Below are positions 1 to 64,000 of a stretch of 64,000 bases of DNA, piece by piece. The stretch comes from Urbifossiella limnaea (GTDB lineage: Bacteria > Planctomycetota > Planctomycetia > Gemmatales > Gemmataceae). Location of the stretch: the NCBI RefSeq assembly GCF_007747215.1, contig NZ_CP036273.1:7672322-7736321 (forward strand), given 5' to 3'. How positions within the stretch are numbered: position 1 is the first letter of the stretch; each line of letters starts with the position of its first letter. The translations under genes and the position numbers were made by a program. The notes below the pieces were generated by a model. That model saw nothing but the letters and a program-made list of their open reading frames with translations. It ran no database searches and was not told the origin of the DNA.

Positions 1-574
1 GCCCGATGTCGTCACCGCCCGGGCCGAGTGGGCGGTCGCCGCCGCCGGCCTCGACCCCCGCCGGCTCGTCTTCCTCGACGAGACGTTCGGGACGACCAAG
101 ATGACCCGCCTCTACGGGTGGGGGCCGACGGCCGAGCGGGTTCCCGGGGTGGTCCCGTTCGGGCACTGGAAGACGACCACCTTCCTGGCGGCGTTCCGGC
201 TCGACGGGCTGTTCGCCCCGCTGGTCATCGACGGGGCGCTCAACGGCGACCTGTTCCGCGCGTACGTCCGGCAGGAGTTGGCCCCGCGGTTGCGGCCCGG
301 GGACGTGGTGGTGATGGACAACCTGGCGACGCACAAGGTGGCCGGGGTGGCCGAGGCGATCCGCGGGCGGGACGCCGGACTGGTGTACCTGCCGGCGTAC
401 AGCCCGGACCGGAACCCGATCGAGCAGGTGTTCTCGAAGGTCAAGAACGAACTCCGGCGGCGGGAGCTGCGGACGGTACCCGAGGTGGAGGATGCGTTCG
501 GGCAGAGCCTCGACTGGATCACCCCGACCGACGCCCGGAACTACTTCGCTCACGCCGGATACCCGCCAGACTGA
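1..574 (+). CDS. IS630-family transposase, C-terminal part (5' end outside window)
   Basis: The frame is open from base 2 to the TGA at 572-574, giving about 190 residues of a DDE transposase; the N-terminal helix-turn-helix part lies off the left edge. The three catalytic acidic residues of the DDE_3/IS630 fold are visible in order: D in FLDET, D in VVMDNLATHK and E in NPIEQVFSKVK, with the typical LPAYSPDRNPIEQ block before the last one. The ORF in another frame at 28-591 is a shadow. IS630 enzymes cut and join at TA dinucleotides, and a TA lies at 589-590 just past the gene, so the element end is probably there. The ISL3 element begins only about 5 bases further on, so two insertions abut. 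Confidence 0.9.
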   Translation, partial: PDVVTARAEWAVAAAGLDPRRLVFLDETFGTTKMTRLYGWGPTAERVPGVVPFGHWKTTTFLAAFRLDGLFAPLVIDGALNGDLFRAYVRQELAPRLRPGDVVVMDNLATHKVAGVAEAIRGRDAGLVYLPAYSPDRNPIEQVFSKVKNELRRRELRTVPEVEDAFGQSLDWITPTDARNYFAHAGYPPD

Positions 575-595
575 AACTGGAACTGCTCTAGCGGC

Positions 596-623
596 GAATC
601 CTGGCTCTCCCGCAGAGTTGGTG
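596..623. repeat. ISL3 element, left terminal inverted repeat
   Basis: It reads GAATCCTGGCTCTCCC and onward to GTTGGTG, and matches the reverse complement of 2508-2535 except for one A/G difference. The core GGCTCT is typical of ISL3 ends. It lies beyond the transposase 3' end. Confidence 0.85.
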
Positions 624-672
624 GAGGTCTTTCCTCTCGGGCGCCGAGTTGTTTCGGTTTCGGCGGGGTGGG

Positions 673-2439
673 TCACCCCTTGCGTCGCACCCGAGCCCGG
701 AGCAGCTTCATTCCGGCTCGGCCGAACATCTGCCGTTTAATCCCTTTCAGCCGGCCGACCTGGCCTTCCACTTGGCCATTACTCCACGGCTCCGTCATCG
801 CCGCCTGCACGGCCGCCGCGTCCGAGAGCAAGCTGTCCGCCAGGTTCCTCAAGTCGGGATCGCCCGACACGACCACCTTCGCCGCCCAATCGGCCATCGT
901 CGTCGCCTGCTTCCGACGGATCATTGCCATCAACTCCTCGGCGGCCCCCACCGTCGCGTGTGCCGCCGCATTCCGCTCGCGGAGGTGCTTCAGCACGCGG
1001 GTCGAGTGACTGTCTTCCTTCGGGTTCACCACCCGGAACGACAGCCGTCGCGCCGAGGGCGCCTTTCGCCCCGGCGGTCGCGTGTTCGCATCCCGCCGCC
1101 CCGCACAGACTCTGCGGCCGGTCAACCGGATCAGGTACCGGCGGACCGCGTCGTACCCGCCCGCGTAGCCCTTCCCCCGCAACGCCCGCTACAGGTCGCT
1201 GATGGTGCGGTTGGCCTGCTCTTCCGCCAGCTCGCGGACCCCGTCCCACCTGCAACGCCCGCTACAGGTCGCTGATGGTGCGGTTCCCGGCCACCACCCA
1301 CTCGGCTACGAACGCGGCGAACGGGTAGAGGGCGGTCACCGTCGGGCGGCCGGGTGACCAGTCCGGGCAGCGGTCCAGTCGCCGATACCGGAGCACGACC
1401 TTGATGTCCAAACCCAGCCGCCGCGCCACCCCCGACACGACACGCCCCCGGCCAGTAGCACCTTCAACTGACGGAACCGCTCCTCCCGCTCCCGCCGCTT
1501 CTCCGCCCGGCGTCGCTCCGTCGCGGTCGTGGGCTTCGCCTCCGCTTCCGGGGTCGGTGTCGCCACGGCGTCCTCCGCGGTCGAGACCGGCAGGATCGGC
1601 GGTTCGGTCGTCGGCCCGTTCGTCCCGTTCGGCGCATGTTGGGTCGGGGTGTTCACCTCCGCGTTGGCGGCGCGGACCTCCGGGCCGACGCGGGAGAGGA
1701 TCCTCTCCACCGCCTCCCGCACGTTCCGCAGCAGGTGGAACCGATCGGCCACCTGCTGCGCGTTGGGGGCGGCGGTGGTGGCGGCCTGGATGTACGCCGG
1801 TCAGCGGTCGCGGGTGATCACCTCCACCTGCGGGTTGGCCGCCAGCCACACCTTCACCGCCTCGCCGTCGCGGCCGGGCAGCAGGTCGATCACGGTCCCC
1901 CGCTCGAGTTCGATGAGGATGGTGCCGTACGAGTGCCCCTTGCGGGTGGCCCAGTCGTCGACGCCGACGTACCGCGGCCGCGGCGTCGGCTCGTCCGGGG
2001 CGTCCTTGACCCGCCGGAGGATGGTGTCCGGGCTGGTCGGCAGGCCCAGCTCGGCGGCCAGACGCGCGCCGCCCTCGCCACCCAGGGCCAGGCCGAGGTG
2101 TCGGTGGGCGTCGGCCAGCTCGCCAGTGGTGTGGGCGTGCGGCGCGGTCAACTCCGGCAACCGCTCGCAGAACACCCGCCGCGGGCAGTCGGCCCGGCGG
2201 CAGACGAACTTGCGGGCGGTGACGAGCAAGCGGACCGGCCGGCCGAGGCACGGCCGATCCCGAAGGGTGCGGCGGTAGCGGCCGTGGACGGCGGTTGACG
2301 CCGACCGGCACTGCGGACAGGGCGCGGCGTCCGCGGTGGTGGCGAGTTGCACCGCCACACCGGCCGGATCGATGGCGACATCGGTGATGCGGACGCCGGC
2401 GTCGGCCGGCAGCAGGGTCTGGAGGAACGCGGCGTCCAT
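673..2439 (-). pseudogene. ISL3-family transposase, broken
   Basis: The protein starts at 2439 (MDAAFLQTLLP) with a zinc-binding N-terminal region (CPQC and CRRADCPRRVF) and then the first catalytic D in YVGVDDWATRKG. An in-frame TGA stops it at 1801-1803, right after VITRDR, where the family continues with a residue before PAYIQ. The same frame resumes (MADRFHLLRNVREAV from 1752), shifts frame near 1450 after RQLKVLLAGG, continues as GLDIKVVLRYRRLDRCPDW, and stops at TAG 1262-1264 after NRTISDL. The C-terminal part with the last catalytic E (NGQVEGQVGRLKGIKRQMFGRA) is at 673-1182. Two stops, one frameshift and a local duplication show a dead gene. The family assignment is firm. Confidence 0.9.
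1179..1285. repeat. 73-bp tandem duplication or junction inside the ISL3 transposase
   Basis: A 34-base sequence at 1179-1212 recurs exactly at 1252-1285, 73 bases on. On the minus strand both copies encode NRTISDL followed by TAG, but the residues before them differ (VVAG in one, EEQA in the other). This suggests either a duplication that then diverged or recombination between two related elements. Confidence 0.8.
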
Positions 2440-2507
2440 GACGACCTTCGGCGGCCTGCCGGGCGGGAATTGCAGGTGATACCAGCTAGAATTGTACGCC
2501 TGTTACA

Positions 2508-2535
2508 CACCAACTCCGCGGGAGAGCCAGGATTC
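2508..2535. repeat. ISL3 element, right terminal inverted repeat
   Basis: This is the inverted partner of 596-623. It lies about 70 bases upstream of the transposase start, so the transposase promoter should sit between 2440 and 2507. Confidence 0.85.
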
Positions 2536-2557
2536 CGTGCTAATCACCATCGTCCCG

Positions 2558-2690
2558 CTATCTCTTCTTTCCCAGCCGGCGCAGTTGTGATTTCCTTCCG
2601 GGCCGATAGCCGTCGGCTTCGGCGCCCCCGCGCCACGCTCGCCGGGTTTCTCGCCCTTGGTCGGGTTGGCGACGGTGTGGTAGTGGTCGC
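2558..2690 (-). pseudogene. ygiQ 3'-end relic, copy 1 (most worn)
   Basis: On the minus strand the sequence encodes [21 protein letters not shown] and, after a one-base loss in the GGC-TAT codons, YRPGRKSQLRRLGKKR and a TAG stop. This is the C-terminal tail of the YgiQ protein encoded at 12,891-15,014. Only about 44 codons remain. Upstream (to the right) the homology stops abruptly at about 2690, where the sequence becomes the middle of an unrelated plus-strand gene. It is more diverged than copy 2 at 9267, as expected for the oldest event in a series. Confidence 0.8.
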
Positions 2691-3827
2691 GGCGACCCGG
2701 CCGGCGACCTCGCGATCAAGGCGTTCGCCTGGCCGATGCTGGTGCAGGCCGCGGGACTGGCCGAGAAGCGCGGCGACGCCCTGAAACTCACGCCCGCCGG
2801 GCGCGCCGCACTGGGCGCCGAGGCGCCCGCGGTGCTGAAGGCGGTATGAGGCGCGTGGCAGAAAAACCAGCTGCTCGACGAGTTCGCGCGGGTCGAGGTG
2901 GTCAAGGCCCAGGGGCGCATGACCCTGAGCGCGGCCTCGGGCCGCCGTAAGGCCGTCCTCGGCGTGCTGAAGGATTGCCTGCCCGGGGCGTGGTTCGCGG
3001 TCGACGACTTCTGGCGGCTCATGCGCGGGATCGGCCGCGGGTTCTCGCTCGTCGGGGAACGCGACGCCTGGGAGTTGTACCTCTTCGAGCAGGAGTACGG
3101 CAGCCTCGGTTACGAGGACGCGCATGCCTGGGATCAGCTTCAGGGGCGGTTCGCCCTCGTGTTCCTGTTCGAGTACGCGGCCACACACGGGGTGCTCGAG
3201 GTGGCCTACGTCCCGCCGCGGGGCGCGCGGGGCGACTTCTGGGACCGGTGGGGGGCCGACGACCTCTCCTGCTTCAGCCGCTACGACGGGCTCCTGTACG
3301 TCCGCATCAACCCGCTCGGCGCGTGGCTCCTGGGGCAGGCCGAGGAGTACCGGCCCGCGGCCCCGCGGCGGACGGACGCCCTCCGCGTGCTGGCGAACCT
3401 GGACGTGGTCGCGACCCACCCGCCGCCGGTCGCGGACCGGCTGACGCTGGAGCGGTTCGCCGACGCGACCTCACCAGCGGTGTGGAAGCTTTCGGGGGCA
3501 AAGTTCACGGACGTGGTCGAACGCGGCGGTCGGGCCGAGGAGTTGCGGGCGTTCCTGGCGCGGGCCGCGGGCGAGCTTCCCGCAGCGGTCGAGACGTTCC
3601 TGGCCGACCTGGAGCACCGGGCCGGGCAACTCCAGGACGACGGCCCGGCTCGACTCTTCGGGTGCGCGAGCGCGCACGTCGCGGCCGAACTCGCGAGCGA
3701 CCGGCTGTTGAAGCGGGAGTGCCTCCGCGCCGGGGACCGGCACGTGGTCGTCCGCGAGGGCGATCTCGCGGTGGTCCGGAAGGCGGCCCACCGGCTCGGG
3801 TACGTCTGGCCGCTCCCCGGCGATTGA
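2691..3827 (+). pseudogene. 5'-truncated winged-helix-containing gene of a large unknown family
   Basis: The open frame begins at the junction with the ygiQ relic (GDLAIKAFAWPMLVQAAGLAE), is cut by an in-frame TGA at 2847-2849 inside what reads KAV-stop-GAWQKNQLLDEF, and then continues open to 3827. A GTG at 2898 could start a 309-residue product (MVKAQGRMTLS). The first part looks like a winged helix (LKLTPAGRAAL), and later blocks include FWRLMRGIGRGFSL and LYLFEQEYGSLGYEDAH. I recall similar sequences in large actinobacterial and planctomycete proteins sometimes annotated as XPB/Ssl2-like, but I cannot confirm that. It reads in the same direction as the nuclease/ATPase operon starting 117 bases downstream and may be the remains of a fourth member. 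Confidence 0.6.
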
Positions 3828-3944
3828 CCGCCCCAGGGGGTCATCACGTCCCATTCCCCCCGAGTCGCAGGTTTTTCTCGCCCGCCGCCTGCCGATCCGG
3901 CACAATAAGCAAGACCGACCGGCGCGACACCACCCCGCAGCGCG

Positions 3945-5141
3945 ATGCCCCCCACCGACTCGATGCCTCTCGACCGGTTGCAGACCCGCCGCGCGCAGGG
4001 GGTGCCGACCGTCACCATCCTCGCGGGGCCGATCGGCGTCGGCATCCAGGCCTGGCGGGGCTGGGCCGCGACCCGGGGTCGTACCGTCCGGCCCGCCTCC
4101 GACGCCGACCCGACCGCCCTGGTCGCCGGTTGGGCCGAGGACGCCTTCGCCGCCGGACTGGTCGACGACGCCACGGCGTGGCTCGCGGCCGTCGCGGGCG
4201 CGGACGCCGACCGGATGACGCGCCACGACCTCGACCGCCTGTGGCAGGGGCTCCCGATCGACCCCGCCGCCCCGGCGGCGCGCGCCGCGTACCGGGTTCT
4301 CGCCGACGCGGCGACCGGCGCCCGCCCCGACCCCGAGGCGCTCGTGCGGGAGCTGGCCGACCCCGCCGCGGTCGTCCGCGGGCTGACCGGGCTCCTCCCC
4401 GAGCCGCGCTGGCCGGCGCTGCTGCTGGTCGAACCGCCGGGCGCCGACCCGGTCGCGTGGCTGACGGCCGCCACCGCGGCGCTGGAGCCGCTGGTCGCGG
4501 CCGAGCCGCGGCTGCCCGTCGCGGTCGCAGTCCGGGCGGAAGGCGTCGAGCGCTTCCTCGCGGCGCGGGCCGGAACGCGCGGCGCCGCCCTGGTCCGCGA
4601 AGGGCTGGTTGAAGTCCGCGGGGTGAGCGGCGACGAACTGACGCAGCGACTGCGCGCCGCCGGGGTGGACCCGCCGCCGGCCGCAGCCGCGGCGCTGACC
4701 GCCGGCGGGCTGGCCGACGACGTGGCCGATGCCTTCGTCGCCGCGGCCGCGACGGTGCGGCGCCCGACCGCGGGGGACGTGGCGTCCGATTTCCGAAGCG
4801 TGCACGAGCAGTTCCTGTTCGAGCAGCTGGAGTCGCTCCCGCAGACGGCCGGCCTGTTCCGTCCGAACGCCGAGTTGCCGTTCCGCCACGGCCCCCGGAC
4901 GGGTGAAGCCGACCTGCTGGCCGAGCGGCCGCGGGTGGCCGTCGAGGTGGACGGGGCGGTGTTCCACCTGCACCCCGAGCAGTACCGCCGCGACCGCCGG
5001 AAGGACTGGCTGTACCAACAACACGGGTACGTGGTGCTGCGATTCCTGGCCGAGGACGTGGTCGAGAATCTGCCGGCCGTGCTGGCCACGATCGTGGACG
5101 CGGTGACGCAACGACTCCCCCGCCGAGGTGCCTGCCCTTGA
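3945..5141 (+). CDS. DUF559/Vsr-like PD-(D/E)XK endonuclease with long N-terminal domain
   Basis: This is a 398-residue protein. The last 115 residues look like a DUF559-type nuclease: FRSVHEQFLFEQLES, then GEAD with the first metal-binding D at about 323, VAVEVDG with E334 and D336, and the hallmark pattern of a helix (RRDRRKDWLYQQHGY) followed by VVLRFLAEDVV. The N-terminal 280 residues start with a strand-loop (TVTILAGPIGVGIQ) that resembles a P-loop without the GK(T/S), and include LLLVEPPGADPVAW and VAVAVRAEGVERFL, which suggests a degenerate NTPase-like fold (inference). Its stop overlaps the TTG start of the next gene, so translation is probably coupled. The role is probably DNA cleavage as effector of the operon; a start at 3963 is also possible. 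Confidence 0.75.
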   Translation: MPPTDSMPLDRLQTRRAQGVPTVTILAGPIGVGIQAWRGWAATRGRTVRPASDADPTALVAGWAEDAFAAGLVDDATAWLAAVAGADADRMTRHDLDRLWQGLPIDPAAPAARAAYRVLADAATGARPDPEALVRELADPAAVVRGLTGLLPEPRWPALLLVEPPGADPVAWLTAATAALEPLVAAEPRLPVAVAVRAEGVERFLAARAGTRGAALVREGLVEVRGVSGDELTQRLRAAGVDPPPAAAAALTAGGLADDVADAFVAAAATVRRPTAGDVASDFRSVHEQFLFEQLESLPQTAGLFRPNAELPFRHGPRTGEADLLAERPRVAVEVDGAVFHLHPEQYRRDRRKDWLYQQHGYVVLRFLAEDVVENLPAVLATIVDAVTQRLPRRGACP

Positions 5142-6097
5142 CTGACGTTCTCGCCCCGCCGACCGGCGTCGCACTCGCCGACCTGATCCTCGCCCGGCTC
5201 CTGCCGGCGAAGACGAGCCTCGCGCCGACGAAGCTCCGCGCCGACCTCTCGCCGCTATTCCGCGGCCCGCCCTCGGCCGACGCCCTCGCCGACGCGGTGG
5301 CCGAACTGCGGGCGGCCGGCCTCGTCTCCGCGAAGGGATTGCGGCTCACCGACGCCGGCCGGGAACGGGCGCGGGCGTTTCTTGGGGTGGAGGCGCTGCC
5401 GGGGAAGGGCGACTGGTCCGCCGTGAAGTCGCGCTGCCTCCTGCCGATGGCGCTGGGCCGCGACGCCCCGACGGACGCGAAGCGGCTGGCCGCGCTCCAG
5501 CTGACGAAGGCGCTCGGCCTACCGCTCGGTCCGAACCCGACGCTCGCGGCCGTGGTCGAGGCGATCGCGTGCCGGGAGCTCGGCTTCCCCGAACTCACGA
5601 CCCTCGCGGCGGTCAAGCGGGCGGCGCTGGCGCGGGCCTTCGGCGCGGACGTATCCCTCACCCCGAAGGCCGCCGAGGCGGTGGTGCCGCGGGTGCTCCT
5701 CAATTTGAAAGGCGACGGCGTCCGCGGCGCCATCTTGGCCGACTGGGTCGCCGCCCAGTCGGCTCGCGTGCCGCGCCCCGCGGCGGAGGAGCCGTTCGAC
5801 CTGGAGATGTTCGCGGCGACGGTGCGGGCGGTGGCGCGCGACTGCCCCACGGGCCGGTTCGGCGGCAACAAGGTGTTCATCAGCCACTTGTGGTGGCAGC
5901 TGCGCGACGAGCCGCGGTTCGCCGCGCTCGGCGCCGACGGGTTCAAGACAAAGCTGGTGGACGCGAACCGGGCCGGCCTCCTCACCCTCAGCCGGGCCGA
6001 CCTCGTGCAGCTGATGGACCCCGAAGACGTCCGCGCGTCCGAGACGACGTTCCTGACGGCCGTGTTCCACTTCGTCGCCGTGGAGGACGCACCATGA
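5138..6097 (+). CDS. Unknown protein of the nuclease/dual-ATPase operon
   Basis: This 319-residue protein starts at TTG 5138, which overlaps the nuclease stop, and ends in the ATGA that starts the ATPase gene, so it is sandwiched in a three-gene coupled operon. Residues 1-90 look like a winged helix (LADLILARLLPAKTS and LRLTDAGRERARAFLG). The C-terminal third contains GRFGGNKVFISHLWWQL and FKTKLVDANRAGLLTLSRADLVQLM, a pattern suggesting a second small DNA- or protein-binding helical domain. There is no catalytic motif or membrane segment. I do not recognise the family; the position suggests an adaptor or DNA-recognition subunit between the nuclease and the ATPase. Confidence 0.75.
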   Translation: MTDVLAPPTGVALADLILARLLPAKTSLAPTKLRADLSPLFRGPPSADALADAVAELRAAGLVSAKGLRLTDAGRERARAFLGVEALPGKGDWSAVKSRCLLPMALGRDAPTDAKRLAALQLTKALGLPLGPNPTLAAVVEAIACRELGFPELTTLAAVKRAALARAFGADVSLTPKAAEAVVPRVLLNLKGDGVRGAILADWVAAQSARVPRPAAEEPFDLEMFAATVRAVARDCPTGRFGGNKVFISHLWWQLRDEPRFAALGADGFKTKLVDANRAGLLTLSRADLVQLMDPEDVRASETTFLTAVFHFVAVEDAP

Positions 6098-9000
6098 CCG
6101 CAACGACCACGGCCCCCGCCGCCGACCCGCGCGCCGCCGCGTTCGCCCGGCCCGACGGCCCCGAGGTGTTCGGCGGGGTCGTCCACGGGAACCAGGTGTG
6201 GACCCCGGACCCGTTCGACGTGGAGACCGTCCACCCCGAGGCGCGGGCGGCGTTCGCGCGGCTGCTCGCCCGCGCGTCGTCCGCCGAGCCGCCGCCGCAC
6301 GGCAAGACGCTCCTGCTCCTCGGCGAGGCCGGCAGCGGCAAGACGCACCTGCTCCGCGCCTTCCGCACCGCCGCCCACGCCGCCGGGACCGCGTACTGCG
6401 GCTACCTCCAGATGACGAGCCGGTCGGCGAACTACGCCCGCTACGTGCTCAGCTACCTGATCGACTCGCTGGAACAGCCGTACCGGCCGGGCGCCGCCAC
6501 CACCGGGCTCGGCCGCCTCGCCCGCGGCCTGATCGACGCCCTCGACATGATCCCCGCCGCCGACCGACAACGGCTGTGCGACGACCTCCTCGAACCGGCC
6601 GAGGTCGCGGAGCTGGTCTTCCGCTTCGCCGACGCCGCGGTGCAGTACCCGCAGTTCGCCGGGCTCGACCCGAACCTCCTCCGCGCCGTGCTGTTCCTGC
6701 TGCCGAACGACGGCCGCATCCGCCCGAAGGCCCTGAGCTGGCTGCGGTGCGAAGACCTGCCGGACCACGACCGGAGGATGCTCGGCGGCCTCGTGCCGCG
6801 GCCGGGCGACGAGATGCCGCTGCGCACGATCGTCGGCCTCGGCCGGCTGATGGCCGCGGTCCAGAGCGCGGCGCTGGTGCTGCTGGTGGACCAGATCGAG
6901 GAGGTGATCGAGCTGGCCCGCCGCGACGCGGCGCCGGGCGAGCTGTTCCGCACAGCGGTGAACACGCTCGTGGACGTGGCCGACGCCCTGCCGACGGCGG
7001 TGGTCGTCGTCGGCTGCCTGAAGGAGCTGTTCGACGAGATCGGCCGGCAGTCGCTGCCGCGGCCGAAGCTCGACCGACTGGAACACGACCCGGCCCCGCT
7101 CCCGCTCGCCTCGCGGCGGACGGCCGAGGACGCGGCCGCGATCGTCGCCCCGCGGCTGGCCGCGCTGTGGGACGCGGCCGGCGTTCCGCCCGACCCGGCG
7201 AACCCGGTCGCGCCGTACACCGCCGCGCACCTCGCGCCGCTCGCGGGGATGTCGGCGCGGGCCGTCCTCGCGTTCTTCCACCAGCACCGCAGCCGGTGCG
7301 TCGAGGCCGGCCGCTGGGTCGAACCCGCGGGCGCGACGCCGCCCCCGCCCCCGCCCCCGCCGTCCGACTTCGACCAACTGTGGAACGACGCGCTGGCCGC
7401 GCAGAAGCCGCCGCTCGTGGACGAGCCGAAGCTCGCCGAGCTGCTCGCGTGGGCGGTGGCGGAGGCGTCCGCGGAGGCGGACGGCGGCGTCTTCTTCGGG
7501 GCCGAGGCGGACGACCGGTTCGTGCAGGTCGAGGCGCACGCCGGGAACGCGGTGGACAAGCAGCTCGCCGCGGTGTGCGACAAGAGCGCGAAGGGCGGCG
7601 GCCTCGGCAAGCAGGTCGAGGAAGTGGTTTCCCGCGCCGGCGAGATCCCGGCCGTGTTCCTCCGCTCGACCGACTTCCCGAAGACCCCGGGCGCGGAGGT
7701 GACGAAGCGGCTGGCGAAGCTGTGCCTCCCCGTCGGCCGGCACCGCCGGCACGTCGTCGCCAACAGCGACTGGCGGCTGATGTCCGCGTTCCGCACGTTC
7801 GCCGCCGCGCACGGGAAGGCGCCGGGGTTCGCCGACTGGCAGCTCGCCGCGAAGCCGCTCACCGGCCTGCCGTCGCTGCGGAGCCTCCTCGCACTCGACA
7901 CGCGGCCGGCCGCACCGCCCCCGGCGCCGGTCGCGCCGCCGGCCGTGCTGCCGAAGGAGGCGGCCCGCGCGGCTCCCCCGCCCGCCACGCCGGCCGCGAT
8001 CCGCCTCGGCCAGACCCGCGGGGCGGCGCCGGCGGCCGTCGAGTTCGACCCGCAGTCGCTGTGCCGGCACGCCGCGTTCCTCGGCGGCTCCGGCAGCGGC
8101 AAGACGACCGCGGCCCTCACCGTTGTCGAACAACTGCTCCTGTCCGGCGTCCCCGTCGTACTCGTCGATCGCAAGGGCGACCTGGCCCGCTACGCCGACC
8201 CCGACGCCTGGATCGCCCCCGAGCCGGACGCCGACCGCGCCGCCCGCCGCGCTCGGTTGCGCGCCGCGATCGACGTGGCGCTGTACACACCGGGGAAGGA
8301 CGCCGGCCGGCCACTGGCCATCCCCGTCGCCCCGCCCGACCTCGGCCGGTTGCCGGCCGCCGACCGCGAGCAACTGGCGCAGTACGCCGCTGCCGCGCTC
8401 GGCGTCATGCTCGGCTACAAGTCTCGCGGCTCCGACCCGAAGCTCGTCATCCTCCAGAAGGCGATCGAAACCCTCGCCGCCGCCCCTGACCGGGTCGTCA
8501 CCATCAAGGCACTTCAGCTGCTGGTCGGCGACCAGGACGACGCGCTGACGAGCCACTTCGACGGGCAGTACGAGGCGAAGCACTTTACGAAGCTGTCGCA
8601 AGACCTGCTCACCCTCGGCCTCCAGCACCGCCGACTCCTTGAAGGGTCCGACCGGCTCGACGTGGACGCCCTCCTCGGCCGCGGCGCCGCGGCCCGCCCC
8701 GGGAAGACGCGGCTGTCGGTCGTCAGCACGCAGTTCCTCGGCGACGAGCAGGCGGCGGACTTCTGGGTGTCGCAGTTGCTGCTGGCGGTCGAGCGGTGGA
8801 CGCGGCAGCACCCGTCGCCGCGCCTCCAGGCCGTGTTCCTGTTCGACGAGGCCGACAGGTACCTGCCGGCGGTGGGGAAGCCGGCGACGAAGGGGCCGAT
8901 GGAGAGCCTGCTGCGGCGGGCGCGGTCGGCGGGGGTGGGCGTGTTCCTGGCGACGCAGAGCCCCGGCGACCTGGACTACAAGTGCCGCGACCAGGTGACG

Positions 9001-9237
9001 ACGTGGCTGGTCGGCAAGGTGAAGGAGACTGTGGCGGTAGGGAAGCTGCGGCCGGTGCTGGAGGCGAAGCCGGGGGCTGCGGACCGGCTGGCGGAGCAGG
9101 GGGCGGGCGAATTCTACCTGGCCCGCGAGGGCGACGTGCGCCCCGTCCGGGCGGATGTCTGCCTGATCCCGCCCGCGCAGTTGTCGGAGGACCGCATCTT
9201 GGCAGTGGCCCGGCTCGGCGGCGCGGCGGGCGGCTGA
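6094..9237 (+). CDS. Dual P-loop ATPase: AAA/ORC-like domain plus HerA/FtsK-like domain
   Basis: The ATG at 6094 overlaps the preceding TGA and gives 1047 residues; the ORF can be extended upstream but only across the previous gene. The first ATPase has Walker A GEAGSGKTHLL near residues 77-87 and Walker B ALVLLVDQIEEV near 260. A proline-rich linker (near 420) leads to a middle region of unknown fold. The second ATPase has Walker A GGSGSGKTT near 664, DRKGDLARYADPDAW after it, Walker B FLFDEADRYLPA near 916 and FLATQSPGD near 951, the layout of HerA/DUF87 translocases that act on double-stranded DNA. The pairing with a nuclease and a winged-helix protein suggests an ATP-driven DNA translocation and cleavage complex. 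The exact family is unrecognised. Confidence 0.85.
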   Translation: MTATTTAPAADPRAAAFARPDGPEVFGGVVHGNQVWTPDPFDVETVHPEARAAFARLLARASSAEPPPHGKTLLLLGEAGSGKTHLLRAFRTAAHAAGTAYCGYLQMTSRSANYARYVLSYLIDSLEQPYRPGAATTGLGRLARGLIDALDMIPAADRQRLCDDLLEPAEVAELVFRFADAAVQYPQFAGLDPNLLRAVLFLLPNDGRIRPKALSWLRCEDLPDHDRRMLGGLVPRPGDEMPLRTIVGLGRLMAAVQSAALVLLVDQIEEVIELARRDAAPGELFRTAVNTLVDVADALPTAVVVVGCLKELFDEIGRQSLPRPKLDRLEHDPAPLPLASRRTAEDAAAIVAPRLAALWDAAGVPPDPANPVAPYTAAHLAPLAGMSARAVLAFFHQHRSRCVEAGRWVEPAGATPPPPPPPPSDFDQLWNDALAAQKPPLVDEPKLAELLAWAVAEASAEADGGVFFGAEADDRFVQVEAHAGNAVDKQLAAVCDKSAKGGGLGKQVEEVVSRAGEIPAVFLRSTDFPKTPGAEVTKRLAKLCLPVGRHRRHVVANSDWRLMSAFRTFAAAHGKAPGFADWQLAAKPLTGLPSLRSLLALDTRPAAPPPAPVAPPAVLPKEAARAAPPPATPAAIRLGQTRGAAPAAVEFDPQSLCRHAAFLGGSGSGKTTAALTVVEQLLLSGVPVVLVDRKGDLARYADPDAWIAPEPDADRAARRARLRAAIDVALYTPGKDAGRPLAIPVAPPDLGRLPAADREQLAQYAAAALGVMLGYKSRGSDPKLVILQKAIETLAAAPDRVVTIKALQLLVGDQDDALTSHFDGQYEAKHFTKLSQDLLTLGLQHRRLLEGSDRLDVDALLGRGAAARPGKTRLSVVSTQFLGDEQAADFWVSQLLLAVERWTRQHPSPRLQAVFLFDEADRYLPAVGKPATKGPMESLLRRARSAGVGVFLATQSPGDLDYKCRDQVTTWLVGKVKETVAVGKLRPVLEAKPGAADRLAEQGAGEFYLAREGDVRPVRADVCLIPPAQLSEDRILAVARLGGAAGG

Positions 9238-9266
9238 CCCGCCGGCCCGGTCGTCCCCCGACTCGC

Positions 9267-9689
9267 TTACGGCAGCCGCGGTGGCGAGCCGCCACCGGTC
9301 TTCTTCCCTTGCCGCCGCTGTTGTGACTTTCTGCCCGGTCGGTAGCCGGTCGATTTCGCCGGCGCCGCCCGGCGCTCGCCGGGCGGCTCGCCCTTCGCGG
9401 GGTTGGCGACAGTGTGGTAGTGGTCTCCTAGCAGCGCCGCGTCGGCCTGCCGCCGCTTCGCCGCGATCGCCTCCTTCGGCGGGTGGGCCGGGATCAGCCC
9501 CTCGCATCCGCCGATGAGATCGGCGCGACCCGCCTCAATGAGCGCCTCGCGGACCGTGAAGTAGTTATCGGGCTTGAAGAACTGCATGAGGGCACGCTGC
9601 ATTTTCCGGTCTTTCAAGCCGCGGGAGACGTGGACTTCCTTCTTGGTGAACGGGTCGATCCCCGTGTAGTAAAGTGCCGTGGCGATGTC
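9267..9689 (-). pseudogene. ygiQ 3'-end relic, copy 2
   Basis: The minus-strand frame is open from 9689 and encodes [19 protein letters not shown] through [19 protein letters not shown] to YRPGRKSQQRRQGKKTGG, matching the last 140 or so residues of the intact YgiQ. Bases 9533-9689 match 13,145-13,301 with only two differences, while the half nearer the stop is clearly more diverged. There is no start for a functional radical SAM protein and the cysteine motif is absent. The right edge of homology lies 45 bases from the end of the 2OG oxygenase gene. It is best read as a duplicated tail left by an insertion or recombination event. Confidence 0.92.
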
Positions 9690-9734
9690 ACTTGCGCCAG
9701 GGAGATACTCGATATTCCTCCAGTCGTACGGCGT

Positions 9735-12080
9735 TCACACCAGCGACGGCAGGTCGCGCAGCAGGCGGCAGTCCGTCTCGTAGCGCCGCACCGCCCGCTC
9801 GTAGGAGCCGGTCGTCTTCGTGAGGACCAGAGTGTAGGGCCGCCCGGTGCGCTCGAGGCGATGGCTCACATCGCTCCGGTGCCGCTCGATCTGGTGAATC
9901 ACGTGACTGCGCCGGTCCTCGCTCGCCGGAATGCGGCCGACCGCGGCGGTCGGGTCGGCGAGGAAGGTGTTGAGTTGCGTGCAGTAGCCGCACCGGCACT
10001 CGACCGTGGCGGGCCGGGCCCAGTCCGACGGCGGCGTCGGCTCGCGGGCCGTCGCCCGTTCGAGCTCGGTCCGCACCGCATCGAGCCACGCCCGGAGCGG
10101 CGGGGGGACCGACCCAAACCGCTCCCGCGACCACGGCACCAGCGCCTTCAGCGCGGGAACCTGGCCGCAGTCCAGCGTGAATTCGCTCGGCGATTCCCGA
10201 ACGAACCGGACCACCCGGGCCAGGTCGTCGTCGCGGCCGGCCGCAGCCAATGCCCGGAGTAGGGCCGGGAGCGAGGCTTCGGCGGCGGTCGCCGTCGTGC
10301 GGTCCGGCGGCGCCCACCGCGGCTGGCTCGCACGTTCGCAGAAGCGGGTGACGGCGGCCTTGCACAGCTCCCCGGCGAGGAGCCGCCACTCGGGGTCGTG
10401 CGTCCGCTCGCCGCAGACCTCGGCCAGCCAGTCCAGGTCGCGTGGCGCCAGCTCGCGCCGGTGCCCGTACTGGTTCGCCGGGGGGGACATCAGCAGCTTC
10501 AGTTCCCGCCCGAACGCGTCCCACCCGAACTCGCGGCACGCGGCGACGACGAACGTCGTGAGCGGCGTCACGTCGTCCCGCTCCGCCAGGACCGTCAGGA
10601 AGGCCGCGACGGCGTCCCGGTCGTGCAGCGCCAGGACGGAGGCCGGGAATTGATCGCAGGGCGAGGGGGCGGCGTGAGAGTGGGAATGCCGGTGGGGCCA
10701 GTTCGCCACGAGGGCGCGGGCGAAGCGGAGGCACTCGCCGCGGGCCGGTTCGAGCTTCGCCTTCGGCGTCTTCGCCAGCTTCTTCACCAGCGAGCAGAAC
10801 TGCGGGATGCTCGCGGTCGCGTTGCCTCGGGTGACCACGTCGTAGTGCCGCTCGCGGGGCCAGACGACGACGGCCGAGCGGTGGTACCACCGGTCGAGCG
10901 TGTTGCCGGCGTTGCCCGTGTAGCCCTCGTACTCCTCGGACGTCGGCTTCCAGTCGTCGAGGGGGACGGAGGAAACGACGGCCGCGGGGTCGAAGGCGAC
11001 GGCCCCCCACGGCTGCTTGCGGCCGTCGCGGTCGGCCCACTCCTCGCCGTACAGCTCCTCGTCGATGACCTCGCCGACTTCCACGCCGTCGGCGCGCGAT
11101 TCCCGGTCGTCCTCGTCCTCGTCGTCGCCGTAGTAGCCGTACTCGTCGTCCTCGTCGAACGCGGAATTCGTGAGGTGGCGCGACACCTGCGCCAGATGCA
11201 CGAGGCACCCGGCGTGATCGGCCGCGGCTGCGACTTCCTCGGCGCGCGTCCGGTCCGCCCCTTTGAGCAGGTCGAAGGACAGGCCGCGCTGCGTGTAGTG
11301 GTGGTCCAGCGCGAACACGAGCGGTTCCGCCGGGTGACGGGCGACCCACCCGCCGATCGCCGCGACCAGTGCGTCGGCAGGCGCCGGTTTCGCGGGCCGA
11401 ACCGCCCGCTCCGGCGCCAGGACCAGGTTGTAGGCCAGGGCGAGGCGTTGGCCGTGCGTGACGCGCTCGACTTCGTGTTCGCAGTCGGCGTAGAACGCGG
11501 CGAACCAGGCACCGTTCCCGGCGGCGGCTTCCCGGAACGGGATTTCCCGCTCGGCGGGGCCGTGCCGCACGACCAGCCGTCCGCCCTCGAACGGGTTGGG
11601 GAGGACGGCGATCAAACTCGCCACCATCCGGTCGTGCTTTTCGCTGTCGCGGTGGGGCCGGAAGAACCCGCCCTTCTCGTACACGAGCAGCTTGTAGAGT
11701 TTGGCTTCGAGCCGGTCGGCGGGCAAACCCAGCGCGGCCGCGGTCGTTCGCGTCGCGGCCGCAATTGCCGAGGTCCACTCGTCGCCGAGGCGGAATTTCT
11801 GCGGATCGAGTTCGAACGTCTTGCGGACCCGTTCGTCGACGAGCGTCTCCGTGCCCTTCCCGAACGGTGCGACGTGGCAGGCCGCGATCAGCGCCTTCGC
11901 GGCCCCGCGCCGCAGCGGCACCGGCACCGGCCCGATCCCTTCGACGACCAGCCCGGGATCGGCCACGGGCAGCGCGCCGTCCACGACGAACTTCGCCGCC
12001 CGCGTGGCCTGCCCGATCGCGGCCGCGAGCCAGTCCAGTTGCGTGGTACCGGTGTCGCGTTTCTTCCGCGCCTTCGACAT
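9735..12080 (-). CDS. 2OG-Fe(II) oxygenase (prolyl 4-hydroxylase-like) with long C-terminal extension
   Basis: This is a 781-residue protein starting at ATG 12080, with GGGAG seven bases before it. Residues about 90-215 form the double-stranded beta-helix dioxygenase: FFRPHRDSEKHDR gives the iron ligands H and D near 143-145, CEHEVERV the second His near 202, and HGQRLALAYNL the Arg that binds the 2-oxoglutarate carboxylate. The rest is helical and unassigned, with an acidic stretch (DEDDEYGYYGDDEDEDD) near 310 and a late RCGYCTQLNTFLAD segment with two cysteines. Ordinary members of the family are 200-300 residues, so the extension is notable. The substrate is unknown. It reads away from the ygiQ relic and lies 12 bases downstream of the pRiA4b-like gene. 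Confidence 0.85.
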   Translation of the reverse strand: MSKARKKRDTGTTQLDWLAAAIGQATRAAKFVVDGALPVADPGLVVEGIGPVPVPLRRGAAKALIAACHVAPFGKGTETLVDERVRKTFELDPQKFRLGDEWTSAIAAATRTTAAALGLPADRLEAKLYKLLVYEKGGFFRPHRDSEKHDRMVASLIAVLPNPFEGGRLVVRHGPAEREIPFREAAAGNGAWFAAFYADCEHEVERVTHGQRLALAYNLVLAPERAVRPAKPAPADALVAAIGGWVARHPAEPLVFALDHHYTQRGLSFDLLKGADRTRAEEVAAAADHAGCLVHLAQVSRHLTNSAFDEDDEYGYYGDDEDEDDRESRADGVEVGEVIDEELYGEEWADRDGRKQPWGAVAFDPAAVVSSVPLDDWKPTSEEYEGYTGNAGNTLDRWYHRSAVVVWPRERHYDVVTRGNATASIPQFCSLVKKLAKTPKAKLEPARGECLRFARALVANWPHRHSHSHAAPSPCDQFPASVLALHDRDAVAAFLTVLAERDDVTPLTTFVVAACREFGWDAFGRELKLLMSPPANQYGHRRELAPRDLDWLAEVCGERTHDPEWRLLAGELCKAAVTRFCERASQPRWAPPDRTTATAAEASLPALLRALAAAGRDDDLARVVRFVRESPSEFTLDCGQVPALKALVPWSRERFGSVPPPLRAWLDAVRTELERATAREPTPPSDWARPATVECRCGYCTQLNTFLADPTAAVGRIPASEDRRSHVIHQIERHRSDVSHRLERTGRPYTLVLTKTTGSYERAVRRYETDCRLLRDLPSLV

Positions 12081-12091
12081 CGCTGGCTCCC

Positions 12092-12469
12092 TTATTCCTC
12101 AGCATACTGTGGCGGAGATTGGCCTACTCGCTTGGTAACACGCGGGTAGGTGACGGTCGGAATGGCGTGCTCGATCCGCTCCACCTGAACCTGATGAAAC
12201 CACTCGTCGCCGAAGTCGAACAGGTAGCCGAAGACGCGATCCGACGTCAAACCAACGGCGTCCATCGTGGTCTTGCGGGCGTCGCCGTATCCCTTCTTGC
12301 GCTCGTGCGGGTCGGGGATGCCGTAGTTGGGCCCCTTGGGATCGAACGGCCGCTTGCCGAACTGGAACTCGTAAAGGTGTTCGTCGGACCGGTCGAACGC
12401 CGCGAAGATGGCTCGGTGAAGTTGTTCGAGCGTCTGGTCGCCGCGGACCTCGATGGTGCGGCTAATCAC
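12092..12469 (-). CDS. Plasmid pRiA4b ORF-3-like protein, N-terminus separated by a frameshift
   Basis: The frame encodes SRTIEVRGDQTLEQLHRAIF, YEFQFGKRPFDPKG, VGLTSDRVFGYLFDFGDEW and YPRVTKRVGQSPPQY, all typical of the PF07929 family. A GTG at 12469 can start it, but reading further upstream in the same frame gives GPVSEKFANKV, and the missing family N-terminus, NLYVVSVFLTG, is in the neighbouring frame at about 12,500-12,535. Loss of one G in the run at 12,497-12,501 (C-run on the plus strand) explains this. Either the gene is a recent pseudogene, it starts at the GTG, or the base is a sequencing error. The function of the family is unknown; members are often next to mobile DNA. Confidence 0.7.
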   Translation of the reverse strand: MISRTIEVRGDQTLEQLHRAIFAAFDRSDEHLYEFQFGKRPFDPKGPNYGIPDPHERKKGYGDARKTTMDAVGLTSDRVFGYLFDFGDEWFHQVQVERIEHAIPTVTYPRVTKRVGQSPPQYAEE

Positions 12470-12845
12470 CTTGTTGGCGAACTTCTCGCTGACCGGCCCC
12501 CGTCAGGAAGACCGACACGACGTACAGGTTCGCCGGGGGTGCCGCCGTCGTCGCGTCAACGCGTCTCGGCGGGTTACCGGGACGTTCGGGGCTCGTCGCC
12601 GACCTGCGCCGCTTCCACGGCGGAATCTCGTCTTCCGGGACCAGGATTCGGAGCGACCGGGGCTGGCCCGGGTGGCGCAGGACCAGGCCCTTCTTTTCCA
12701 ACGTCTTCACCATCTGATTCACCGACGGCGGCGAAACGCACAGGGCCGCGGCGATCTCGGCTTCGGCGGGCGGGCGGCCGTGCAGGCCGGCGTAGGCGTG
12801 AATGAACGCCAGGTACCGGCCCTGGGTCGGAGTGAAGTCGGCCAT
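12462..12845 (-). CDS. LexA-type winged-helix DNA-binding protein
   Basis: The ATG at 12845 gives MADFTPTQGRYLAFIHAYAGLHGRPPAEAEIAAAL and SPPSVNQMVKTLEKKGLVLR, the three-helix winged domain of LexA/MarR-like repressors; an AGGAG lies ten bases before the ATG. There is no LexA peptidase domain. After about residue 75 (LVPEDEIPPWKRRRS) the frame runs through low-complexity sequence into NLYVVSVFLTG, which belongs to the downstream pRiA4b-like protein, and ends at 12462 in out-of-frame codons. The last 25 or so residues are therefore not native. It probably regulates its own block B genes. Confidence 0.75.
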   Translation of the reverse strand: MADFTPTQGRYLAFIHAYAGLHGRPPAEAEIAAALCVSPPSVNQMVKTLEKKGLVLRHPGQPRSLRILVPEDEIPPWKRRRSATSPERPGNPPRRVDATTAAPPANLYVVSVFLTGAGQREVRQQGD

Positions 12846-12890
12846 CACTCGGGTTCTCCTCACCACCGGGCGGGTGCGGCCCGCCCCGGG

Positions 12891-15014
12891 TCACGCCTTC
12901 GGCCCACCGGACTTCTTCCCCGGGCGTCGCTGCTGCGTCTTCCGCCCCGGCCGGTACCCGGTCGGCTTGGGCGGTTCCGCCCCGCGCTCGCCGGGCGGCT
13001 CGCCCTTCGCCGGATTCGCGACGGTGTGGTAATGGTCGCCCTTGAAGGCTTCGTTCGCCTGCCGGCGCTTCGCCTCAATCGCCTCCTTCGGCGGGTGGGC
13101 CGGGATCAGCCCGTCGCACCCGCCGATCAGGTCGGCCCGGCCGGCCTCAATGAGCGCCTCGCGGACCGTGAAGTAGTTTTCGGGCTTGAAGAACTGCATG
13201 AGGGCACGCTGCATTTTCCGGTCTTTCAAGCCGCGGGAGACGTGGACTTCCTTCTTGGTGAACGGATCGATCCCCGTGTAGTAAAGTGCCGTGGCGATGT
13301 CGAACGGCGCCGGGATGAAGTCCTGCACCTGGTCCGGGCGGTAGCCCGTCCGCTTCAGGTACAGCGCCAGCTCGATCATCTCGCCCAGGTCCGAGCCCGG
13401 GTGGCCGGCGATGAAGTACGGGACGATCTGCTGCTTCGGCTTCCCCGCCGCCGCGCTCGCCGCCACGAACTGCTCGGCGAACACGTCGAAGTTGTCGATG
13501 CTCGGCTTCTTCATCAGCTCCAGCACGGTCGGGCTGGCGTGCTCGGGGGCCACCTTCAGCCGGCCGCCGGTGTGGTGCTCGGCCAGCTCCCGGACGTACT
13601 CGGGGGAGAGTTGCGCCAAATCCATCCGGATGCCGCTCGACACGGACACCTTCTTGATGCCGGGCACCTCGCGCACCTTCCGCAGCAGCTCCACCGTCGG
13701 GCCGTGGTCGGTGCCGAGGAGCTTGCAGATGCCGGGGTGGACGCACGAGAGGCGCTTGCACTTCGCCTCCACGTCGGGGCGGGTGCAGCGCATCCGGTAC
13801 ATGTTCGCCGTCGCGCCGCCCACGTCCGAGACGTGCCCCTTGAACTCGGGGTCGGCCGCGAGTTTCTCCACCTCCTTCATGATCGATTCTTGCGAGCGGC
13901 TCTGGATGATGCGGCCCTGGTGCGCGGTGATGCTGCAGAACGTGCAGCCGCCGAAGCAGCCGCGCATGATCGTCACCGAGTCCTTGATCATCTCGTGCGC
14001 CGGCACCGGCTCGGTGTAGCTCGGGTGCGGCCGGCGGGTGAACGGCAGGTCGTAGGCGGCGTCCATCTCCTCCTGCGAGAGGGGCAGGGCGGGCGGCGTC
14101 TGCACCACCGCCTGGCGGTCGTGGAACTGGACGAGGGTGGCGGCGTTGAACGGGTTCGTGTTCGTGTGGATGACGCGCGTCGCCTCGGCGAACGCGAGCT
14201 TGTCGGCGCGCACGGCCTCGTAGGAGGGCAGGAACTCGACCGGCGAGCCGGGAGCGTGAGCGACCGGAGGCGGAACGAGGTGCGAAGCCTCCGGTCGCTC
14301 ACGCTCCCGGCTCGCCAGCGCCTCGCTCTCCTTCGCGCCCAGCGCGTAGGTCACGCCGCGCAGGTCGCGCAGTTCCTTCACCGTGCCGCCGGCGGCGAGG
14401 CGGCGCGCCACCTCCACGATGGTCTTCTCGCCCATCCCGTAGCACACCAGGTCGGCCTTGCTGTCCAGCACGATGGAGCGCTTGACGGTGTCGCTCCAGT
14501 AGTCGTAGTGGGCCAGCCGCCGCAGCGAGGCCTCGACGCCGCCGGCGATCACCGGCACCCCGGGGAACGCCTCGCGGGCGCGCTGGCAGTACACCAGCGT
14601 GGCGCGGTCGGGCCGCAGCCCGATGCGGCCGCCGGGCGAGTAGGCGTCGTCGTTGCGGACCTTCTTGTTCGCCGTGTAGTGGTTGATGAGCGAGTCCATG
14701 TTCCCCGCGCTGACGGCGAAGAACAGCCGCGGCCGGCCGAACTCGCGCCACGGCTCGCACGTCTGCCACGGCGGCTGGCTCACGACCCCGACGCGGAACC
14801 CGGCCGCCTCCAGCGAGCGGTGCAGGATCGCGGCGGCGAAGCTGGGGTGATCGACGTAGGCGTCGCCGGAGACGAACACCACGTCCACGGCGTCCCACCC
14901 GCGGGCGAGCATCTCGGCGCGGGTGGTGGGCGCGAGCGGGGCGGCGTAGCGCTCGCGCCACAGGGGGAGCGACAACCGGCCGCCGGTCGGACGCGGGGAC
15001 GACGGAGCCGACAT
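12891..15014 (-). CDS. ygiQ: YgiQ family radical SAM protein
   Basis: From ATG 15014 ([12 protein letters not shown], with GAGG upstream) the protein has 707 residues. It has the B12-binding-like N-terminal region ([20 protein letters not shown]), then the radical SAM cluster motif [22 protein letters not shown] and a lysine/arginine-rich tail ([18 protein letters not shown]). The 29-residue longer start at 15101 lacks support. The biochemical role of YgiQ (UPF0313) is not established. Residues near 235-260 ([16 protein letters not shown]) are encoded by a 75-nt palindromic insertion that keeps the frame. Two relics of its 3' end lie at 9267 and 2558, so the tail of this gene appears to be a recurrent integration or recombination site. 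Confidence 0.95.
14242..14316. repeat. 75-nt palindromic element inserted in frame in ygiQ
   Basis: The arms 14242-14271 and 14287-14316 are perfectly complementary over 30 bases with a 15-base loop. The length, 75 nt, is exactly 25 codons, so ygiQ stays open and gains an arginine-, proline- and valine-rich segment between [12 protein letters not shown] and [14 protein letters not shown]. This resembles palindromic elements that insert within genes (such as the Rickettsia palindromic elements), though the sequence is unrelated as far as I can see. Confidence 0.85.
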
Positions 15015-15300
15015 CAAAACCGCCTCGGGGCCGAGCGCAGGGGCGAAGTCCCATTGTAGCAGGGGGTTGAGCTCGCGCCCGGCCCCGAATTGCCGATACA
15101 ACCGTTACCCGCGATTTACACGTGTTCCTGATTTCAGGCCGGAGCGGAACGTTCGGGCGCAAATACCCCAAACTTACGCAATTCGGGCTTTCAAACGGTT
15201 GACCCGCGGGCTACTCTCTACCCCTATGCCACCCGCCCGGCCCCTACCCCGGCGTGCGGCTACTCCAGCATCGTGGCACCCGCCGCGGGAAACCGTCGCC

Positions 15301-16557
15301 ATGACCCCCAAAAACAGCAACCGCCCGTCGCGCGCCCGGCGGTTCGCCGCCGCCGCCGGCGTCGTCGCCGTCCTCGACGGAACGCCCGCCGCCGCCCAGC
15401 CGGCCGCCCCCGGCGACGTGTGGGCGTACTACTCGGAGCTGACCGCGAAGGGCTCCTTCACGTTCAAGATGGACGGGAAGCAGTACACGAAGTCGGTCGG
15501 CGCCCTCCGCTGGGACGTGCCCGCGGACCGGCTCACCGCCGCCGGCCTCGACCGCAACTTCACCGCCTTCTGCGCCGAGCCGCTCGTCGGCGTCACCGCC
15601 GGCAACACCTACCGGTTCGACGTGCAGTCGCCGGAAGACCCGGCGTCGTACGGCCTTCCGGTCACCGACGCCGGCATCGCCGAGGCCAAGCTCCGCGGCA
15701 CGTACATCCGCGAGCTGTTCGGCCGGCACTACCTCACGTCGCTGAACTTCCAGAGCCCCGACAGCGCCCGCGCCTTCCAGGCCGCGCTGTGGGAGCTGGC
15801 CTACGAGCGCGAGCTGCCGCAGGGCGAGAAGGTCGCAGCCAACCGCTTCAGCCTCGGCACCGGCACCTTCCAGTCCGACTACCCGGACGCGGCCAACCCG
15901 GCCCCGGCGTTCGTGCCCGTCGCCGAGGACATGCTGAAGTCGCTGACCGGCGACGACAACGTGTTCTACTCCAACCCGGGCCTCGCCGGCCGCGAGCTGG
16001 TGCGGATGAACGGCCTGACCAACGCGGCCGGCGCCATCGCCCAGGACCAGTACGCCCTCCGCACCGTCCCGGCCCTGGCCGGCGGCGGGGTGGCCGGGGG
16101 CGGCGGCGGCTCCGGCCTCGGCGGCTCCGGCCTCGGCGGCTCCGGCGGCGGCGGCTCCGGCTTCGGTTCCCCGGTCGGCGGGGTCGGCGGCGGTTCGGGC
16201 GGCGGGTTCGGCGGCGGTTCGGGCGGCGGGTTCGTCACGTCGCCCCCGGGCAGCTCGATCCAGTCGCCGCCCACCACCCCGCCGACGGTCACGCCGACGA
16301 TTCCGTTCGTGCCGCCGCCGATTAACTCGCCGCCGCCGCCGCCGCCGCCGCTGAACCCACCGCCGCCGGGATCGCCGCCGCCCCCGGACAGCCCGCCCCC
16401 GGGTTCGCCGCCGCCCCCGGGTTCGCCGCCGCCGGGTTCGCCGCCCCCAGGTTCGCCGCCCCCGAACCCGGTGCCGGGGCCGGGCGGGTTGCTGCTGGGC
16501 GGCATCGCGGCGCTGGCCCTGGCCGGCCGGCGTGCGCTGATGCGCACGAAGAAGTAG
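15301..16557 (+). CDS. Secreted thioester-domain-like protein with Gly/Pro-rich repeats and PEP-CTERM-like end
   Basis: The ATG at 15301 gives 418 residues; the longer frame from 15067 is unlikely. A twin-basic start and AAAAGVVAVL hydrophobic stretch ending in AAAQPAAP look like a signal peptide. The middle has FTAFCAEPLVGVTAGNTYRF and, 80 residues later, FQAALWELAYE, the Cys and Gln context of thioester-forming surface domains. Residues about 260-320 are Gly/Ser repeats and 320-395 are Pro-rich repeats (GSPPPP). The end, VPGPGGLLLGGIAALALAGRRALMRTKK read in two parts as VPGPGGLLLG and a hydrophobic helix plus basic tail, resembles PEP-CTERM sorting signals. It is probably a surface-displayed or matrix protein. 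Bases 15015-15300 upstream hold no gene and probably its promoter. Confidence 0.8.
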   Translation: MTPKNSNRPSRARRFAAAAGVVAVLDGTPAAAQPAAPGDVWAYYSELTAKGSFTFKMDGKQYTKSVGALRWDVPADRLTAAGLDRNFTAFCAEPLVGVTAGNTYRFDVQSPEDPASYGLPVTDAGIAEAKLRGTYIRELFGRHYLTSLNFQSPDSARAFQAALWELAYERELPQGEKVAANRFSLGTGTFQSDYPDAANPAPAFVPVAEDMLKSLTGDDNVFYSNPGLAGRELVRMNGLTNAAGAIAQDQYALRTVPALAGGGVAGGGGGSGLGGSGLGGSGGGGSGFGSPVGGVGGGSGGGFGGGSGGGFVTSPPGSSIQSPPTTPPTVTPTIPFVPPPINSPPPPPPPLNPPPPGSPPPPDSPPPGSPPPPGSPPPGSPPPGSPPPNPVPGPGGLLLGGIAALALAGRRALMRTKK

Positions 16558-16648
16558 TCTACAACTGGTCACTACCCGCGGGCGGCCGGCAGAATAAGAT
16601 GCCGGCCGCCCGCTCGTTTTTCCCCCGCCTCTCCCGGAGGGCCGCCGG

Positions 16649-16996
16649 ATGGCCAAGGCCCAGAAGACCGTCCTCGCCCTCACCCGCGAGCAGTTCCGCA
16701 CCCACGCCCAGCCGATGACCGTCGTCATCAACGGCAAGGAGTACCAGGTGCCGCGGAAGGAGTTCTCCACCGGCTCGCTCGGGTGGTACCTCAACGACAA
16801 GATCGACATCACCATCGACGGCGTCCCCGCGAAGGTGCAGATCGGCCTGAACCTGACGCTCGTGGGGAGCAAGGAACTGCCCGGGGCGCCGGCCGCGGAC
16901 GCGCCGGCCGCGGCGGCGGAGCCGGCGGCACCCGCGGCCGCGCCCGCGCCCACGGAGCCGGGCGGCACGAACGCGAAGGGCGAGGTGGAGTTCTAG
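16649..16996 (+). CDS. Small conserved-looking hypothetical protein
   Basis: This 115-residue protein starts at ATG 16649, nine bases after GGAGG. Its first 75 residues look folded (LALTREQFRTHAQPM, VVINGKEYQVPRKEF, GWYLNDKIDITIDGV), and the tail is an Ala/Pro-rich linker. There is no signal peptide or membrane helix. I do not recognise a family. It lies in the same direction as the secreted protein, with a palindrome right after its stop. Confidence 0.75.
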   Translation: MAKAQKTVLALTREQFRTHAQPMTVVINGKEYQVPRKEFSTGSLGWYLNDKIDITIDGVPAKVQIGLNLTLVGSKELPGAPAADAPAAAAEPAAPAAAPAPTEPGGTNAKGEVEF

Positions 16997-17009
16997 GCGC
17001 CCCTCTTCG

Positions 17010-17055
17010 GCCGCTTGCGGCGTAGCGGCGTCGACGCCGCTACGCCGCAAGCGGC
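17010..17055. terminator. Perfect palindrome, possible terminator (family D)
   Basis: Arms 17010-17030 and 17035-17055 are complementary over 21 bases with TCGA in the centre, followed by AAAA. The same GCCGCTTGCGGCGTAGCG arm recurs at 36761-36802. It lies between two plus-strand genes, 14 bases after a stop and 33 before the next start. Confidence 0.7.
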
Positions 17056-17088
17056 AAAACTCTTCTCCCCTTCCCGGAGCCCATCCCG

Positions 17089-18021
17089 GTGGACACCGTC
17101 GAGTACCGCGGCTGGAAGAACAACCTCCGCCTCTCCAACGGCGACGTCGAGCTGATCGCCACGCTGGACGTCGGCCCGCGGGTCATCAGCTACGCGCTGC
17201 CGGGCGGGTTCAACGTGATGAAGAACTACGCCGAGCACATGGGCGGCACCGGCGAGGCCGAGTGGCAGATCCGCGGCGGCCACCGCTTCTGGCTCGCCCC
17301 CGAAGACCTGACGCGCACCTACTTCCCCGACAACCGCCCGGTGACGGCCGAGCCGCTCGGCGCACACGGCGCCCGCATCGTCGCCCCGCCGGAGGAGGAG
17401 TACGGCGTTCAGAAGACGATGGAGCTGCGCCTCGCGCCGAAGGGCACGCGCGTGGACGTGCTCCTGAAGGTGACCAACACCGGCAAGCAGCCGACGACGC
17501 TCGCCCCGTGGGGGCCGACGGTGATGGCCCCGGGCGGCGTGGAGGTGATCCCGCTGCCGCCGAAGGCCCCGCACCCGGGCCACCCGAAGCACGCCAAGAG
17601 CCCCGACGACTTCGGCCCGAACCAGGAACTCATCCTGTGGCCGTACTTCGACTTCGCCGACACCCGCTGGACGTTCGGGAAGAAGTACATCTTCCTGCGC
17701 CAGGACGTGACGAAGGGGCCGACGAAGATCGGGCTGGCGCACCGGATGGGGTGGGTGGCGTACCTGAACAGCGGCGTGCTGTTCGTGAAGCGGTTCGACT
17801 ACCGCGAGGGGGCGGTGTACCCCGACCGCGGCACCCGCTACCAGACGTTCAGCTACCAGGAGATGCTGGAGATGGAGACGGTCGGCGAGCTGACGACGCT
17901 GGCGCCGGGGGCGTCGGCGGAGCTGGCCGAGTCGTGGGAGCTGCACGGCGGCGTGCCCGAGTTCCGCACCGAGGACGACGTGGACCGGGTGATCCTGCCG
18001 CTGATCCAGACGGGCGCGTGA
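17089..18021 (+). CDS. Galactose-mutarotase-like fold protein (DUF4380-like)
   Basis: This 310-residue protein starts at GTG 17089. It begins YRGWKNNLRLSNGDVELI, continues VGPRVISYALPGGFNVM and GGHRFWLAPED, and has a beta-rich pattern (MELRLAPKGTRVDVLLKV, LAPWGPTVMAPGGVEVI, VAYLNSGVLFVKRF) typical of aldose epimerase-like beta sandwiches of the DUF4380 group. There is no signal peptide, so it is cytoplasmic. The mutarotase active-site residues are not confidently seen, so it may be a sugar-binding or sugar-processing protein of unknown specificity. It stands alone and converges on the Nudix gene. Confidence 0.75.
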   Translation: MDTVEYRGWKNNLRLSNGDVELIATLDVGPRVISYALPGGFNVMKNYAEHMGGTGEAEWQIRGGHRFWLAPEDLTRTYFPDNRPVTAEPLGAHGARIVAPPEEEYGVQKTMELRLAPKGTRVDVLLKVTNTGKQPTTLAPWGPTVMAPGGVEVIPLPPKAPHPGHPKHAKSPDDFGPNQELILWPYFDFADTRWTFGKKYIFLRQDVTKGPTKIGLAHRMGWVAYLNSGVLFVKRFDYREGAVYPDRGTRYQTFSYQEMLEMETVGELTTLAPGASAELAESWELHGGVPEFRTEDDVDRVILPLIQTGA

Positions 18022-18028
18022 GGCGCAC

Positions 18029-18442
18029 TCACCCCACGCTCAGCTGGTCGGGGTGCGGCGCCTCGAACAGGCGCCGCAGCAGGTCGCGCAGGCCGGGCTC
18101 GTCCACCCGGTCGATGGCCTCGTCGACGGTCACCCAGGCGCGCTGGCGGGAGCCCATTTCGGGGTAGCGGTCGTGGACCGCGGTCACGGTCATCCGGTAC
18201 ACGAGGACGTGGTGCGCCCGGCCGAGCTTCTCGTACACGAAACTCCCGACCGGCTCCCCGTCGAGCGTGCCGGCCAACCCGGCCTCCTCCCACGCCTCGA
18301 TCAGCGCCGCCTCGCCGGCCGTGTGGCCCGGGTCGATCTGGCCCTTGGGGATCACCCACCGCCGCCCGCTCCGCGCCGTCACCAGACACACCCGGTCGTC
18401 GGACACGGCGAGGACGGCGGACTGGCGGACCGGATCGCTCAT
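18029..18442 (-). CDS. Nudix hydrolase with atypical Nudix box
   Basis: From ATG 18442 (18445 is also an ATG) the protein has 137 residues. WVIPKGQIDPG followed by EAWEEAGL marks the Nudix box, with the metal-binding EAWEE core kept. Two canonical positions differ: the first Glu of GX5E is His (PGHTAGE) and the Arg of REUXEE is Ile (LIEAWEE). The fold and PKG loop suggest hydrolysis of a nucleoside diphosphate-linked compound, but activity may be altered. It converges on the mutarotase-like gene with only 7 bases between stops. Confidence 0.85.
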   Translation of the reverse strand: MSDPVRQSAVLAVSDDRVCLVTARSGRRWVIPKGQIDPGHTAGEAALIEAWEEAGLAGTLDGEPVGSFVYEKLGRAHHVLVYRMTVTAVHDRYPEMGSRQRAWVTVDEAIDRVDEPGLRDLLRRLFEAPHPDQLSVG

Positions 18443-18553
18443 CAAGGCACCCCCGCGTAAAACCTACCTCTACCTATCACGGACCCGCGGGTCCGGGTCA
18501 AGGACAACCCCCGTCCTTCACGGGAACCTCACGCCACCCGCCCGAGAGGCCGC

Positions 18554-19771
18554 ATGACGCGCCCGCCGCTGACCGTGCGCCAGGTGATGGCCGCCGAGGT
18601 CGTCACCGTCGCCCCCGACACGCCGCTCGACGTGGCGATCGGGCTGATGAACCTGTACCGCATCGGCGCCCTGGTCGTGGTCCGCCCCGACCGCTCGGCG
18701 GCCGGCGTGTTCACCGACCGCGACCTGCTCCGCCGCGTCGCCGTGGCCCCGGCCGGGTGGCAGGAGCGCCCCGTGTCCGAGTGGATGACCGCCGACCCGC
18801 ACACCATCGGCCCCGAGGTCGGCTGGGAGGAGGCGCTCGCAACTCTAGAACGCTTCCGCGTCCGGCACCTGCCCGTCGTCGAGAACGGCAAGGTGATCGG
18901 CATCATCTCGCCGCGGGTGCTCGTGTCCCGCCGCGAGGAGTACCTCAACCGCGTGGTCGAGGAGCGCACCCGCGCCCTGCGGCAGGCGAACGAGCACCTG
19001 CTGGGCCGCGACGCCGAGCTGACGTACAACATGCGTGCCGCGGCACGGTTCCAAACGCGATTACTCCTGCCGCCGCGACCGCCCGACTGGCCGGAGCTGC
19101 GCTGGGGCACGCACTACGCGCCGCTCAACCACCTCGGCGGCGACTACTACGACACCGCGCTTCCCGCCCCCGACCACCTCGGCGTGCTGATCGCCGACGC
19201 CAGCGGGCACAGCATCGCCGCGATGATGGTGGCCATCCTGTCGCGGACGGCGTTCACCGACGCCGCGGCCCGCACGCCGCGCCCCGGCGAGGTGCTGGCG
19301 GCGATGAACACGCGCCTCCTGGCGCTGGCCGACGACCGGTTCGTGACGGCGTTCTACGGCGTGCTGGACCGCCGCACGCGGGTGTTCACGTACGCCGTGG
19401 CCGGCCACCCGCCGCCGCTGCGGTTCGAGGCCCGCACCGGCGAGGTGAGGCCGCTGACGGGGCAGGGGTTCCTGCTGGGGATCATGCCGGAGGAGGTGTA
19501 CCGCGAGCGCCAGGTGCAGCTCGAACCCGGCGACCGGCTGCTGTTCTACACCGACGGTCTGATCGAGGCCCGCAACGAGATCGGCGAGACGTACGACGCG
19601 GCGCGGCTGACGGCGGCGTTCCGCGCGCACGCGGCCGAGCCGGCGGACGAGGTCGTGGCGGCGCTGGTGGCCGACCACCGCCGCTTTTGCGGCGCGCAGC
19701 CCCTCGGCGACGACGTGACCGTGGTGGCGATGGAGGTCGGAATGACTCGGGGAATGACGAATGACGAATGA
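18554..19771 (+). CDS. CBS-domain SpoIIE-type PP2C phosphatase
   Basis: This 405-residue protein starts at ATG 18554 with GAGAGG before it. Residues 5-125 are a pair of CBS domains (VRQVMAAEVVTVAPD, IGALVVVRPDRS, VFTDRDLLRRV, VRHLPVVENGKVIGI), which usually bind adenosyl ligands. A short coiled linker (VEERTRALRQANEHLL) leads to a SpoIIE/PP2C domain with metal-binding motifs GGDYYD, LIADASGHS, FYTDGLIEARN and GDDVTVVAME. Such proteins dephosphorylate anti-sigma factor antagonists, which fits the sigma factor gene 100 bases downstream. The last residues (MTNDE) and stop are encoded by the intergenic repeat at 19751, so the native C-terminus has been replaced or extended. Confidence 0.93.
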   Translation: MTRPPLTVRQVMAAEVVTVAPDTPLDVAIGLMNLYRIGALVVVRPDRSAAGVFTDRDLLRRVAVAPAGWQERPVSEWMTADPHTIGPEVGWEEALATLERFRVRHLPVVENGKVIGIISPRVLVSRREEYLNRVVEERTRALRQANEHLLGRDAELTYNMRAAARFQTRLLLPPRPPDWPELRWGTHYAPLNHLGGDYYDTALPAPDHLGVLIADASGHSIAAMMVAILSRTAFTDAAARTPRPGEVLAAMNTRLLALADDRFVTAFYGVLDRRTRVFTYAVAGHPPPLRFEARTGEVRPLTGQGFLLGIMPEEVYRERQVQLEPGDRLLFYTDGLIEARNEIGETYDAARLTAAFRAHAAEPADEVVAALVADHRRFCGAQPLGDDVTVVAMEVGMTRGMTNDE

Positions 19772-19840
19772 CCCACCAATGACGACGGAAGGCGGCCGAG
19801 GCTTTCCCTTCGTCATTCGTCATTCGTCATTCGTCATTCC
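19751..19840. repeat. Inverted repeat of ATGACGA units (family B)
   Basis: Tandem ATGACGA units at 19751-19771 face their complement, TCATTCG units, at 19820-19840, over 21 bases. The left arm contains the last codons and stop of the CBS-SpoIIE gene. A related, longer copy is at 20473-20561. Confidence 0.85.
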
Positions 19841-19872
19841 CCGCCCCGGGGCCGTCGGGTACGCTGGTCGGC

Positions 19873-20463
19873 ATGGCGGACGACTCCCCGACGCTGAGTA
19901 CCAATGAGCTGTGGTTCTGGGTGACCGAGCTGCGGGCCGGGCGGCCGAACGCCGCCGAGCCGACGTTCCGCAAGATCGTCGCCCGGGTCGAGGCGCTGGC
20001 CGGCGACATGTTCCGCAAGTTCCCCCGCGTCGGCCGGTTCGTGGCCGTCGACGACGTGGTGCAGAACTGCCTGGTGCGGCTGCTGCGGGCGCTGCGTGAG
20101 GTCCGGCCGCAGTCGCGGCACCACTTCTACGCCCTGGCCAACGAGCTCATCCGCCGCGAGCTGCTCGACCTGGTGAAGCACTACTTCGGCCCGTGCGGCG
20201 CCGGCACGAACCTGGCCGACGTAACGGTCGGCGACGGCGCCCCCGACCCGGCCGCGGCCGACGCCGACCTGGAGCGAGCGGCGGCGTTCCACGAGGCGGT
20301 CGCCGAGCTGCCGCCGGAGGAGCGCGAGGTGATCGGCCTGATCTACTACCAGAACTGGCCGCTGGCCGACATCGCCAACCTGTTCCAGGTGAGCGTCCGC
20401 ACCGTGCAGCGCTGGCGCGACGCCGCGGTGGCGACGCTCAAGGACCGGATCGGGGAGTGGTGA
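19873..20463 (+). CDS. ECF-type RNA polymerase sigma factor
   Basis: This 196-residue protein starts at ATG 19873. Region 2 is seen in FRKFPRVGRFVAVDDVVQNCLVRLLRAL and region 4 in LPPEEREVIGLIYYQNW with the helix-turn-helix ADIANLFQVSVRTVQRWRDAA (each read as part of a longer stretch). Planctomycetes have many such short sigma factors of the ECF type. No anti-sigma gene is adjacent, but the phosphatase upstream may belong to its control pathway (inference). It converges on the MoxR gene, and a 40-bp inverted repeat separates them. Confidence 0.92.
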   Translation: MADDSPTLSTNELWFWVTELRAGRPNAAEPTFRKIVARVEALAGDMFRKFPRVGRFVAVDDVVQNCLVRLLRALREVRPQSRHHFYALANELIRRELLDLVKHYFGPCGAGTNLADVTVGDGAPDPAAADADLERAAAFHEAVAELPPEEREVIGLIYYQNWPLADIANLFQVSVRTVQRWRDAAVATLKDRIGEW

Positions 20464-20472
20464 ACCGGCAAT

Positions 20473-20556
20473 AATGACGAATGACGAATGACCCACCACT
20501 GACGACGGAAGAGAACCACGGTCTTCCGTCGTCAGTGGTGGGTCATTCGTCATTCG

Positions 20557-20561
<5 letters not shown>
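20473..20561. repeat. Perfect 40-bp inverted repeat between convergent genes (family B)
   Basis: Arms 20473-20512 and 20522-20561 are perfectly complementary over 40 bases with a 9-base loop. The outer part is ATGACGA repeats as in 19751-19840; the inner part, CCCACCACTGACGACGG, nearly matches that copy too. The stop codon of the moxR gene (20557-20559) lies in the right arm. It could act as a two-way terminator. Confidence 0.9.
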
Positions 20562-21585
<1,024 letters not shown>

Positions 21586-21721
21586 CGGGCGGGCTCCGCG
21601 CAGGTCGGGGGTCGGCGGGTATTGTAGGGCCGCGGATGAAGTTCCCGCAAACCCGCCCGGCCGGGCTGGACACGCCGCCCGGACGCGGGGAAAATAGTCC
21701 CGACATCCGTGGGAAACTCGC

Positions 21722-22705
21722 ATGCCCCCACCCAACCCGCCGCGGCCCCGCCCGTCCGACGACGACGACTTCGAGGTCGTGGACGAGGCGCCGCCGCCGA
21801 AGCCCGCCCGGCCGCTGCCGCCGCTCCCCGGCCAGCCCGCCGCGAAGCCCGCGCCCAGGCCCGCGCCGCCCGCGGCGAAGGCTCCCCTCCCCGTCGCCAG
21901 GGCGGCGCCGAAGCCCGCGCCCAGGCCGGCCGCCAAGCCCGCGTTCGAGGTCGTCGACGACACCGAGGTCGAGGTGTCGGCGAAGTCCAGGACGGCGGAG
22001 GTCCGCAAGCCGGCCCGCGCCGCGCGCGCGGACGACGACGACGACCGGCCGCGGAAGAAGAAGGCGAAGAAGGGCGGCGGGGCCAGGACCGGCGACGATT
22101 ACGCGGACGAGGTGCGCGAGCAGCGGCTGCGCGAGTTCGAGTACACGTGGCCGACGGTGTTCCTGGTGCTGGGGGTCGGCATGGCCGTCACCGGCGCGAT
22201 CGGCTCGGGCGGGGGGGAGGGCGCGCTGAGCGTGATCCTCGTCATCGCCGGCCTGTTCTTCTCGATCCCGGTGAGCATCGCCACGCTGATGGGTGTGGGG
22301 CTGGTGTGCGGCATCAACTACGGCCGGTTCGGCCCGGCGATCCTGAAGATCGCGGCGGTGACGTTCGTCGTCAACGGCGTGTACTTCCTGTGCGAGTGGT
22401 TCAAGGTGCCGATCTTCATCGCCGGCCCGATCGGGTGCGCGGCGGCGTTCGGCCTGTTCAAGACGATGTTCGACCTGGACAACGGCGAGACGAACACGTC
22501 GATGGGCGCCATCAACGTGGTGTCGTTCCTGCTGAAGTGGCTGGTCATCGTGGTGGTGGCGATCATCGTCGCCAAGTCGGGCGGCAAGGTCGACCTGGAC
22601 GACGGCGGCGGGTCCGGGTCCGGACAGACGTGGCGCGACCGGGGGAGCGGGCCGGGGGCGGGCGTGATGCCCGACGACGAGCCGGAGGACCCGGACGACC
22701 CGTAA
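21722..22705 (+). CDS. Membrane protein with Pro/Ala/Lys-rich cytoplasmic N-terminus
   Basis: This 327-residue protein starts at ATG 21722. Residues 1-140 are low complexity, with DDDDFEVVDEAPPPKP and a later FEVVDDTEVEV copy of the same motif, then a basic patch (RPRKKKAKKGGG). Five or so hydrophobic helices follow (TVFLVLGVGMAVTGAI, LSVILVIAGLFFSIPV, ILKIAAVTFVVNGVYFL and others). The C-terminus is acidic and glycine-rich. No family is recognised; such EVV-motif leaders are common in planctomycete membrane proteins. It is divergent from moxR. Confidence 0.8.
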   Translation: MPPPNPPRPRPSDDDDFEVVDEAPPPKPARPLPPLPGQPAAKPAPRPAPPAAKAPLPVARAAPKPAPRPAAKPAFEVVDDTEVEVSAKSRTAEVRKPARAARADDDDDRPRKKKAKKGGGARTGDDYADEVREQRLREFEYTWPTVFLVLGVGMAVTGAIGSGGGEGALSVILVIAGLFFSIPVSIATLMGVGLVCGINYGRFGPAILKIAAVTFVVNGVYFLCEWFKVPIFIAGPIGCAAAFGLFKTMFDLDNGETNTSMGAINVVSFLLKWLVIVVVAIIVAKSGGKVDLDDGGGSGSGQTWRDRGSGPGAGVMPDDEPEDPDDP

Positions 22706-22712
22706 CGGGGCG

Positions 22713-23003
22713 TCAGTCGAGGAGCCGGACCCGGACGACGGTCACCGTCCGGGTCGGTTCGTGGATGATGAACTCGAATGCGAGCGGCAGGGCGAACGTG
22801 ATCCGGTAGTCCTGGTCCAGGAACTCGAGCCGCGCCCGCGACTCGCCGAGCCGCGTGGGGTCGTAGGCGAGTTCGTCCAGAACGTAGCGGGCCGCGGCGA
22901 CCACGAGCGGCAACCGGCCCTCGGCCGCCGCCCGGTTGAGGACGGCCCGGAACGCGTCCTTCGCGATCCCGAGCTGCGTGACTGCGTAGTTGACCGGCGG
23001 CAT
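22713..23003 (-). CDS. Small unknown protein, second gene of a pair
   Basis: From ATG 23003 the protein has 96 residues: MPPVNYAVTQLGIAKDAF, a helical middle, then FLDQDYRITFALPLAFEF and a basic end (RTVTVVRVRLLD). It lies 4 bases after the stop of the upstream small gene, so the two are co-transcribed. The size, order and beta-strand-rich end are like a toxin, but no toxin family is recognised. Confidence 0.6.
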   Translation of the reverse strand: MPPVNYAVTQLGIAKDAFRAVLNRAAAEGRLPLVVAAARYVLDELAYDPTRLGESRARLEFLDQDYRITFALPLAFEFIIHEPTRTVTVVRVRLLD

Positions 23004-23007
23004 CAAG

Positions 23008-23280
23008 TCACCCCCCGGTCCGGCGTTCGTACTCCTCAAGAATGTCGAGCAACGACTCTTCGCTTTGCGGGGCGGCCAGCAGCTCCCGGATTTCGTCCTC
23101 CGTCAGCGGCGGCTCGGCCAACTTGTCGCGGTAGAAGTCGTACACGGCCGCACGGTGGATGTCGGCCTCGGTCGTCTTGCGGGCGAGCTGCCAGCGCAGC
23201 TCCTCGATCTGGCGCTGCAGCGCCTCGACGGTCGGCGGCACCGGGTCCGGGGCGGGCGTCGGGTTCGCGGGTTCGCTCAC
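23008..23280 (-). CDS. Small coiled-coil protein, first gene of a pair
   Basis: From GTG 23280, with GGAGG seven bases before, the protein has 90 residues. It has a coiled segment (VEALQRQIEELRWQLARK) and an acidic helical end (LTEDEIRELLAAPQSEESLL). It may be an antitoxin-like partner of the next gene, or simply a small adaptor; there is no recognised DNA-binding motif. Confidence 0.6.
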   Translation of the reverse strand: MSEPANPTPAPDPVPPTVEALQRQIEELRWQLARKTTEADIHRAAVYDFYRDKLAEPPLTEDEIRELLAAPQSEESLLDILEEYERRTGG

Positions 23281-23295
23281 GGGGCACCTCCGGGG

Positions 23296-25200
23296 TCAGC
23301 CGTTCAATTCTACCGCCTCTTCCCAGTGCAGGTACAGCCGCGCCAGCGCCGCCTTCGCGGCCTCCAGGTCGGTCGTCGTCTGCTTCAGCTTCGGGGCGTC
23401 GCGGTACACGTCCGGCGACTGCAGCGCCGCCTCCAGCGCCGCCACCTTCGCCTCCGTCGCGGCGATGTCCGCCTCCAGGTCCGGCACCTTCCGGTACGGG
23501 TAGACGCGCTTCCGCTTCGCGGGCTTGGCGTCCGTTGTTGGTGAAGAAGAAACAGCCGACTCACGTCGGCCGCTCGCCGCGTCCGCCTTCTCGCGGGCCT
23601 GCCGCAGCAGCTCGAACGTGTCGTAGTTGCCGTACACCAGCTCGCTGCCGCCGGCGCCGTCCAGCACGATCAGCAGGTCGGCGACGCGGTTGAGGAAGTA
23701 GCGGTCGTGCGTCACCACGATGACGGTGCCGCCGAACGCCTTCAGCGCCTCCTCGAGCGCGTCGCACGCCCACAGGTCGAGGTGGTTCGTCGGCTCGTCC
23801 AGGATCAGCAGGTTCACGCCGTTGACGGTCAGCTTCGCCAGCGCCGCCCGGCTCCGCTCGCCGCCCGACAGCGACTTCACCGGCTGCTCCACCGTCTCGC
23901 CGTGCAGGCCGAAGTGGCCGAGCAGGTCGCGCATCTTCTGCTCGGTGTGGTCCGGCTCGTCGTCCGGCCACACGGCGCGCATCACCGTCTTCTCCTCGTC
24001 GAGCACCTTGAGGTGCTGGTCGAGGTAGCCGGGGAACACGAGGTGCCCGCGGCGCACCTTCCCCGAGGTGGGCTCCTCGTCGCCGAGGAGGATGCGCAGC
24101 AGCGTGGTCTTGCCGCTGCCGTTCGGCCCCATGATGGCCAGCCGCTTGCCGCGCGGCAGGTCGAAGTTCAGCTCGTCGAACAGCACCTTGTCGCCGTACC
24201 GCTTCGTGAGTTCCTCCGCGGTGAACACCACGTCGCCGGAGCGGCTGACGCTCTGGAACGCGATCCGCGGGCCGGACACGCGCGTCGGCTTTTCCACGTC
24301 GTCGAGCTTGTCGAGCGCCTTCATCCGCGACTGCGCCTGCTTGGCGAGCTGGCCGTAGTGGTTCTTGCGGATGTACTCCTCCTGCTTCTCGACGTACTCC
24401 CTGCGGGCCTCGTACTCCTTCAGCTGCCGCTCGTACCGCTCGTCGCGGAGCCGCACGTACTGGTGGTAGTTGCCGGGGTAGCTCGTGATCTTGCGGTCGT
24501 GCAGCTCGAAGATCTTGTTCACCACCTTGTCCAGGAAGTAGCGGTCGTGGCTGACCACGATCATGCCCTCGGGCTGCCGGGCGAGGTAGTCTTCGAGCCA
24601 GCGGGTGGTGTCGATGTCGAGGTGGTTGCTCGGCTCGTCGAGGAGCATCACGTCCGGGGCGCTCAGCAGCAACTTCGCCAGCAGGAGCCGCCGCTGCTGG
24701 CCGCCAGAGAAGGTGACCACGTCGCGGGTGAAGTCGGGCTCGCGGAAGCCGAGCCCGCTCAGCACCGATTCGACCTTGTGGTCGAGCTCGTAGGCGTCGT
24801 GGTGGCGGAGCAGTTCGGCGAGGCGGTCGAACTTCTGCGACAGGAGGCGGCGCTGCGTGTCGTCGGTCGTGGCCGCGAGTTGTTCGGCGACGCGCTCGAA
24901 CTCCTTCTGCGTGGCGAGGAGCTCGTCAAACGCCGACTTCGCCTCCGCGAACAGCGTTCGGCCGGGGGCGAACTCGGCGACCTGTTGCAGCGTGCCGAGG
25001 CGGGCGCCGGCGTGGAGCGTGACGATTCCCGAATCCGCTTCGTCGGGGTGGGTGAGGCAGCGGAGGAGGGTGGACTTGCCGGCGCCGTTGGGGCCGACGA
25101 AGCCGATCCGCTCGCCGGCGTGGACCTCGAAGGTGACGCCGTCGAACAGCGGCGTGGCGCCGTACCCGCGGGACAGGTTGGTGCAGCTGAGCAGGAGCAT
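23296..25200 (-). CDS. ABC-F family ATPase (Uup/EttA-like)
   Basis: From ATG 25200 (MLLLSCTNLSRGYG) the protein has 634 residues. There are two ABC domains, each with Walker A (GPNGAGKSTLLR; GPNGSGKTTLLR), signature (TFSGGQQRRLLLAK; SLSGGERSRAALAK) and Walker B (VMLLDEPSNHLD; LLILDEPTNHLD), with no membrane segments. The linker after domain 1 is charged and helical (EEYIRKNHYGQLAKQAQSR), and the C-terminus is a coiled coil (LEADIAATEAKVAALEAAL), as in Uup. ABC-F proteins act on the ribosome. The longer frame to 25536 runs antisense to a real gene. Confidence 0.95.
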   Translation of the reverse strand: MLLLSCTNLSRGYGATPLFDGVTFEVHAGERIGFVGPNGAGKSTLLRCLTHPDEADSGIVTLHAGARLGTLQQVAEFAPGRTLFAEAKSAFDELLATQKEFERVAEQLAATTDDTQRRLLSQKFDRLAELLRHHDAYELDHKVESVLSGLGFREPDFTRDVVTFSGGQQRRLLLAKLLLSAPDVMLLDEPSNHLDIDTTRWLEDYLARQPEGMIVVSHDRYFLDKVVNKIFELHDRKITSYPGNYHQYVRLRDERYERQLKEYEARREYVEKQEEYIRKNHYGQLAKQAQSRMKALDKLDDVEKPTRVSGPRIAFQSVSRSGDVVFTAEELTKRYGDKVLFDELNFDLPRGKRLAIMGPNGSGKTTLLRILLGDEEPTSGKVRRGHLVFPGYLDQHLKVLDEEKTVMRAVWPDDEPDHTEQKMRDLLGHFGLHGETVEQPVKSLSGGERSRAALAKLTVNGVNLLILDEPTNHLDLWACDALEEALKAFGGTVIVVTHDRYFLNRVADLLIVLDGAGGSELVYGNYDTFELLRQAREKADAASGRRESAVSSSPTTDAKPAKRKRVYPYRKVPDLEADIAATEAKVAALEAALQSPDVYRDAPKLKQTTTDLEAAKAALARLYLHWEEAVELNG

Positions 25201-25278
25201 GGAACCGCCCGTAGTCCGTGGGCGGGGCCGCGGCGGCGCGACCCCGGTGGTCAGTTTACGGAGGGGTAGAATGCCGGC

Positions 25279-25968
25279 ATGACCGACGAACCGGCGCTGC
25301 TGGCCGCGATCGCCGCCCGCCCTGACGACGACACCCCGCGCCTCGTCTACGCCGACTGGCTGGACGACCACGGGCAGGGCGAGCGCGCCGAGTTCATCCG
25401 CCTGCAATGCGTGCTGGCCCGGGACGATCTGGACGACCCCGCCGCGGCCGAGCGCGCCGACGAGTTGGAGAACCAGCACCGCATCCGCTGGCTGGCGGAC
25501 GTGCCGACCGGGCCGGGCCTGCGCTGGAGCTTCCACCGCGGCTTCCCCGAGCGGCTGGAGGCCGTGACCCAGCTGCTGCTCAACCGATACCGGAAGGTGG
25601 CGACGCTCCCGCTGCTCCGCGACTTGTGTCTGACGCGGTTCTTCGGCGAGGCGGCCCGGGTGTTCGTGGCGAAGCCGTGGCCACCGAGCATCGTGGAACT
25701 GGAACTGTGGGTCGATGTCGGCGGGTGGCGCGAGCCGGACGAGGTCCGGGCGTCAATCCGGGTGATTGCCGCCTGCCCGCAGACGGCGCAACTCCGAGTT
25801 CTGCGGATCGGCGGCAAGCCACTGCCGGGTGGTGCGGTGGCCGCGCTGGCGGATTCGAGGCACCTGGACGGGTTGGAGAGGCTGTTCGTCCCCGGTGACC
25901 CGGGCCGGACGGTGTACGCCCCGCTGCGGGAGCGGTTCGGCGACCGGCTGGTCGGGGAGGGGGCGTGA
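25279..25968 (+). CDS. TIGR02996 domain protein
   Basis: This 229-residue protein starts at ATG 25279. The first 45 residues, LLAAIAARPDDDTPRLVYADWLDDHG and GERAEFIRLQ, are the TIGR02996 domain that is amplified in Gemmata and relatives. The rest has the pattern of leucine-rich or repeat companions (LPLLRDLCLTRFF, LRVLRIGGKPLPG). The function of the family is unknown. The gene stops 4 bases before the convergent stop of the aspartic protease-like gene. Confidence 0.9.
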   Translation: MTDEPALLAAIAARPDDDTPRLVYADWLDDHGQGERAEFIRLQCVLARDDLDDPAAAERADELENQHRIRWLADVPTGPGLRWSFHRGFPERLEAVTQLLLNRYRKVATLPLLRDLCLTRFFGEAARVFVAKPWPPSIVELELWVDVGGWREPDEVRASIRVIAACPQTAQLRVLRIGGKPLPGGAVAALADSRHLDGLERLFVPGDPGRTVYAPLRERFGDRLVGEGA

Positions 25969-25971
25969 CGA

Positions 25972-26493
25972 CTACGGGAACGCCAGCCCCCCGGTAACGT
26001 GGCCGCTGGCCGGGTCGCGGCCGACGGCGAGGGTGCCGCCCTCGAGCAGCCCGCCCCACAGGCCGACAATCACCGGCGGGAGCGAATGGCGGCCCGGTGG
26101 CGCGGGCGGGTTACCGGTGGCGAACTGGGCGACCACGTTGGGGCGTTCGACTTCCGTGGAGTAGTCGAGGAGCGTAACCGGGGCGAGGAACCGGGCCATC
26201 CGGAAGGTGAACTGCCAGCCGACGAGCCGGCCGGCTGGCGGGGCGGGGCCGGGCGCGAACGGCAGCCACTCGAAATCGACCCCGACGCGGAACGGGCGCC
26301 ACAAGTCTTCCGGGAAGCAGATCAGCGGCGCGCCGGTGTCGATCACCGCGTCGCGGGGCAGGAGCGTGTTCGGCAGGCGGAGCAGACACCGGAACTGTGG
26401 GCGGTGAACGTCCACCAGCCCAACGGTGGGCGACACGGCCGGCAGGACGGGGCCGGTCGCTTGGACGGACAACCGGACGCTCGGCACGGTCAC
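25972..26493 (-). CDS. Retropepsin-like aspartic protease-type protein
   Basis: From GTG 26493 the protein has 173 residues; a second GTG at 26487 is possible. The motif DAVIDTGAPLICFP carries the catalytic DTGA of clan AA proteases, and the end PPVIVGLWGGLLEGGTLAV fits the hydrophobic flap/glycine region of the fold. There is no signal peptide. The start overlaps the upstream stop in a GTGA, so the pair is coupled. Confidence 0.7.
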   Translation of the reverse strand: MTVPSVRLSVQATGPVLPAVSPTVGLVDVHRPQFRCLLRLPNTLLPRDAVIDTGAPLICFPEDLWRPFRVGVDFEWLPFAPGPAPPAGRLVGWQFTFRMARFLAPVTLLDYSTEVERPNVVAQFATGNPPAPPGRHSLPPVIVGLWGGLLEGGTLAVGRDPASGHVTGGLAFP

Positions 26494-26819
26494 GACTCCT
26501 GGTGCGGCTCGTTCGGGTAGAAGTCGGTCACGACGAGGCGTTCGGGGTGGATGCCGAGTTCGCGGGACGCGTCGATGCGGAGTTGAAGGCGGTCGGTGTC
26601 GGTCCCGACTACCCGCCGGTTGTAGATTGCCACGCACAGGCCGCCGTACTTGTACTCGGGGTCGAACGTGCCGGCGGCCTGGGACTCGTGGAGCCACTTC
26701 CAATCCGGCATCACCTCCGCCCAGGTCGGCACGGGGTAGAGCGCCTCCAGTTCCTTCAGCTCGGCGAGCTGGGCCTGGATCGTCGGGTTCGGGGCGAACG
26801 CCGGTTCGGTCTCGGTCAT
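26490..26819 (-). CDS. Hypothetical protein coupled to the aspartic protease-like gene
   Basis: From ATG 26819 (MTETEPAFAPNPT) the protein has 109 residues, with AQLAELKELEALYP, WKWLHESQAAGTFD, YGGLCVAIYNRRVVG and LVVTDFYPNEP. The pattern VAIYNRRVVGT DxxxLQLRxDASRELG is one I have seen in planctomycete genes next to retropepsin-like proteins but cannot name. It overlaps the protease-like gene by 4 bases. Together they may form a two-gene unit. Confidence 0.7.
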   Translation of the reverse strand: MTETEPAFAPNPTIQAQLAELKELEALYPVPTWAEVMPDWKWLHESQAAGTFDPEYKYGGLCVAIYNRRVVGTDTDRLQLRIDASRELGIHPERLVVTDFYPNEPHQES

Positions 26820-26853
26820 CGCGGCACCGGGGGTTCGGGGCTCTCCCATCGTA

Positions 26854-27627
26854 TCACCCCGCGCGGCCGAGGATGTAGCGGTTCGGGTCCACCTCCGTCC
26901 GCAAGAGCGTCAGCTCGCGGTCCGTCGGCGCCGGCGTCGTGCCGAGGGGGTCGCACGCCGGCAGTTCGAAGCCGGTCGCGGCGCGAACCTGCTCCAGCGT
27001 CACCCCCGGGTGGAGGCTGCGGACGCGCATCCGCTTCGTGTCGTCGGCGAAGTCCAGCACGCACAGGTCCGTGATCACCCGCGCCGGGCCGGTGTTCGCC
27101 GGCAGGCCCGCCGCCTCGCGGGCGCCGGGGCCGGTCAGGTAGCCGGGCGTCGTCAGGAAGTCGAGCTTCGGCACGAACTTCTTGGCGTCGTGCTTCAGCA
27201 GGATCAGCGTCTTCCAGCAGAAGCTGGCCAGGTCGTTGGCGCCGCCGCTGCCCGGCAGGCGCACCTTCGGGCGGGCGTAGTCGGTGCCGATCATCGTCGA
27301 GTTGAGGTTGCCGTAGGGGTCGATCTGGGCGCCGCTCAGGAACGTGGCGTCCACCATGCCGCGCTGGCAGAACTGCATCACGTCGGCCATGCTCGTCACC
27401 ATCAGGGCGCGCTGCTGCGTCGTGCTGTCGCCGACGCTTACCGGCATCGTCGGCAGCTGCGGCGCGAGGCTGCCCGACTCGAACATGATCACCAGGTTCG
27501 GGGCGTGCGTCCGCTGCGCCAGCATCGCCGCGGCGCACGGCACCCCGGTGCCGACGGCCACGGTGGTGCCGTCCTCCAGCTCGCGGGCGGCGGCGCAGAT
27601 CATCAACTCGGTCGGCGTGTACGGCAC
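26854..27627 (-). CDS. CoA-transferase beta subunit (GctB-like), without alpha subunit nearby
   Basis: This 257-residue protein starts at GTG 27627. Motifs GTGVPCAAAMLAQRTHAPN, FESGSLAPQLP and VDATFLSGAQIDPYGNLNST are those of the beta subunit of glutaconate/3-oxoacid CoA-transferases; in the family the catalytic Glu lies in the ESG segment seen here. The enzyme moves CoA between acyl donors and acceptors as an alpha-beta pair. No alpha subunit is found within the window, so the partner must be elsewhere or the protein works alone. Confidence 0.85.
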   Translation of the reverse strand: MPYTPTELMICAAARELEDGTTVAVGTGVPCAAAMLAQRTHAPNLVIMFESGSLAPQLPTMPVSVGDSTTQQRALMVTSMADVMQFCQRGMVDATFLSGAQIDPYGNLNSTMIGTDYARPKVRLPGSGGANDLASFCWKTLILLKHDAKKFVPKLDFLTTPGYLTGPGAREAAGLPANTGPARVITDLCVLDFADDTKRMRVRSLHPGVTLEQVRAATGFELPACDPLGTTPAPTDRELTLLRTEVDPNRYILGRAG

Positions 27628-27796
27628 GGGGCACCGGGGGAGGAATTCCGGACGGCGGGTCGAATCGCCGCGGACCGGAGTGGCATCCGATAACGGGTAA
27701 GGGTATTCTTCCGTCGCCGCGGGCCGACCGCAACCGTAAGATTAACGCCCCACCCGCCCGCACCTACCCAAACCACCCGAGTCCCGGGGTCCGCCC

Positions 27797-28738
27797 GTGA
27801 GTGCCGTCGTTCCCGCCACCGCCGCCGTCGGTCCTGCCGCCCCCCGCCCGCGGCCGAAGCTGATCCGCGGGTTCTACGTGATGCTGATCGTGGTTCACCT
27901 CCTCGCGCTCACGGCGCTGCTGCCGTACGTCTTCACCTGGTGGGGCGTCGTGGCGCTGCTGGTTGGGAACTTTGTGTTCGGCAGCATCGGGATCAACCTG
28001 GCGTACCACCGGATGCTGACGCACGACGCGGTGCAGTTCCCGACGTGGCTGCGGCGGGTGTTCATCACCTGCGGGGTGTGCAGCCTGGAGGGGTCGCCGC
28101 TGTGGTGGGTGCTGAACCACCGCATCCACCACCAGAAGTCCGACGCCGCGGGCGACCCGCACTCGCCGCGCGACGGCTTCTTCTGGGGGCACATGGGCTG
28201 GATCTACACCAGCGACGCCGAGCGGAACCGGCTCAGCACGTACGAGAAGTACGTCCCCGACCTGATGACCGACCCGTACCTCCGCTGGCTCCACCGCGGC
28301 CAGAGGTGGACGCTGGTGTACCTGGCGCACGCGCTGGTCATCGCCGCGGTCGGCTTCGCGGTCGGCTTCGCGGTCACGGACACGACTGAGGCCGCGGTGC
28401 AACTGGGGACGCAGGTGTTCGTGTGGGGCGTGCTGGTGCGGACGGTGTACGTGTGGCACATCACGTGGTTCGTGAACTCGGCGGCGCACCGCTGGGGCTA
28501 CAAGAGCTACGACACGCCCGACAACAGCCGGAACAACTGGTGGGTGGCGCTGCTGACGAACGGCGAGGGGTGGCACAACAACCACCACGCCGCGCCGCGG
28601 GCGTGCTCGCAGGGGCACCGGTGGTGGGAGATCGACCTGACGTTCACCTTCGTGCGCGCCCTGGCGCTGGTGGGGCTGGCGACGAACGTGGTGCCGGTGA
28701 AGGTGGCGGGCTACCGGCAGAAGGACGCCACCGCCTGA
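27797..28738 (+). CDS. Acyl-CoA delta-9 type fatty acid desaturase
   Basis: This 313-residue protein starts at GTG 27797. The three histidine boxes that hold the di-iron centre are present: YHRMLTH near 70, NHRIHHQKSD near 105 and WHNNHHA near 255. Hydrophobic segments before and between them (FYVMLIVVHLLALTALLPYV, LVGNFVFGSIGINLAY) place it in the membrane. It introduces a double bond in fatty acyl chains and would adjust membrane fluidity. It stands alone and is followed by a repeat-rich gap before rpmA. Confidence 0.95.
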   Translation: MSAVVPATAAVGPAAPRPRPKLIRGFYVMLIVVHLLALTALLPYVFTWWGVVALLVGNFVFGSIGINLAYHRMLTHDAVQFPTWLRRVFITCGVCSLEGSPLWWVLNHRIHHQKSDAAGDPHSPRDGFFWGHMGWIYTSDAERNRLSTYEKYVPDLMTDPYLRWLHRGQRWTLVYLAHALVIAAVGFAVGFAVTDTTEAAVQLGTQVFVWGVLVRTVYVWHITWFVNSAAHRWGYKSYDTPDNSRNNWWVALLTNGEGWHNNHHAAPRACSQGHRWWEIDLTFTFVRALALVGLATNVVPVKVAGYRQKDATA

Positions 28739-28741
28739 ATG

Positions 28742-28895
28742 GCTCGGGGCTTGAGCCCGGAGGGCGTCCGTTCATAGCCCGGGGCGGCCTCGGCGGTGTC
28801 TCGAGTGCGTCGCTCCCACGATTCGCGTCGCCGCCCGCCCGGGGTTTCCACCCCGGGCTACACACGGCCGCCCCTCCGGGGCTCAAGGCCCGAGC
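28742..28895. repeat. Imperfect nested inverted repeat upstream of rpmA
   Basis: GCTCGGGGCTTGAGCCCGGAGG near 28742-28764 pairs with CCTCCGGGGCTCAAGGCCCGAGC near 28873-28895, with a nested pair built on AGCCCGGGG and CCCCGGGCT. The layout is like the family C and G repeats, made of gene-end hairpin modules, but with more mismatches. Confidence 0.65.
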
Positions 28896-28972
28896 CGCGG
28901 CTCGATCCCTGGACACCCCTTTCCGGCGCCCTAGACTAAGCGCTTTCACTGCGCCTCGAAGGAGTCCGTGTC

Positions 28973-29239
28973 ATGGCACACAAGAAGGGTCAGGGGTCGG
29001 TCAAGAACGGCCGCGACTCGAAGCCGAAGCGCCGCGGGGTGAAGATCTACGGCGGCCAGGCGGTGAAGCAGAGCGGCATCATCGTGGTGCAGTGCGGCAC
29101 GAAGTACGCCCCCGGCCGGTTCGTCCGCCGGGCCAGCAACGACTTCCTGTACGCCACCACCGCCGGCAAGGTGTACTTCGACCAGGGCGGCAAGCGGGTC
29201 AACGTCACCCCGGACGACGCGACCGTCACCACGGTCTGA
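28973..29239 (+). CDS. rpmA: 50S ribosomal protein bL27
   Basis: The 88-residue protein begins MAHKKGQGSVKNGRDSKPKR, the invariant L27 N-terminus that reaches the peptidyl transferase centre, and continues VKIYGGQAVKQSGIIVVQ and GTKYAPGRFV. An AAGGAG lies before the ATG at 28973. In many bacteria rplU (bL21) is directly upstream, but here a desaturase and repeats precede it, so rpmA is transcribed alone. A strong hairpin follows. Confidence 0.97.
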   Translation: MAHKKGQGSVKNGRDSKPKRRGVKIYGGQAVKQSGIIVVQCGTKYAPGRFVRRASNDFLYATTAGKVYFDQGGKRVNVTPDDATVTTV

Positions 29240-29261
29240 GCGCGGCGGAAGCCGAAGCGAC

Positions 29262-29287
29262 GCGGCCCACCCGAACGGGTGGGCCGC
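29262..29287. terminator. Terminator hairpin after rpmA
   Basis: An 11-bp perfect GC-rich stem, 29262-29272 with 29277-29287, and a GAAC loop lie 23 bases after the rpmA stop, followed by TTGCGTTT. The convergent gene on the minus strand ends at 29307, so it may serve both. Confidence 0.75.
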
Positions 29288-29306
29288 TTGCGTTTGTGGC
29301 GGGAGG

Positions 29307-30320
29307 TCAGCGGGGCTCGGTATCCTGCACCACCCGGTCGAGACGGCCGATGCGGAGGTCGTCGGCGGGGACGAACAACCGGATCACGCGGAACCAGCCG
29401 TCGCCGGTCATGGCGAACGGTGGCGACCCGCTGGCGAAGGCGAGCAGGTGGTGGGTGCCGTCCTGCTGGGCCTTGTACCAGTTGTCGGGCATTGTGGGGT
29501 GGCCGAGGAGTTGATCCTCCCCGCCGTTGAACACCATGCCGTGGTAGTGCCACCAGAAGTCGTGCGTGATTCCCGCGGCCGTCCCGGCCGACGACTCTGG
29601 GTCCGGGAGCGACAGGGCTTCCTCGAACGTAATCGGGTGGGCCGGCCAGCGGTTGGCGGGCGACAGCCCGGCCGGGAATGCCCGGGGGCTCAGGGGGCCA
29701 CCGGGCGGCACGACGATAGGGCGCCACCCCTCGGGTTCGGTCCCGTCATAGGGCTCGCCGCCGTCGTCGCGCTCGGGGTCGCCGAGGGCGTAAAAGACCG
29801 AGAGCATACCGGACAGGGCGTACCCGCGGGCGGCGGGGCTGGCGACGAGGTCGGCGAGGTTGTACTGACCGACGAACGGTAGCGGCGCGCCGCTCGCGCG
29901 CGTGGGCCAGGGCACCTCCGCCGGCAGGTCTGGCTCACCGCCATACCGGCTGACCCCGACCGGCAATCCCGTGACCGCCTCCGGCGAGGGGTGGACCGAG
30001 AGCGCCGGCAGGGCGACTCCGAGGAGGTCACTTGCCCGGGCGGCGAGCGCGCTGCCGCGGGCCAGTTCGACCAGCGTCACCCCTACGAGGTCGCGCCACG
30101 GCCGGTGGAACGCGGCCGACGGCGGGAGCGGGTCGCCCGACCGGAGCGCAGCCACGAAGTCCCGCAGGAACGGCCCGCGCGGGTCGTCTTGGTCGTCCAG
30201 CCAGTCCGCGTAGACCAACCTCGGCGTGTCGTCGGAGAGCGCCCCGAGGACGCCGGCGAGGAAGTCGCCCTCCCCCGGGAGAAACGCGGCGGGGTTGGGG
30301 AGGGCGACGTGCGTGGCCAT
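29307..30320 (-). CDS. TIGR02996 domain protein with DUF1963-like region
   Basis: This 337-residue protein starts at ATG 30320. Residues 18-60 are the TIGR02996 domain (LAGVLGALSDDTPRLVYADW, LRDFVAALRSGD). From about 115 a YwqG/DUF1963-like part follows (VGVSRYGGEPDLPAEVPWP, LPFVGQYNLADL, LLAFASGSPPFAM), known for internal repeats but of unknown function. It ends 5 bases after the downstream convergent direction changes: the next minus-strand gene, apgM, starts upstream of it and stops at 30325, so the two may share a transcript. Confidence 0.88.
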   Translation of the reverse strand: MATHVALPNPAAFLPGEGDFLAGVLGALSDDTPRLVYADWLDDQDDPRGPFLRDFVAALRSGDPLPPSAAFHRPWRDLVGVTLVELARGSALAARASDLLGVALPALSVHPSPEAVTGLPVGVSRYGGEPDLPAEVPWPTRASGAPLPFVGQYNLADLVASPAARGYALSGMLSVFYALGDPERDDGGEPYDGTEPEGWRPIVVPPGGPLSPRAFPAGLSPANRWPAHPITFEEALSLPDPESSAGTAAGITHDFWWHYHGMVFNGGEDQLLGHPTMPDNWYKAQQDGTHHLLAFASGSPPFAMTGDGWFRVIRLFVPADDLRIGRLDRVVQDTEPR

Positions 30321-30324
30321 CAGT

Positions 30325-31533
30325 TTAAGCCCCGTACTTCCCCAGCCGGCCGGCGTGCGCCATCGCCAGCAGCATCAGGTGCGCCCCCTGGAACTGCCCC
30401 AGCCCGCCGCGCAGGCAGTCGCGCTCGCCGAACGTCGCCACGTCGTCGGGGCGGCAGGTGGCGTCGGCCGCCAGGACCGTCGGCACCGGGTGCCAGCTGT
30501 GGCTCTTCATCCGGCTCGGCGTGCTGTGGTCGCCCGTCACGATGAACACGTCCGGGTTCAGGGCGCGGATCTGCGGCACCACCTTGTCCAGCTTCTCGAT
30601 CATCTCCACCTTCGCGGGGAAGTTGCCGTCCTCGCCGGTGCTGTCGGTGTACTTGTAGTGCAGGAAGAAGAAGTCGTACTTGTCCCACACACTCTTCAGC
30701 GTGTCGACCTGCCCCTGGAGCGTCTGGCCGGGGTCGAGGATGTCCATCCCCACCAGCCGGGCCAGCCCCTTGTACATCGGGTAGACCGCGATCGCCGCGG
30801 CCTTCAGGCCGTACACCTGCTCGAACGTGGCGATGTTCGGCATCCGGGCGAAGCCGCGCAGCGTGGCGCCGTTCGTCGGCGCCTCGGGGGCCAGCACCTC
30901 CACCGCCTTGGCGATGAACTCGTTCACCACCGCGGCCGTCTTCGCGCTCGCCGGGTCGGCGCCCTCCGCCTTCAGCGGCGCCACGCCGACCTGCTGCGGG
31001 TCGGTGTCGTTGACGGCGTCGCCGAGGCCGTCGCCGCGGATCACCAGCACGAACCGGTGCTCCCGCACCGGCTCCACGAACAGCTCGACGCCGGGAATCT
31101 GGATCGTGCGGAGGCGGGCCACGGCGGCGGCGTTCTTCTCGTTGCTCGGGCGGCCGGCGCGGCGGTCGGTGATCTTGCCGTCGGCCCCAAGGGTGCAGAA
31201 GTTGCCGCGGATGCACACGTCCTTCGGGCCGACGGCGAAGTTGATGCCGAGCGCCTCCAGGATGCCGCGGCCGATGCGGTACTCCAGCGGGTCGTAGCCG
31301 AACAGCGACAGGTGGCCGGGGCCGCTGCCGGGGGTGATGCCCGGCAGCACCGGCGTGCTCAGGCCGCACACGCCGTCCTTCACCAGGGCGTCGAAGTTCG
31401 GCGTGTTCGCGGTTTCGAGCTCGGTTTTTCCGCCTTTTTCCACGGGGAGCCCGCCGAGGCCGTCGGCCACCAGCAGCACGATTTTCGTGGTCGCGGGTTC
31501 GCGCAGGGTCTGAATCAGTTCGTGAGTGTTCAT
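30325..31533 (-). CDS. apgM: 2,3-bisphosphoglycerate-independent phosphoglycerate mutase, archaeal type
   Basis: From ATG 31533 (MNTHELIQTLREP) the protein has 402 residues. It belongs to the alkaline phosphatase-like superfamily: KIVLLVADGLGG holds the first metal site, the catalytic Ser lies in PGSGPGHLSLFGYDP, and FIVTGDHSTPSRMKSHSWHP holds the later metal ligands. It interconverts 3- and 2-phosphoglycerate in glycolysis. It is divergent from pgi, another glycolytic gene, with about 110 bases between starts, so the two may share control. Confidence 0.93.
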   Translation of the reverse strand: MNTHELIQTLREPATTKIVLLVADGLGGLPVEKGGKTELETANTPNFDALVKDGVCGLSTPVLPGITPGSGPGHLSLFGYDPLEYRIGRGILEALGINFAVGPKDVCIRGNFCTLGADGKITDRRAGRPSNEKNAAAVARLRTIQIPGVELFVEPVREHRFVLVIRGDGLGDAVNDTDPQQVGVAPLKAEGADPASAKTAAVVNEFIAKAVEVLAPEAPTNGATLRGFARMPNIATFEQVYGLKAAAIAVYPMYKGLARLVGMDILDPGQTLQGQVDTLKSVWDKYDFFFLHYKYTDSTGEDGNFPAKVEMIEKLDKVVPQIRALNPDVFIVTGDHSTPSRMKSHSWHPVPTVLAADATCRPDDVATFGERDCLRGGLGQFQGAHLMLLAMAHAGRLGKYGA

Positions 31534-31643
31534 AATGAACGAGTTTACGCCCACGGATTAGTGACGTACAGTTAGCGGGAGCGGACTGTACGCAATGACC
31601 GACCGGCCCGGGGCTTGCGCCCGGGTGCCCCGGGACGACTCCC

Positions 31644-33149
31644 ATGCAGCTGCCCGACGAAAACATCACCTTCGAGTTCGGCCGGCTCGTCACCAAGCCC
31701 CCGGAGGCGTGGACGCCGCTCGCCGAGCTCCAGGCCCAGCACTTCGTCAGCCCCGACCGCCTCGACGCCCTCAAGCCGCTGCTCAACCAGGTCCGCGGCC
31801 GCGTCGCCGCCGAGCGCGAGCTGAACTCGGTCCCGGCGAAGGACCAGCCGCTGCAGCCCGGGTTCATCAACCTGCCGCAGCAGCTCCTCGACGGCTTCCG
31901 CCGCAAGCAGGACGCCAGCGACCTCGGCAAGGTGCTGCGGGTCGCCAACCGGCTGAAGGAGAACGTGGACCGCGTCGTGGTGCTGGGCATCGGCGGCAGC
32001 TACCTCGGGGCGAAGGCGCTGTTCGACGCCCTGTGCCACGCCCACCACAACGAGATGCCGGCGAAGCTGCGGATGGGGAAGCCGCGCGTCTACTTCGAGG
32101 GGAACGCCCTCGACAACGACGCGCTGCAGGAGCTGCTGGAGCTCCTGGAGAACACCTGCGTCGACCCGGACATCGCCGAGGAGCGGTGGGGCGTGGTCGT
32201 CGTCAGCAAGTCGGGCGGCACCATCGAGACGGCCGCCGCCTTCCGGGCGCTGCGGGCCGAGGCCCAGAAGTACTACGGCCCCAAGGACCCCATCCTGAAG
32301 CAGGTGGTGGTGCCGGTCACCGGCCCGAAGGGGAAGCTGCGCGACCTGTGCAAGGCCGACGGCTACGCCGACGACGACATCCTCACCATCCCCGACGACG
32401 TCGGCGGCCGGTTCAGCGTGTTCACCCCGGTCGGCTTGCTGCCGGCGGCGGTGATGGGGCTCGACGTGCGGGCGCTGCTGCTCGGCGCCGCCACGATGAC
32501 GAAGCGGTTCCTCGAAGAGCCCGCCGAGAAGAACCCGGTGCTCCAGTTCGCCGCGGTCAACTACCTGCTGGCGGAGGAGAACAAGAAGACGACCCGGGTG
32601 ATGGCCTGCTGGTCGAAGAAGCTCGAAGCGATCGGCTGGTGGTACGACCAGCTGCTGAGCGAGAGCCTGGGGAAGTTCGGCCGCGGGCCGACGCCGCTGA
32701 CGGCCGTGTACAGCCGCGACCTGCACAGCCGCGGCCAGCAGCACCAGGACGGGGCGCGGGACAAGACCATCAACAACCTGGTGGTGCGGACGCCGAAGCA
32801 CCCGCCGGTGCAGGTGGGCATGGCCGACCGCAACGAGGACGACCTGAACCAGTTCAGCCGCAAGGGCTACCCCGACCTGCTAGACGCGGCGCTGAAGGGG
32901 ACGAACGAGGCCTACGCCGACGCGGCCCGGCCGAGCGCCGACATCGTCCTGCCGGCGCTGAGCGAGCACACGGTCGGGCAGCTGATGCAGATGCTGATGC
33001 TGGCGACGGTGGTGGAGGGCCGGCTGATGGGGATCAACCCCTACGGCCAGCCCGGGGTGGAGGCGTACAAGGCGAACATGACGCGGCACCTGAAGGCGGT
33101 GCCGAACCTCCCCAAGGGCGAGGTGCGCGACCAGACGAAGGGCGTGTAA
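31644..33149 (+). CDS. pgi: Glucose-6-phosphate isomerase
   Basis: This 501-residue protein starts at ATG 31644. Sugar phosphate binding is seen in VVVLGIGGSYLGAKAL and VVSKSGGTIETAAAF, followed by VTGPKGKLRDLC, FTPVGLLPAAVMGLD and late LHSRGQQHQDG with the catalytic region. It interconverts glucose-6-phosphate and fructose-6-phosphate. The length is usual for bacterial PGI. A 45-bp inverted repeat begins 10 bases after its stop. Confidence 0.97.
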   Translation: MQLPDENITFEFGRLVTKPPEAWTPLAELQAQHFVSPDRLDALKPLLNQVRGRVAAERELNSVPAKDQPLQPGFINLPQQLLDGFRRKQDASDLGKVLRVANRLKENVDRVVVLGIGGSYLGAKALFDALCHAHHNEMPAKLRMGKPRVYFEGNALDNDALQELLELLENTCVDPDIAEERWGVVVVSKSGGTIETAAAFRALRAEAQKYYGPKDPILKQVVVPVTGPKGKLRDLCKADGYADDDILTIPDDVGGRFSVFTPVGLLPAAVMGLDVRALLLGAATMTKRFLEEPAEKNPVLQFAAVNYLLAEENKKTTRVMACWSKKLEAIGWWYDQLLSESLGKFGRGPTPLTAVYSRDLHSRGQQHQDGARDKTINNLVVRTPKHPPVQVGMADRNEDDLNQFSRKGYPDLLDAALKGTNEAYADAARPSADIVLPALSEHTVGQLMQMLMLATVVEGRLMGINPYGQPGVEAYKANMTRHLKAVPNLPKGEVRDQTKGV

Positions 33150-33158
33150 CCCGGCGGG

Positions 33159-33279
33159 AAGGCAATTTTTGACAGGATAACAGGATGAAGCAGGATGGAA
33201 GACGAAGACAAGAATTAAATTGATTTCTGTCTCTGTCTTCCATCCTGCTTCATCCTGTTATCCTGTCAAAAATTGCCTT
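33159..33279. repeat. Perfect 45-bp inverted repeat between convergent genes (family A)
   Basis: Arms 33159-33203 and 33235-33279 are perfectly complementary over 45 bases with a 31-base AT-rich loop. The arm contains GACAGGATAACAGGATGAAG and CAGGATGGAAGAC. It fills the gap between the convergent stops of pgi (33149) and the propeller gene (33287). Relatives are at 45758 and 53340. Confidence 0.93.
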
Positions 33280-33286
33280 CGCCCCC

Positions 33287-35020
33287 CTACCGCACCGGCA
33301 GCCGCAGGCACGCCAGCTCCGTGCCGTTCCTGACGTACAGCCGGCCGTTCGCCACCACCGGGTGGTTCCACGTCTTCCCCGTCAGCGCCGGCACCTTCGC
33401 CAGCTCGTCCAGGTCCGCCGCGTCCGCCCGCACCAGCGCCACCTTCCCCTTCACGTCCTGCACGACCAGCAGCCCCTGGTCCGGCAGGCCCAGCACCTGG
33501 CCGTGGCCGTACGCCGTCTCCTTCCACACCTGCTTGCCGCTCTCCAGGTCCACGCAGGCGAAGCGGTCGTCGTCGAAGCCGTACAGGTGCTTGCCGACCA
33601 CCACGGCGTCGTTGAAGTACGGCTTCATCCCGCGCGTCGCCCACTGCTGCTTCACGTCCCACCCGTCGCTCGTCTTCGACACGCGCAGCCGGCGGATGCC
33701 CTGGTCGTTGCCCACGCCGGTGCCGATCACCACGTCCGTGTCCGACACCACCGCCGGCTGCGTCGAGCGGTTCACGTCCGGGATCGTCCAGGCGTGCTCC
33801 CACAGCTTCGTGCCGTCGGCGGGGCGGAACGACTCCAGACCGTAGTCGGACAGCACGAGCACCTGCGGCACGCCGCCGAACGTGGCGGGGTGCGGCGAGG
33901 CGTAGCTGTGCTTGCCGTTGCCGGCCGCCCACGCCCGCTCGCCCGTGTCCGCCCGGTAGGCGAGGACGCCCTTGCCGCCGCCGCCGTTGGCCGTGGCGAT
34001 GACCACGCCGTCGGTCACCAGCGGCGACCCGGCGAAGCCCCACTGCACCAGCACGCCGCCGTCGGCCACCAGGTCGCGCACCCACTCCTGCTTGCCGGTG
34101 GCGGCGTCGAGGCGGGCCAGCCTGCCGGTCGCGCCCTGCACGTACGCCTTGCCGCCGTGGATGGTGGGCGTGGCCCGCGGCCCCGGCCCGGCGATCGTCT
34201 CGGTGAACCGGCCCGGCGTCTTCCACTCCCACACCTCCACGCCGGTCGCGGCGTCGTAGCACACGACCGCCTCGTCGTCGCCGCGCTGCTCCTGCGTGAA
34301 CAGCTTGCCGCCGGCGACCGACACCGAGCCCCAGCCCGGCCCGACGCGGTGCTTCCACACGAGTTCGGGCGGGTGGGCCGCCCAGTCGGCGTCGAGCTTG
34401 ACGCCGGTGACGAGGCCGTCGCGGCCGGCGCCGCGGAACCCGGGCCAGTCGCCGGGGCCGACCTCGACCGGCTTGGCGTCCGTCACCGGCGCCGGGGCGG
34501 GCTTGCGCTCGGCGGCGAACTGCTCCTCGTCGGACATCGTCCACCGCCAGCGCAGGTCGGGCCACATGTCGCCGCCGAGGCCGTCCACGGTGACGGCGCT
34601 GGCGAGCGCCCACACGCCGAGGATGCCGACGACGACGCCGGCCTGGCGGGGGGTGGCGTGGAGCGGCGTGCTGACGAGCACCCAGCCGAGCCAGACGACG
34701 AGCACGGCCATGAGCCCGAAGATGGCGACGGCCATCTCGTTCCCCTTGTGGAGGGTGAGAGCCAGCGCCACGGCGGGGACGAGCACGAGGGCCGGCACGA
34801 GCCACCGGAGCGGCCCGCGGACGCGGGCGAGGAACGTCCACCAGACGACGGCGGCGACGGTGCCGAGGATCGGCGCGGCGAACCAGCCCATGAAGTGGAA
34901 CATGGTCTTCGGCGCGACGAGCGGCGGCACGATCCACGCCGCGGCGACGGCGGCGAGGATGACGACGGCGGGCCAGGCGCGGACCGGCCAGCGGCCGGCG
35001 GGGGTGTCGGCGGTGCTCAC
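33287..35020 (-). CDS. Membrane protein with PQQ-type beta-propeller
   Basis: This 577-residue protein starts at GTG 35020. Four hydrophobic helices occupy residues 12-140 (WPAVVILAAVAAAWIV, AAPILGTVAAVVWWTF, WLVPALVLVPAVALAL, VVGILGVWALASAV). From 190 onward there are repeated propeller blades (WPGFRGAGRDGLVTG, LVWKHRVGPGWGSVSV, AVVCYDAATGVEVWEW, ARLDAATGKQEWVRDL and more). These resemble BamB/PQQ-dependent dehydrogenase blades, but no PQQ-ligating catalytic domain is seen. It is probably anchored in the cytoplasmic membrane with the propeller outside, of unknown function; this type is very common in planctomycetes. Confidence 0.88.
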   Translation of the reverse strand: MSTADTPAGRWPVRAWPAVVILAAVAAAWIVPPLVAPKTMFHFMGWFAAPILGTVAAVVWWTFLARVRGPLRWLVPALVLVPAVALALTLHKGNEMAVAIFGLMAVLVVWLGWVLVSTPLHATPRQAGVVVGILGVWALASAVTVDGLGGDMWPDLRWRWTMSDEEQFAAERKPAPAPVTDAKPVEVGPGDWPGFRGAGRDGLVTGVKLDADWAAHPPELVWKHRVGPGWGSVSVAGGKLFTQEQRGDDEAVVCYDAATGVEVWEWKTPGRFTETIAGPGPRATPTIHGGKAYVQGATGRLARLDAATGKQEWVRDLVADGGVLVQWGFAGSPLVTDGVVIATANGGGGKGVLAYRADTGERAWAAGNGKHSYASPHPATFGGVPQVLVLSDYGLESFRPADGTKLWEHAWTIPDVNRSTQPAVVSDTDVVIGTGVGNDQGIRRLRVSKTSDGWDVKQQWATRGMKPYFNDAVVVGKHLYGFDDDRFACVDLESGKQVWKETAYGHGQVLGLPDQGLLVVQDVKGKVALVRADAADLDELAKVPALTGKTWNHPVVANGRLYVRNGTELACLRLPVR

Positions 35021-35076
35021 GCGGGAAGCCTCCGTGCAGGGGTTGTGGGGGCATCTTACGCGGCGCGGGGTGCGCC

Positions 35077-35141
35077 GTTAGGCCGGGGCGCAAGCCCCGT
35101 CGGGGTTCAGACGCCCGACGGGGCTTGCGCCCCGGCCTAAC
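35077..35141. repeat. Perfect 28-bp inverted repeat between divergent genes (family C)
   Basis: Arms 35077-35104 and 35114-35141 pair perfectly, with core GGCCGGGGCGCAAGCCCCGT. The nearly identical arm recurs at 43002-43025. Here it lies between two divergent starts, where a terminator role is not expected. Confidence 0.88.
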
Positions 35142-35180
35142 GGCTGATCCGACTTGCCCGCGGCCGGCCGGCGTTGTCTG

Positions 35181-36299
35181 ATGAGTGAACCCACGCCACC
35201 CCGGGGGCTGCCCGTGCTGTACTTCTCCTTCATCCCGGCCGCACTGCTCCTGGCCGGTGCCCACGCCGCGGCGCGGCCGATCCCGCAACCGGTCCGCTGG
35301 CTCCGCTTCGGGGGCTGGAGCGCCTTCGCCCTGCCAATGTCCCTGTTCTGCCTGTCCACCCCGGTCGTCGCCCGGCTGTTCGTCCTCCTCGCGGTCGCGC
35401 TCGTCGCCTGGCAGCTCACCCGCCGCCGTGTCCGCTGGTTCCTGCCGTACTCGCTCGCCGCGGTCGCCGTCGCCTACGGCCTGTCCTTCTGGTGGGCCTG
35501 GCAGGACCACGACGCACTGACCCCGCTCCGCGAGCGATACCGGTTCGAGTCGATGGTCGACCGGGTGCCCGAGCCGCGCGGCGGCAACCCGGCCGGCGAA
35601 CCGCTCACCGATCTGGATCGCCCCTACCTGCGATCCTCGCAGCGTGTGCGTCTGCTGTGGCAACTCCACGACGAAACGGTGTTGGATTTCGTGAACCGGC
35701 CGGGCTTCGGGATCGGCCGCATCGGGCACTTCACGAAGCCGTCCGAGGACAACTTGAAGGCGGAGCCACGCCCCGACCCGCCGCCGCAGCCGGAGTCGCC
35801 GGGGCCGGCGTGGTCGCTCGGCGAGGTGCAGTTCGCGGTGCCGTTGCACGACCACACGGCCGCGTCCCGCCTGCACGCTGATGGCCTCCTCGATTTCGTG
35901 AATCCCGACGGCTCGGGTTACGTCCGCTCGCGTCGGGAGGTCGCCGGGTTCCTGCCGCACGCCTTCAGCCGGGTACCGGAGGGGCGCGAGTGGCGGGCGG
36001 TGCGCGTCGAACTGGTCGGCCTGCTGAAGCACGCGGAGCCGGTCGTGTACCCGTCCGACCGGCTGCCGGCGATGGCCGACCTGAAGGACGCCCCCACCCG
36101 CGCCCCGGACGCCTTCGAGGCCGCCGGCATCGACGCCGTCCGCCGCGGCGAGGCGGGGTTCGTCGGCCGCCGCGGCGACGAGGTGCGCTACGTCGGCGCC
36201 GTCCGCAGCGCCGAGGCGTGTGTGAAGTGTCACGGCGGCGAGCGGGGTGATTTGCTCGGGGCGTTCTCGTACCGCCTCCGCCCGGTGCGCGTACCATAG
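35181..36299 (+). CDS. Membrane protein with single CxxCH heme motif (DUF3365-like end)
   Basis: From ATG 35181 (MSEPTPPRGLPVLYF) the protein has 372 residues. There are about four hydrophobic helices in the first 115 residues. The C-terminal part ends in SAEACVKCHGGERGDLLGAFSYRL, where CVKCH would bind one c-type heme; the sequence around it resembles DUF3365-type heme sensors. The soluble part (res. 120-340) includes DLDRPYLRSSQRVRLL and WRAVRVELVGLLKHAEPVVY. It is probably a periplasmic redox sensor or electron carrier. A 2Fe-2S ferredoxin gene follows after 30 bases. Confidence 0.75.
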   Translation: MSEPTPPRGLPVLYFSFIPAALLLAGAHAAARPIPQPVRWLRFGGWSAFALPMSLFCLSTPVVARLFVLLAVALVAWQLTRRRVRWFLPYSLAAVAVAYGLSFWWAWQDHDALTPLRERYRFESMVDRVPEPRGGNPAGEPLTDLDRPYLRSSQRVRLLWQLHDETVLDFVNRPGFGIGRIGHFTKPSEDNLKAEPRPDPPPQPESPGPAWSLGEVQFAVPLHDHTAASRLHADGLLDFVNPDGSGYVRSRREVAGFLPHAFSRVPEGREWRAVRVELVGLLKHAEPVVYPSDRLPAMADLKDAPTRAPDAFEAAGIDAVRRGEAGFVGRRGDEVRYVGAVRSAEACVKCHGGERGDLLGAFSYRLRPVRVP

Positions 36300-36329
36300 G
36301 AGTACCAGCACCCCGAGGACTCCCCGCCG

Positions 36330-36752
36330 ATGGCCGGCGTCAACCCGTACATCCAGAAGGCCGAGGCCGCGAAGGCCCGCACCCCGTTCACCGTCACCTA
36401 CGTCGACGAGGAGACCGGCGCGCGCACGGAGGTGCGCGTGGACCCGGCCACCTTCCCGTTCGGCAAGCTCGGCCAGGACGGCAGCCTCCTCGACATCGCG
36501 GAAGAGGCCGGCGTGCAGATCAACCACTCGTGCGGCGGCGTGTGCGCGTGCTCGACGTGCCACGTGTACGTGCAGGCGGGCGGGACGTCGTGCAGCCGCG
36601 CGACCGACGACGAGGAGGACGAGCTGGACAAGGCGCCGGCGCTGACGCCGGACTCGCGGCTGAGCTGCCAGTGCGTGCCGGACGGCAGCGCCGACCTCGT
36701 GGTGCTGATCCCGAAGTGGAACCGCAACCAGGTCAAGGAAGGCCATCACTGA
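36330..36752 (+). CDS. 2Fe-2S ferredoxin (adrenodoxin/Isc type)
   Basis: This 140-residue protein starts at ATG 36330. The cluster ligands lie in HSCGGVCACSTCHVYV, with the fourth Cys in LSCQCVPDGSADLVVLIP, the C-X5-C-X2-C...C spacing of vertebrate-type ferredoxins. An acidic stretch between them (RATDDEEDELDKA) is the usual partner-binding helix. It has a 25-residue N-terminal extension. It lies directly after the heme-containing membrane protein and converges on the aminotransferase. Confidence 0.94.
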   Translation: MAGVNPYIQKAEAAKARTPFTVTYVDEETGARTEVRVDPATFPFGKLGQDGSLLDIAEEAGVQINHSCGGVCACSTCHVYVQAGGTSCSRATDDEEDELDKAPALTPDSRLSCQCVPDGSADLVVLIPKWNRNQVKEGHH

Positions 36753-36760
36753 CCGCCCCC

Positions 36761-36802
36761 GCCGCTTGCGGCGTAGCGCCGCGGCGCTACGCCGCAAGCG
36801 GC
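36761..36802. terminator. 42-nt perfect palindrome between convergent genes (family D)
   Basis: Arms 36761-36780 and 36783-36802 pair perfectly around a GC centre; the outer arm GCCGCTTGCGGCGTAGCG is the same as at 17010. It sits between the ferredoxin stop (36752) and the aminotransferase stop (36807), consistent with a shared terminator, though no T-run follows. Confidence 0.8.
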
Positions 36803-36806
36803 GGAC

Positions 36807-37949
36807 CTACAGCTTCCCCCGAACCTCCTCCCGCGCCGCGTACACCTTCCGCACCGCGGCCGCGACGCGAAGCACGTCCTCTTCATCCCCCCACAGCACC
36901 GGGTGGTGCAGCCCCACGCAGCCGAGCCCCGCCGCGGTCACCTCCGGCCGCTCGCCCGCGGCGCGGAAGCGCGACGGCGACCGACCCAGGTGCAGGCTCG
37001 TGAACCCCGCGTCGAACGCCACCCCCTCCGCGCGCAGCGCCGCCACGAACACCGCCCGCGTCAGCCCGAACGCCCCCGGGTCGAAGCGGAAGCCCACCCG
37101 GTAGAACGCCGGCACGCCGTCCACCACGTTCTCGAACGGCGTCAGGCCCGGCACGCCCGCCAGTTCGCGCAGCAGCCGAGCCACCCGCCCGGCGCGCCGG
37201 ACCGTGCCCTCGGCCAGCGCGGCGAGCTGCGGGCGGACCAGCGCCGCGGCCAACTCGCCGAGCGGCGCCCACGCCTGTGTACCGCGGTGGAGCCACAGCC
37301 GCGCCCGCTGGAAGGGGGCGCGCTCCCGGAACAACAGCGCCCCGCCGCGGCCGGCGGTGACGAGCTTCGTGCCGCCGAAGCTCAGCGTCCCCACGTCGCC
37401 CCACGTGCCGGCAGGTTTGCCGGCGATCGTCGCGCCCGTGGCTTGCGACGCGTCTTCGACGACGCCGACGGTGCGCGCCGCGGCCCAGGCGCACACCGCG
37501 GGCATGGGCACCAGTCCGCCGTGGAGGTGCGAGCACAGCACGGCCTTCGTGCGCGGCGACGCGGCGGCGTCGAGCGCGGCGGGGTCGAGGTTCCAGTTGT
37601 GCGGCGCCACGTCGGCGAGCACCGGCAGCGCCCCGACCGCGTGGACGGTGAGGAAGTTCGGCTCGTAGTCGTAGCCGGCGAGGATCACCTCGTCGCCGGG
37701 GCCGACGCGGAGGGCGCGGAGGGCGGTTTCGACGGCGAGGGTGCCGCTGGCGCAGGTGAGGGCGTGGGGGACGCCGTGGAGGGCGGCGAGGTCGGCTTCG
37801 AGCGCGGGGACGTGCGGCCCGTGGTAGCGGCCCCACGAGCCGTCGGCGGCCGCGGCGGCGAGCACCGCGGCGGTGGCGGGGTCGGGGCGCGGCCAGCGCG
37901 GCGGGCCGTCGGGGAAGGCGGGCGCGCCGCCGAGGATCGCGGGGGGCAT
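36807..37949 (-). CDS. DegT/DnrJ/EryC1/StrS family PLP aminotransferase
   Basis: This 380-residue protein starts at ATG 37949. Motifs include CASGTLAVETALRAL, GYDYEPNFLTVHAVGA, VEDASQATGATI and the PLP-binding Lys in SFGGTKLVTAGRGG. The family makes aminosugars for surface polysaccharides and antibiotics, acting on nucleotide-linked keto sugars. No sugar nucleotide genes are next to it. The C-terminal part (HLGRSPSRFRAAG, HHPVLWGDEEDV) is as usual in length and order. Confidence 0.92.
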   Translation of the reverse strand: MPPAILGGAPAFPDGPPRWPRPDPATAAVLAAAAADGSWGRYHGPHVPALEADLAALHGVPHALTCASGTLAVETALRALRVGPGDEVILAGYDYEPNFLTVHAVGALPVLADVAPHNWNLDPAALDAAASPRTKAVLCSHLHGGLVPMPAVCAWAAARTVGVVEDASQATGATIAGKPAGTWGDVGTLSFGGTKLVTAGRGGALLFRERAPFQRARLWLHRGTQAWAPLGELAAALVRPQLAALAEGTVRRAGRVARLLRELAGVPGLTPFENVVDGVPAFYRVGFRFDPGAFGLTRAVFVAALRAEGVAFDAGFTSLHLGRSPSRFRAAGERPEVTAAGLGCVGLHHPVLWGDEEDVLRVAAAVRKVYAAREEVRGKL

Positions 37950-37967
37950 GGGGGTGGTATACGCCGG

Positions 37968-38444
37968 TCAGTCGAGCGCGACCGTGACCTCCGGGTCGGA
38001 CTTCCGGTGCGGGTCGGGTTCGGGCAGCTCGACCACTTTCGCCACCCGCCGGCCGTCGGACTGGACCGCGACGATGAGGAGGCCGGTTTGCTGAACCCGT
38101 GAGTGCCGGATGCCGAGAGAGCCGACCCGGATGGTGAACCAGGCGCGGACCTCGAACGGTTCGCCGGCCAGGGCCTCTGGCGGCAGTCGGTACTCCAGCC
38201 CGGCCGGGGATCGATCGTGGGCGTCGTCTTCGGCCCGTTCCGGGCGGCTGTACACTTCGGCCCCGGCCTCGCGGATTGGGACCGCGCTCGTCAGACGGAC
38301 GCGGTAGATGATGCGCCCGTCGGCGATCACCATGCCCGAGAGGTCGTACAGGACGAGGAGCAGCACCCCGCCGGCCAGGATGCCGAGGCGAACACGGGTG
38401 GGGGTGAGGCGCGGCACGGGCGGGGCACCTCGCGGGCGAATCAC
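37968..38444 (-). CDS. Single-pass membrane-anchored hypothetical protein
   Basis: From GTG 38444 the protein has 158 residues. One hydrophobic helix (LGILAGGVLLLVLYDLSGMV) lies near residues 20-40, and the rest is a probable periplasmic beta-rich domain (YRVRLTSAVPIREAG, FEVRAWFTIRVGSLGI, LLIVAVQSDGRRVAKVV). No family is recognised. It lies 18 bases upstream of the aminotransferase in the same direction and is preceded by a complex repeat block. Confidence 0.75.
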   Translation of the reverse strand: MIRPRGAPPVPRLTPTRVRLGILAGGVLLLVLYDLSGMVIADGRIIYRVRLTSAVPIREAGAEVYSRPERAEDDAHDRSPAGLEYRLPPEALAGEPFEVRAWFTIRVGSLGIRHSRVQQTGLLIVAVQSDGRRVAKVVELPEPDPHRKSDPEVTVALD

Positions 38445-38468
38445 CGGTTTTCAGGCCGAAGGCCTGAC

Positions 38469-38640
38469 AGCCCTCAGCCCAGGGCAAGGGTGCGCAGCAC
38501 CCGCCGCCCTGGGTAAGCGACACGAATCACCCCGCAGGCTGAAGGCCTGCGAGCCGGCTCGCAGGCCTTCAGCCTGCACGGCCATTCTCACCCCGAACCC
38601 AGGGCGGCGGGCCTTCGGCCCTTACCCTGGGCTGAGGGCT
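38469..38640. repeat. Nested cruciform-like repeat block (family G)
   Basis: Three stems are nested. The outer one pairs 38469-38490 with 38619-38640 (21 of 22). The middle one pairs 38502-38514 with 38597-38609 (CGCCGCCCTGGGT). The inner one is a perfect 44-nt palindrome, 38534-38555 with 38556-38577, with no loop. Smaller hairpins (GGCCGAAGGCC, CCCCTTCGGGG) flank it. The block fills the space between the membrane protein start and the sulfatase stop. Confidence 0.88.
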
Positions 38641-38670
38641 CTCACCCCTTCGGGGTGAAAACCCGGCGCG

Positions 38671-40089
38671 TCACTTCTTCTTCGCCGGCGGGCCGTCGAT
38701 CGTCGGCAACGGGAAGTCGGCGTTGCGGACGTGCTGCTCCGCCAGCAGGCGTTCGAGCCGCGCCACCACCGCCGGGTTCGCCGCGGCCACGTCCGTCGCC
38801 TCGTTCGGGTCGGCGGCCAGGTCGTACAGCTCCGTCACCGCGCGGCCGGCGTTCAGGTTCTGCCGCACCGCCTTCCAGTCGTCCACGGTCACCGCCTGCT
38901 GGCCGCCGTACCCGCCGAACTCCCAGTACAGGAACGGGTGCGGCGGCTGTCGCTCGCCGCGCAGCGCCGGCGCGAAGCTGATGCCGTCCACCCCCGGCGG
39001 CACCGGCGCCCCGGCGAGTTCGCACAGCGTCGGCAGCACGTCGGGGAAGTAGAGGCGGGTGCCGTGCGTGGCGCCCGTGGGGATCGTCCCCGGCCACGAC
39101 GCCACGAACGGCACCCGGATGCCGCCCTCGTACAGGCTCCCCTTCAGGCCGCGCAGCGACCCCGCCGAGCGGAAGAACGTCGAGTCGGCGCCGCCGACGT
39201 TGTGCGTCGGGCCGTTGTCGCTGGTGAAGATCACGAGCGTGTCGTTGGTCAGCCCGCGCGCCTTCAGCTTCGCCACGATGCGGCCCACGGTGCGGTCCAT
39301 GCGGGTGACCATCGCGGCGTACGCGGCGTGCGGGGCCGGGTGCGGGCGGTAGCCCTTCTTGCCGTCGTAGGCCGGGTCGTCGCCGAGCTTGCCGCGGTAC
39401 TCGGCGAGCGAGTCCTCGGGCACCTGCACCGCCGCGTGCGGCACCACGAACGGCAGGAACAGGAAGAACGGCCGGGCGTGCTTCTCGTCCAGGAACGCCA
39501 GGGCCTCGCGCTCGAACAGGTCGCCGGTGTAGCTGTCGCCGGTCGCGCCGTTGTTGCCCGGCAGGGTGAAGCGTTCGGCGTTGCGGTACAGGTACGTCGG
39601 GTAGTGGGTGTGGGCGTGGCGCTGGCAGTTGTACCCGAAGAACCGCTCGAACCCGTGCCGCAGCGGGCTGCCGGTGGTGTCGAACATGCCGAGCCCCCAC
39701 TTCCCCATCGCCGCGGTGACGTACCCGCGCTGCCGCAGCAGCGTGGCGACGGTCACGGCGTCGGCCGACATGGGGAACTGCCCTTCGGGCTGCGCCTCGC
39801 GGTTGTTGCGGACGGCGGCGTGGCCCATGTGCCGGCCGGTGAGGAGGGCGCACCGGCTCGGGGCGCACACGGCGTTGCCGGCGTAGAAGCGGGTGAAGCG
39901 CGTGCCGTCCTTGGCCAGTTGATCGACGTGCGGGGTGCGGATGCGCGTCTGGCCGTAGCAGCCGAGTTCGGCCGAGCCGAGGTCGTCGGCGAGGATGAAG
40001 ACGACGTTCGGCGGGCGCCGCGGCTCGTCGGCGCGGGCGGCGGGGGCGGCGAAGCACAGACACGCGGCGGCGAGGAGAAGGCGCGGCAC
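38671..40089 (-). CDS. Secreted sulfatase (arylsulfatase type)
   Basis: This 472-residue protein starts at GTG 40089 with a clear signal peptide (RLLLAAACLCFAAPAARA). Metal-binding NVVFILADDLGSAELGCYG is followed by NAVCAPSRCALLTGR, in which the Cys of CxPSR is converted to formylglycine, and by KWGLGMFD and IFTSDNGPTHNVGG. It hydrolyses sulfate esters outside the cytoplasm, as for sulfated polysaccharides; planctomycetes have many such enzymes. The formylglycine-generating enzyme gene is not in the window. Confidence 0.95.
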   Translation of the reverse strand: MPRLLLAAACLCFAAPAARADEPRRPPNVVFILADDLGSAELGCYGQTRIRTPHVDQLAKDGTRFTRFYAGNAVCAPSRCALLTGRHMGHAAVRNNREAQPEGQFPMSADAVTVATLLRQRGYVTAAMGKWGLGMFDTTGSPLRHGFERFFGYNCQRHAHTHYPTYLYRNAERFTLPGNNGATGDSYTGDLFEREALAFLDEKHARPFFLFLPFVVPHAAVQVPEDSLAEYRGKLGDDPAYDGKKGYRPHPAPHAAYAAMVTRMDRTVGRIVAKLKARGLTNDTLVIFTSDNGPTHNVGGADSTFFRSAGSLRGLKGSLYEGGIRVPFVASWPGTIPTGATHGTRLYFPDVLPTLCELAGAPVPPGVDGISFAPALRGERQPPHPFLYWEFGGYGGQQAVTVDDWKAVRQNLNAGRAVTELYDLAADPNEATDVAAANPAVVARLERLLAEQHVRNADFPLPTIDGPPAKKK

Positions 40090-40134
40090 GGGTGGGCCTC
40101 CGGGGGGTAGCGGTGTTGTATGCCGCGGCCCGAG

Positions 40135-41157
40135 CTACGAGTTCGAGACCCGCTGGCGGATCCGCCCGACCGCCCACGCCGCCGCCTCGCGGATCGGGTC
40201 GGCCTCCGTCGCCGCGGCGCGCTCCAGCGCCGGCAGCGCCCGCTCGTCGCCGGTATTGCCGAGAACCAGCGCCGCGTTCCGCAGCAGCCCCGGCCGGCGG
40301 TTCCGCCACAGCGACGTGCGCTTGAACCGCTCGCGGAACGCCGCCTCGTCCAGCCCCAGCAACTCGACCGGGTCCAGCCGCGCCAGTTCCGGGTCGTGCG
40401 GGAACGCGGCGGGGCCGGCAGCCTTGCGGTTCCACGGGCACACGTCCTGGCACACGTCGCACCCGTACAGCCAGTTCCCCAGCGGCTCGCGCAGGTCGAG
40501 CGGCACCGCGCCGCGCAGCTCGATCGTCAGGTAGCTGATGCACTTCGTGGCGTCGAGGACGTGCGGGGCCGCGAACGCGCCGGTCGGGCACGCCGTCAGG
40601 CACGCGGTGCAGGTGCCGCAGTGCGAGCCCGTGAACGGCGCGTCGGCCGGCAGGTCGAGCGTGGTGAGGAGCGCGCCGAGGAAGAAGAAGCTGCCGCGGC
40701 GCGGGTGGATGAGCATCGTGTTCTTGCCGACCCACCCGAGGCCGGCGCGGCGGGCGAAGTCGCGCTCCAGCAGCGGGGCCGTGTCCGCGACGGCCTCGGC
40801 GGCGCTGCCGGGGGCCGCGGCCACGAGCCACGCCGCGAGGTCGTTCAGCCGGTCCCACAGGTAGCGGTGGTAGTCGGGGCCGGCGGCGTACTTCGCCACC
40901 CGCGCCGGGCCGGGGCTCTCGGCCGCGCCGTACTCCATGCCGAGCATCAGCACCGAGCGGACGCCGTCGAGAATGCTGTCGGGGTGGCGGCGCTCGGCGC
41001 GGTGCTTGTGGAGGTAGCCCATCTCGCCGGCGAAGCCGCGGTCGAGCCACGCGGCGAAGTGCGCGAAGCCGTCGGCCGCGGTGGCCGGGGCGACCCCGGA
41101 CAGCGCGAACCCGAGCTCGGCGGCGCGGGCCTTGAGTTGCGTGACGAGTGCGCCCAT
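40135..41157 (-). CDS. queG: Epoxyqueuosine reductase
   Basis: This 340-residue protein starts at ATG 41157. It has two 4Fe-4S clusters in GTCTACLTACPTGAF and GCDVCQDVCPWNRKA, with the KCISYLTIELRG segment between, and ends in HEAT-like repeats (GLLRNAALVLGNTGD). It reduces epoxyqueuosine to queuosine in tRNA using a cobalamin cofactor. It lies between the sulfatase and the AAA ATPase, all on the minus strand, with no other queuosine gene near. Confidence 0.95.
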   Translation of the reverse strand: MGALVTQLKARAAELGFALSGVAPATAADGFAHFAAWLDRGFAGEMGYLHKHRAERRHPDSILDGVRSVLMLGMEYGAAESPGPARVAKYAAGPDYHRYLWDRLNDLAAWLVAAAPGSAAEAVADTAPLLERDFARRAGLGWVGKNTMLIHPRRGSFFFLGALLTTLDLPADAPFTGSHCGTCTACLTACPTGAFAAPHVLDATKCISYLTIELRGAVPLDLREPLGNWLYGCDVCQDVCPWNRKAAGPAAFPHDPELARLDPVELLGLDEAAFRERFKRTSLWRNRRPGLLRNAALVLGNTGDERALPALERAAATEADPIREAAAWAVGRIRQRVSNS

Positions 41158-41184
41158 CCGTCCACTGTACGCAGGCGAGCCGCC

Positions 41185-42834
41185 CTACTGCAGCGTCACC
41201 TTCGCCCCGAAGCTCTTCTGCTCCTCGCTGATGAAGTACGTCGCGCACGCGGCGTCGATGAGGTCCGGGCTGAAGTTGATCCGCTCCATGTTGTACTTGG
41301 CGATGCTCGACATCTGGTCCAGGATGTCGCGCGGCTGGCACATGCGGAACGGCCGCTTCGTCGGCCGGTACCACTTCTGGATCAGGTAGTCCACGCCGCG
41401 CTCGTCGTACTCCACCCGCTTCGCCCCGCACACCAGCTCCCAGATGCGGCGGAACTGCGCCTCCTCGGGGTCGCGGATCTCGATCTTGAACTTGATCCGC
41501 CGCAGGAACGCCTCGTCCGCCAGCTGGTGCGGGTCGAGGTTCGTGCTGAAAATCAGGATCTGGTCGAACGGCACCTCCACCTTCGTGCCGGTCACGGTGT
41601 TGAGGTAGTCGTACTTCTTCTCCAGCGGCACGATCCAGCGGTTCAGCAGGTCCATGGCGCGGACCTGCTGGCGGCCGAAGTCGTCGATCATGAAGATGCC
41701 GCCGTTCGCCTTCATCTGCAGCGGCGCCTCGTAGAACTTGCTCGTCGCGTTGTACTTCAGGTCGAGCATCCCCATCGTCAGCTCGCCGCCCACCACGATC
41801 GTCGGCCGCTTCACCCGCACGTACCGCTGGTCGTGGCTCGCCGCCTTCTTCATGAACGACGTCTGCGACAGGTCGTCGCCGGCGTCGGCGTCGCCGACCT
41901 GGGTGTGCTGCACCGGGTCGTACACCTTGATGATCTGCCCGCTCACCTCGATCGCGTGCGGGACGTAGATGGCGTCGCCCATCAGCCGGGTGATCCGCTC
42001 GGCCACGCTCGTCTTGCCGTTGCCGGGGTAGCCGAAGAAGAAGATCGACTGCGCGGAGTTGATGGCCGGGCCGATCTCGTTGAGCACCTCGTCGGTGATG
42101 ACCAGGTCCTCGAACGCCTTGCGGATGCTGCGGCGCGTCACCACCATCTTCTTGACCGTCTGCGCCAGCACGCTCTCCACGTAGTCGCCGAACGGCACGG
42201 GGGCCGGGCCGACGTAGGTCGTCTTGTCCATCGCCTCGTGGACCGCGGCCGTGCCCTTCGGCGGCTTCAGCTCGTACACGAAGCTGGCGTCGCCGCTGGA
42301 CCCGCGCTGGCCGACGATGTCGATGAGCGTCTGCTTCCGCATGGCCTGCAGCGCGGGGTTGAGCACGGCGAACGGCAGGGCCATCTCGCGGGCCAGCTCG
42401 GCGCCGGTGAGCTGCCCGCGGGCGAAGATCGTCCGCAGCGTCAGGTCGAAGAGGAACGACAGGTCGAGGCCGAGGTCTTCCCACCGGGTCGGGACGCGCG
42501 GCGAGTAGTGGCCCGCCGTGACCGGCACGGCCTCCTCGTCGGTCGGCGGCGGGTCGCCGATGAGGGTGACGCCGTCCAGGTCGCCGTGCCGCTGGGCGTC
42601 GGCGAGGAGGGCTTCGTAGTGGAGCTTGTGGAGGCGGAGGTGGGCGATGGCTTCGGCGTCGTTGCGGGCCTCGGCCTGGGCGAGGCCGTCGAGCACGGCG
42701 GGGGCGATGGCGTACTTGACGCCCTCGATGTACATGTGGTGCAGGTACTCCCCCGGGCGGACGTAGCAGTCCGGGGTGTGGTACGGCACCTGGAGCATCT
42801 GGTGGTAGAACTCTTCCGCGATGATGAACCGCAT
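41185..42834 (-). CDS. AAA family ATPase of a planctomycete type
   Basis: From ATG 42834 (MRFIIAEEFYHQML) the protein has 549 residues; the start at 42873 adds 13 unsupported residues. Residues 1-200 are helical and include a winged-helix-like part (FARGQLTGAELAREMALPF). The ATPase core has Walker A FFFGYPGNGKTSVAE, Walker B GGIFMIDDFGRQQ and sensor 1 ILIFSTNLDPHQL, ending with a lid (MCQPRDILDQMSSIAKY). It may act in remodelling or in DNA-linked processes; the substrate is unknown. A large nested palindrome lies upstream. Confidence 0.85.
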   Translation of the reverse strand: MRFIIAEEFYHQMLQVPYHTPDCYVRPGEYLHHMYIEGVKYAIAPAVLDGLAQAEARNDAEAIAHLRLHKLHYEALLADAQRHGDLDGVTLIGDPPPTDEEAVPVTAGHYSPRVPTRWEDLGLDLSFLFDLTLRTIFARGQLTGAELAREMALPFAVLNPALQAMRKQTLIDIVGQRGSSGDASFVYELKPPKGTAAVHEAMDKTTYVGPAPVPFGDYVESVLAQTVKKMVVTRRSIRKAFEDLVITDEVLNEIGPAINSAQSIFFFGYPGNGKTSVAERITRLMGDAIYVPHAIEVSGQIIKVYDPVQHTQVGDADAGDDLSQTSFMKKAASHDQRYVRVKRPTIVVGGELTMGMLDLKYNATSKFYEAPLQMKANGGIFMIDDFGRQQVRAMDLLNRWIVPLEKKYDYLNTVTGTKVEVPFDQILIFSTNLDPHQLADEAFLRRIKFKIEIRDPEEAQFRRIWELVCGAKRVEYDERGVDYLIQKWYRPTKRPFRMCQPRDILDQMSSIAKYNMERINFSPDLIDAACATYFISEEQKSFGAKVTLQ

Positions 42835-42940
42835 GTCCGGACGCTCCTCGGGGGCGCCGGAAGCATAGCTCACGGGATTCGGGTGAGACGTGAAAGTGTT
42901 AGCGGGCGAACGGCCGGCGGCGGCGGGCTGGTGGCCCGGG

Positions 42941-43105
42941 GCTTGTAGTAGTCCGGCTACCGATCGATGTCGGGCGTCGTCGCTGGGAGGACCGGCGAGC
43001 CGTTAGGCCGGGGCGCAAGCCCCGTCGGGGTCCTGGACCGCAACGGGGCTTGCGCCCCGGCCTAACACGCACCCGACATCGATCGGTAGACGGACTACTA
43101 CAAGC
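42941..43105. repeat. Nested double palindrome (outer stem plus family C inner stem)
   Basis: The outer arms 42941-42975 and 43071-43105 pair with 33 of 35 matches (GCTTGTAGTAGTCCG and CTACCGATCGATGTCGGG). Inside, 43002-43025 and 43043-43066 pair perfectly over 24 bases and match the 35077 repeat. It looks as if the family C repeat was inserted in an older palindrome. It sits between two minus-strand genes. Confidence 0.9.
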
Positions 43106-43126
43106 TCACGCCGGCCGTTCGCCCGG

Positions 43127-43882
43127 TCACCCGCGCCGCCTGCTCTTGGGCGGCCCGAAGATCTCGCCCAGCACCACGGCCGCGGCGGCGCCCTGACCGG
43201 AGCCGAGCAGCGCCGTCAGGTTCTTGGCGAAGTCCGTCTTGGCCACCGGCCGCGGCCGCTCGGCGATCCGCGTCACCCGTGTCGCGGCGGCGGCGCCGGT
43301 CGCACTGGCCGGGCCGCTCACCACCGGCGCGACCGGCAGCTCCTCGACGCGGCCCGGCGACAGCGTCCCCGGCGCGACCGGCGTCGCCAGCGGCGCCCCG
43401 GGCTGCTCGATCCGCCGCGACTTCGCCGGGGCCGGCTCGGTGCGGGCCGCGGGCCGGGCCTTCGCCCGATCCGCCGGCCGGGCCTTCGGCCGGTCCTGCG
43501 ACCGGTCCTGGTTCCGCTCCTGCTCGCGCTCCTGGTACCGCTCGCGCTTCTGCTCCCGCTCGCGGTCCGGGTCGCGGCCGCGGCCGGCGTCCTGCGGCCG
43601 CACGCCCGCCGGCGTCACCGGCGCGGGGCGGGGGGCGGCCGCCGGCTTCGGCGGCGGTTGCTCGCCGGCGGCTTCCGCAGCAGCCTTGCGGCGGAGGCGG
43701 TCGATCTCGGCGAGGAACCGGTCCATGTCCTTGGCCGGCGCCCCGCCGGCCGGGGGCCGGGGGCCGTTCGGCCGGGCCGCGGGCTGCGCGGCCGCCTCGT
43801 TCAGCTTGTTGAGGAACTGGGCGATCACCCCGACCACGACGGAGATGACCAGCACCGCCACGACGAGGAACAGGAAGGCCAT
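43127..43882 (-). CDS. Membrane-anchored low-complexity protein next to floA
   Basis: This 251-residue protein starts at ATG 43882 with one hydrophobic helix (FLFLVVAVLVISVVVGVIA). A coiled segment (DRFLAEIDRLRRKAAAE) and a highly charged repeat (REREQKRERYQEREQERNQD, read as a 20-residue sample of a longer run) follow, then an Ala/Pro-rich part and an ordered end (FAKNLTALLGSGQGAAAAVVLGE). No family is recognised. It is the last gene of the minus-strand FloA/NfeD cluster, separated by a tandem repeat, and may be a membrane-domain partner. Confidence 0.75.
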   Translation of the reverse strand: MAFLFLVVAVLVISVVVGVIAQFLNKLNEAAAQPAARPNGPRPPAGGAPAKDMDRFLAEIDRLRRKAAAEAAGEQPPPKPAAAPRPAPVTPAGVRPQDAGRGRDPDREREQKRERYQEREQERNQDRSQDRPKARPADRAKARPAARTEPAPAKSRRIEQPGAPLATPVAPGTLSPGRVEELPVAPVVSGPASATGAAAATRVTRIAERPRPVAKTDFAKNLTALLGSGQGAAAAVVLGEIFGPPKSRRRG

Positions 43883-43886
43883 GTCG

Positions 43887-43931
43887 GTGAAGGGGTGAAG
43901 GGGTGAAGGGGTGAAGGGGTGAAGGGGTGAG
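43887..43931. repeat. Tandem GGTGAAGG repeat (family E)
   Basis: About five and a half copies of the octamer GGTGAAGG run from 43887 to 43931, facing weakly complementary CACCCT and CACCCCGTC units at 43957-43986. A closely similar array with a proper inverted arm is at 59882-59970. It lies in the gap before the floA stop. Confidence 0.85.
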
Positions 43932-43992
43932 AAGGCGCGTCCGGGGTTGGGTTCGTCACCCTCTCCCCCGTTACCCCGTCACCCCGTCTTTC

Positions 43993-45099
43993 TCAGTTGC
44001 GGTTCGTGCCGCTGTCGCTACCGCCGGTCATGGTGGCGATGTTGTTCCGCATCGTCGTGTCGGACATGACGTTCTTCATGTTGTAGAAGTCCATCACGCC
44101 CATGTGCCCGTTGCGGAACGCCTCCGAAATCGCCTGCGGCACCTGGGCCTCGGCCTCCACCACCTTGGCCCGGTTCTCCTCCACCAGGGCTCGCATCTCC
44201 TGCTCGCGGGCCACGGCGGCGGCGCGGCGCTTCTCGGCCTCGGCCTGCGCCACCCGCAGGTCGGACGCGGCCTGGTCGCCGGCCAGCTTCGCCCCGATGT
44301 TCTCGCCCGGCTCCAGGTTGGCGATGTCGATCGACACGATCTCGAACGCCGTCTGCGCGTCGAGCCCGGAGTTGAGCACCTCCTCGGAGATGAGCCCGGG
44401 GTTGGCGAGCACCTCCTTGTGGTCGTGCGCCGACCCGATGGCCTTCACGATCCCCTGCCCGACGCGGGCGATGATCGTCTCCTCGGTCGCCCCGCCGACC
44501 AGCCGGTCGAGCTTCGTCCGCACCGTCACCCGGGCCTTCGCCAGCAGCTGAATGCCGTTCTTGCACACGGCGTCGAGGAACTGCTTCCCCTTCGCCGGGT
44601 CGGGGCAGTCGATGACCTTCGGGTTGACCGACGTGCGGACGGCCTCGAGCACGTCGCGGCCGGCGAGGTCGATGGCGGCGGCGGTCCGCCACGGCAGGTC
44701 GAGCCCGGCCTTGTGCGCGGCGATCACGGCCGTGGCGGTCTTGGGCACGTTGCCGCGGGCGAGGAAGTGGCTCTCCAGGTCTTCGGTGGTGACCTTCACG
44801 CCGGCCTGCACCAGGGCGATCTTCTGGCGGACGATCATGCCGTAGTCGACGTTCCGCAGCTTCATGCCGATGAGGTTGAAGATGCTGATGTCGGCGCGGG
44901 TCAGCAGCGCCTGGATCCACAGGCGGATGAAGCTGAAGAACACGAACAGGAAGACCAGGAACAGCAGCGCGGCGATCATGCCGACGACGATCATCACCCA
45001 CTGCCCGGGGGTGGGGCCGGTGGGCGACGCGCCGGCGCCGCCGGCGTTCTTGGCGGCGGCTTGCGCGAACAGGGCGAGGTTGGCGACGGACCAGGTCAC
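43993..45099 (-). CDS. floA: Flotillin-like protein FloA
   Basis: This 368-residue protein starts at GTG 45099. Two hydrophobic segments near 33-60 ([20 protein letters not shown]) form the membrane hairpin, followed by [19 protein letters not shown], the SPFH-like domain ([36 protein letters not shown]) and a coiled Ala/Glu region ([19 protein letters not shown]). FloA organises functional membrane microdomains. It lies downstream of an NfeD gene and a membrane protease, the usual partners. Confidence 0.95.
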
Positions 45100-45160
45100 G
45101 AGGGTCGTCCTTTCAGGGGCGAATCCCGCCCGCCGCGGCGGGCGGGCCTTCCCGCCTTGT

Positions 45161-45715
45161 TCAGTCCAGGTTGAGGTCGAAGTCCGACTTCCGCGCGGGC
45201 GCGTCCGGGTTCACGTCGCTCAGGTCGCCCGGCGGGTCGATCTGCCGCACCACCACGCGGCCGGCCTTGGCCTCGACGCACCGCACCCACACGCCGGCGT
45301 CCAGCATCATGCCCTCGGTGAGGGCGTCCACCCGCTGGCCGTCGAACACCACCGCCCCGCTCGGCCGCATCGGCGTGGCCGTCCGGCCGACCCGGCCGCG
45401 GAGCTCGTCCAGCTTCATCAACTGCGGCACGTCCACGGCCCGGTCGCCGCCGTCGGCGTCGAGGGCCCGGCCGATCGACAGCCGCCGCCACGCCGCGACG
45501 GCGACGAAGCCCGCGGCCGGCAGCCCGACGGCGAGGCCGGCCATGGCCACGGTCGCCTCCAGCGCGGTCCCGTAGTAGAGGATCGTACCGACCGCGACGG
45601 CGAAGCACAACAACGCGCCGACGACGAGGAGCCCGCCGGTCGGCAGGAGGATTTCCGCGCCGAGGAGCACGACGCCGACCAGGACCAGCAGCAGGGCGAC
45701 GGTGAGGTAGTCCAT
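45161..45715 (-). CDS. NfeD-like membrane protein
   Basis: From ATG 45715 ([14 protein letters not shown]) the protein has 184 residues. Three or four hydrophobic helices are followed by an OB-fold ([49 protein letters not shown]), the NfeD C-terminal domain. NfeD proteins work with flotillins, here FloA, 62 bases downstream. Confidence 0.9.
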
Positions 45716-45757
45716 CGGAGGGGTGCGGAGTGCGGGGGAAAAACGAACCAAGCAATG

Positions 45758-45831
45758 GACAGGATAACAGGATGAACAGGATCACCGAGCCCTGTCTTGG
45801 GTTTCCATCCTGTTCATCCTGTTATCCTGTC
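45758..45831. repeat. Perfect 25-bp inverted repeat (family A)
   Basis: Arms 45758-45782 and 45807-45831 pair perfectly over 25 bases with a 24-base loop; the arm GACAGGATAACAGGATGAAC is family A. It lies between two minus-strand genes, nfeD and the membrane protease, and follows the protease stop. Confidence 0.92.
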
Positions 45832-45847
45832 TAAATTCTTGACCGGG

Positions 45848-48052
45848 CTAGACCTCTTTCACCACGATCCGCGTCCCCTCGACGGCGACGACCTGGACGC
45901 GCGCGCCGGCCCCGATGAACCCGCCGTCCGACACCACGTCCACGAACCGGTCGGCGAACCGCACCACGCCGGCCGGCCGCAGCGGCGTGTTGGCCGTGCC
46001 GATCGCCCCCATCAGCGCCGCCGCCTCCGCGACCCCCGGCAGCGCCGCCGTGTTCGGCCCGTCGCCCGGCGCCATCAGCACCATGCGGTTGGCGTACGGC
46101 ACGTTCGGCAGGAACCGCGCGATCACGAACGCCAGCGCCACCGAGCCCATCACGCCGCCGAAGTACGTCACCATGCGGTACCCCAGCATCCCCCACTGGT
46201 CGGCGGTGTCCGGCACCTTCTCGAACGTCAGCAGGCCCAGCCCCGCCAGCATGCACAGGATGCCGACGACGCCGGGCGCCCCGAACCCGGGCAGCACGAA
46301 GATTTCCAGCCCCAGCAGCGCCAGCCCCAGGAGGAACAGCAGCAGCGCGAGCACGAACATCTCGCCGCTGAACCGCGACTGCGACCAGAACACCAGGATG
46401 AAGCACAGCGCCGCCACGATGCCCGGCACCGTGAGGCCCGGCACCTTCAGCTCCAGGATCAGGCCGGTGAACCCGACGATGATGAGGATGACCGTCACGG
46501 CCGGGTTGCGGAGGAACTCGGCGAACTTGTCCACCCAGTGGGCCGACACGTCCTTCACCTTGTCCGGCGAGACGCCGTACAGGCCGTACACCGCCGCCGG
46601 GTCGCGGCCGTCCACGGTGAACCGCGCCACGCCCAGCTCCTCGGCCAGCGACGCCGTCAGCTTCAGGTACTGGCCCGCCGGCTTCACCGTGCGGGTGACG
46701 ACCCACTTGTCCTTCTCGGCGTCGGCCTCGGCCCGGCTCATCAGCCGCCGCTGCGACCGCTTCGCGGCGTTCTGCACCTGCACGATTTCCAGGTCGCGGT
46801 CGAACAGGCCGTCGATCAGGACCGGCGGCACGTTCCGCTTCTCGGCCAGGTCGCGGAGGCTCTTGCGGTGCGCCTCCAGGGTGCCGGCCTTGTTCCCCTT
46901 GATGCTGCCGCCGAAGTCGCCGAGCGTCGCCTCGCCGGGCTCGGTACCGGGGTCGGTGGCGTCGACGCGCCGGCTCATCACGATGTCGCCGCACCCGAGC
47001 GCCACGAACGCGGCCGCGTCCGGGGCGCCGTCCGGGATGAAGCCGACGACGAGCACGCCGTCCTCGCCCTGGGCCGCGTCGCGGAGGTCGTCGGCGAGGC
47101 CGCGCGCCGCCGACAGGTCGCCGCCGGTCGCGGCGATGGTGAGGAACAGGACGTTCCCCTTCTTCCGCTTCACGTCGCGGACGATGCGGCCGACGGCCTC
47201 GCGGGTGCCGCCGTCGATGTCGCCGGTGAGGGTGAACTTGTAGGCGTCCGGGGCGCGGTCGAGGGTCGTCTCGACGACGACGCCCGGCGGCAGGTTGTAC
47301 GCCTCGGCCACGTCGGCGCGGGTGTCGAGCACGCCGGCGGCGAGGCCCAGCTGCCGCGCCTGGTCGGCCGAGTAGGCAGCGACCTGCCCGTCGGGTGCGA
47401 ACTCGACTGCCTCCCCGCCGCCGACCACCCGCGCCATCTCGGCCTTGTTGTTGGCGTCCACGTACTGCACGCCGCCGGGCTCGACGCCGGGCTTGGCCTG
47501 GGCGCGGACCAGCCGCACGTCCTTGTCGAAGAACTTGCGCACCACCGCGGCCGGCAGTTTGCGGTCCTTCGTGATGGCGTCGTACGCCGCGAGCTCGGCC
47601 GGCCCCGGCGCCGCGACGCCGTCGGCGGCGACGGGGCCGAGCGTGGCGCCGCGGGCCATCACGAGCTCGCGGCAGGCCAGGACCGGCAGCGCGGTGTGGC
47701 CGGTGGCCTTGCCGGTGACGAACGCGACGGTGGTGGTGCCGGCCTTGAACCGGTCGATCACCTGCATCAGCTCGTAGCAGGCGCCGAAGCTGGTGTTGGC
47801 GGCCTCCTTGCCGCCGGGCGTGAACTCGAACACGACCGTCTTCACCGGCCGGGCGGGGTTGTTGACGCGCGCCTCGACCTGGTTCTTGATCCGCTGCACG
47901 CCCTCGGACGTGATCGGGCTCGGCACGGCGACGATCATCCCCTCGGTGGTGCGGACGTCGGCGGCGTTCTGGGAGCGGGCGGGGGGGCTGAAGAGCCCGC
48001 CGGCGGCCGCGGCGAGGGCGGCCAACAGCGGCAGGCGGTCCGAGCGGGTCAT
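45848..48052 (-). CDS. NfeD1-type membrane-bound ClpP-class serine protease
   Basis: This 734-residue protein starts at ATG 48052 with a signal peptide (RLPLLAALAAAAGGLFSPPARS). It has two ClpP/SppA-like halves (MIVAVPSPITSEGVQRIKNQ; KFTLTGDIDGGTREAVGR), then four to five membrane helices (VTVILIIVGFTGLILEL, VALCFILVFWSQ, MFVLALLLFLLGLALL and others) and an NfeD OB-fold end (VRFADRFVDVVSDGGFIG). Long NfeD1b proteins cleave membrane proteins and pair with stomatin/flotillin proteins, which fits nfeD and floA downstream. The doubled protease part is longer than usual. Confidence 0.9.
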   Translation of the reverse strand: MTRSDRLPLLAALAAAAGGLFSPPARSQNAADVRTTEGMIVAVPSPITSEGVQRIKNQVEARVNNPARPVKTVVFEFTPGGKEAANTSFGACYELMQVIDRFKAGTTTVAFVTGKATGHTALPVLACRELVMARGATLGPVAADGVAAPGPAELAAYDAITKDRKLPAAVVRKFFDKDVRLVRAQAKPGVEPGGVQYVDANNKAEMARVVGGGEAVEFAPDGQVAAYSADQARQLGLAAGVLDTRADVAEAYNLPPGVVVETTLDRAPDAYKFTLTGDIDGGTREAVGRIVRDVKRKKGNVLFLTIAATGGDLSAARGLADDLRDAAQGEDGVLVVGFIPDGAPDAAAFVALGCGDIVMSRRVDATDPGTEPGEATLGDFGGSIKGNKAGTLEAHRKSLRDLAEKRNVPPVLIDGLFDRDLEIVQVQNAAKRSQRRLMSRAEADAEKDKWVVTRTVKPAGQYLKLTASLAEELGVARFTVDGRDPAAVYGLYGVSPDKVKDVSAHWVDKFAEFLRNPAVTVILIIVGFTGLILELKVPGLTVPGIVAALCFILVFWSQSRFSGEMFVLALLLFLLGLALLGLEIFVLPGFGAPGVVGILCMLAGLGLLTFEKVPDTADQWGMLGYRMVTYFGGVMGSVALAFVIARFLPNVPYANRMVLMAPGDGPNTAALPGVAEAAALMGAIGTANTPLRPAGVVRFADRFVDVVSDGGFIGAGARVQVVAVEGTRIVVKEV

Positions 48053-48485
48053 CGGGGTGGCGTCCTTCGCGCGGCGGGGCGGAGGCGCCCGCCTGCCCAG
48101 ATTATAACGGACGCGCCGCGCCCGGGGGCGGGGTTTCGGGAAACCCGTGCGCCGGCCCGGGGTGCGGCGCCCGCGGGTTGCACCTCCGCACCGGGACGCA
48201 CCGCGGCCCGGGGCCGGTTGTGCGGGTTGTGCCGGCCCCGGTCGTGCCAGTCGTGTCTCACGTTCGGCCCTGCAAAGGTTTGGGGGATTGAAGGGTTCCG
48301 CCGAACGGGGTAGATATGGAGGGAGTGGGGAAGCTGGGTGGTTTTGGTAACGCGTCGGCCCGGAGGATGCCGATCAACAACGAGTCGCCCCACGGGCGCG
48401 GCTGGACGCCGCGGCGGGCGACGGGGAAGCGTGACGTGCCGGCCCCTCTCACGGACGAGCGAGGGCGGCCGACCGAGGTATCGTC
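48053..48485. other. Gene-free 430-base stretch between divergent genes
   Basis: This stretch lies between the protease start and the fabF-type start. It should hold both promoters. An open frame at 48316-48501 (61 codons) has no convincing start signal or family and is not called. GC-rich short complements (GGGTTTCGGGAAACCC near 48130) are present but no long repeat. Confidence 0.6.
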
Positions 48486-49772
48486 ATGCGTCGGGTGGTG
48501 ATTTCCGGCGTCGGCGTCGTCGCCCCCAACGGGGTCGGCAAAGACGCCTTCTGGCAGGGCTGTATCGACGGGCACAGCGGCATCGGGCCGATCCGCTCGT
48601 TCGACGCCTCGAACCACCCCATCCGGGTGGCGGGGGAGGTCCACGACTTCGACCCCGAGCCGTTCATCCCGCACGCCTTCCGCAAGAGCGTGAAGGTGAT
48701 GGGCCGCGCCGCCCGCTTCGGCATCGGCGCCGCCGGCCTCGCCGTGCGCGACAGCGGCCTCGACATCCCCAACGAAGACCCCGCCAAGCTCGGCGTCGTC
48801 ATGGGCGCGGGCCTCATCCCGATGGACCTGGGCGAGCTCGCGCCGCTGCTGGCCCGCGCCTGCCAGGACGAGGGCTTCGACCCCACGAAACTCCCGGCCG
48901 CCGGCGGCGACCCGCAGATGTTCCCGCTGTGGCTGCTGAAGTACCTGCCGAACATGGCGGCGGCGCACATCTCGATGGCGTTCAACTGCCAGGGGCCGAA
49001 CAACACCGTCGTCACCGCCTGCGTCGCCGGCACGCAGGCCGTGGGCGAGGGCTTCCGACTCGTGAGCCGCGGCGACGCCGACGTGATGCTGTGCGGCGGC
49101 GCCGACAGCCGCATCGACCCGCTGATGCTGCTGGCCTACACCGCGCTCGGCACGCTGAGCAAGCAGGGGGCGCTGCCGCCGGAAGAACGGAGCCGGCCGT
49201 TCGACCGCCTCCGCGACGGGTTCGTGATCGCCGAGGGCGCCGCGGTGCTGGTGCTGGAGGAGTACGAGCGGGCCAAGGCGCGGAACGCCCCGATCTACGC
49301 CGAGGTGAAGGGCTGGGGGAGCACCTTCGACGCCTACTCGGTGACGAAGCCCGACCCGGACGGCCGCGGCGGCGCGCGGGCCATCGCGGCGGCGCTGGAC
49401 GAGGCGAAGGTGGACCACCGCGACGTGGGCTACATCAACGCCCACGGCACGAGCACGAAGCTGAACGACGCGATGGAGACGGCGGCGGTGAAGCGGGTGT
49501 TCGGCGACCGGTCGCGCGAGGTGCAGCTGTCGAGCATCAAGAGCATGATCGGCCACTCGATCGGCGCCAGCGGCGCGATCGAGGCGGCGGCGCTGGCGAT
49601 GAGCCTGCACACGCAGGTGTACCCGCCGACGATCAACCTGAAGAACCCCGACCCGGCGTGCGACCTGGACTACATCCCGAACACGGCCCGCGAGGGCCGG
49701 GTGCGCTACGGGCTGAGCACGAGCTTCGGGTTCGGCGGCCAGAACGGCGCGCTGGTGATGGCGGCGGTGTGA
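48486..49772 (+). CDS. fabF: Beta-ketoacyl-ACP synthase II (FabF family)
   Basis: This 428-residue protein starts at ATG 48486. The catalytic triad is seen in NTVVTACVAGTQAV (Cys), INAHGTSTKLND (His) and SMIGHSIGASGAIEAA (His), with FGFGGQNGALVM at the end. The enzyme elongates acyl-ACP chains by condensation with malonyl-ACP. No acyl carrier protein gene is adjacent, so it could be a second copy with a special role. A 32-bp inverted repeat follows the stop. Confidence 0.93.
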   Translation: MRRVVISGVGVVAPNGVGKDAFWQGCIDGHSGIGPIRSFDASNHPIRVAGEVHDFDPEPFIPHAFRKSVKVMGRAARFGIGAAGLAVRDSGLDIPNEDPAKLGVVMGAGLIPMDLGELAPLLARACQDEGFDPTKLPAAGGDPQMFPLWLLKYLPNMAAAHISMAFNCQGPNNTVVTACVAGTQAVGEGFRLVSRGDADVMLCGGADSRIDPLMLLAYTALGTLSKQGALPPEERSRPFDRLRDGFVIAEGAAVLVLEEYERAKARNAPIYAEVKGWGSTFDAYSVTKPDPDGRGGARAIAAALDEAKVDHRDVGYINAHGTSTKLNDAMETAAVKRVFGDRSREVQLSSIKSMIGHSIGASGAIEAAALAMSLHTQVYPPTINLKNPDPACDLDYIPNTAREGRVRYGLSTSFGFGGQNGALVMAAV

Positions 49773-49784
49773 CATCGAGTGGTA

Positions 49785-49865
49785 GGCGAGCGGCCCGCGT
49801 GAGCGGGCTGTTCCTGGGCGCACCAAATGTGCTCAGGAACAGCCCGCTCACGCGGGCCGCTCGCC
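49785..49865. repeat. Perfect 32-bp inverted repeat after fabF
   Basis: Arms 49785-49816 and 49834-49865 pair perfectly over 32 bases with a 17-base loop. The arm GGCGAGCGGCCCGCGTGAGC has no other long copy in this window. It starts 13 bases after the fabF stop and could be a terminator, though the next gene is codirectional. Confidence 0.92.
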
Positions 49866-49883
49866 GTTTCCTGCACTTCCCGA

Positions 49884-50103
49884 ATGCCCGACTTCCGCGA
49901 CGTGGACCCGTGCGAACTCCGCGTCCCGCCGAGCCGCCGGCAGGGCGCCGACCCGGCGAAACTCGCTCGACAAATCTCTCGGTTCGGGGCCGCGACGGCC
50001 GGGATGCCACCGCCGTGGGTGTACGAGGGCACGGACGGCGTACTGCTGCTGGACGCGGTGTGGGCGGCGTACAATCGCTCACGCCCGCACCGGAGGCCGC
50101 CCC
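49884..50103 (+). pseudogene. N-terminal remnant of a ParB-like or unknown planctomycete protein
   Basis: From ATG 49884 the frame gives MPDFRDVDPCELRVPPSRR, DPAKLARQISRFGAA and VYEGTDGVLLLDAVWAAYN. This looks like the first 70 residues of a small family whose members continue past this point with TRATRIAKL-like sequence. Here the frame runs into the next gene in the wrong register and does not end until 51230. The gene is therefore probably truncated by a deletion, or its end was replaced by the M28 peptidase gene. The family call is from memory and weak. Confidence 0.5.
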
Positions 50104-50991
50104 ATGATGCTCGCCAGCTCCGCGAACCGTCGCCCACGCCTCGCCGACGCCGCCGTCGCCGCCGCGCTCGCGGCCGTGTCCCCGGACCGCCTCCGCGGCC
50201 TCGTCGATCTGCTGTCGTTCCCGCGGCCCTACTCCGACCGCCGCGCCAACACCCGTGCCCGCGATCTGCTCCTCCAATACCTCCGCACCCTCGGCTACAC
50301 CCCATCCCTGCACGGTCGGTTCGACAACGTCGTCGCGTCGGCCGGCGGCGACGGCCCGGCTCTGCTGCTGGGGGCGCACTACGACTCCGTCGCCGGCACG
50401 CCCGGCGCCGACGACAACGCCTCCGCCGTCGCCGCGTGCCTGGAGTGCGCCCGGCTGCTGACGGACCACGACATCGGGCCGGTGCGGATCGTGCTGTTCA
50501 ACCGCGAGGAGGACGGCCTGCTCGGCAGCACCGAGTACGTGGCCGACCTGCCGGCGGGCGCGGTGGGCGAGGCGCACGTGTTCGAGATGGTGGGCTTCTG
50601 CACGACGGCGCCGAACAGCCAGCGGATGCCGCCGGGCCTGCCGGGGTTCCTGGCACCGGACGTGGGCGACTTCCTCGGCCTGCTCGCCAACCGCCACTCG
50701 AACGCGGTGGCGGAGGAGCTGGTGCGGCTGGCCGCGACGTACCTGCCGGACCTGCCGGTGCTGGCACTGAAGATGTACCTCGGCGTCGAGACGCGGGTGG
50801 ATCACCTCCACCGGAGCGACCACGCGCCGTTCTGGCGGGCCGGCCTGCCGGCGCTGATGTGGACGGACACGAGCGAGTTCCGCAACCCCCACTACCACCG
50901 CGCGACGGACACGCCCGACACGCTCGACTACGACTTCCTGGCGAACGTGACGCGGCTGGCGCTGGCCCGGACGCTGACACGCGGCGGGTGA
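50104..50991 (+). CDS. M28 family zinc peptidase
   Basis: This 295-residue protein starts at ATG 50104 (a second ATG follows at once). The zinc ligands are seen in LLGAHYDSVAGTPGADDNAS (His and bridging Asp), NREEDGLLGSTEY (catalytic Glu and ligand Glu) and HRATDTPDTLDY (His). There is no signal peptide, so it is cytoplasmic. M28 enzymes are aminopeptidases or glutaminyl cyclases. It lies over the end of the remnant gene before it. Confidence 0.88.
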   Translation: MMLASSANRRPRLADAAVAAALAAVSPDRLRGLVDLLSFPRPYSDRRANTRARDLLLQYLRTLGYTPSLHGRFDNVVASAGGDGPALLLGAHYDSVAGTPGADDNASAVAACLECARLLTDHDIGPVRIVLFNREEDGLLGSTEYVADLPAGAVGEAHVFEMVGFCTTAPNSQRMPPGLPGFLAPDVGDFLGLLANRHSNAVAEELVRLAATYLPDLPVLALKMYLGVETRVDHLHRSDHAPFWRAGLPALMWTDTSEFRNPHYHRATDTPDTLDYDFLANVTRLALARTLTRGG

Positions 50992-51289
50992 TCCACGGCC
51001 CGGCTCGCCGGGTCAATGCGCCATCGTCGGCCGCAAGTCCCGACCAGCCAAGGCTTCGCGCCGTGCCGCACGCCGCGGCGTCGCTCCTGACATCAATTTG
51101 TGTATTTGACTCAATGCGTGCCTCGACCCCCCGGGGGGGAGCCGTACACACAATGAAACCTACCCGAACGACGACGCCCGTCGCGGACGTGACCTGGCCG
51201 GCGCAGGCCCGCGCCGCCGCGCCCGCGTAGGCGGTCGCTTTCGGCTCACCCCTCGGGTATGCTGGCGGCCTGCCCCCCGGAGCCGCGCC
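50992..51289. other. 298-base gap with no gene seen
   Basis: Only out-of-frame shadow ORFs cross this stretch. There is no inverted repeat longer than about 10 bases. It presumably holds the promoter of the following secreted hydrolase. Confidence 0.5.
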
Positions 51290-53326
51290 ATGCGCCACGT
51301 CCTGCCCCTCCTCGCTCTCGTCGCCGCGGCCCCCGCCGCGCGCGCCGACTACCTCGACTTCGTCCGCGCGCAAGCGGCGACCCTCCGCGCCGCCGACCGG
51401 CCGCCCGACAGCGCCGCCGAGTGGGACGGCCGCGCGAAGCAGCTCCGCGCCGACCTCACGGCCGCGTGGGGGGGCTTCCCCGCGGAGAAGTGCCCGCTCG
51501 ACCCGCAGGACCACGGCGAGTTGCAGCGCGACGGCTACACGGTGAAGAAGGTCAGCATCCAGACGCGGCCCGGGGTGCGGATGCCGGCGAACCTGTACCT
51601 CCCGGCCGGCGGCGGCAAGCGCGCCGCGATCCTGATGGTGCACGGCCACTGGAAGGGGGCGAAGCAGGACCCCGTGGTGCAGGCGCGGTGCATCGGCGCG
51701 GCGAAGCTCGGGTTCGTGGTGCTGGTCGTGGACGCCTTCGGCGCCGGCGAGCGCGCGGTGGGCACGGCGCTCGGCGAGTACCACGGCGACACCACCGCCG
51801 CGACGCTGCTGCCGGTCGGCCTGCCGCTGTCGGGGTTGCAGGTGTACGAGAACATGCGCGCCGTCGATTACCTGCAATCGCTCCCGCAGGTGGACGGCAC
51901 GAAAATCGGCATCACCGGCGCCAGCGGCGGCGGCAACCAGACGATGTACGCCGGCGCGATGGACGAGCGGTTCAAGGCCGTGGTGCCGGTGTGTTCCGTC
52001 GGCAACTACCAGGCGTACCTCGGCGCCGCGTGCTGCCTGTGCGAGGTGGTGCCGGGGGCGCTGCGGTTCACCGAGGAGGGCGCCGTGCTGGGGCTGGTCG
52101 CCCCGCGGGCGCTGATGGTGGTGAGCGCCACGAAGGACGCCCCGCAGTTCTCGGTGGACGCGGCCCGGCGGTCGCTGGCGTTCGCCCGGCCGGTGTTCGA
52201 CGTGTTCCGCAAGGGCGCGTCGGTCCGCCACGCGGTGTTCGACTCGGGTCACGACTACAGCAAGGCGATGCGCGAGGAGATGTACGGCTGGATGGCGCTG
52301 CACCTCCGCGGCGAGGGCGACGGCACGCCGATCCCGGAGCCGGCGCACAAGACCGAAGACCCCGAGGCGCTGCGCTGCTGGCCCGGCGACACCCGCCCGA
52401 AGGACTTCGTGACGATCCCGCGCTTCGCCGCCGCCGAGGCGAAGAAGCTGCTCGCGGCGCACGACCCGGGGGACGGGAAGGTGAACTGGCGGGCGTGGGC
52501 CGACGCCCGCCGCAAGACGCTGGTCGAGAAGACGCTCGGCGGCTTCCCGAAGGGCGGGCCGGTTGTGAACGCCGCGACGGCGGCCGACACGCACACGTTC
52601 GCGTCGGAGCCGGCCGCCCGGGTTCACACCGATTTCGACCTGCGGACGCCTCCGAACCCGAAGGCGACCCGCCTCGTCGTCGAGGTGGTACTCGACGGGC
52701 TGAAGGCCCGCGGGCCAGGCGGCCCCGTCTTCGAGCGGGAGCTGCGCACGAAGGATACGATTTACGCCGTGCTTGCCCCCCGCGGCACTGGCGACGACGC
52801 CCCGCGGAACGACCGCGTCGGCCGATCCCCGGACCACAACTCGGCCGAGTGGGGGTTGTGGGTCGGCCGACCGCTGCTCGGGCAGTGGGCCTACGACGTG
52901 AGGCGCCTCCTCGACGTGGCCGAACAGGGCGGCAAGCTGCCGCCCGAGGTGGTGGTGGTCGGCGAAGGCCCGGCCGGGCTCGTGGCGCTCGCCGCGGCCG
53001 CGGCCGACCCACGCATCACGAAGGTCGCCGCCGTCGGCACGCTGGCGAGCTTCGTGACCGACGTGCCGTACCAGAACCAGCGGCTCGGCACGTTCGCCCC
53101 CGGCATCCTCCGCGACGTCGGCGACGTGGCGCACCTGGCGGCGCTGTCGGCCCCGCGGCGCGTCGTGATCGGCGGCGGCGTCGGGCCGACCGGCGCGCCG
53201 CTGCCGACGGAGCAGGTGCGGGCGCGGTACGAGGCGACGCGCCCCATCTGGGCGGGCCACGGCGCCGCCGACGCGCTGCGCGTCGTGGACGCGGACCCGG
53301 CGACGGTCGCCGAAGCGCTGCGGTGA
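51290..53326 (+). CDS. Secreted alpha/beta hydrolase (acetyl xylan esterase-like)
   Basis: This 678-residue protein starts at ATG 51290 with a signal peptide (MRHVLPLLALVAAAPAARA). The esterase core has AAILMVHGHWKGAKQD (oxyanion region), GFVVLVVDAFGAGER, the nucleophile elbow GITGASGGGNQT, and FDSGHDYSKAMRE with the likely catalytic His. The C-terminal 270 residues (WRAWADARRKTLVEKTLG onward) form a second, weaker hydrolase-like domain with VVVGEGPAGLVALAAAA. It probably de-esterifies plant or algal polysaccharides, as inferred from the family. A 45-bp repeat follows it. Confidence 0.85.
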   Translation: MRHVLPLLALVAAAPAARADYLDFVRAQAATLRAADRPPDSAAEWDGRAKQLRADLTAAWGGFPAEKCPLDPQDHGELQRDGYTVKKVSIQTRPGVRMPANLYLPAGGGKRAAILMVHGHWKGAKQDPVVQARCIGAAKLGFVVLVVDAFGAGERAVGTALGEYHGDTTAATLLPVGLPLSGLQVYENMRAVDYLQSLPQVDGTKIGITGASGGGNQTMYAGAMDERFKAVVPVCSVGNYQAYLGAACCLCEVVPGALRFTEEGAVLGLVAPRALMVVSATKDAPQFSVDAARRSLAFARPVFDVFRKGASVRHAVFDSGHDYSKAMREEMYGWMALHLRGEGDGTPIPEPAHKTEDPEALRCWPGDTRPKDFVTIPRFAAAEAKKLLAAHDPGDGKVNWRAWADARRKTLVEKTLGGFPKGGPVVNAATAADTHTFASEPAARVHTDFDLRTPPNPKATRLVVEVVLDGLKARGPGGPVFERELRTKDTIYAVLAPRGTGDDAPRNDRVGRSPDHNSAEWGLWVGRPLLGQWAYDVRRLLDVAEQGGKLPPEVVVVGEGPAGLVALAAAAADPRITKVAAVGTLASFVTDVPYQNQRLGTFAPGILRDVGDVAHLAALSAPRRVVIGGGVGPTGAPLPTEQVRARYEATRPIWAGHGAADALRVVDADPATVAEALR

Positions 53327-53339
53327 GGACGAAGAATTA

Positions 53340-53440
53340 TTGACGGGATAACAGGACGAAGCAGGATGGAAAACAAAGACTGAAATCAATTCAAATTCAG
53401 TCTTTGTTTTCCATCCTGCTTCATCCTGTTATCCCGTCAA
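53340..53440. repeat. 45-bp inverted repeat between convergent genes (family A)
   Basis: Arms 53340-53384 and 53396-53440 pair with 44 of 45 matches and an 11-base loop. The arm includes GGGATAACAGGACGAAGC and is clearly related to 33159-33279. It fills the gap between stops at 53326 and 53450. Confidence 0.93.
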
Positions 53441-53449
53441 AAAATGGCT

Positions 53450-54823
53450 TTAATGCCGGCTCTTCTCCGCCACCGTGAGGAAGCCCCAGCGCAGCGCCTG
53501 GTCCTGGGTGTAGCCCTTGCCGAGCGTCAGCGCCGTCACCGCCTTCGCGAACTCGTAGCCGAGGTAGAAGGCGTGCGCCGCGTCGAGCGCGGGGTCGGCC
53601 GCGAGCAGCTTCTCGAACACGTCGAACGGGTCGGAGCCGCGCAGGTACACGCTGCCGTTCAGGACGTGAATCTCGCCGCGCTCGGCGAACACGCGGTAGT
53701 TCTTGTCGGTGACGCGCGCCGCCAGCTCGGCCAGCGCCGCCTCGCCCTGCTCGTACACCTTCGGGTCGCGCAGCATCACCAGCCCCGGCTCCAGCCGCTT
53801 CGGCAGCACCTTCTCGCGCACCGCGTGATAGACCAGCCGCCGCGCCAGGTCGAACTCCTTCACCGCGGAGCGTGCCCAGGGAATCACCTCCGTCGTCAGC
53901 ACGCTGCGGATGCCCGCCTCCTGACAGAAGCCGGCCAGCAGCACGTTCACGCCGGCGGTGTCGGCGTCGGTCAGCTCGGTGAGGTTGCCGACGCCCATCA
54001 TGACCTCGGCGGCCGGGAAGCGGCGCCGGGCCTCCAGGTAGCGGCCGAGCGACGCCGCGAACCCGAAGCCGATCGGCTCGAGGATCGGGTCGAGCCGGTG
54101 CTTCACGCCCCACGCGGACAGCTGCGCCGCCGTGCGTTCCAGGCTGTCGAAGTCGGCCGGCGTGTCGGGCGTCGCCACGACCTCGACGCCGGGGAAGTGC
54201 TCGTGCCAGCGGCGGGCGTGCTCCAGGTTCGTGCCGTTGACGCTCAGCACCAGCTCGGCCCCGGCCGCGAGCGCGGCTTCGACTTCGACCGGGTCGAAGC
54301 TGTCGATCGAGACGCGGAAGCCCTCGGCGCGCAAGGCGCGAACGGAGTCGCCGACGCCGGCCCAGGTGGCGCCGGGGTCGCAGCCGAGGTCGATCACGTC
54401 GGCGCCGCTGTCCCGGTAGTGGCGCGCCTCCGCGAGCACGGCGGCGAGCCCTTTCTGCGGCGCGTGGTTGATCTCGGCGAGAATCTGCGTGTCGAACGCG
54501 CCGTAGCCGGGCGGCGGGCCGGCCGCCTTGCCGAAGAACTCGGGCAGGTCGCGCAGCTCCTTCGGGCCGCGCTCGACGGGGACGCCCAGCGCCGCGAAGT
54601 CGGCCAGGTCGCCGCGGCAGTAGCCGGGGAGGATCACGCGCTCCGTCCCCTCCGGCACGGCGAGGCGGCGGGCGACCCAGGCGGTCGTCATGAGCGCGGC
54701 GACGGTGATGTTGAGGACGGCGACGTGCGGCTCGAACCCGGCGCGGGGGGCGAGGTCGGCGAGCGTGCGGCGCAGCGCCGGCTCGGCCAACTTGCCGGTG
54801 ACGAACAGGAGCCGCGGGGGCAT
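53450..54823 (-). CDS. Dihydropteroate synthase-like protein (methanopterin-type)
   Basis: This 457-residue protein starts at ATG 54823. The N-terminal 140 residues (LLFVTGKLAEPALRRTL, ERVILPGYCRGDLADF, VERGPKELRDLPEFFG) are the extra domain of the archaeal-type protein, followed by a TIM barrel with HYRDSGADVIDLGCDPG, VSIDSFDPVEVEAAL and LVLSVNGTNLEHA. Planctomycetes use tetrahydromethanopterin for one-carbon transfer, and this type of protein is encoded with those genes. It probably acts in making the pterin. No other C1 gene is in the window. Confidence 0.88.
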   Translation of the reverse strand: MPPRLLFVTGKLAEPALRRTLADLAPRAGFEPHVAVLNITVAALMTTAWVARRLAVPEGTERVILPGYCRGDLADFAALGVPVERGPKELRDLPEFFGKAAGPPPGYGAFDTQILAEINHAPQKGLAAVLAEARHYRDSGADVIDLGCDPGATWAGVGDSVRALRAEGFRVSIDSFDPVEVEAALAAGAELVLSVNGTNLEHARRWHEHFPGVEVVATPDTPADFDSLERTAAQLSAWGVKHRLDPILEPIGFGFAASLGRYLEARRRFPAAEVMMGVGNLTELTDADTAGVNVLLAGFCQEAGIRSVLTTEVIPWARSAVKEFDLARRLVYHAVREKVLPKRLEPGLVMLRDPKVYEQGEAALAELAARVTDKNYRVFAERGEIHVLNGSVYLRGSDPFDVFEKLLAADPALDAAHAFYLGYEFAKAVTALTLGKGYTQDQALRWGFLTVAEKSRH

Positions 54824-54859
54824 AGGACGGGTCGGGGTTTGGCGGTGGTCGGTCCCCGG

Positions 54860-55810
54860 TCACGGCGCGGGGAACTGCGGCGGCCGGCCCGCGATCACGC
54901 CGAGCACGTCGCGCACCACCCAGCTCATGTTCTCCACCGCCGTGTACGTCCGCGCCGCCATGTGCGGGGTCAGCAGCACGTTGTCCATCCCCAACAGCGG
55001 GAAGTCGGCCGGCGGCGGCTCCGGGTCGAACACGTCGACGGCGGCGCCGGCGAGCTTCTTCGCGCGCAGTGCCGCCGCCAGCGCCGCGGCGTCGAGCACC
55101 TCGCCGCGGCTGGCGTTGATGAGGATCGCCGTCGGCTTCATCAGCGCCAGCTGCGGCGCGCCCACGAGGTGCTCGTTGCCCGGCCGCATGTCGGTGTGCA
55201 GCGTCAGCACGTCGGCCTCGCGGAACAGCGTCGGCGGGTCCACGGCCTCGGCGGGGAAGGTGAGGTGCGGCCGCACGTCGAGCAGGTCGTGGTAGATCAC
55301 GCGCATCCCGAACCCGTTCGCCACGACGTGCCCGACGCGCCGGCCGACGCGGCCCATGCCGAGGACGCCGAGCGTCAGCTCGTTCAGCTGCACGCCGCGC
55401 TGCTCGTTCCGCACCCGCTTGAACTCGGCCGGGGTGTACGCCTTGTCGCGGAAGAACGCCCACGGCCGCAGCAGTTGCAGCATGTACCCGACGACGAAGT
55501 CGCCGACGGCGAGGGTGTTGGCGTCCGGGGTGTAGACGACCTCGACGCCGCGGGCGCGGCAGGCCGGCACGTCGATGTTTTCGAGCCCGACGCCGCCGCG
55601 GCCGACGACCTTGAGCTGCGGCGCGCGGGCCAGCATCGCCGCGTTCACGCGGGTGTAGGTGCGCACCACCAGGCCGAGGGCGTGGGGCAGGGCGGCGTCG
55701 AATTCGGGGGTGTCGGGGGCGGCTTCGACGACGCGGGCGTTTTGCTTCAGCCACGCGAGCGGGGCGGCGTCGGAGTCCTCGGTGACGAGCACGAGCGGCG
55801 GTTCGGTCAT
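54860..55810 (-). CDS. D-isomer specific 2-hydroxyacid dehydrogenase (SerA-like)
   Basis: This 316-residue protein starts at ATG 55810. The NAD-binding region is LGVLGMGRVGRRVGHVV with VIYHDLLDVRP after it; catalytic residues are seen in LINASRGEVLDAAALAAAL (Arg), DVFDPEPPPADFPL (Glu) and LLTPHMAARTYTA (His). The substrate is not clear: it lacks the ACT domain of many phosphoglycerate dehydrogenases. It lies 37 bases upstream of the dihydropteroate synthase-like gene on the same strand, so they may be one operon. Confidence 0.9.
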   Translation of the reverse strand: MTEPPLVLVTEDSDAAPLAWLKQNARVVEAAPDTPEFDAALPHALGLVVRTYTRVNAAMLARAPQLKVVGRGGVGLENIDVPACRARGVEVVYTPDANTLAVGDFVVGYMLQLLRPWAFFRDKAYTPAEFKRVRNEQRGVQLNELTLGVLGMGRVGRRVGHVVANGFGMRVIYHDLLDVRPHLTFPAEAVDPPTLFREADVLTLHTDMRPGNEHLVGAPQLALMKPTAILINASRGEVLDAAALAAALRAKKLAGAAVDVFDPEPPPADFPLLGMDNVLLTPHMAARTYTAVENMSWVVRDVLGVIAGRPPQFPAP

Positions 55811-55852
55811 GCCGGCCGTTGTAGCGAAACGCCGGCGCGTGTCGTACCCGGT

Positions 55853-56146
55853 TCAGACTCGGCCCTGCCAGGCCGCCGGGTCGTCGCGGCCGTGGCGGAC
55901 GGCAATCACGACCACGCCGGCCGGGTCCGCCCGGTAGTAGACGACGAGCGGGAACCGCCGCGTTAGCGCGGCCCGGATGCCGGGCGCGACCTCGCCATAC
56001 AGGTGGGGGTTCACTTCGATCAAGGCGACGGTCCGACTCACCGCCCGGAGGAAGCGACCGCCCAGGCCGACTAACCGGGCTTCGTACCCGGCGTAGACGG
56101 TGTCGATGTCGTCCTGGGCATCGGGAAGGAAGACGACCGGCGTCAT
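55853..56146 (-). CDS. ParE/RelE-family toxin
   Basis: From ATG 56146 the protein has 97 residues: MTPVVFLPDAQDDIDTVY, FLRAVSRTVALIEVNP, RFPLVVYYRADPAGVVVIAVRHGRDDP. This is the usual RelE/ParE fold pattern with a basic C-terminal strand. The longer frame to 56809 is spurious. It overlaps the antitoxin gene by 4 bases (ATGA). Confidence 0.88.
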   Translation of the reverse strand: MTPVVFLPDAQDDIDTVYAGYEARLVGLGGRFLRAVSRTVALIEVNPHLYGEVAPGIRAALTRRFPLVVYYRADPAGVVVIAVRHGRDDPAAWQGRV

Positions 56147-56370
56147 CCGCGCGGCCGTTGGACGTGGGCGACGACCTGCTCCCAGGTCCGCGCCCGGGAG
56201 GGGTCGGCGTCGTGCGCCGCCAGCCGACGGGTGAGCTCGGCGAGTAGTTCGGGCGGCGGGCTCGGCCGCCACCCGGCGTCGGCGATGTGGTCCCACAGCC
56301 GGAACAGGAGGTCGAGTTGGTCGTCGACCGGCCAGGCGCGGACGGCGTCGAGCGTGGCGGAAGCGTTCAT
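56143..56370 (-). CDS. Antitoxin of the addiction-module component family (TIGR02574-like)
   Basis: This 75-residue protein starts at ATG 56370. MNASATLDAVRAWPVDDQL, FRLWDHIADAG and LTRRLAAHDADPSRARTWEQV match the short family that pairs with ParE-type toxins. It is upstream of the toxin and overlaps it by 4 bases, as usual in type II pairs. Confidence 0.87.
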   Translation of the reverse strand: MNASATLDAVRAWPVDDQLDLLFRLWDHIADAGWRPSPPPELLAELTRRLAAHDADPSRARTWEQVVAHVQRPRG

Positions 56371-56433
56371 TCGCGGTGTCCCCGGTCCACCGCCAGTTTA
56401 CCCGCCCACCAGTCGGGTGGGAAGCCGCACCGG

Positions 56434-57420
56434 CTACAGGCTCGGCTCCTTCGGCTGCGCCGGCGCGGGGACGATCGGCCGGCCGGCCTTGGCTTCCGCC
56501 TGTAGCTTCCGCTCCTGCTCCTGCGCGTCCTCGATGTACCGGTCCACCAGCCGGTTCGACTCGATCACCTGCACCACGCCAGGGCCCGCGATCACCAGCG
56601 CCGCCGCGATCAGGAGGCACAGCACCGTCGGGAACGACATGTAGAAGTTGGCCCGGTTCGCCGCCGCCTCGGCCCGCTGCCGGGCGGTGACTTGCAGGCT
56701 CGCCGACAGCTCCCACAGGCCGCGCGTGATGTCGGCCCCGAGCCGGTCCGCCTGGCTCAGCAGGAACACCAGGCTCCCCAGCTCCGGGATCGGCTGCCGG
56801 CGGCGCCACCGGTCCAGCGCGTCGGACAGGCTTCGCAGCTCCGCCTGCGCCAGCACCACGCGCACCTCGTGGGCCAGTTCCGGGTAGCCGCGGCGGACGG
56901 CCTCGCCGCTGGAAGCTAGCGCCGCGGGGAGGGTCGCGCCGGTGGACAGCGTCAGGCCGAGGGTGTCCATCAGCATCGGCAGGCCGCGGCGGATGCGCTC
57001 GCTGCGGGCGTCGGCGGCCATCGACAGCGCCAGCCGCGGCACGGCGTACCCGAGCACGCCGGCCACGGCCGCGAACAGCAGGTACGTCAGCGAGATTTCG
57101 CCGTCGGTCAGGAGCGCCCCGGCCAGCCCGCCGAGGATCGGCAGGTACGTCAGCACGGCCCGCACGGCGGTGAAGTTCACCTCCGCGGTCGGCTCGAAGA
57201 AGCCGGCGCGGACGAGGTCGGCGGCGACGGCGTCGCGGCCGGCGCGGGTCTGCGGCAGGAGGGCGGCGACCACGGGCGTGAACGGGCCGAAGACGCGCGG
57301 CGCGGGCGGGTCGTCGGGCATCACCTCGCGCCGCCGGAACAGCGCCATCGTGGCCAGCGCCAGCAGCGCGGCCGAGGCGGTCACGGCGAAGACGAGTCCG
57401 AGGAGGGCGTATTCGGCCAT
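56434..57420 (-). CDS. tadC: Tad pilus inner-membrane protein TadC
   Basis: This 328-residue protein starts at ATG 57420. There are N-terminal helices (LLGLVFAVTASAALLALATM), a pair near 90-140, then the T2SSF domain (LPMLMDTLGLTLSTGATLP, LGADITRGLWELSASLQ) and a last helix (FPTVLCLLIAAALVIAG). It is the last gene of the Tad operon and makes the platform with TadB. Confidence 0.92.
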   Translation of the reverse strand: MAEYALLGLVFAVTASAALLALATMALFRRREVMPDDPPAPRVFGPFTPVVAALLPQTRAGRDAVAADLVRAGFFEPTAEVNFTAVRAVLTYLPILGGLAGALLTDGEISLTYLLFAAVAGVLGYAVPRLALSMAADARSERIRRGLPMLMDTLGLTLSTGATLPAALASSGEAVRRGYPELAHEVRVVLAQAELRSLSDALDRWRRRQPIPELGSLVFLLSQADRLGADITRGLWELSASLQVTARQRAEAAANRANFYMSFPTVLCLLIAAALVIAGPGVVQVIESNRLVDRYIEDAQEQERKLQAEAKAGRPIVPAPAQPKEPSL

Positions 57421-57423
57421 GAG

Positions 57424-57519
57424 GAGCCAGGAGTCAGGGGACAGGAGCGCGGGGACAGGACACAGGGGACAGGGCGGCTGATTCCTGTCTCCTGTGTCCT
57501 GTCCCCGGACTCCTGGTTC
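57424..57519. repeat. Inverted repeat in the tadB-tadC gap (family F)
   Basis: GGGGACAGGACACAGGGGAC at 57451-57473 pairs with 57484-57506 over 22 of 23 bases, and GAGCCAGGAGTC at 57424-57436 with 57507-57519. The right arm touches the tadB stop. It lies inside the operon and would form a strong hairpin in the mRNA just upstream of tadC. Confidence 0.88.
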
Positions 57520-58486
57520 AATAGTCGTCCTGCCGCCGCAACAGCAGGGTGATCCACACCAGCCCGAGCACCTCCAGCACCACCGCCGCGATCAGCATGT
57601 TCTGGCCCACCGGCTCGTTCACGAACCGCTCCAGCATCTCCGGCTGGAACACCAGGTACAGCACGAACGCGACCGGCGCCGACAGCGCCACGAAGTACGC
57701 CCCGATCCGCGCCAGCGTCGTCACCGACCGGAAGTACCCGCGGTACTGGTTGCGGTCGCGGATCGACGCCGCTAGCCGGTCCAGCATCGCCGGCAGGTTG
57801 CCGCCGCTCTCGGCGTGCAGCGCCAGCACCTCCGAGAACAGGTCGAACTCCGTCACCCGCGCCGTGTCCGCGACGCGCCGCACCGCGTGGCGCGTCGATT
57901 CGCCCAGCGACAGCGCCGCCGCCAGCCGGGTGAACAGGCCGCTCAGCGGGGTCGGGATGTAGCTCGCCGTCTCCCGCAGTGACGCCGGCAGGTTCAGGCC
58001 CGACCGCAGCGAGCGCGACAGCTGAAAGAGGCCGTCCGGCAGCTGCTCCTGGATGGCGCGGCGGCGGCGGTTGCTCATCGTCCACAGCACGAGGAACACC
58101 GCCAGCCCGCCGAGCAGGGCCGCGATCAGGGCGTAGAACTCGTCGAACGTCGGCAGGTAGGCCAGCACCGCGGCGGCGGCGCCGCCGAGCAGAATCCAGC
58201 CGGCCGCGCTCTCGCCGGTGAGGCCGAGCTGCGTCCCCTCGGCCAGGCGGTCGAAGTCGGCGTCGGTGCGGCCGACGCCGCGGCGGGCGCGGAGGTACGG
58301 CTCGGCCATGTCGGCGAGGCTCGGGCCGTCGTCGGGCTCGCGGCGCCGCACCAGCCCGCCGGCGCCGGCCAGCAGTACGTAGACGACGACGGCGAGCAGC
58401 ACCACGGCCAGCACCACGAGCGCGGCGGCGGCCCACGGCGGCATGGCGTTCAGCGGCACGAACACCGGGCGGACGAGGTCACTCAC
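57518..58486 (-). CDS. tadB: Tad pilus inner-membrane protein TadB
   Basis: This 322-residue protein starts at GTG 58486, overlapping the tadA end by 8 bases. It has an N-terminal helix (AAALVVLAVVLLAVVVYVLL), a pair of helices near 115-150, the T2SSF domain (LPDGLFQLSRSLRSGLNLP, VLALHAESGGNLPAMLDRL) and C-terminal helices. It forms the membrane platform for Flp pilus assembly with TadC. Confidence 0.92.
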   Translation of the reverse strand: MSDLVRPVFVPLNAMPPWAAAALVVLAVVLLAVVVYVLLAGAGGLVRRREPDDGPSLADMAEPYLRARRGVGRTDADFDRLAEGTQLGLTGESAAGWILLGGAAAAVLAYLPTFDEFYALIAALLGGLAVFLVLWTMSNRRRRAIQEQLPDGLFQLSRSLRSGLNLPASLRETASYIPTPLSGLFTRLAAALSLGESTRHAVRRVADTARVTEFDLFSEVLALHAESGGNLPAMLDRLAASIRDRNQYRGYFRSVTTLARIGAYFVALSAPVAFVLYLVFQPEMLERFVNEPVGQNMLIAAVVLEVLGLVWITLLLRRQDDY

Positions 58487-59843
58487 CTTCCACCTCGCGG
58501 GTCAGCTCGATGTCGGGGGCCACGTCGTCGGGGAACCCGTTGTCGCCGGCCGTCGGCAGGATTTCCAGGAGCGGCCGGTCGTCGAAGAGCCGGCCGTCCA
58601 CGCCCTTGCCCGCGGCCGCAAGGCGGTCCAGCAGCTTCGTCGGCGCGTACCCGGTGGCGCGGAACGAGCCGACCGCGTCGCCGTCCACCACGCCCGTCTG
58701 CTCGAACCGGAAGATGTCGCGGACGCGGTACTTGTCGCCCTTCAGCCCGCGCAGCTCGGCGACGCGCGTCACCCGCCGGGCGCCGCCGGCGAGCCGCGAC
58801 ACGTGGACGATCAGGCTGAACGCCGACGCGATGTACCCGCGCGTCACGCCCGCCGGCAGGTCCACGCCGGCCAGGCCGATCATCAGCTCCAGGCGGCTCA
58901 GCGCGTCGCGGGCGTCGTTGGCGTGGACGGTGGTGAGCGAGCCTTCGTGACCGGTGTTCATGGCTTGCAGCATGTCCACGGCTTCCGGGCCGCGGGCCTC
59001 GCCGAGGATGATGCGGTCCGGCCGCATGCGGAGGGCGTTCCGCAGCAGGTCGCGCTGCGTCACCTGGCCCTCGCCCTCCAGGTTCGCCGAGCGCGTCTCC
59101 ATGCGGACGACGTGCGGCTGCCGCAGCTTCAGCTCCGCGGCGTCCTCGATCGTGACGAGGCGCTCGGAGCGGGGGATGTACTGGCTCAGCACGTTCAGCA
59201 GCGTGGTCTTGCCGGCGCCGGTGCCGCCGGAGATCAGGATGTTCGTCTTGGCGGCGACGGCGGCGGCGAGGAAGTTCAGGATTTCCGGCGTCAGCGTGCT
59301 GTTCGCCAGCATCGCGTCCGGGGTGAACGCCTCGCCGAACCGGCGGATCGACAGCACCGGGCTGTCGAGCGTCAGCGGCGGCAGCACGGCGTTGACGCGC
59401 GACCCGTCGGGCAGCCGCGCGTCCACCATCGGGCTGGACTCGTCCACGCGGCGGCCGACGCGGGAGGCGATGCGCTGGATGACGCGGGTGAGGTGGGCCT
59501 TGTCCACGAACCGGGTGCGCGTCTGGCGGAGCCTGCCGCCGACCTCGACGTACACCTGGTCGGGGGCGTTCACGAGGATTTCGGTGACCTTCTTGTCGGC
59601 CAGCAGCGGCTCCAGCGGGCCGAGGCCGAACACCTCGTCCACCACCTCCTCGACGGCGCGCTCGCGGTCGGCGGCGGGGATGTCGCGGTCCACCTGCGGG
59701 GCGAGGCGGCGGGCCAGCCCCTCGACCTCGCGGCGGAGGCGCGGGCGGTCCCAGGTGTCGAGCCGGGACAGGTCGGCGACGTCCACCACGGCCCGGTGGA
59801 GCTCGTCCTTGAAGGTGAGGAACCGGGTGTCGGCGGCGGGCAT
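58479..59843 (-). CDS. tadA: Tad pilus assembly ATPase TadA/CpaF
   Basis: This 454-residue protein starts at ATG 59843. It has VTEILVNAPDQVYVEVGG, Walker A ILISGGTGAGKTTLLN, the Asp box VTIEDAAELKLRQPHVV, Walker B RMRPDRIILGEARGPEA and the His box TGHEGSLTTVHANDARDAL. This hexameric ATPase powers pilus extension. It lacks the short N-terminal domains of some CpaF proteins. Upstream is a repeat and cpaB. Confidence 0.95.
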   Translation of the reverse strand: MPAADTRFLTFKDELHRAVVDVADLSRLDTWDRPRLRREVEGLARRLAPQVDRDIPAADRERAVEEVVDEVFGLGPLEPLLADKKVTEILVNAPDQVYVEVGGRLRQTRTRFVDKAHLTRVIQRIASRVGRRVDESSPMVDARLPDGSRVNAVLPPLTLDSPVLSIRRFGEAFTPDAMLANSTLTPEILNFLAAAVAAKTNILISGGTGAGKTTLLNVLSQYIPRSERLVTIEDAAELKLRQPHVVRMETRSANLEGEGQVTQRDLLRNALRMRPDRIILGEARGPEAVDMLQAMNTGHEGSLTTVHANDARDALSRLELMIGLAGVDLPAGVTRGYIASAFSLIVHVSRLAGGARRVTRVAELRGLKGDKYRVRDIFRFEQTGVVDGDAVGSFRATGYAPTKLLDRLAAAGKGVDGRLFDDRPLLEILPTAGDNGFPDDVAPDIELTREVEGE

Positions 59844-59881
59844 CGGGAAACCCGGGACAGGGGACAGGGGACTGGGGCCGC

Positions 59882-59970
59882 GTGAAGGGGTGAAGGGGTG
59901 AAGGGGTGAAGGGGTGAGAAGAACCCCTGGCTCGTCACCCCTTCACGCCTTCACCCCTTCACCCCTTCAA
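59882..59970. repeat. Tandem and inverted GGTGAAGG array between cpaB and tadA (family E)
   Basis: Tandem GTGAAGGG units at 59882-59918 face TCACCCCT units at 59934-59970 and pair over almost the whole 37 bases. The right arm holds the cpaB stop (59967-59969). A GGACAGGGGAC segment of family F at 59858-59870 adjoins it. The array is in the middle of the Tad operon. Confidence 0.9.
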
Positions 59971-61055
59971 TTCTTGGGCGGCGCCGCCACCGGGCGCACC
60001 GTGGTGCCCGGGGCGGGCGCGTTGCCGGGGCCGGTCGGGCTGCTGAACACGTACTCGAACCCGGGGTCGGCGGGGGAGAACGTGGCGTTGCCGGCGCGGG
60101 CCGTGCCGCGGAACAGCTCGATCTGCACGGCCGGGGTTTTCGGGGCCGGCGGGGCCAGCTGCAGCACCCGGGCCAGGTCCGCCCGGCCGACCGACAGCTC
60201 GCCGCGGGCGTACTTGGCGATGCGGTCCTGCTCCTCGCGGTACTCGGGGCTGCCGGGCTCGGCGAACGGGATCGCCAGCAGCGTCTTCGTCGGCTCCTCC
60301 ATCGCCCGCGCCCGCAGGTCGTCCAGCCGCTGCTTCTGGGCCGCGGACACCGGCGACAGACTGAGCGTGCCGACGGAGCGGGCGTAGTCCAGCAGGGCGG
60401 CGCGGTACGGGTTAACCGCCAGGGTGTGGCCGATCAGGCCGTCCTGCGGCGGGGCGAAGATGGTGAACAGCGACGACCGCTTGGCGATGACCGGCGCTGA
60501 CTGCACCAGCACGCCGATCTGCGGCACCTTCGCCGGGCTGTCGGTCCGGGCCACGTCCGTCAGGACGAGCACGTCCACCCAGTCGCCGGTGGCGATGAGA
60601 CCGCCGGCGGCCAGTTCCTTCGGCAGGCCCAGGTCGATGGCCCGGGTGCCGGGGGCGAGGCGGGCGGCCAGCGGCTCCGGCCGCTTCACCGCGGCCAGGT
60701 CGGACGCCTTCAGCGGCGTGTCGGCGACGACGCTCTTGGCCGCGTACCGGAACGCCGCGGTGGCCCGCGACGGCGGCAGGTAGTCGGCCTTGTTCGCGTC
60801 GTACTCCTTCAGCTCGTCGGCCCGCAGCGGGCGGACGCTCACGTACTGCCCGTCCAGCGAGTCGCCGGGGGTGAGGTGGAGGTTGTAGACCACGACCTGC
60901 GGCGGCGGCGGCGGCACGACGACGACCGGCGCGGGGGCCGGCGGCGGCGCCACGGCGGCCGGCGGGCTGAGCCAGCCCATGGTGCGGACCAGGGCCACGA
61001 CCCCGAGCCCGAGAACGACGGCGATCGCCACCACCGCCAACAGCGACCCGCGCAT
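59967..61055 (-). CDS. cpaB: Flp pilus assembly protein CpaB/RcpC
   Basis: From ATG 61055 (MRGSLLAVVAIAVVLGLG) the protein has 362 residues. It has one membrane helix, a Pro-rich stretch, an SAF-like domain with VVADTPLKASDLAAVK, and the RcpC domain (GTRAIDLGLPKELAAGGLI, GDWVDVLVLTDVARTD). The N-terminal part differs somewhat from typical CpaB. CpaB lines the periplasmic part of the Tad secretion channel; no CpaC secretin is in the window. Confidence 0.88.
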   Translation of the reverse strand: MRGSLLAVVAIAVVLGLGVVALVRTMGWLSPPAAVAPPPAPAPVVVVPPPPPQVVVYNLHLTPGDSLDGQYVSVRPLRADELKEYDANKADYLPPSRATAAFRYAAKSVVADTPLKASDLAAVKRPEPLAARLAPGTRAIDLGLPKELAAGGLIATGDWVDVLVLTDVARTDSPAKVPQIGVLVQSAPVIAKRSSLFTIFAPPQDGLIGHTLAVNPYRAALLDYARSVGTLSLSPVSAAQKQRLDDLRARAMEEPTKTLLAIPFAEPGSPEYREEQDRIAKYARGELSVGRADLARVLQLAPPAPKTPAVQIELFRGTARAGNATFSPADPGFEYVFSSPTGPGNAPAPGTTVRPVAAPPKN

Positions 61056-61148
61056 GGCGGACCCCCCGAGAGCCACGAACCCGGTCGAACCCCGTCCCTC
61101 CGTGGAACGTACGCCCGCGGCGCGACGCCGCGAGCGGCAACGGAACTG

Positions 61149-61733
61149 TCACCCGCCCGCCGGAACCAGCCGCACCTGAACCGGCAGCACCAGCAGCGCC
61201 AGCAGCACGATCACGCCGAGCGTCATCGGCAGGGAGAAGCTCAGCAGCCGCCACGGCGCCGCCTTCGCCCGCAGCCCCTGACCCGGCCGGCCCCGCAGCA
61301 GCGCCCCGGCCATGCGGGCCAGCGTCAGCACGGTCACCGCGACCAGGGCCACCGCCAGCACGAACAGGAACAGCTTCGGCCCCACCCACGCGCCGACCGC
61401 GGCCGCCAGCTTCACGTCGCCGCCGCCGCCGACGCCGAACACCCACAAGACGAAGAACACCCCGAACCCGACGGCGAACCCGGCCAGCGCGAACAGGAAT
61501 CCGTCGAGCGCCCCGACCGCCGCCCCGTTCGGGCCGAGGCTCCAGGCTTCCGCCCCGTCGGCACCGACCCAGGCGCCGCGGACCAGGTTCATCAGCACGC
61601 CGCCGGCGAGGAGCCCGAGCGTCACCGGCTTGGGGACGCGGAGGGTCCGCAGGTCGTGCCAGCAGGCGGCCGACAGGCCGGCGAGCAGCAGGGCGGCGAA
61701 GGCCCAGGCGAATCCGGGGGCGGGGAACGTCAT
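61149..61733 (-). CDS. tadV: Prepilin peptidase TadV/CpaA
   Basis: This 194-residue protein starts at ATG 61733. It is a membrane protein of about six helices with the two catalytic Asp residues in ACWHDLRTLRVP and GVGGGGDVKLAAAVGAWVG (GxGD motif). It cleaves the leader of the Flp-type pilins encoded just upstream. It lies 11 bases from the pilin gene. Confidence 0.92.
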   Translation of the reverse strand: MTFPAPGFAWAFAALLLAGLSAACWHDLRTLRVPKPVTLGLLAGGVLMNLVRGAWVGADGAEAWSLGPNGAAVGALDGFLFALAGFAVGFGVFFVLWVFGVGGGGDVKLAAAVGAWVGPKLFLFVLAVALVAVTVLTLARMAGALLRGRPGQGLRAKAAPWRLLSFSLPMTLGVIVLLALLVLPVQVRLVPAGG

Positions 61734-61743
61734 AGTCGCCTGC

Positions 61744-62100
61744 TCAGGGTGCCGGGGCGACCGCGTTCACCGTCACCACCGTCGGCATCACCGCCGCCGC
61801 GGTATACGGGACGATGTTCGTGTTCGGGTTGAACACCAGCACGTACCCGTTGCCGATACCGTTGCCGGTACCGTTGCCGTTGCCGTTGCCGTTGCCGGGG
61901 TTCACCTGCGAGAACGTGACACTGGGAAAGATCACGCGGACGATGTTGGCCAGGCTGGTGAGCGCGGCGATGCCGGAGTTCCGCAGCGCGACGAGGCCCG
62001 GGACCAGGCCGAACACCAGAATGGCGAGGACGAGCACCAGCTCGGTGGAGATCACGGCGGCGGTGTCGTCCGCCCAGAGGCGGCGGAGGAGTCGGGGCAT
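61744..62100 (-). CDS. Flp-type pilin paralog 1 with Gly-Asn repeat
   Basis: This 118-residue protein starts at ATG 62100. The first 35 residues (RLLRRLWADDTAAVISTELVLVLAIL and a helix through VPGLVALRN) match paralogs 2 and 3, with a leader ending near ADDTA and a Glu in the mature helix. The middle has GNGNGNGNGTGNGIGNG, encoded by a hexamer microsatellite at about 61857-61895. It is likely the major or a minor subunit; the exact cleavage site is inferred. Confidence 0.82.
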   Translation of the reverse strand: MPRLLRRLWADDTAAVISTELVLVLAILVFGLVPGLVALRNSGIAALTSLANIVRVIFPSVTFSQVNPGNGNGNGNGTGNGIGNGYVLVFNPNTNIVPYTAAAVMPTVVTVNAVAPAP

Positions 62101-62318
62101 CGGGGCGGTCTCGCGGGTGGCTCGCCCCCGGCGGGTTGCGCCGGTGGTGTCTACCCGTCACTATGACCGCGGCCCGTGGCGGCGCCGCCCCCGACTTGCG
62201 GGAAAGTGAACGAATCCGGGCCAATCAGGGTGGGGCCGGGGCGGTCCTGCCGGGCCGCACGAGCACGCCGACGGCGCGGCCGCGCGGCGCATCCGCGCCG
62301 GGCGGCACGACCGGGCCG

Positions 62319-62672
62319 TCAGGGCGCGGGCGACACGACGAACGGGCCGGGGTATTCGAAGTCGGTGTCGACCGGCTCGACCTGGGCGGCCGACAGCTGG
62401 TTCGCCGTGGTGTAGTCGACCTGGAGCCCGCCGACGACGGCGACGGTGCTGATGCCGCCCTCGGGGAGGATCATGTAGCCGGAGTAGGTGAACGAGGGCG
62501 TGATGCGGCCGAGGAAGTTGCCGATGGTGGTCAGCGCCGAGTTGGTCGAGTTCCGCAGGGCAACCAGCCCCGGGATCAGACCCATCACGAGGACGCCGAG
62601 CACGAGGATCAGTTCGCTGGAGATCACCGCCCCGCGGTCGTCGTCCCACAGGCGGCAGAGAAGCGTCGTCAC
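62319..62672 (-). CDS. Flp-type pilin paralog 2
   Basis: This 117-residue protein starts at GTG 62672, after GAGGTG. RLWDDDRGAVISSELILVLG and the helix ending VALRNSTNSALTTIGNFLG are shared with paralog 3 almost exactly, as is RITPSFTYSGY. The end (QVEPVDTDFEYPGPFVV) is its own. About 200 bases separate it from paralog 1. Confidence 0.82.
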   Translation of the reverse strand: MTTLLCRLWDDDRGAVISSELILVLGVLVMGLIPGLVALRNSTNSALTTIGNFLGRITPSFTYSGYMILPEGGISTVAVVGGLQVDYTTANQLSAAQVEPVDTDFEYPGPFVVSPAP

Positions 62673-62880
62673 GGTGTCACCTCGTCGGTGCTTTCAGGAT
62701 TCGCGGCACAACCCCGCGATCACTGTAAACAGGTAGCGCCGGCAGGGTCCACGCAACCGCGCGAGAAACCGCAACCGGATCATCTCCCGGAGCCGGCCAA
62801 GGCCGTACGACCGGAATAACTGCGAGAACGGGTGGGACCGGACGGCGCCGGGCGCCGTCCGGACCGGGGACGAAGGGGGA

Positions 62881-63219
62881 TCAGGGAGCCGGCGGGACCA
62901 CCAGGTAGTTGACCAGGGTCGGGGTGACCTGGGCGGCCGACAGCTGGGTGACCGTCGTGTAGTTGATCTGCAGGCCGCCGACGAGGGCGATGGTGCTGCC
63001 GCCGCCGCTGGCGATGACCGCGTAGCCCGAGTACGTGAACGAGGGCGTGATGCGACCGAGGAAGTTGCCGATCGTGGTCAGGGCCGAGTTGACCGAGTTC
63101 CGCAGGGCCACGAGGCCGGGGATCAGACCGAAGATGAGGATCCCGAGCACGAGCACCAGCTCGCTCGAGATCACGGCGCCTTGGTCGTCGTCCCACAGGC
63201 GGGCGAACAGGTTGCTCAC
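62881..63219 (-). CDS. Flp-type pilin paralog 3
   Basis: This 112-residue protein starts at GTG 63219, nine bases after AGAGAGG. RLWDDDQGAVISSELVLVLG and SVNSALTTIGNFLGRITPS match paralog 2. It is the first gene of the minus-strand pilus region and probably the most strongly expressed. The three copies probably arose by tandem duplication. Confidence 0.83.
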   Translation of the reverse strand: MSNLFARLWDDDQGAVISSELVLVLGILIFGLIPGLVALRNSVNSALTTIGNFLGRITPSFTYSGYAVIASGGGSTIALVGGLQINYTTVTQLSAAQVTPTLVNYLVVPPAP

Positions 63220-63640
63220 GGCGAGTACCTCTCTGAAAGGAGACAGGAGTGGGCCAATCGACCGACCGCCGGCAGCCAGGCTCCAGTGCGAAAGCTGATG
63301 CAGTCGGAAGAAACTTCGCAGGCAAACTACCTGTCTTAACCCGCAGGAGCAACCGTAATCGGAAAGAGTTTCCCAAATTCCCCATCACCGACCGTCCGAT
63401 TAACCGACACGATCCTCCCAACCGCCACGACTCGCTCACCCGGCGCCACTTAACACCCACCTGTATCATGTGTATCGAACGGGCGACTTATTGCGGTGCG
63501 GCGCCCCCCACCGACGCGCCGGCGGCGCGGATTCCGCGGGGTGCGGCGGCGGCGGGGGACGGGGCGGGTATAGTAACTGAATGGGTCGGCCGGATCGTGA
63601 GGAATGACCCGGGGAACGCCCGATGCCCGATGACCCACCA
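63220..63640. other. Gene-free stretch between the pilin operon and a divergent gene
   Basis: This 420-base stretch, lower in GC than its surroundings (AAACTACCTGTC, CCGTAATCGG and similar), should hold the pilin promoter and that of the gene on the right. No ORF is convincing here. Confidence 0.6.
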
Positions 63641-63684
63641 ATGACCAAGGAAGACGAAGCGACTCCGCCCTTGGTCGTTGGTGG
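63635..63684. repeat. Inverted repeat covering a start codon
   Basis: CCACCAATGACCAAGG at 63635-63650 pairs with 63669-63684 with one mismatch, and holds the ATG at 63641. Short direct GCCCGATG and ACTGGGC repeats flank it. It resembles the family B repeats (ACCCACCAATGACGA). Confidence 0.8.
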
Positions 63685-64000
63685 AGCACTGGGCACTGGG
63701 CAGTCCCAGCAGGGCCATAACGTCGGGGCCGGCTTCGACTTCTCCGACCCCGACTCGCCGCTGGCACGGTTCTACCTCCGCACCTCGCACGTCGTCGCCG
63801 TCGCCGCGATCGCCGCCGTCTTCGCCGCCGCCGCGCTGTTCCCGCTGTGGCACACCGACGTGTGGGGCCACCTCAAGTACGGGCAGTGGATGGTGGAGCA
63901 CGGCCGCATCCCGGACCGCGAGCCGTTCAGCCCGTGGTGGGACGGCCGCCAGCCGTTCACGCAGTTCTACACGCTCACCCAGCTGGCCATGTACGCCGCC
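63641..64000 (+). CDS. Membrane protein, N-terminal part (runs off the right edge)
   Basis: The frame is open from ATG 63641 to the end of the window. After a polar N-terminus come SPLARFYLRTSH and a helix (VVAVAAIAAVFAAAALFPLW), then HTDVWGHLKYGQWMVEHG, RIPDREPFSPWWDGRQPFTQ and another helix start (TLTQLAMYAA). The pattern DVWGHLKYG resembles polytopic glycosyltransferase-like proteins of planctomycetes, but the family is not certain. The first 30 codons are encoded by repeat sequence, so the real start may be further in. Confidence 0.75.
   Translation, partial: MTKEDEATPPLVVGGALGTGQSQQGHNVGAGFDFSDPDSPLARFYLRTSHVVAVAAIAAVFAAAALFPLWHTDVWGHLKYGQWMVEHGRIPDREPFSPWWDGRQPFTQFYTLTQLAMYAA

Follow-up and report, generated by a model that had tools for sequence, protein, structure and literature searches.

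Hairpin repeats that belong with Y1 transposases are known from the REPtrons, which join a RAYT or TnpA_REP gene to REP, BIME and REPIN repeats, and from the IS200/IS605 elements. The available sections of PMC8266576 place the GTAG guide of REPs at the foot of the hairpin, and together with those of PMC6006769 they point to Trp94/Gln95 of E. coli TnpA_REP, Gln95 being among the residues named for contact with GTAG. Subclass 1.2 of the Y1 transposases is defined by the motifs DH[IV]H, WQ and Y---Q--HH and a length of about 148 aa (Quentin et al. 2018, PMC6006769, available text); according to the same text it occurs mostly in Cyanobacteria and Bacteroidetes, is generally without IS200 terminal structures, and has a 'no' in the REP column. 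For the TIRtrons, the accessible part of Di Nocera et al. 2013 (PMC3733652) assigns 20 of 26 TIRYTs to subclass 2.1 with extra C-terminal domains, and describes GGGGWSAS in many of the repeats. Rfam family RF01687, 'Acido-Lenti-1', is entered as a small RNA, and a 2026 paper, in the portion available, reads it as a possible regulator of Tannerella protease genes; a 2023 paper, likewise in its available portion, reports multiple RF01687 copies in chromosome 1 of Vibrio anguillarum J382. Supplements and subscription journals aside, and within the accessible text of each source, no link between RF01687 and a transposase was found in the literature on Acido-Lenti-1/RF01687 or on REP/RAYT/IS200. 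The element described here is likely a non-autonomous mobile DNA repeat of REP/BIME-like kind, whose module would be the recognition end of a subclass-1.2-like Y1 transposase and which would be mobilised in trans.

The element lies in a window of 64,000 nucleotides (the whole stretch of DNA analysed), which is positions 7672322-7736321 of the one contig of 7,795,793 bases that was searched as the host genome. It extends over 38446-38663 (218 bp), both ends being fixed by alignment of 22 copies; an earlier note had the location right, with a span, 38448-38665, that was off by 2 bp. The three nested levels that it described all exist. The outer arms (38469-38490 and 38619-38640) are the claimed 22 bp, with one mismatch, and measure 172 bases end to end; the middle arms (38500-38514 and 38597-38611) are 15 bp long rather than 13; and 38534-38577 is a perfect 44-nt palindrome without a loop. 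Small hairpins likewise stand outside the nest, as had been noted, at 38452-38466 and 38643-38657. The folding energy of 38446-38663 as a single DNA strand is -93.4 kcal/mol; 200 shuffles give -46.2 +/- 3.5 (z -13.5). The whole is built as an inverted pair of two-hairpin modules that point outward around the central palindrome, so that each half consists, from its end inward, of terminal hairpin 2 (5-6 bp with a 3-nt loop), a linker of 11 nt that mostly starts with CTA or CTG, and hairpin 1 (CCCAGGGC...GCCCTGGG, 8 bp), in whose loop one further hairpin is possible. The features below include matches to a model of the module, R1, which was built from 20 modules (set A3), mostly modules adjoining Y1 genes in relatives.

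38446-38663, no strand: whole element, a composite inverted repeat, one of at least 22 genome copies (genome search, 22-copy alignment, pattern census)
38452-38513, minus strand: left Acido-Lenti-1-like module, outward, with an extra hairpin nested in the loop of hairpin 1 (R1, 51.9 bits, E 1.1e-10)
38452-38466, no strand: left terminal hairpin (hairpin 2), CAGGCC-GAA-GGCCTG, with perfect pairing in each of the 21 copies that have both ends
38478-38513, no strand: left hairpin 1, CCCAGGGC ... GCCCTGGG (structure, alignment and R1)
38488-38502, no strand: nested hairpin GGGTGCGCAGCACCC within left hairpin 1, absent from some copies
38534-38577, no strand: central perfect palindrome, 44 nt (structure and alignment)
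38598-38657, plus strand: right Acido-Lenti-1-like module, outward (R1, 46.8 bits, E 1.7e-9)
38643-38657, no strand: right terminal hairpin (hairpin 2), CACCCC-TTC-GGGGTG, its stem unlike the left one (structure and alignment)
28754-28883, no strand: second pair of Acido-Lenti-1-like modules in the window, of divergent type (R1 and sequence)
28838-28883, plus strand: right module of the second pair (R1, 45.6 bits, E 3.3e-9)
28754-28783, minus strand: left module of the second pair, degenerate (R1, 17.3 bits, E 0.015)

Against RF01687 itself, with its gathering score of 37 bits, the right module of the element scores 26.0 bits (E 0.0017) and the left 18.6 bits over 38452-38484; other modules of the host genome do reach the gathering score, as do some modules beside Y1 genes. 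Matches at the window to miRNA and other Rfam families all lay below their own gathering scores and were taken as generic hairpin matches.

The earlier note had allowed for a one-off without recurrence, which does not hold: a genome search in which 40 of 91 candidates were scored found the element at no fewer than 21 other places, at least 22 copies in all. In a census, a 17-nt pattern allowed up to 2 mismatches matched at 49 places and its reversed control at 2; of the 49 matches, 43 fall in the 22 copies, and the remaining 6 carry two mismatches. The copies share their ends (GGTTTTCAGG... and ...CCTGAAAACC, frayed in some) and diverge outside them, 7 pairs among the 44 flanks of about 400 bp matching at E <= 0.001, mostly over 18-83 bases, though L039 and L040 have 179 bases at 73% in common in their right flanks. 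Parts of the centre are lacking in three of the aligned copies (L033 7835, L044 and L046), their palindrome being shortened or absent, and a fourth, L047, is half an element that has no palindrome. No target-site duplication was found in the 22 copies, the longest shared word being 3.81 against 3.60 in mismatched flanks, as is expected for Y1 elements.

Comparison of the copies also identifies the unit that is conserved. In the 21 copies that keep both ends, 252 of 252 end-hairpin pairs are Watson-Crick; as the search pattern demanded CA...TG, the outermost two pairs of every hairpin do not count as independent evidence (no full copy failed the pattern). In 7 of these 21 copies the left and right stems are unlike, and there local pairing is 84 of 84 whereas pairing between left and right arms is 60 of 84. 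The long stem is thus broken in a third of the copies because the end hairpins differ, while the local hairpins remain perfect, so that the conserved unit is the local module, and the long nested stem, considered as the functional structure, is rejected as that unit. The three-level nesting is real, but the weight that the earlier note put on it was less apt; its impression of something modular, assembled from pieces, was well founded, as hairpins change between copies as entire blocks, swapped or missing, and modules in different arrangements are found at further sites of the genome. R1 detects at least 95 modules there (150 of 11,617 candidates scored), 44 of them in the 22 copies; among the remaining 51 are shorter, diverged pairs, including the one at 28754-28883 of the window.

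By a simple codon model 21 of the 22 copies are intergenic, the exception (L043) being overlapped by an ORF, and many lie less than 50 bp from a gene. The genes around the copies are in tandem in 17 cases, convergent in 4 and divergent in 1. Fifteen copies fall within the first 1.34 Mb (73922-1336287) of the 7.80-Mb contig (binomial p 1.7e-7, for a boundary picked after seeing the data). GC skew over 15 sampled stretches did not place a replication origin, and a crude motif search of the first 20 kb found no dnaA.

The host genome has three matches to Pfam Y1_Tnp, one of them strong (E 5e-22, at 118501-118836). The gene concerned, 118408-118851 (G000:C1; L032 6406-6852, minus strand), encodes a protein of 148 aa. 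A copy of the element lies about 35 bp from the start of this gene, with none on the other side, and the genome has no second gene for a short, IS200-like Y1 transposase of the type. The protein has PF01797 as its sole Pfam match (residues 6-117, 81.1 bits, above the Pfam cut-off), narrowly passes NCBIfam transpos_IS200 (NF033573, 56.5 against a cut-off of 55), and fails REP_Tyr_transpos (NF047646, 22.5 bits against 80). Its motifs DHVH, WQ and YIENQEEHH and its length match the subclass 1.2 definitions in the available text of PMC6006769, and by these two features the protein appears to fit that subclass. A search by sequence gave no PDB match for it. The predicted structure of a relative's Y1 protein (locus L123, pLDDT 93) resembles the ISDra2 and IS608 transposases (best E 2.9e-7) and also matches the REP-associated transposase 4er8 (E 7.7e-5). 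Near the host Y1 locus, L032:8960-9081 is a separate long inverted repeat at an ORF edge, which scores 42 bits with a plant miRNA model, short of the cut-off of that model, and possibly belongs to another repeat family.

The link between module and transposase was examined at Y1 loci of other genomes. The test set consisted of the best 80 of at least 570 confirmed Y1 matches in a collection of 84,980 species, and no test locus has a 90%-identical stretch in common with the loci on which R1 was trained. These 80 loci are spread over about ten phyla, among them Planctomycetota, Verrucomicrobiota, Bacteroidota, Acidobacteriota, Kiritimatiellota, Hydrogenedentota, Sumerlaeota, Calditrichota, Ignavibacteria, Fibrobacteres and Armatimonadetes. 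A module at R1 E <= 0.01 lies within 300 bp of the Y1 gene in 67 of the best 80, upstream in 59, downstream in 51 and on both sides in 43; 13 have none at that threshold and distance, and 12 no such match anywhere in the locus. Within 250 bp of the gene there are 3.6 and 3.2 matches per kb on the two sides, and past 1.5 kb there are none; median gaps between module and gene are 71 and 59 bp. The first module upstream is a minus-strand one in 52 of 59 cases and the first downstream a plus-strand one in 45 of 51, such that modules mostly point outward around the gene. This order and close spacing recur from phylum to phylum among proteins that are about 50% identical. No module was found at 20 control loci chosen as Y1 genes of other types (best E 0.93), giving a Fisher p of 1e-12 for 67 of 80 against 0 of 20; the controls were hand-picked from related genomes and the host, were matched weakly or not at all by the Y1 search, and had their types assigned without a tree. 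At L082:1284-2089 (genome G004) the Y1 gene sits inside two inward-facing module pairs, a double bracket that recurs at L080, and the arrangement in G004 suggests that pairs rather than single modules can be the mobile unit.

The Rfam model finds the same association. A search with the host Y1 protein gave 63 matches in 59 genomes, 30 of which were fetched as loci and 28 scanned with Rfam (the host locus, L032, among them; L100 and L103 left out). In the first scan, of 16 sources, RF01687 occurred in 6 of 8 Y1 loci, in some under the gathering score. At 20 further loci, searched with all 4227 Rfam families at E <= 0.5, every one of the 28 matches was to RF01687; they fell in 14 loci, and 27 of the 28 were no more than 300 bp from the Y1 gene, while L089, L092, L096, L098, L101 and L102 had no Rfam match at E <= 0.5. 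In L097, L094, L087, L091, L093, L107, L108 and L095 the matches are typically minus on the low side and plus on the high side, and L099 has modules although its Y1 protein is only 35% identical. The two scans together place RF01687 at 20 of 28 Y1 loci of the host and related genomes.

At the level of genomes, with an RF01687 threshold of E <= 0.001, the family is present in 30 of 59, the host included (22 above cut-off), and Y1 of this type was found in 25 of 59 both with a single-sequence search and with a profile. Both occur in 21 genomes, Y1 only in 4, RF01687 only in 9 and neither in 25 (p 1.6e-5, uncorrected for relatedness). The Y1-only genomes are G016, G018, G022 and G037, the last with a weak module alongside its gene (L085); those with RF01687 only include G001, which is 84% complete, and G042, both with window-like elements. 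None of 14 control genomes has RF01687. Across phyla, the model reaches its gathering score at 9 of 40 loci scanned from the best 80 (3 of 20 and 6 of 20), and in 21 genomes behind such loci (G074 among them being, by size and match positions, identical with G046 of the relatives) RF01687 is present in 19, above cut-off in 16. A stretch of 1.4 kb in the genome of locus L131 (Pirellulaceae KatS3mg111, G077:C1:760288-761685) has nine listed RF01687 matches, mostly alternating, in a BIME-cluster-like array.

Base pairing bears on whether the module is selected as DNA or as RNA. RNA helices under selection are usually richer in G-U pairs, and G-T is a mismatch in a DNA hairpin. Seventy-nine modules (63 distinct) were aligned to the model, a procedure that favours the model's own structure; of the 874 cells 95.8% are paired, and 129 cells are changed on both sides relative to the commonest pair; there are 4 G-U pairs in about 837 paired cells, and the R1 training set has 40 double-sided changes and no G-U. 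This near absence of G-U leans towards DNA hairpins. It stands against the reading of RF01687 as a genuine sRNA that is carried by the transposon, or regulates the transposase, and is spread by transposition. Rfam classes the family as 'Gene; sRNA', the motif scores with that RNA model, and Table 1 of Weinberg 2010, in the available part of that paper, has 'RNA? y' for it and not cis-regulatory; the modules nevertheless flank the gene on either side and face opposite ways, inverted pairs occur far from any Y1 gene, and a simple scan of the window copy, which is weak evidence, found no sigma-70-like promoter and no T-tail terminator. An sRNA, for which the earlier note had also suggested looking, is on these grounds quite improbable.

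Beside hairpin 1, most of the 63 distinct modules read CT[A/G] (C in 60, T in 61; third base A in 36 and G in 21), so that on the opposite strand hairpin 1 mostly has TAG or CAG as its foot, preceded by any base and hence not GT[AG]G, in the place that the GTAG guide has in REPs. That the TAG/CAG foot might act as a guide is our conjecture. The invariant WQ of the Y1 protein recalls, as a motif, Trp94/Gln95 of E. coli TnpA_REP.

It could also be supposed that a Y1 insertion sequence enters the centre of pre-existing repeat pairs without mobilising them, much as ISPpu9 is inserted into REPs in the available account of that element. Gene-less outward pairs exist, and a gene dropped at their centre would yield the order minus module, gene, plus module. 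The tight gaps and the order, however, persist across phyla at about 50% protein identity, none of the 20 other Y1 loci sits in these repeats, and the repeats would need a different mobiliser, so that little likelihood is left to this course of events.

Absence of the element from relatives is consistent with mobility. Three predicted element-free sites were sought in six genomes of the genus, and seven stretches were fetched for two of them. At the site of the L036 copy, G005, G001 and G004 match both flanks and have no module. The site of the L045 copy has no module in G005 and in G001, whose contig ends there; in G002 it is occupied by another inverted pair of modules (59.4 and 56.9 bits), in G003 by other hairpins with one weak module match (23.0 bits). 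The third site (L041) matched in parts only. At the two orthologous sites the element is therefore lacking in most relatives examined. The element-free sites carry other spacers, unlike in length and sequence, and as these do not align to the base the insertion ends are not base-exact. For the window site, relatives have genes for the sulfatase and the aminotransferase, not side by side, and no element-free counterpart was identified. A non-mobile structural repeat (a terminator, mRNA stabiliser or nucleoid site) copied by recombination would suit the intergenic placement close to genes, the single copy between divergent genes and the crowding of copies in the first 1.34 Mb with its boundary chosen afterwards, but is most unlikely given the absences at two orthologous sites, at one of which G002 carries another pair of modules, and the close link to one transposase type across phyla.

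The bracketing of transposase genes, the dispersal, the absence at orthologous sites and the near absence of G-U all point to a DNA element, and transposition is what we infer from them. In the mechanism that we propose for this mobile repeat, the module would fold when in single-stranded DNA (for example, in the lagging-strand template), the transposase would recognise the folded module in one strand and cut near its foot, and it would then move or amplify modules and the pairs made of them; in the host genome the single Y1 gene of this type with its adjoining element copy (118408-118851) would be the trans-acting source. A wider claim, which we hold to be probable, is that RF01687 'Acido-Lenti-1' is the single-stranded-DNA recognition module of subclass 1.2 and not an RNA gene, making up a second REPtron-like system, on the IS200 side and in about ten phyla, with a foot of its own (TAG/CAG) and a two-hairpin module, of which the window element would be a composite non-autonomous form. 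If this is true, an Rfam small-RNA family present in genome annotations is mobile DNA, and subclass 1.2 gains a substrate, such that its biochemistry becomes testable with short oligonucleotides. It would also suggest more than one origin, within the Y1 family, for dispersed hairpins that are linked to a transposase.

Compared with the systems described, the arrangement resembles in plan the REPtrons (RAYT or TnpA_REP with REP, BIME or REPIN), as a Y1 HUH gene is bracketed by short hairpin repeats in inverted pairs, the repeats are also dispersed between genes of the same genome, and whole stems covary. It differs in that the protein is of class 1 type (Y---Q--HH), the module has two hairpins, and GTAG is lacking; membership in the classical GTAG REP/RAYT systems (class 2) is ruled out by the TAG/CAG foot and the failure against NF047646. 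With the IS200/IS605 elements (subclass 1.1) and derivatives of them that carry internal deletions it shares Y1_Tnp, the narrow pass of transpos_IS200, the predicted fold of the relative's protein, similar to TnpA of ISDra2 and IS608, and, in related loci, hairpins at both gene ends. Those elements, in the available text of PMC6006769, have a W[TS] motif where WQ is found here; the gene is present in one copy in the host, in place of small subterminal hairpins there are inverted two-hairpin modules, and many copies are gene-less. As in MITEs, the copies are numerous, share their ends with the autonomous unit and have no transposase gene of their own, the modules pointing outward in both forms. 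The TIRtrons (PMC3733652, available text) are similar in having tyrosine transposase genes (TIRYT) flanked by inverted repeats, some of which belong to dispersed families that include dimers, in hosts that include Acidobacteria; TIRYTs of subclass 2.1 differ by their C-terminal DnaA-like or HTH domain, the protein here being 148 aa with Y1_Tnp only, and the two systems may overlap for some Acidobacteria.

The Acido-Lenti-1 RNA shares the plan of two hairpins, hairpin 1 being followed by GGCUA and hairpin 2 having a short loop. In Rfam it is a 46-nt sRNA, whereas the motif seen here forms a repeat that is arranged in inverted pairs and linked with a transposase, and the window modules depart from the Rfam model in being subthreshold and in the extra hairpin inside hairpin 1. 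The protein agrees with subclass 1.2 (Quentin et al. 2018, PMC6006769, as far as its available text describes the subclass) in its 148 aa, its DHVH, WQ and Y---Q--HH motifs and its low copy number. Unlike the published members, the genes considered here have a cognate repeat (67 of the best 80 loci) and come from more phyla; the published description may have missed the modules, or the genes here may be a separate branch. Dispersed repeats of the REPtron and IS200 kind were already known, and what is new is the link of an Rfam 'sRNA' to a transposase subclass that was without known repeats.
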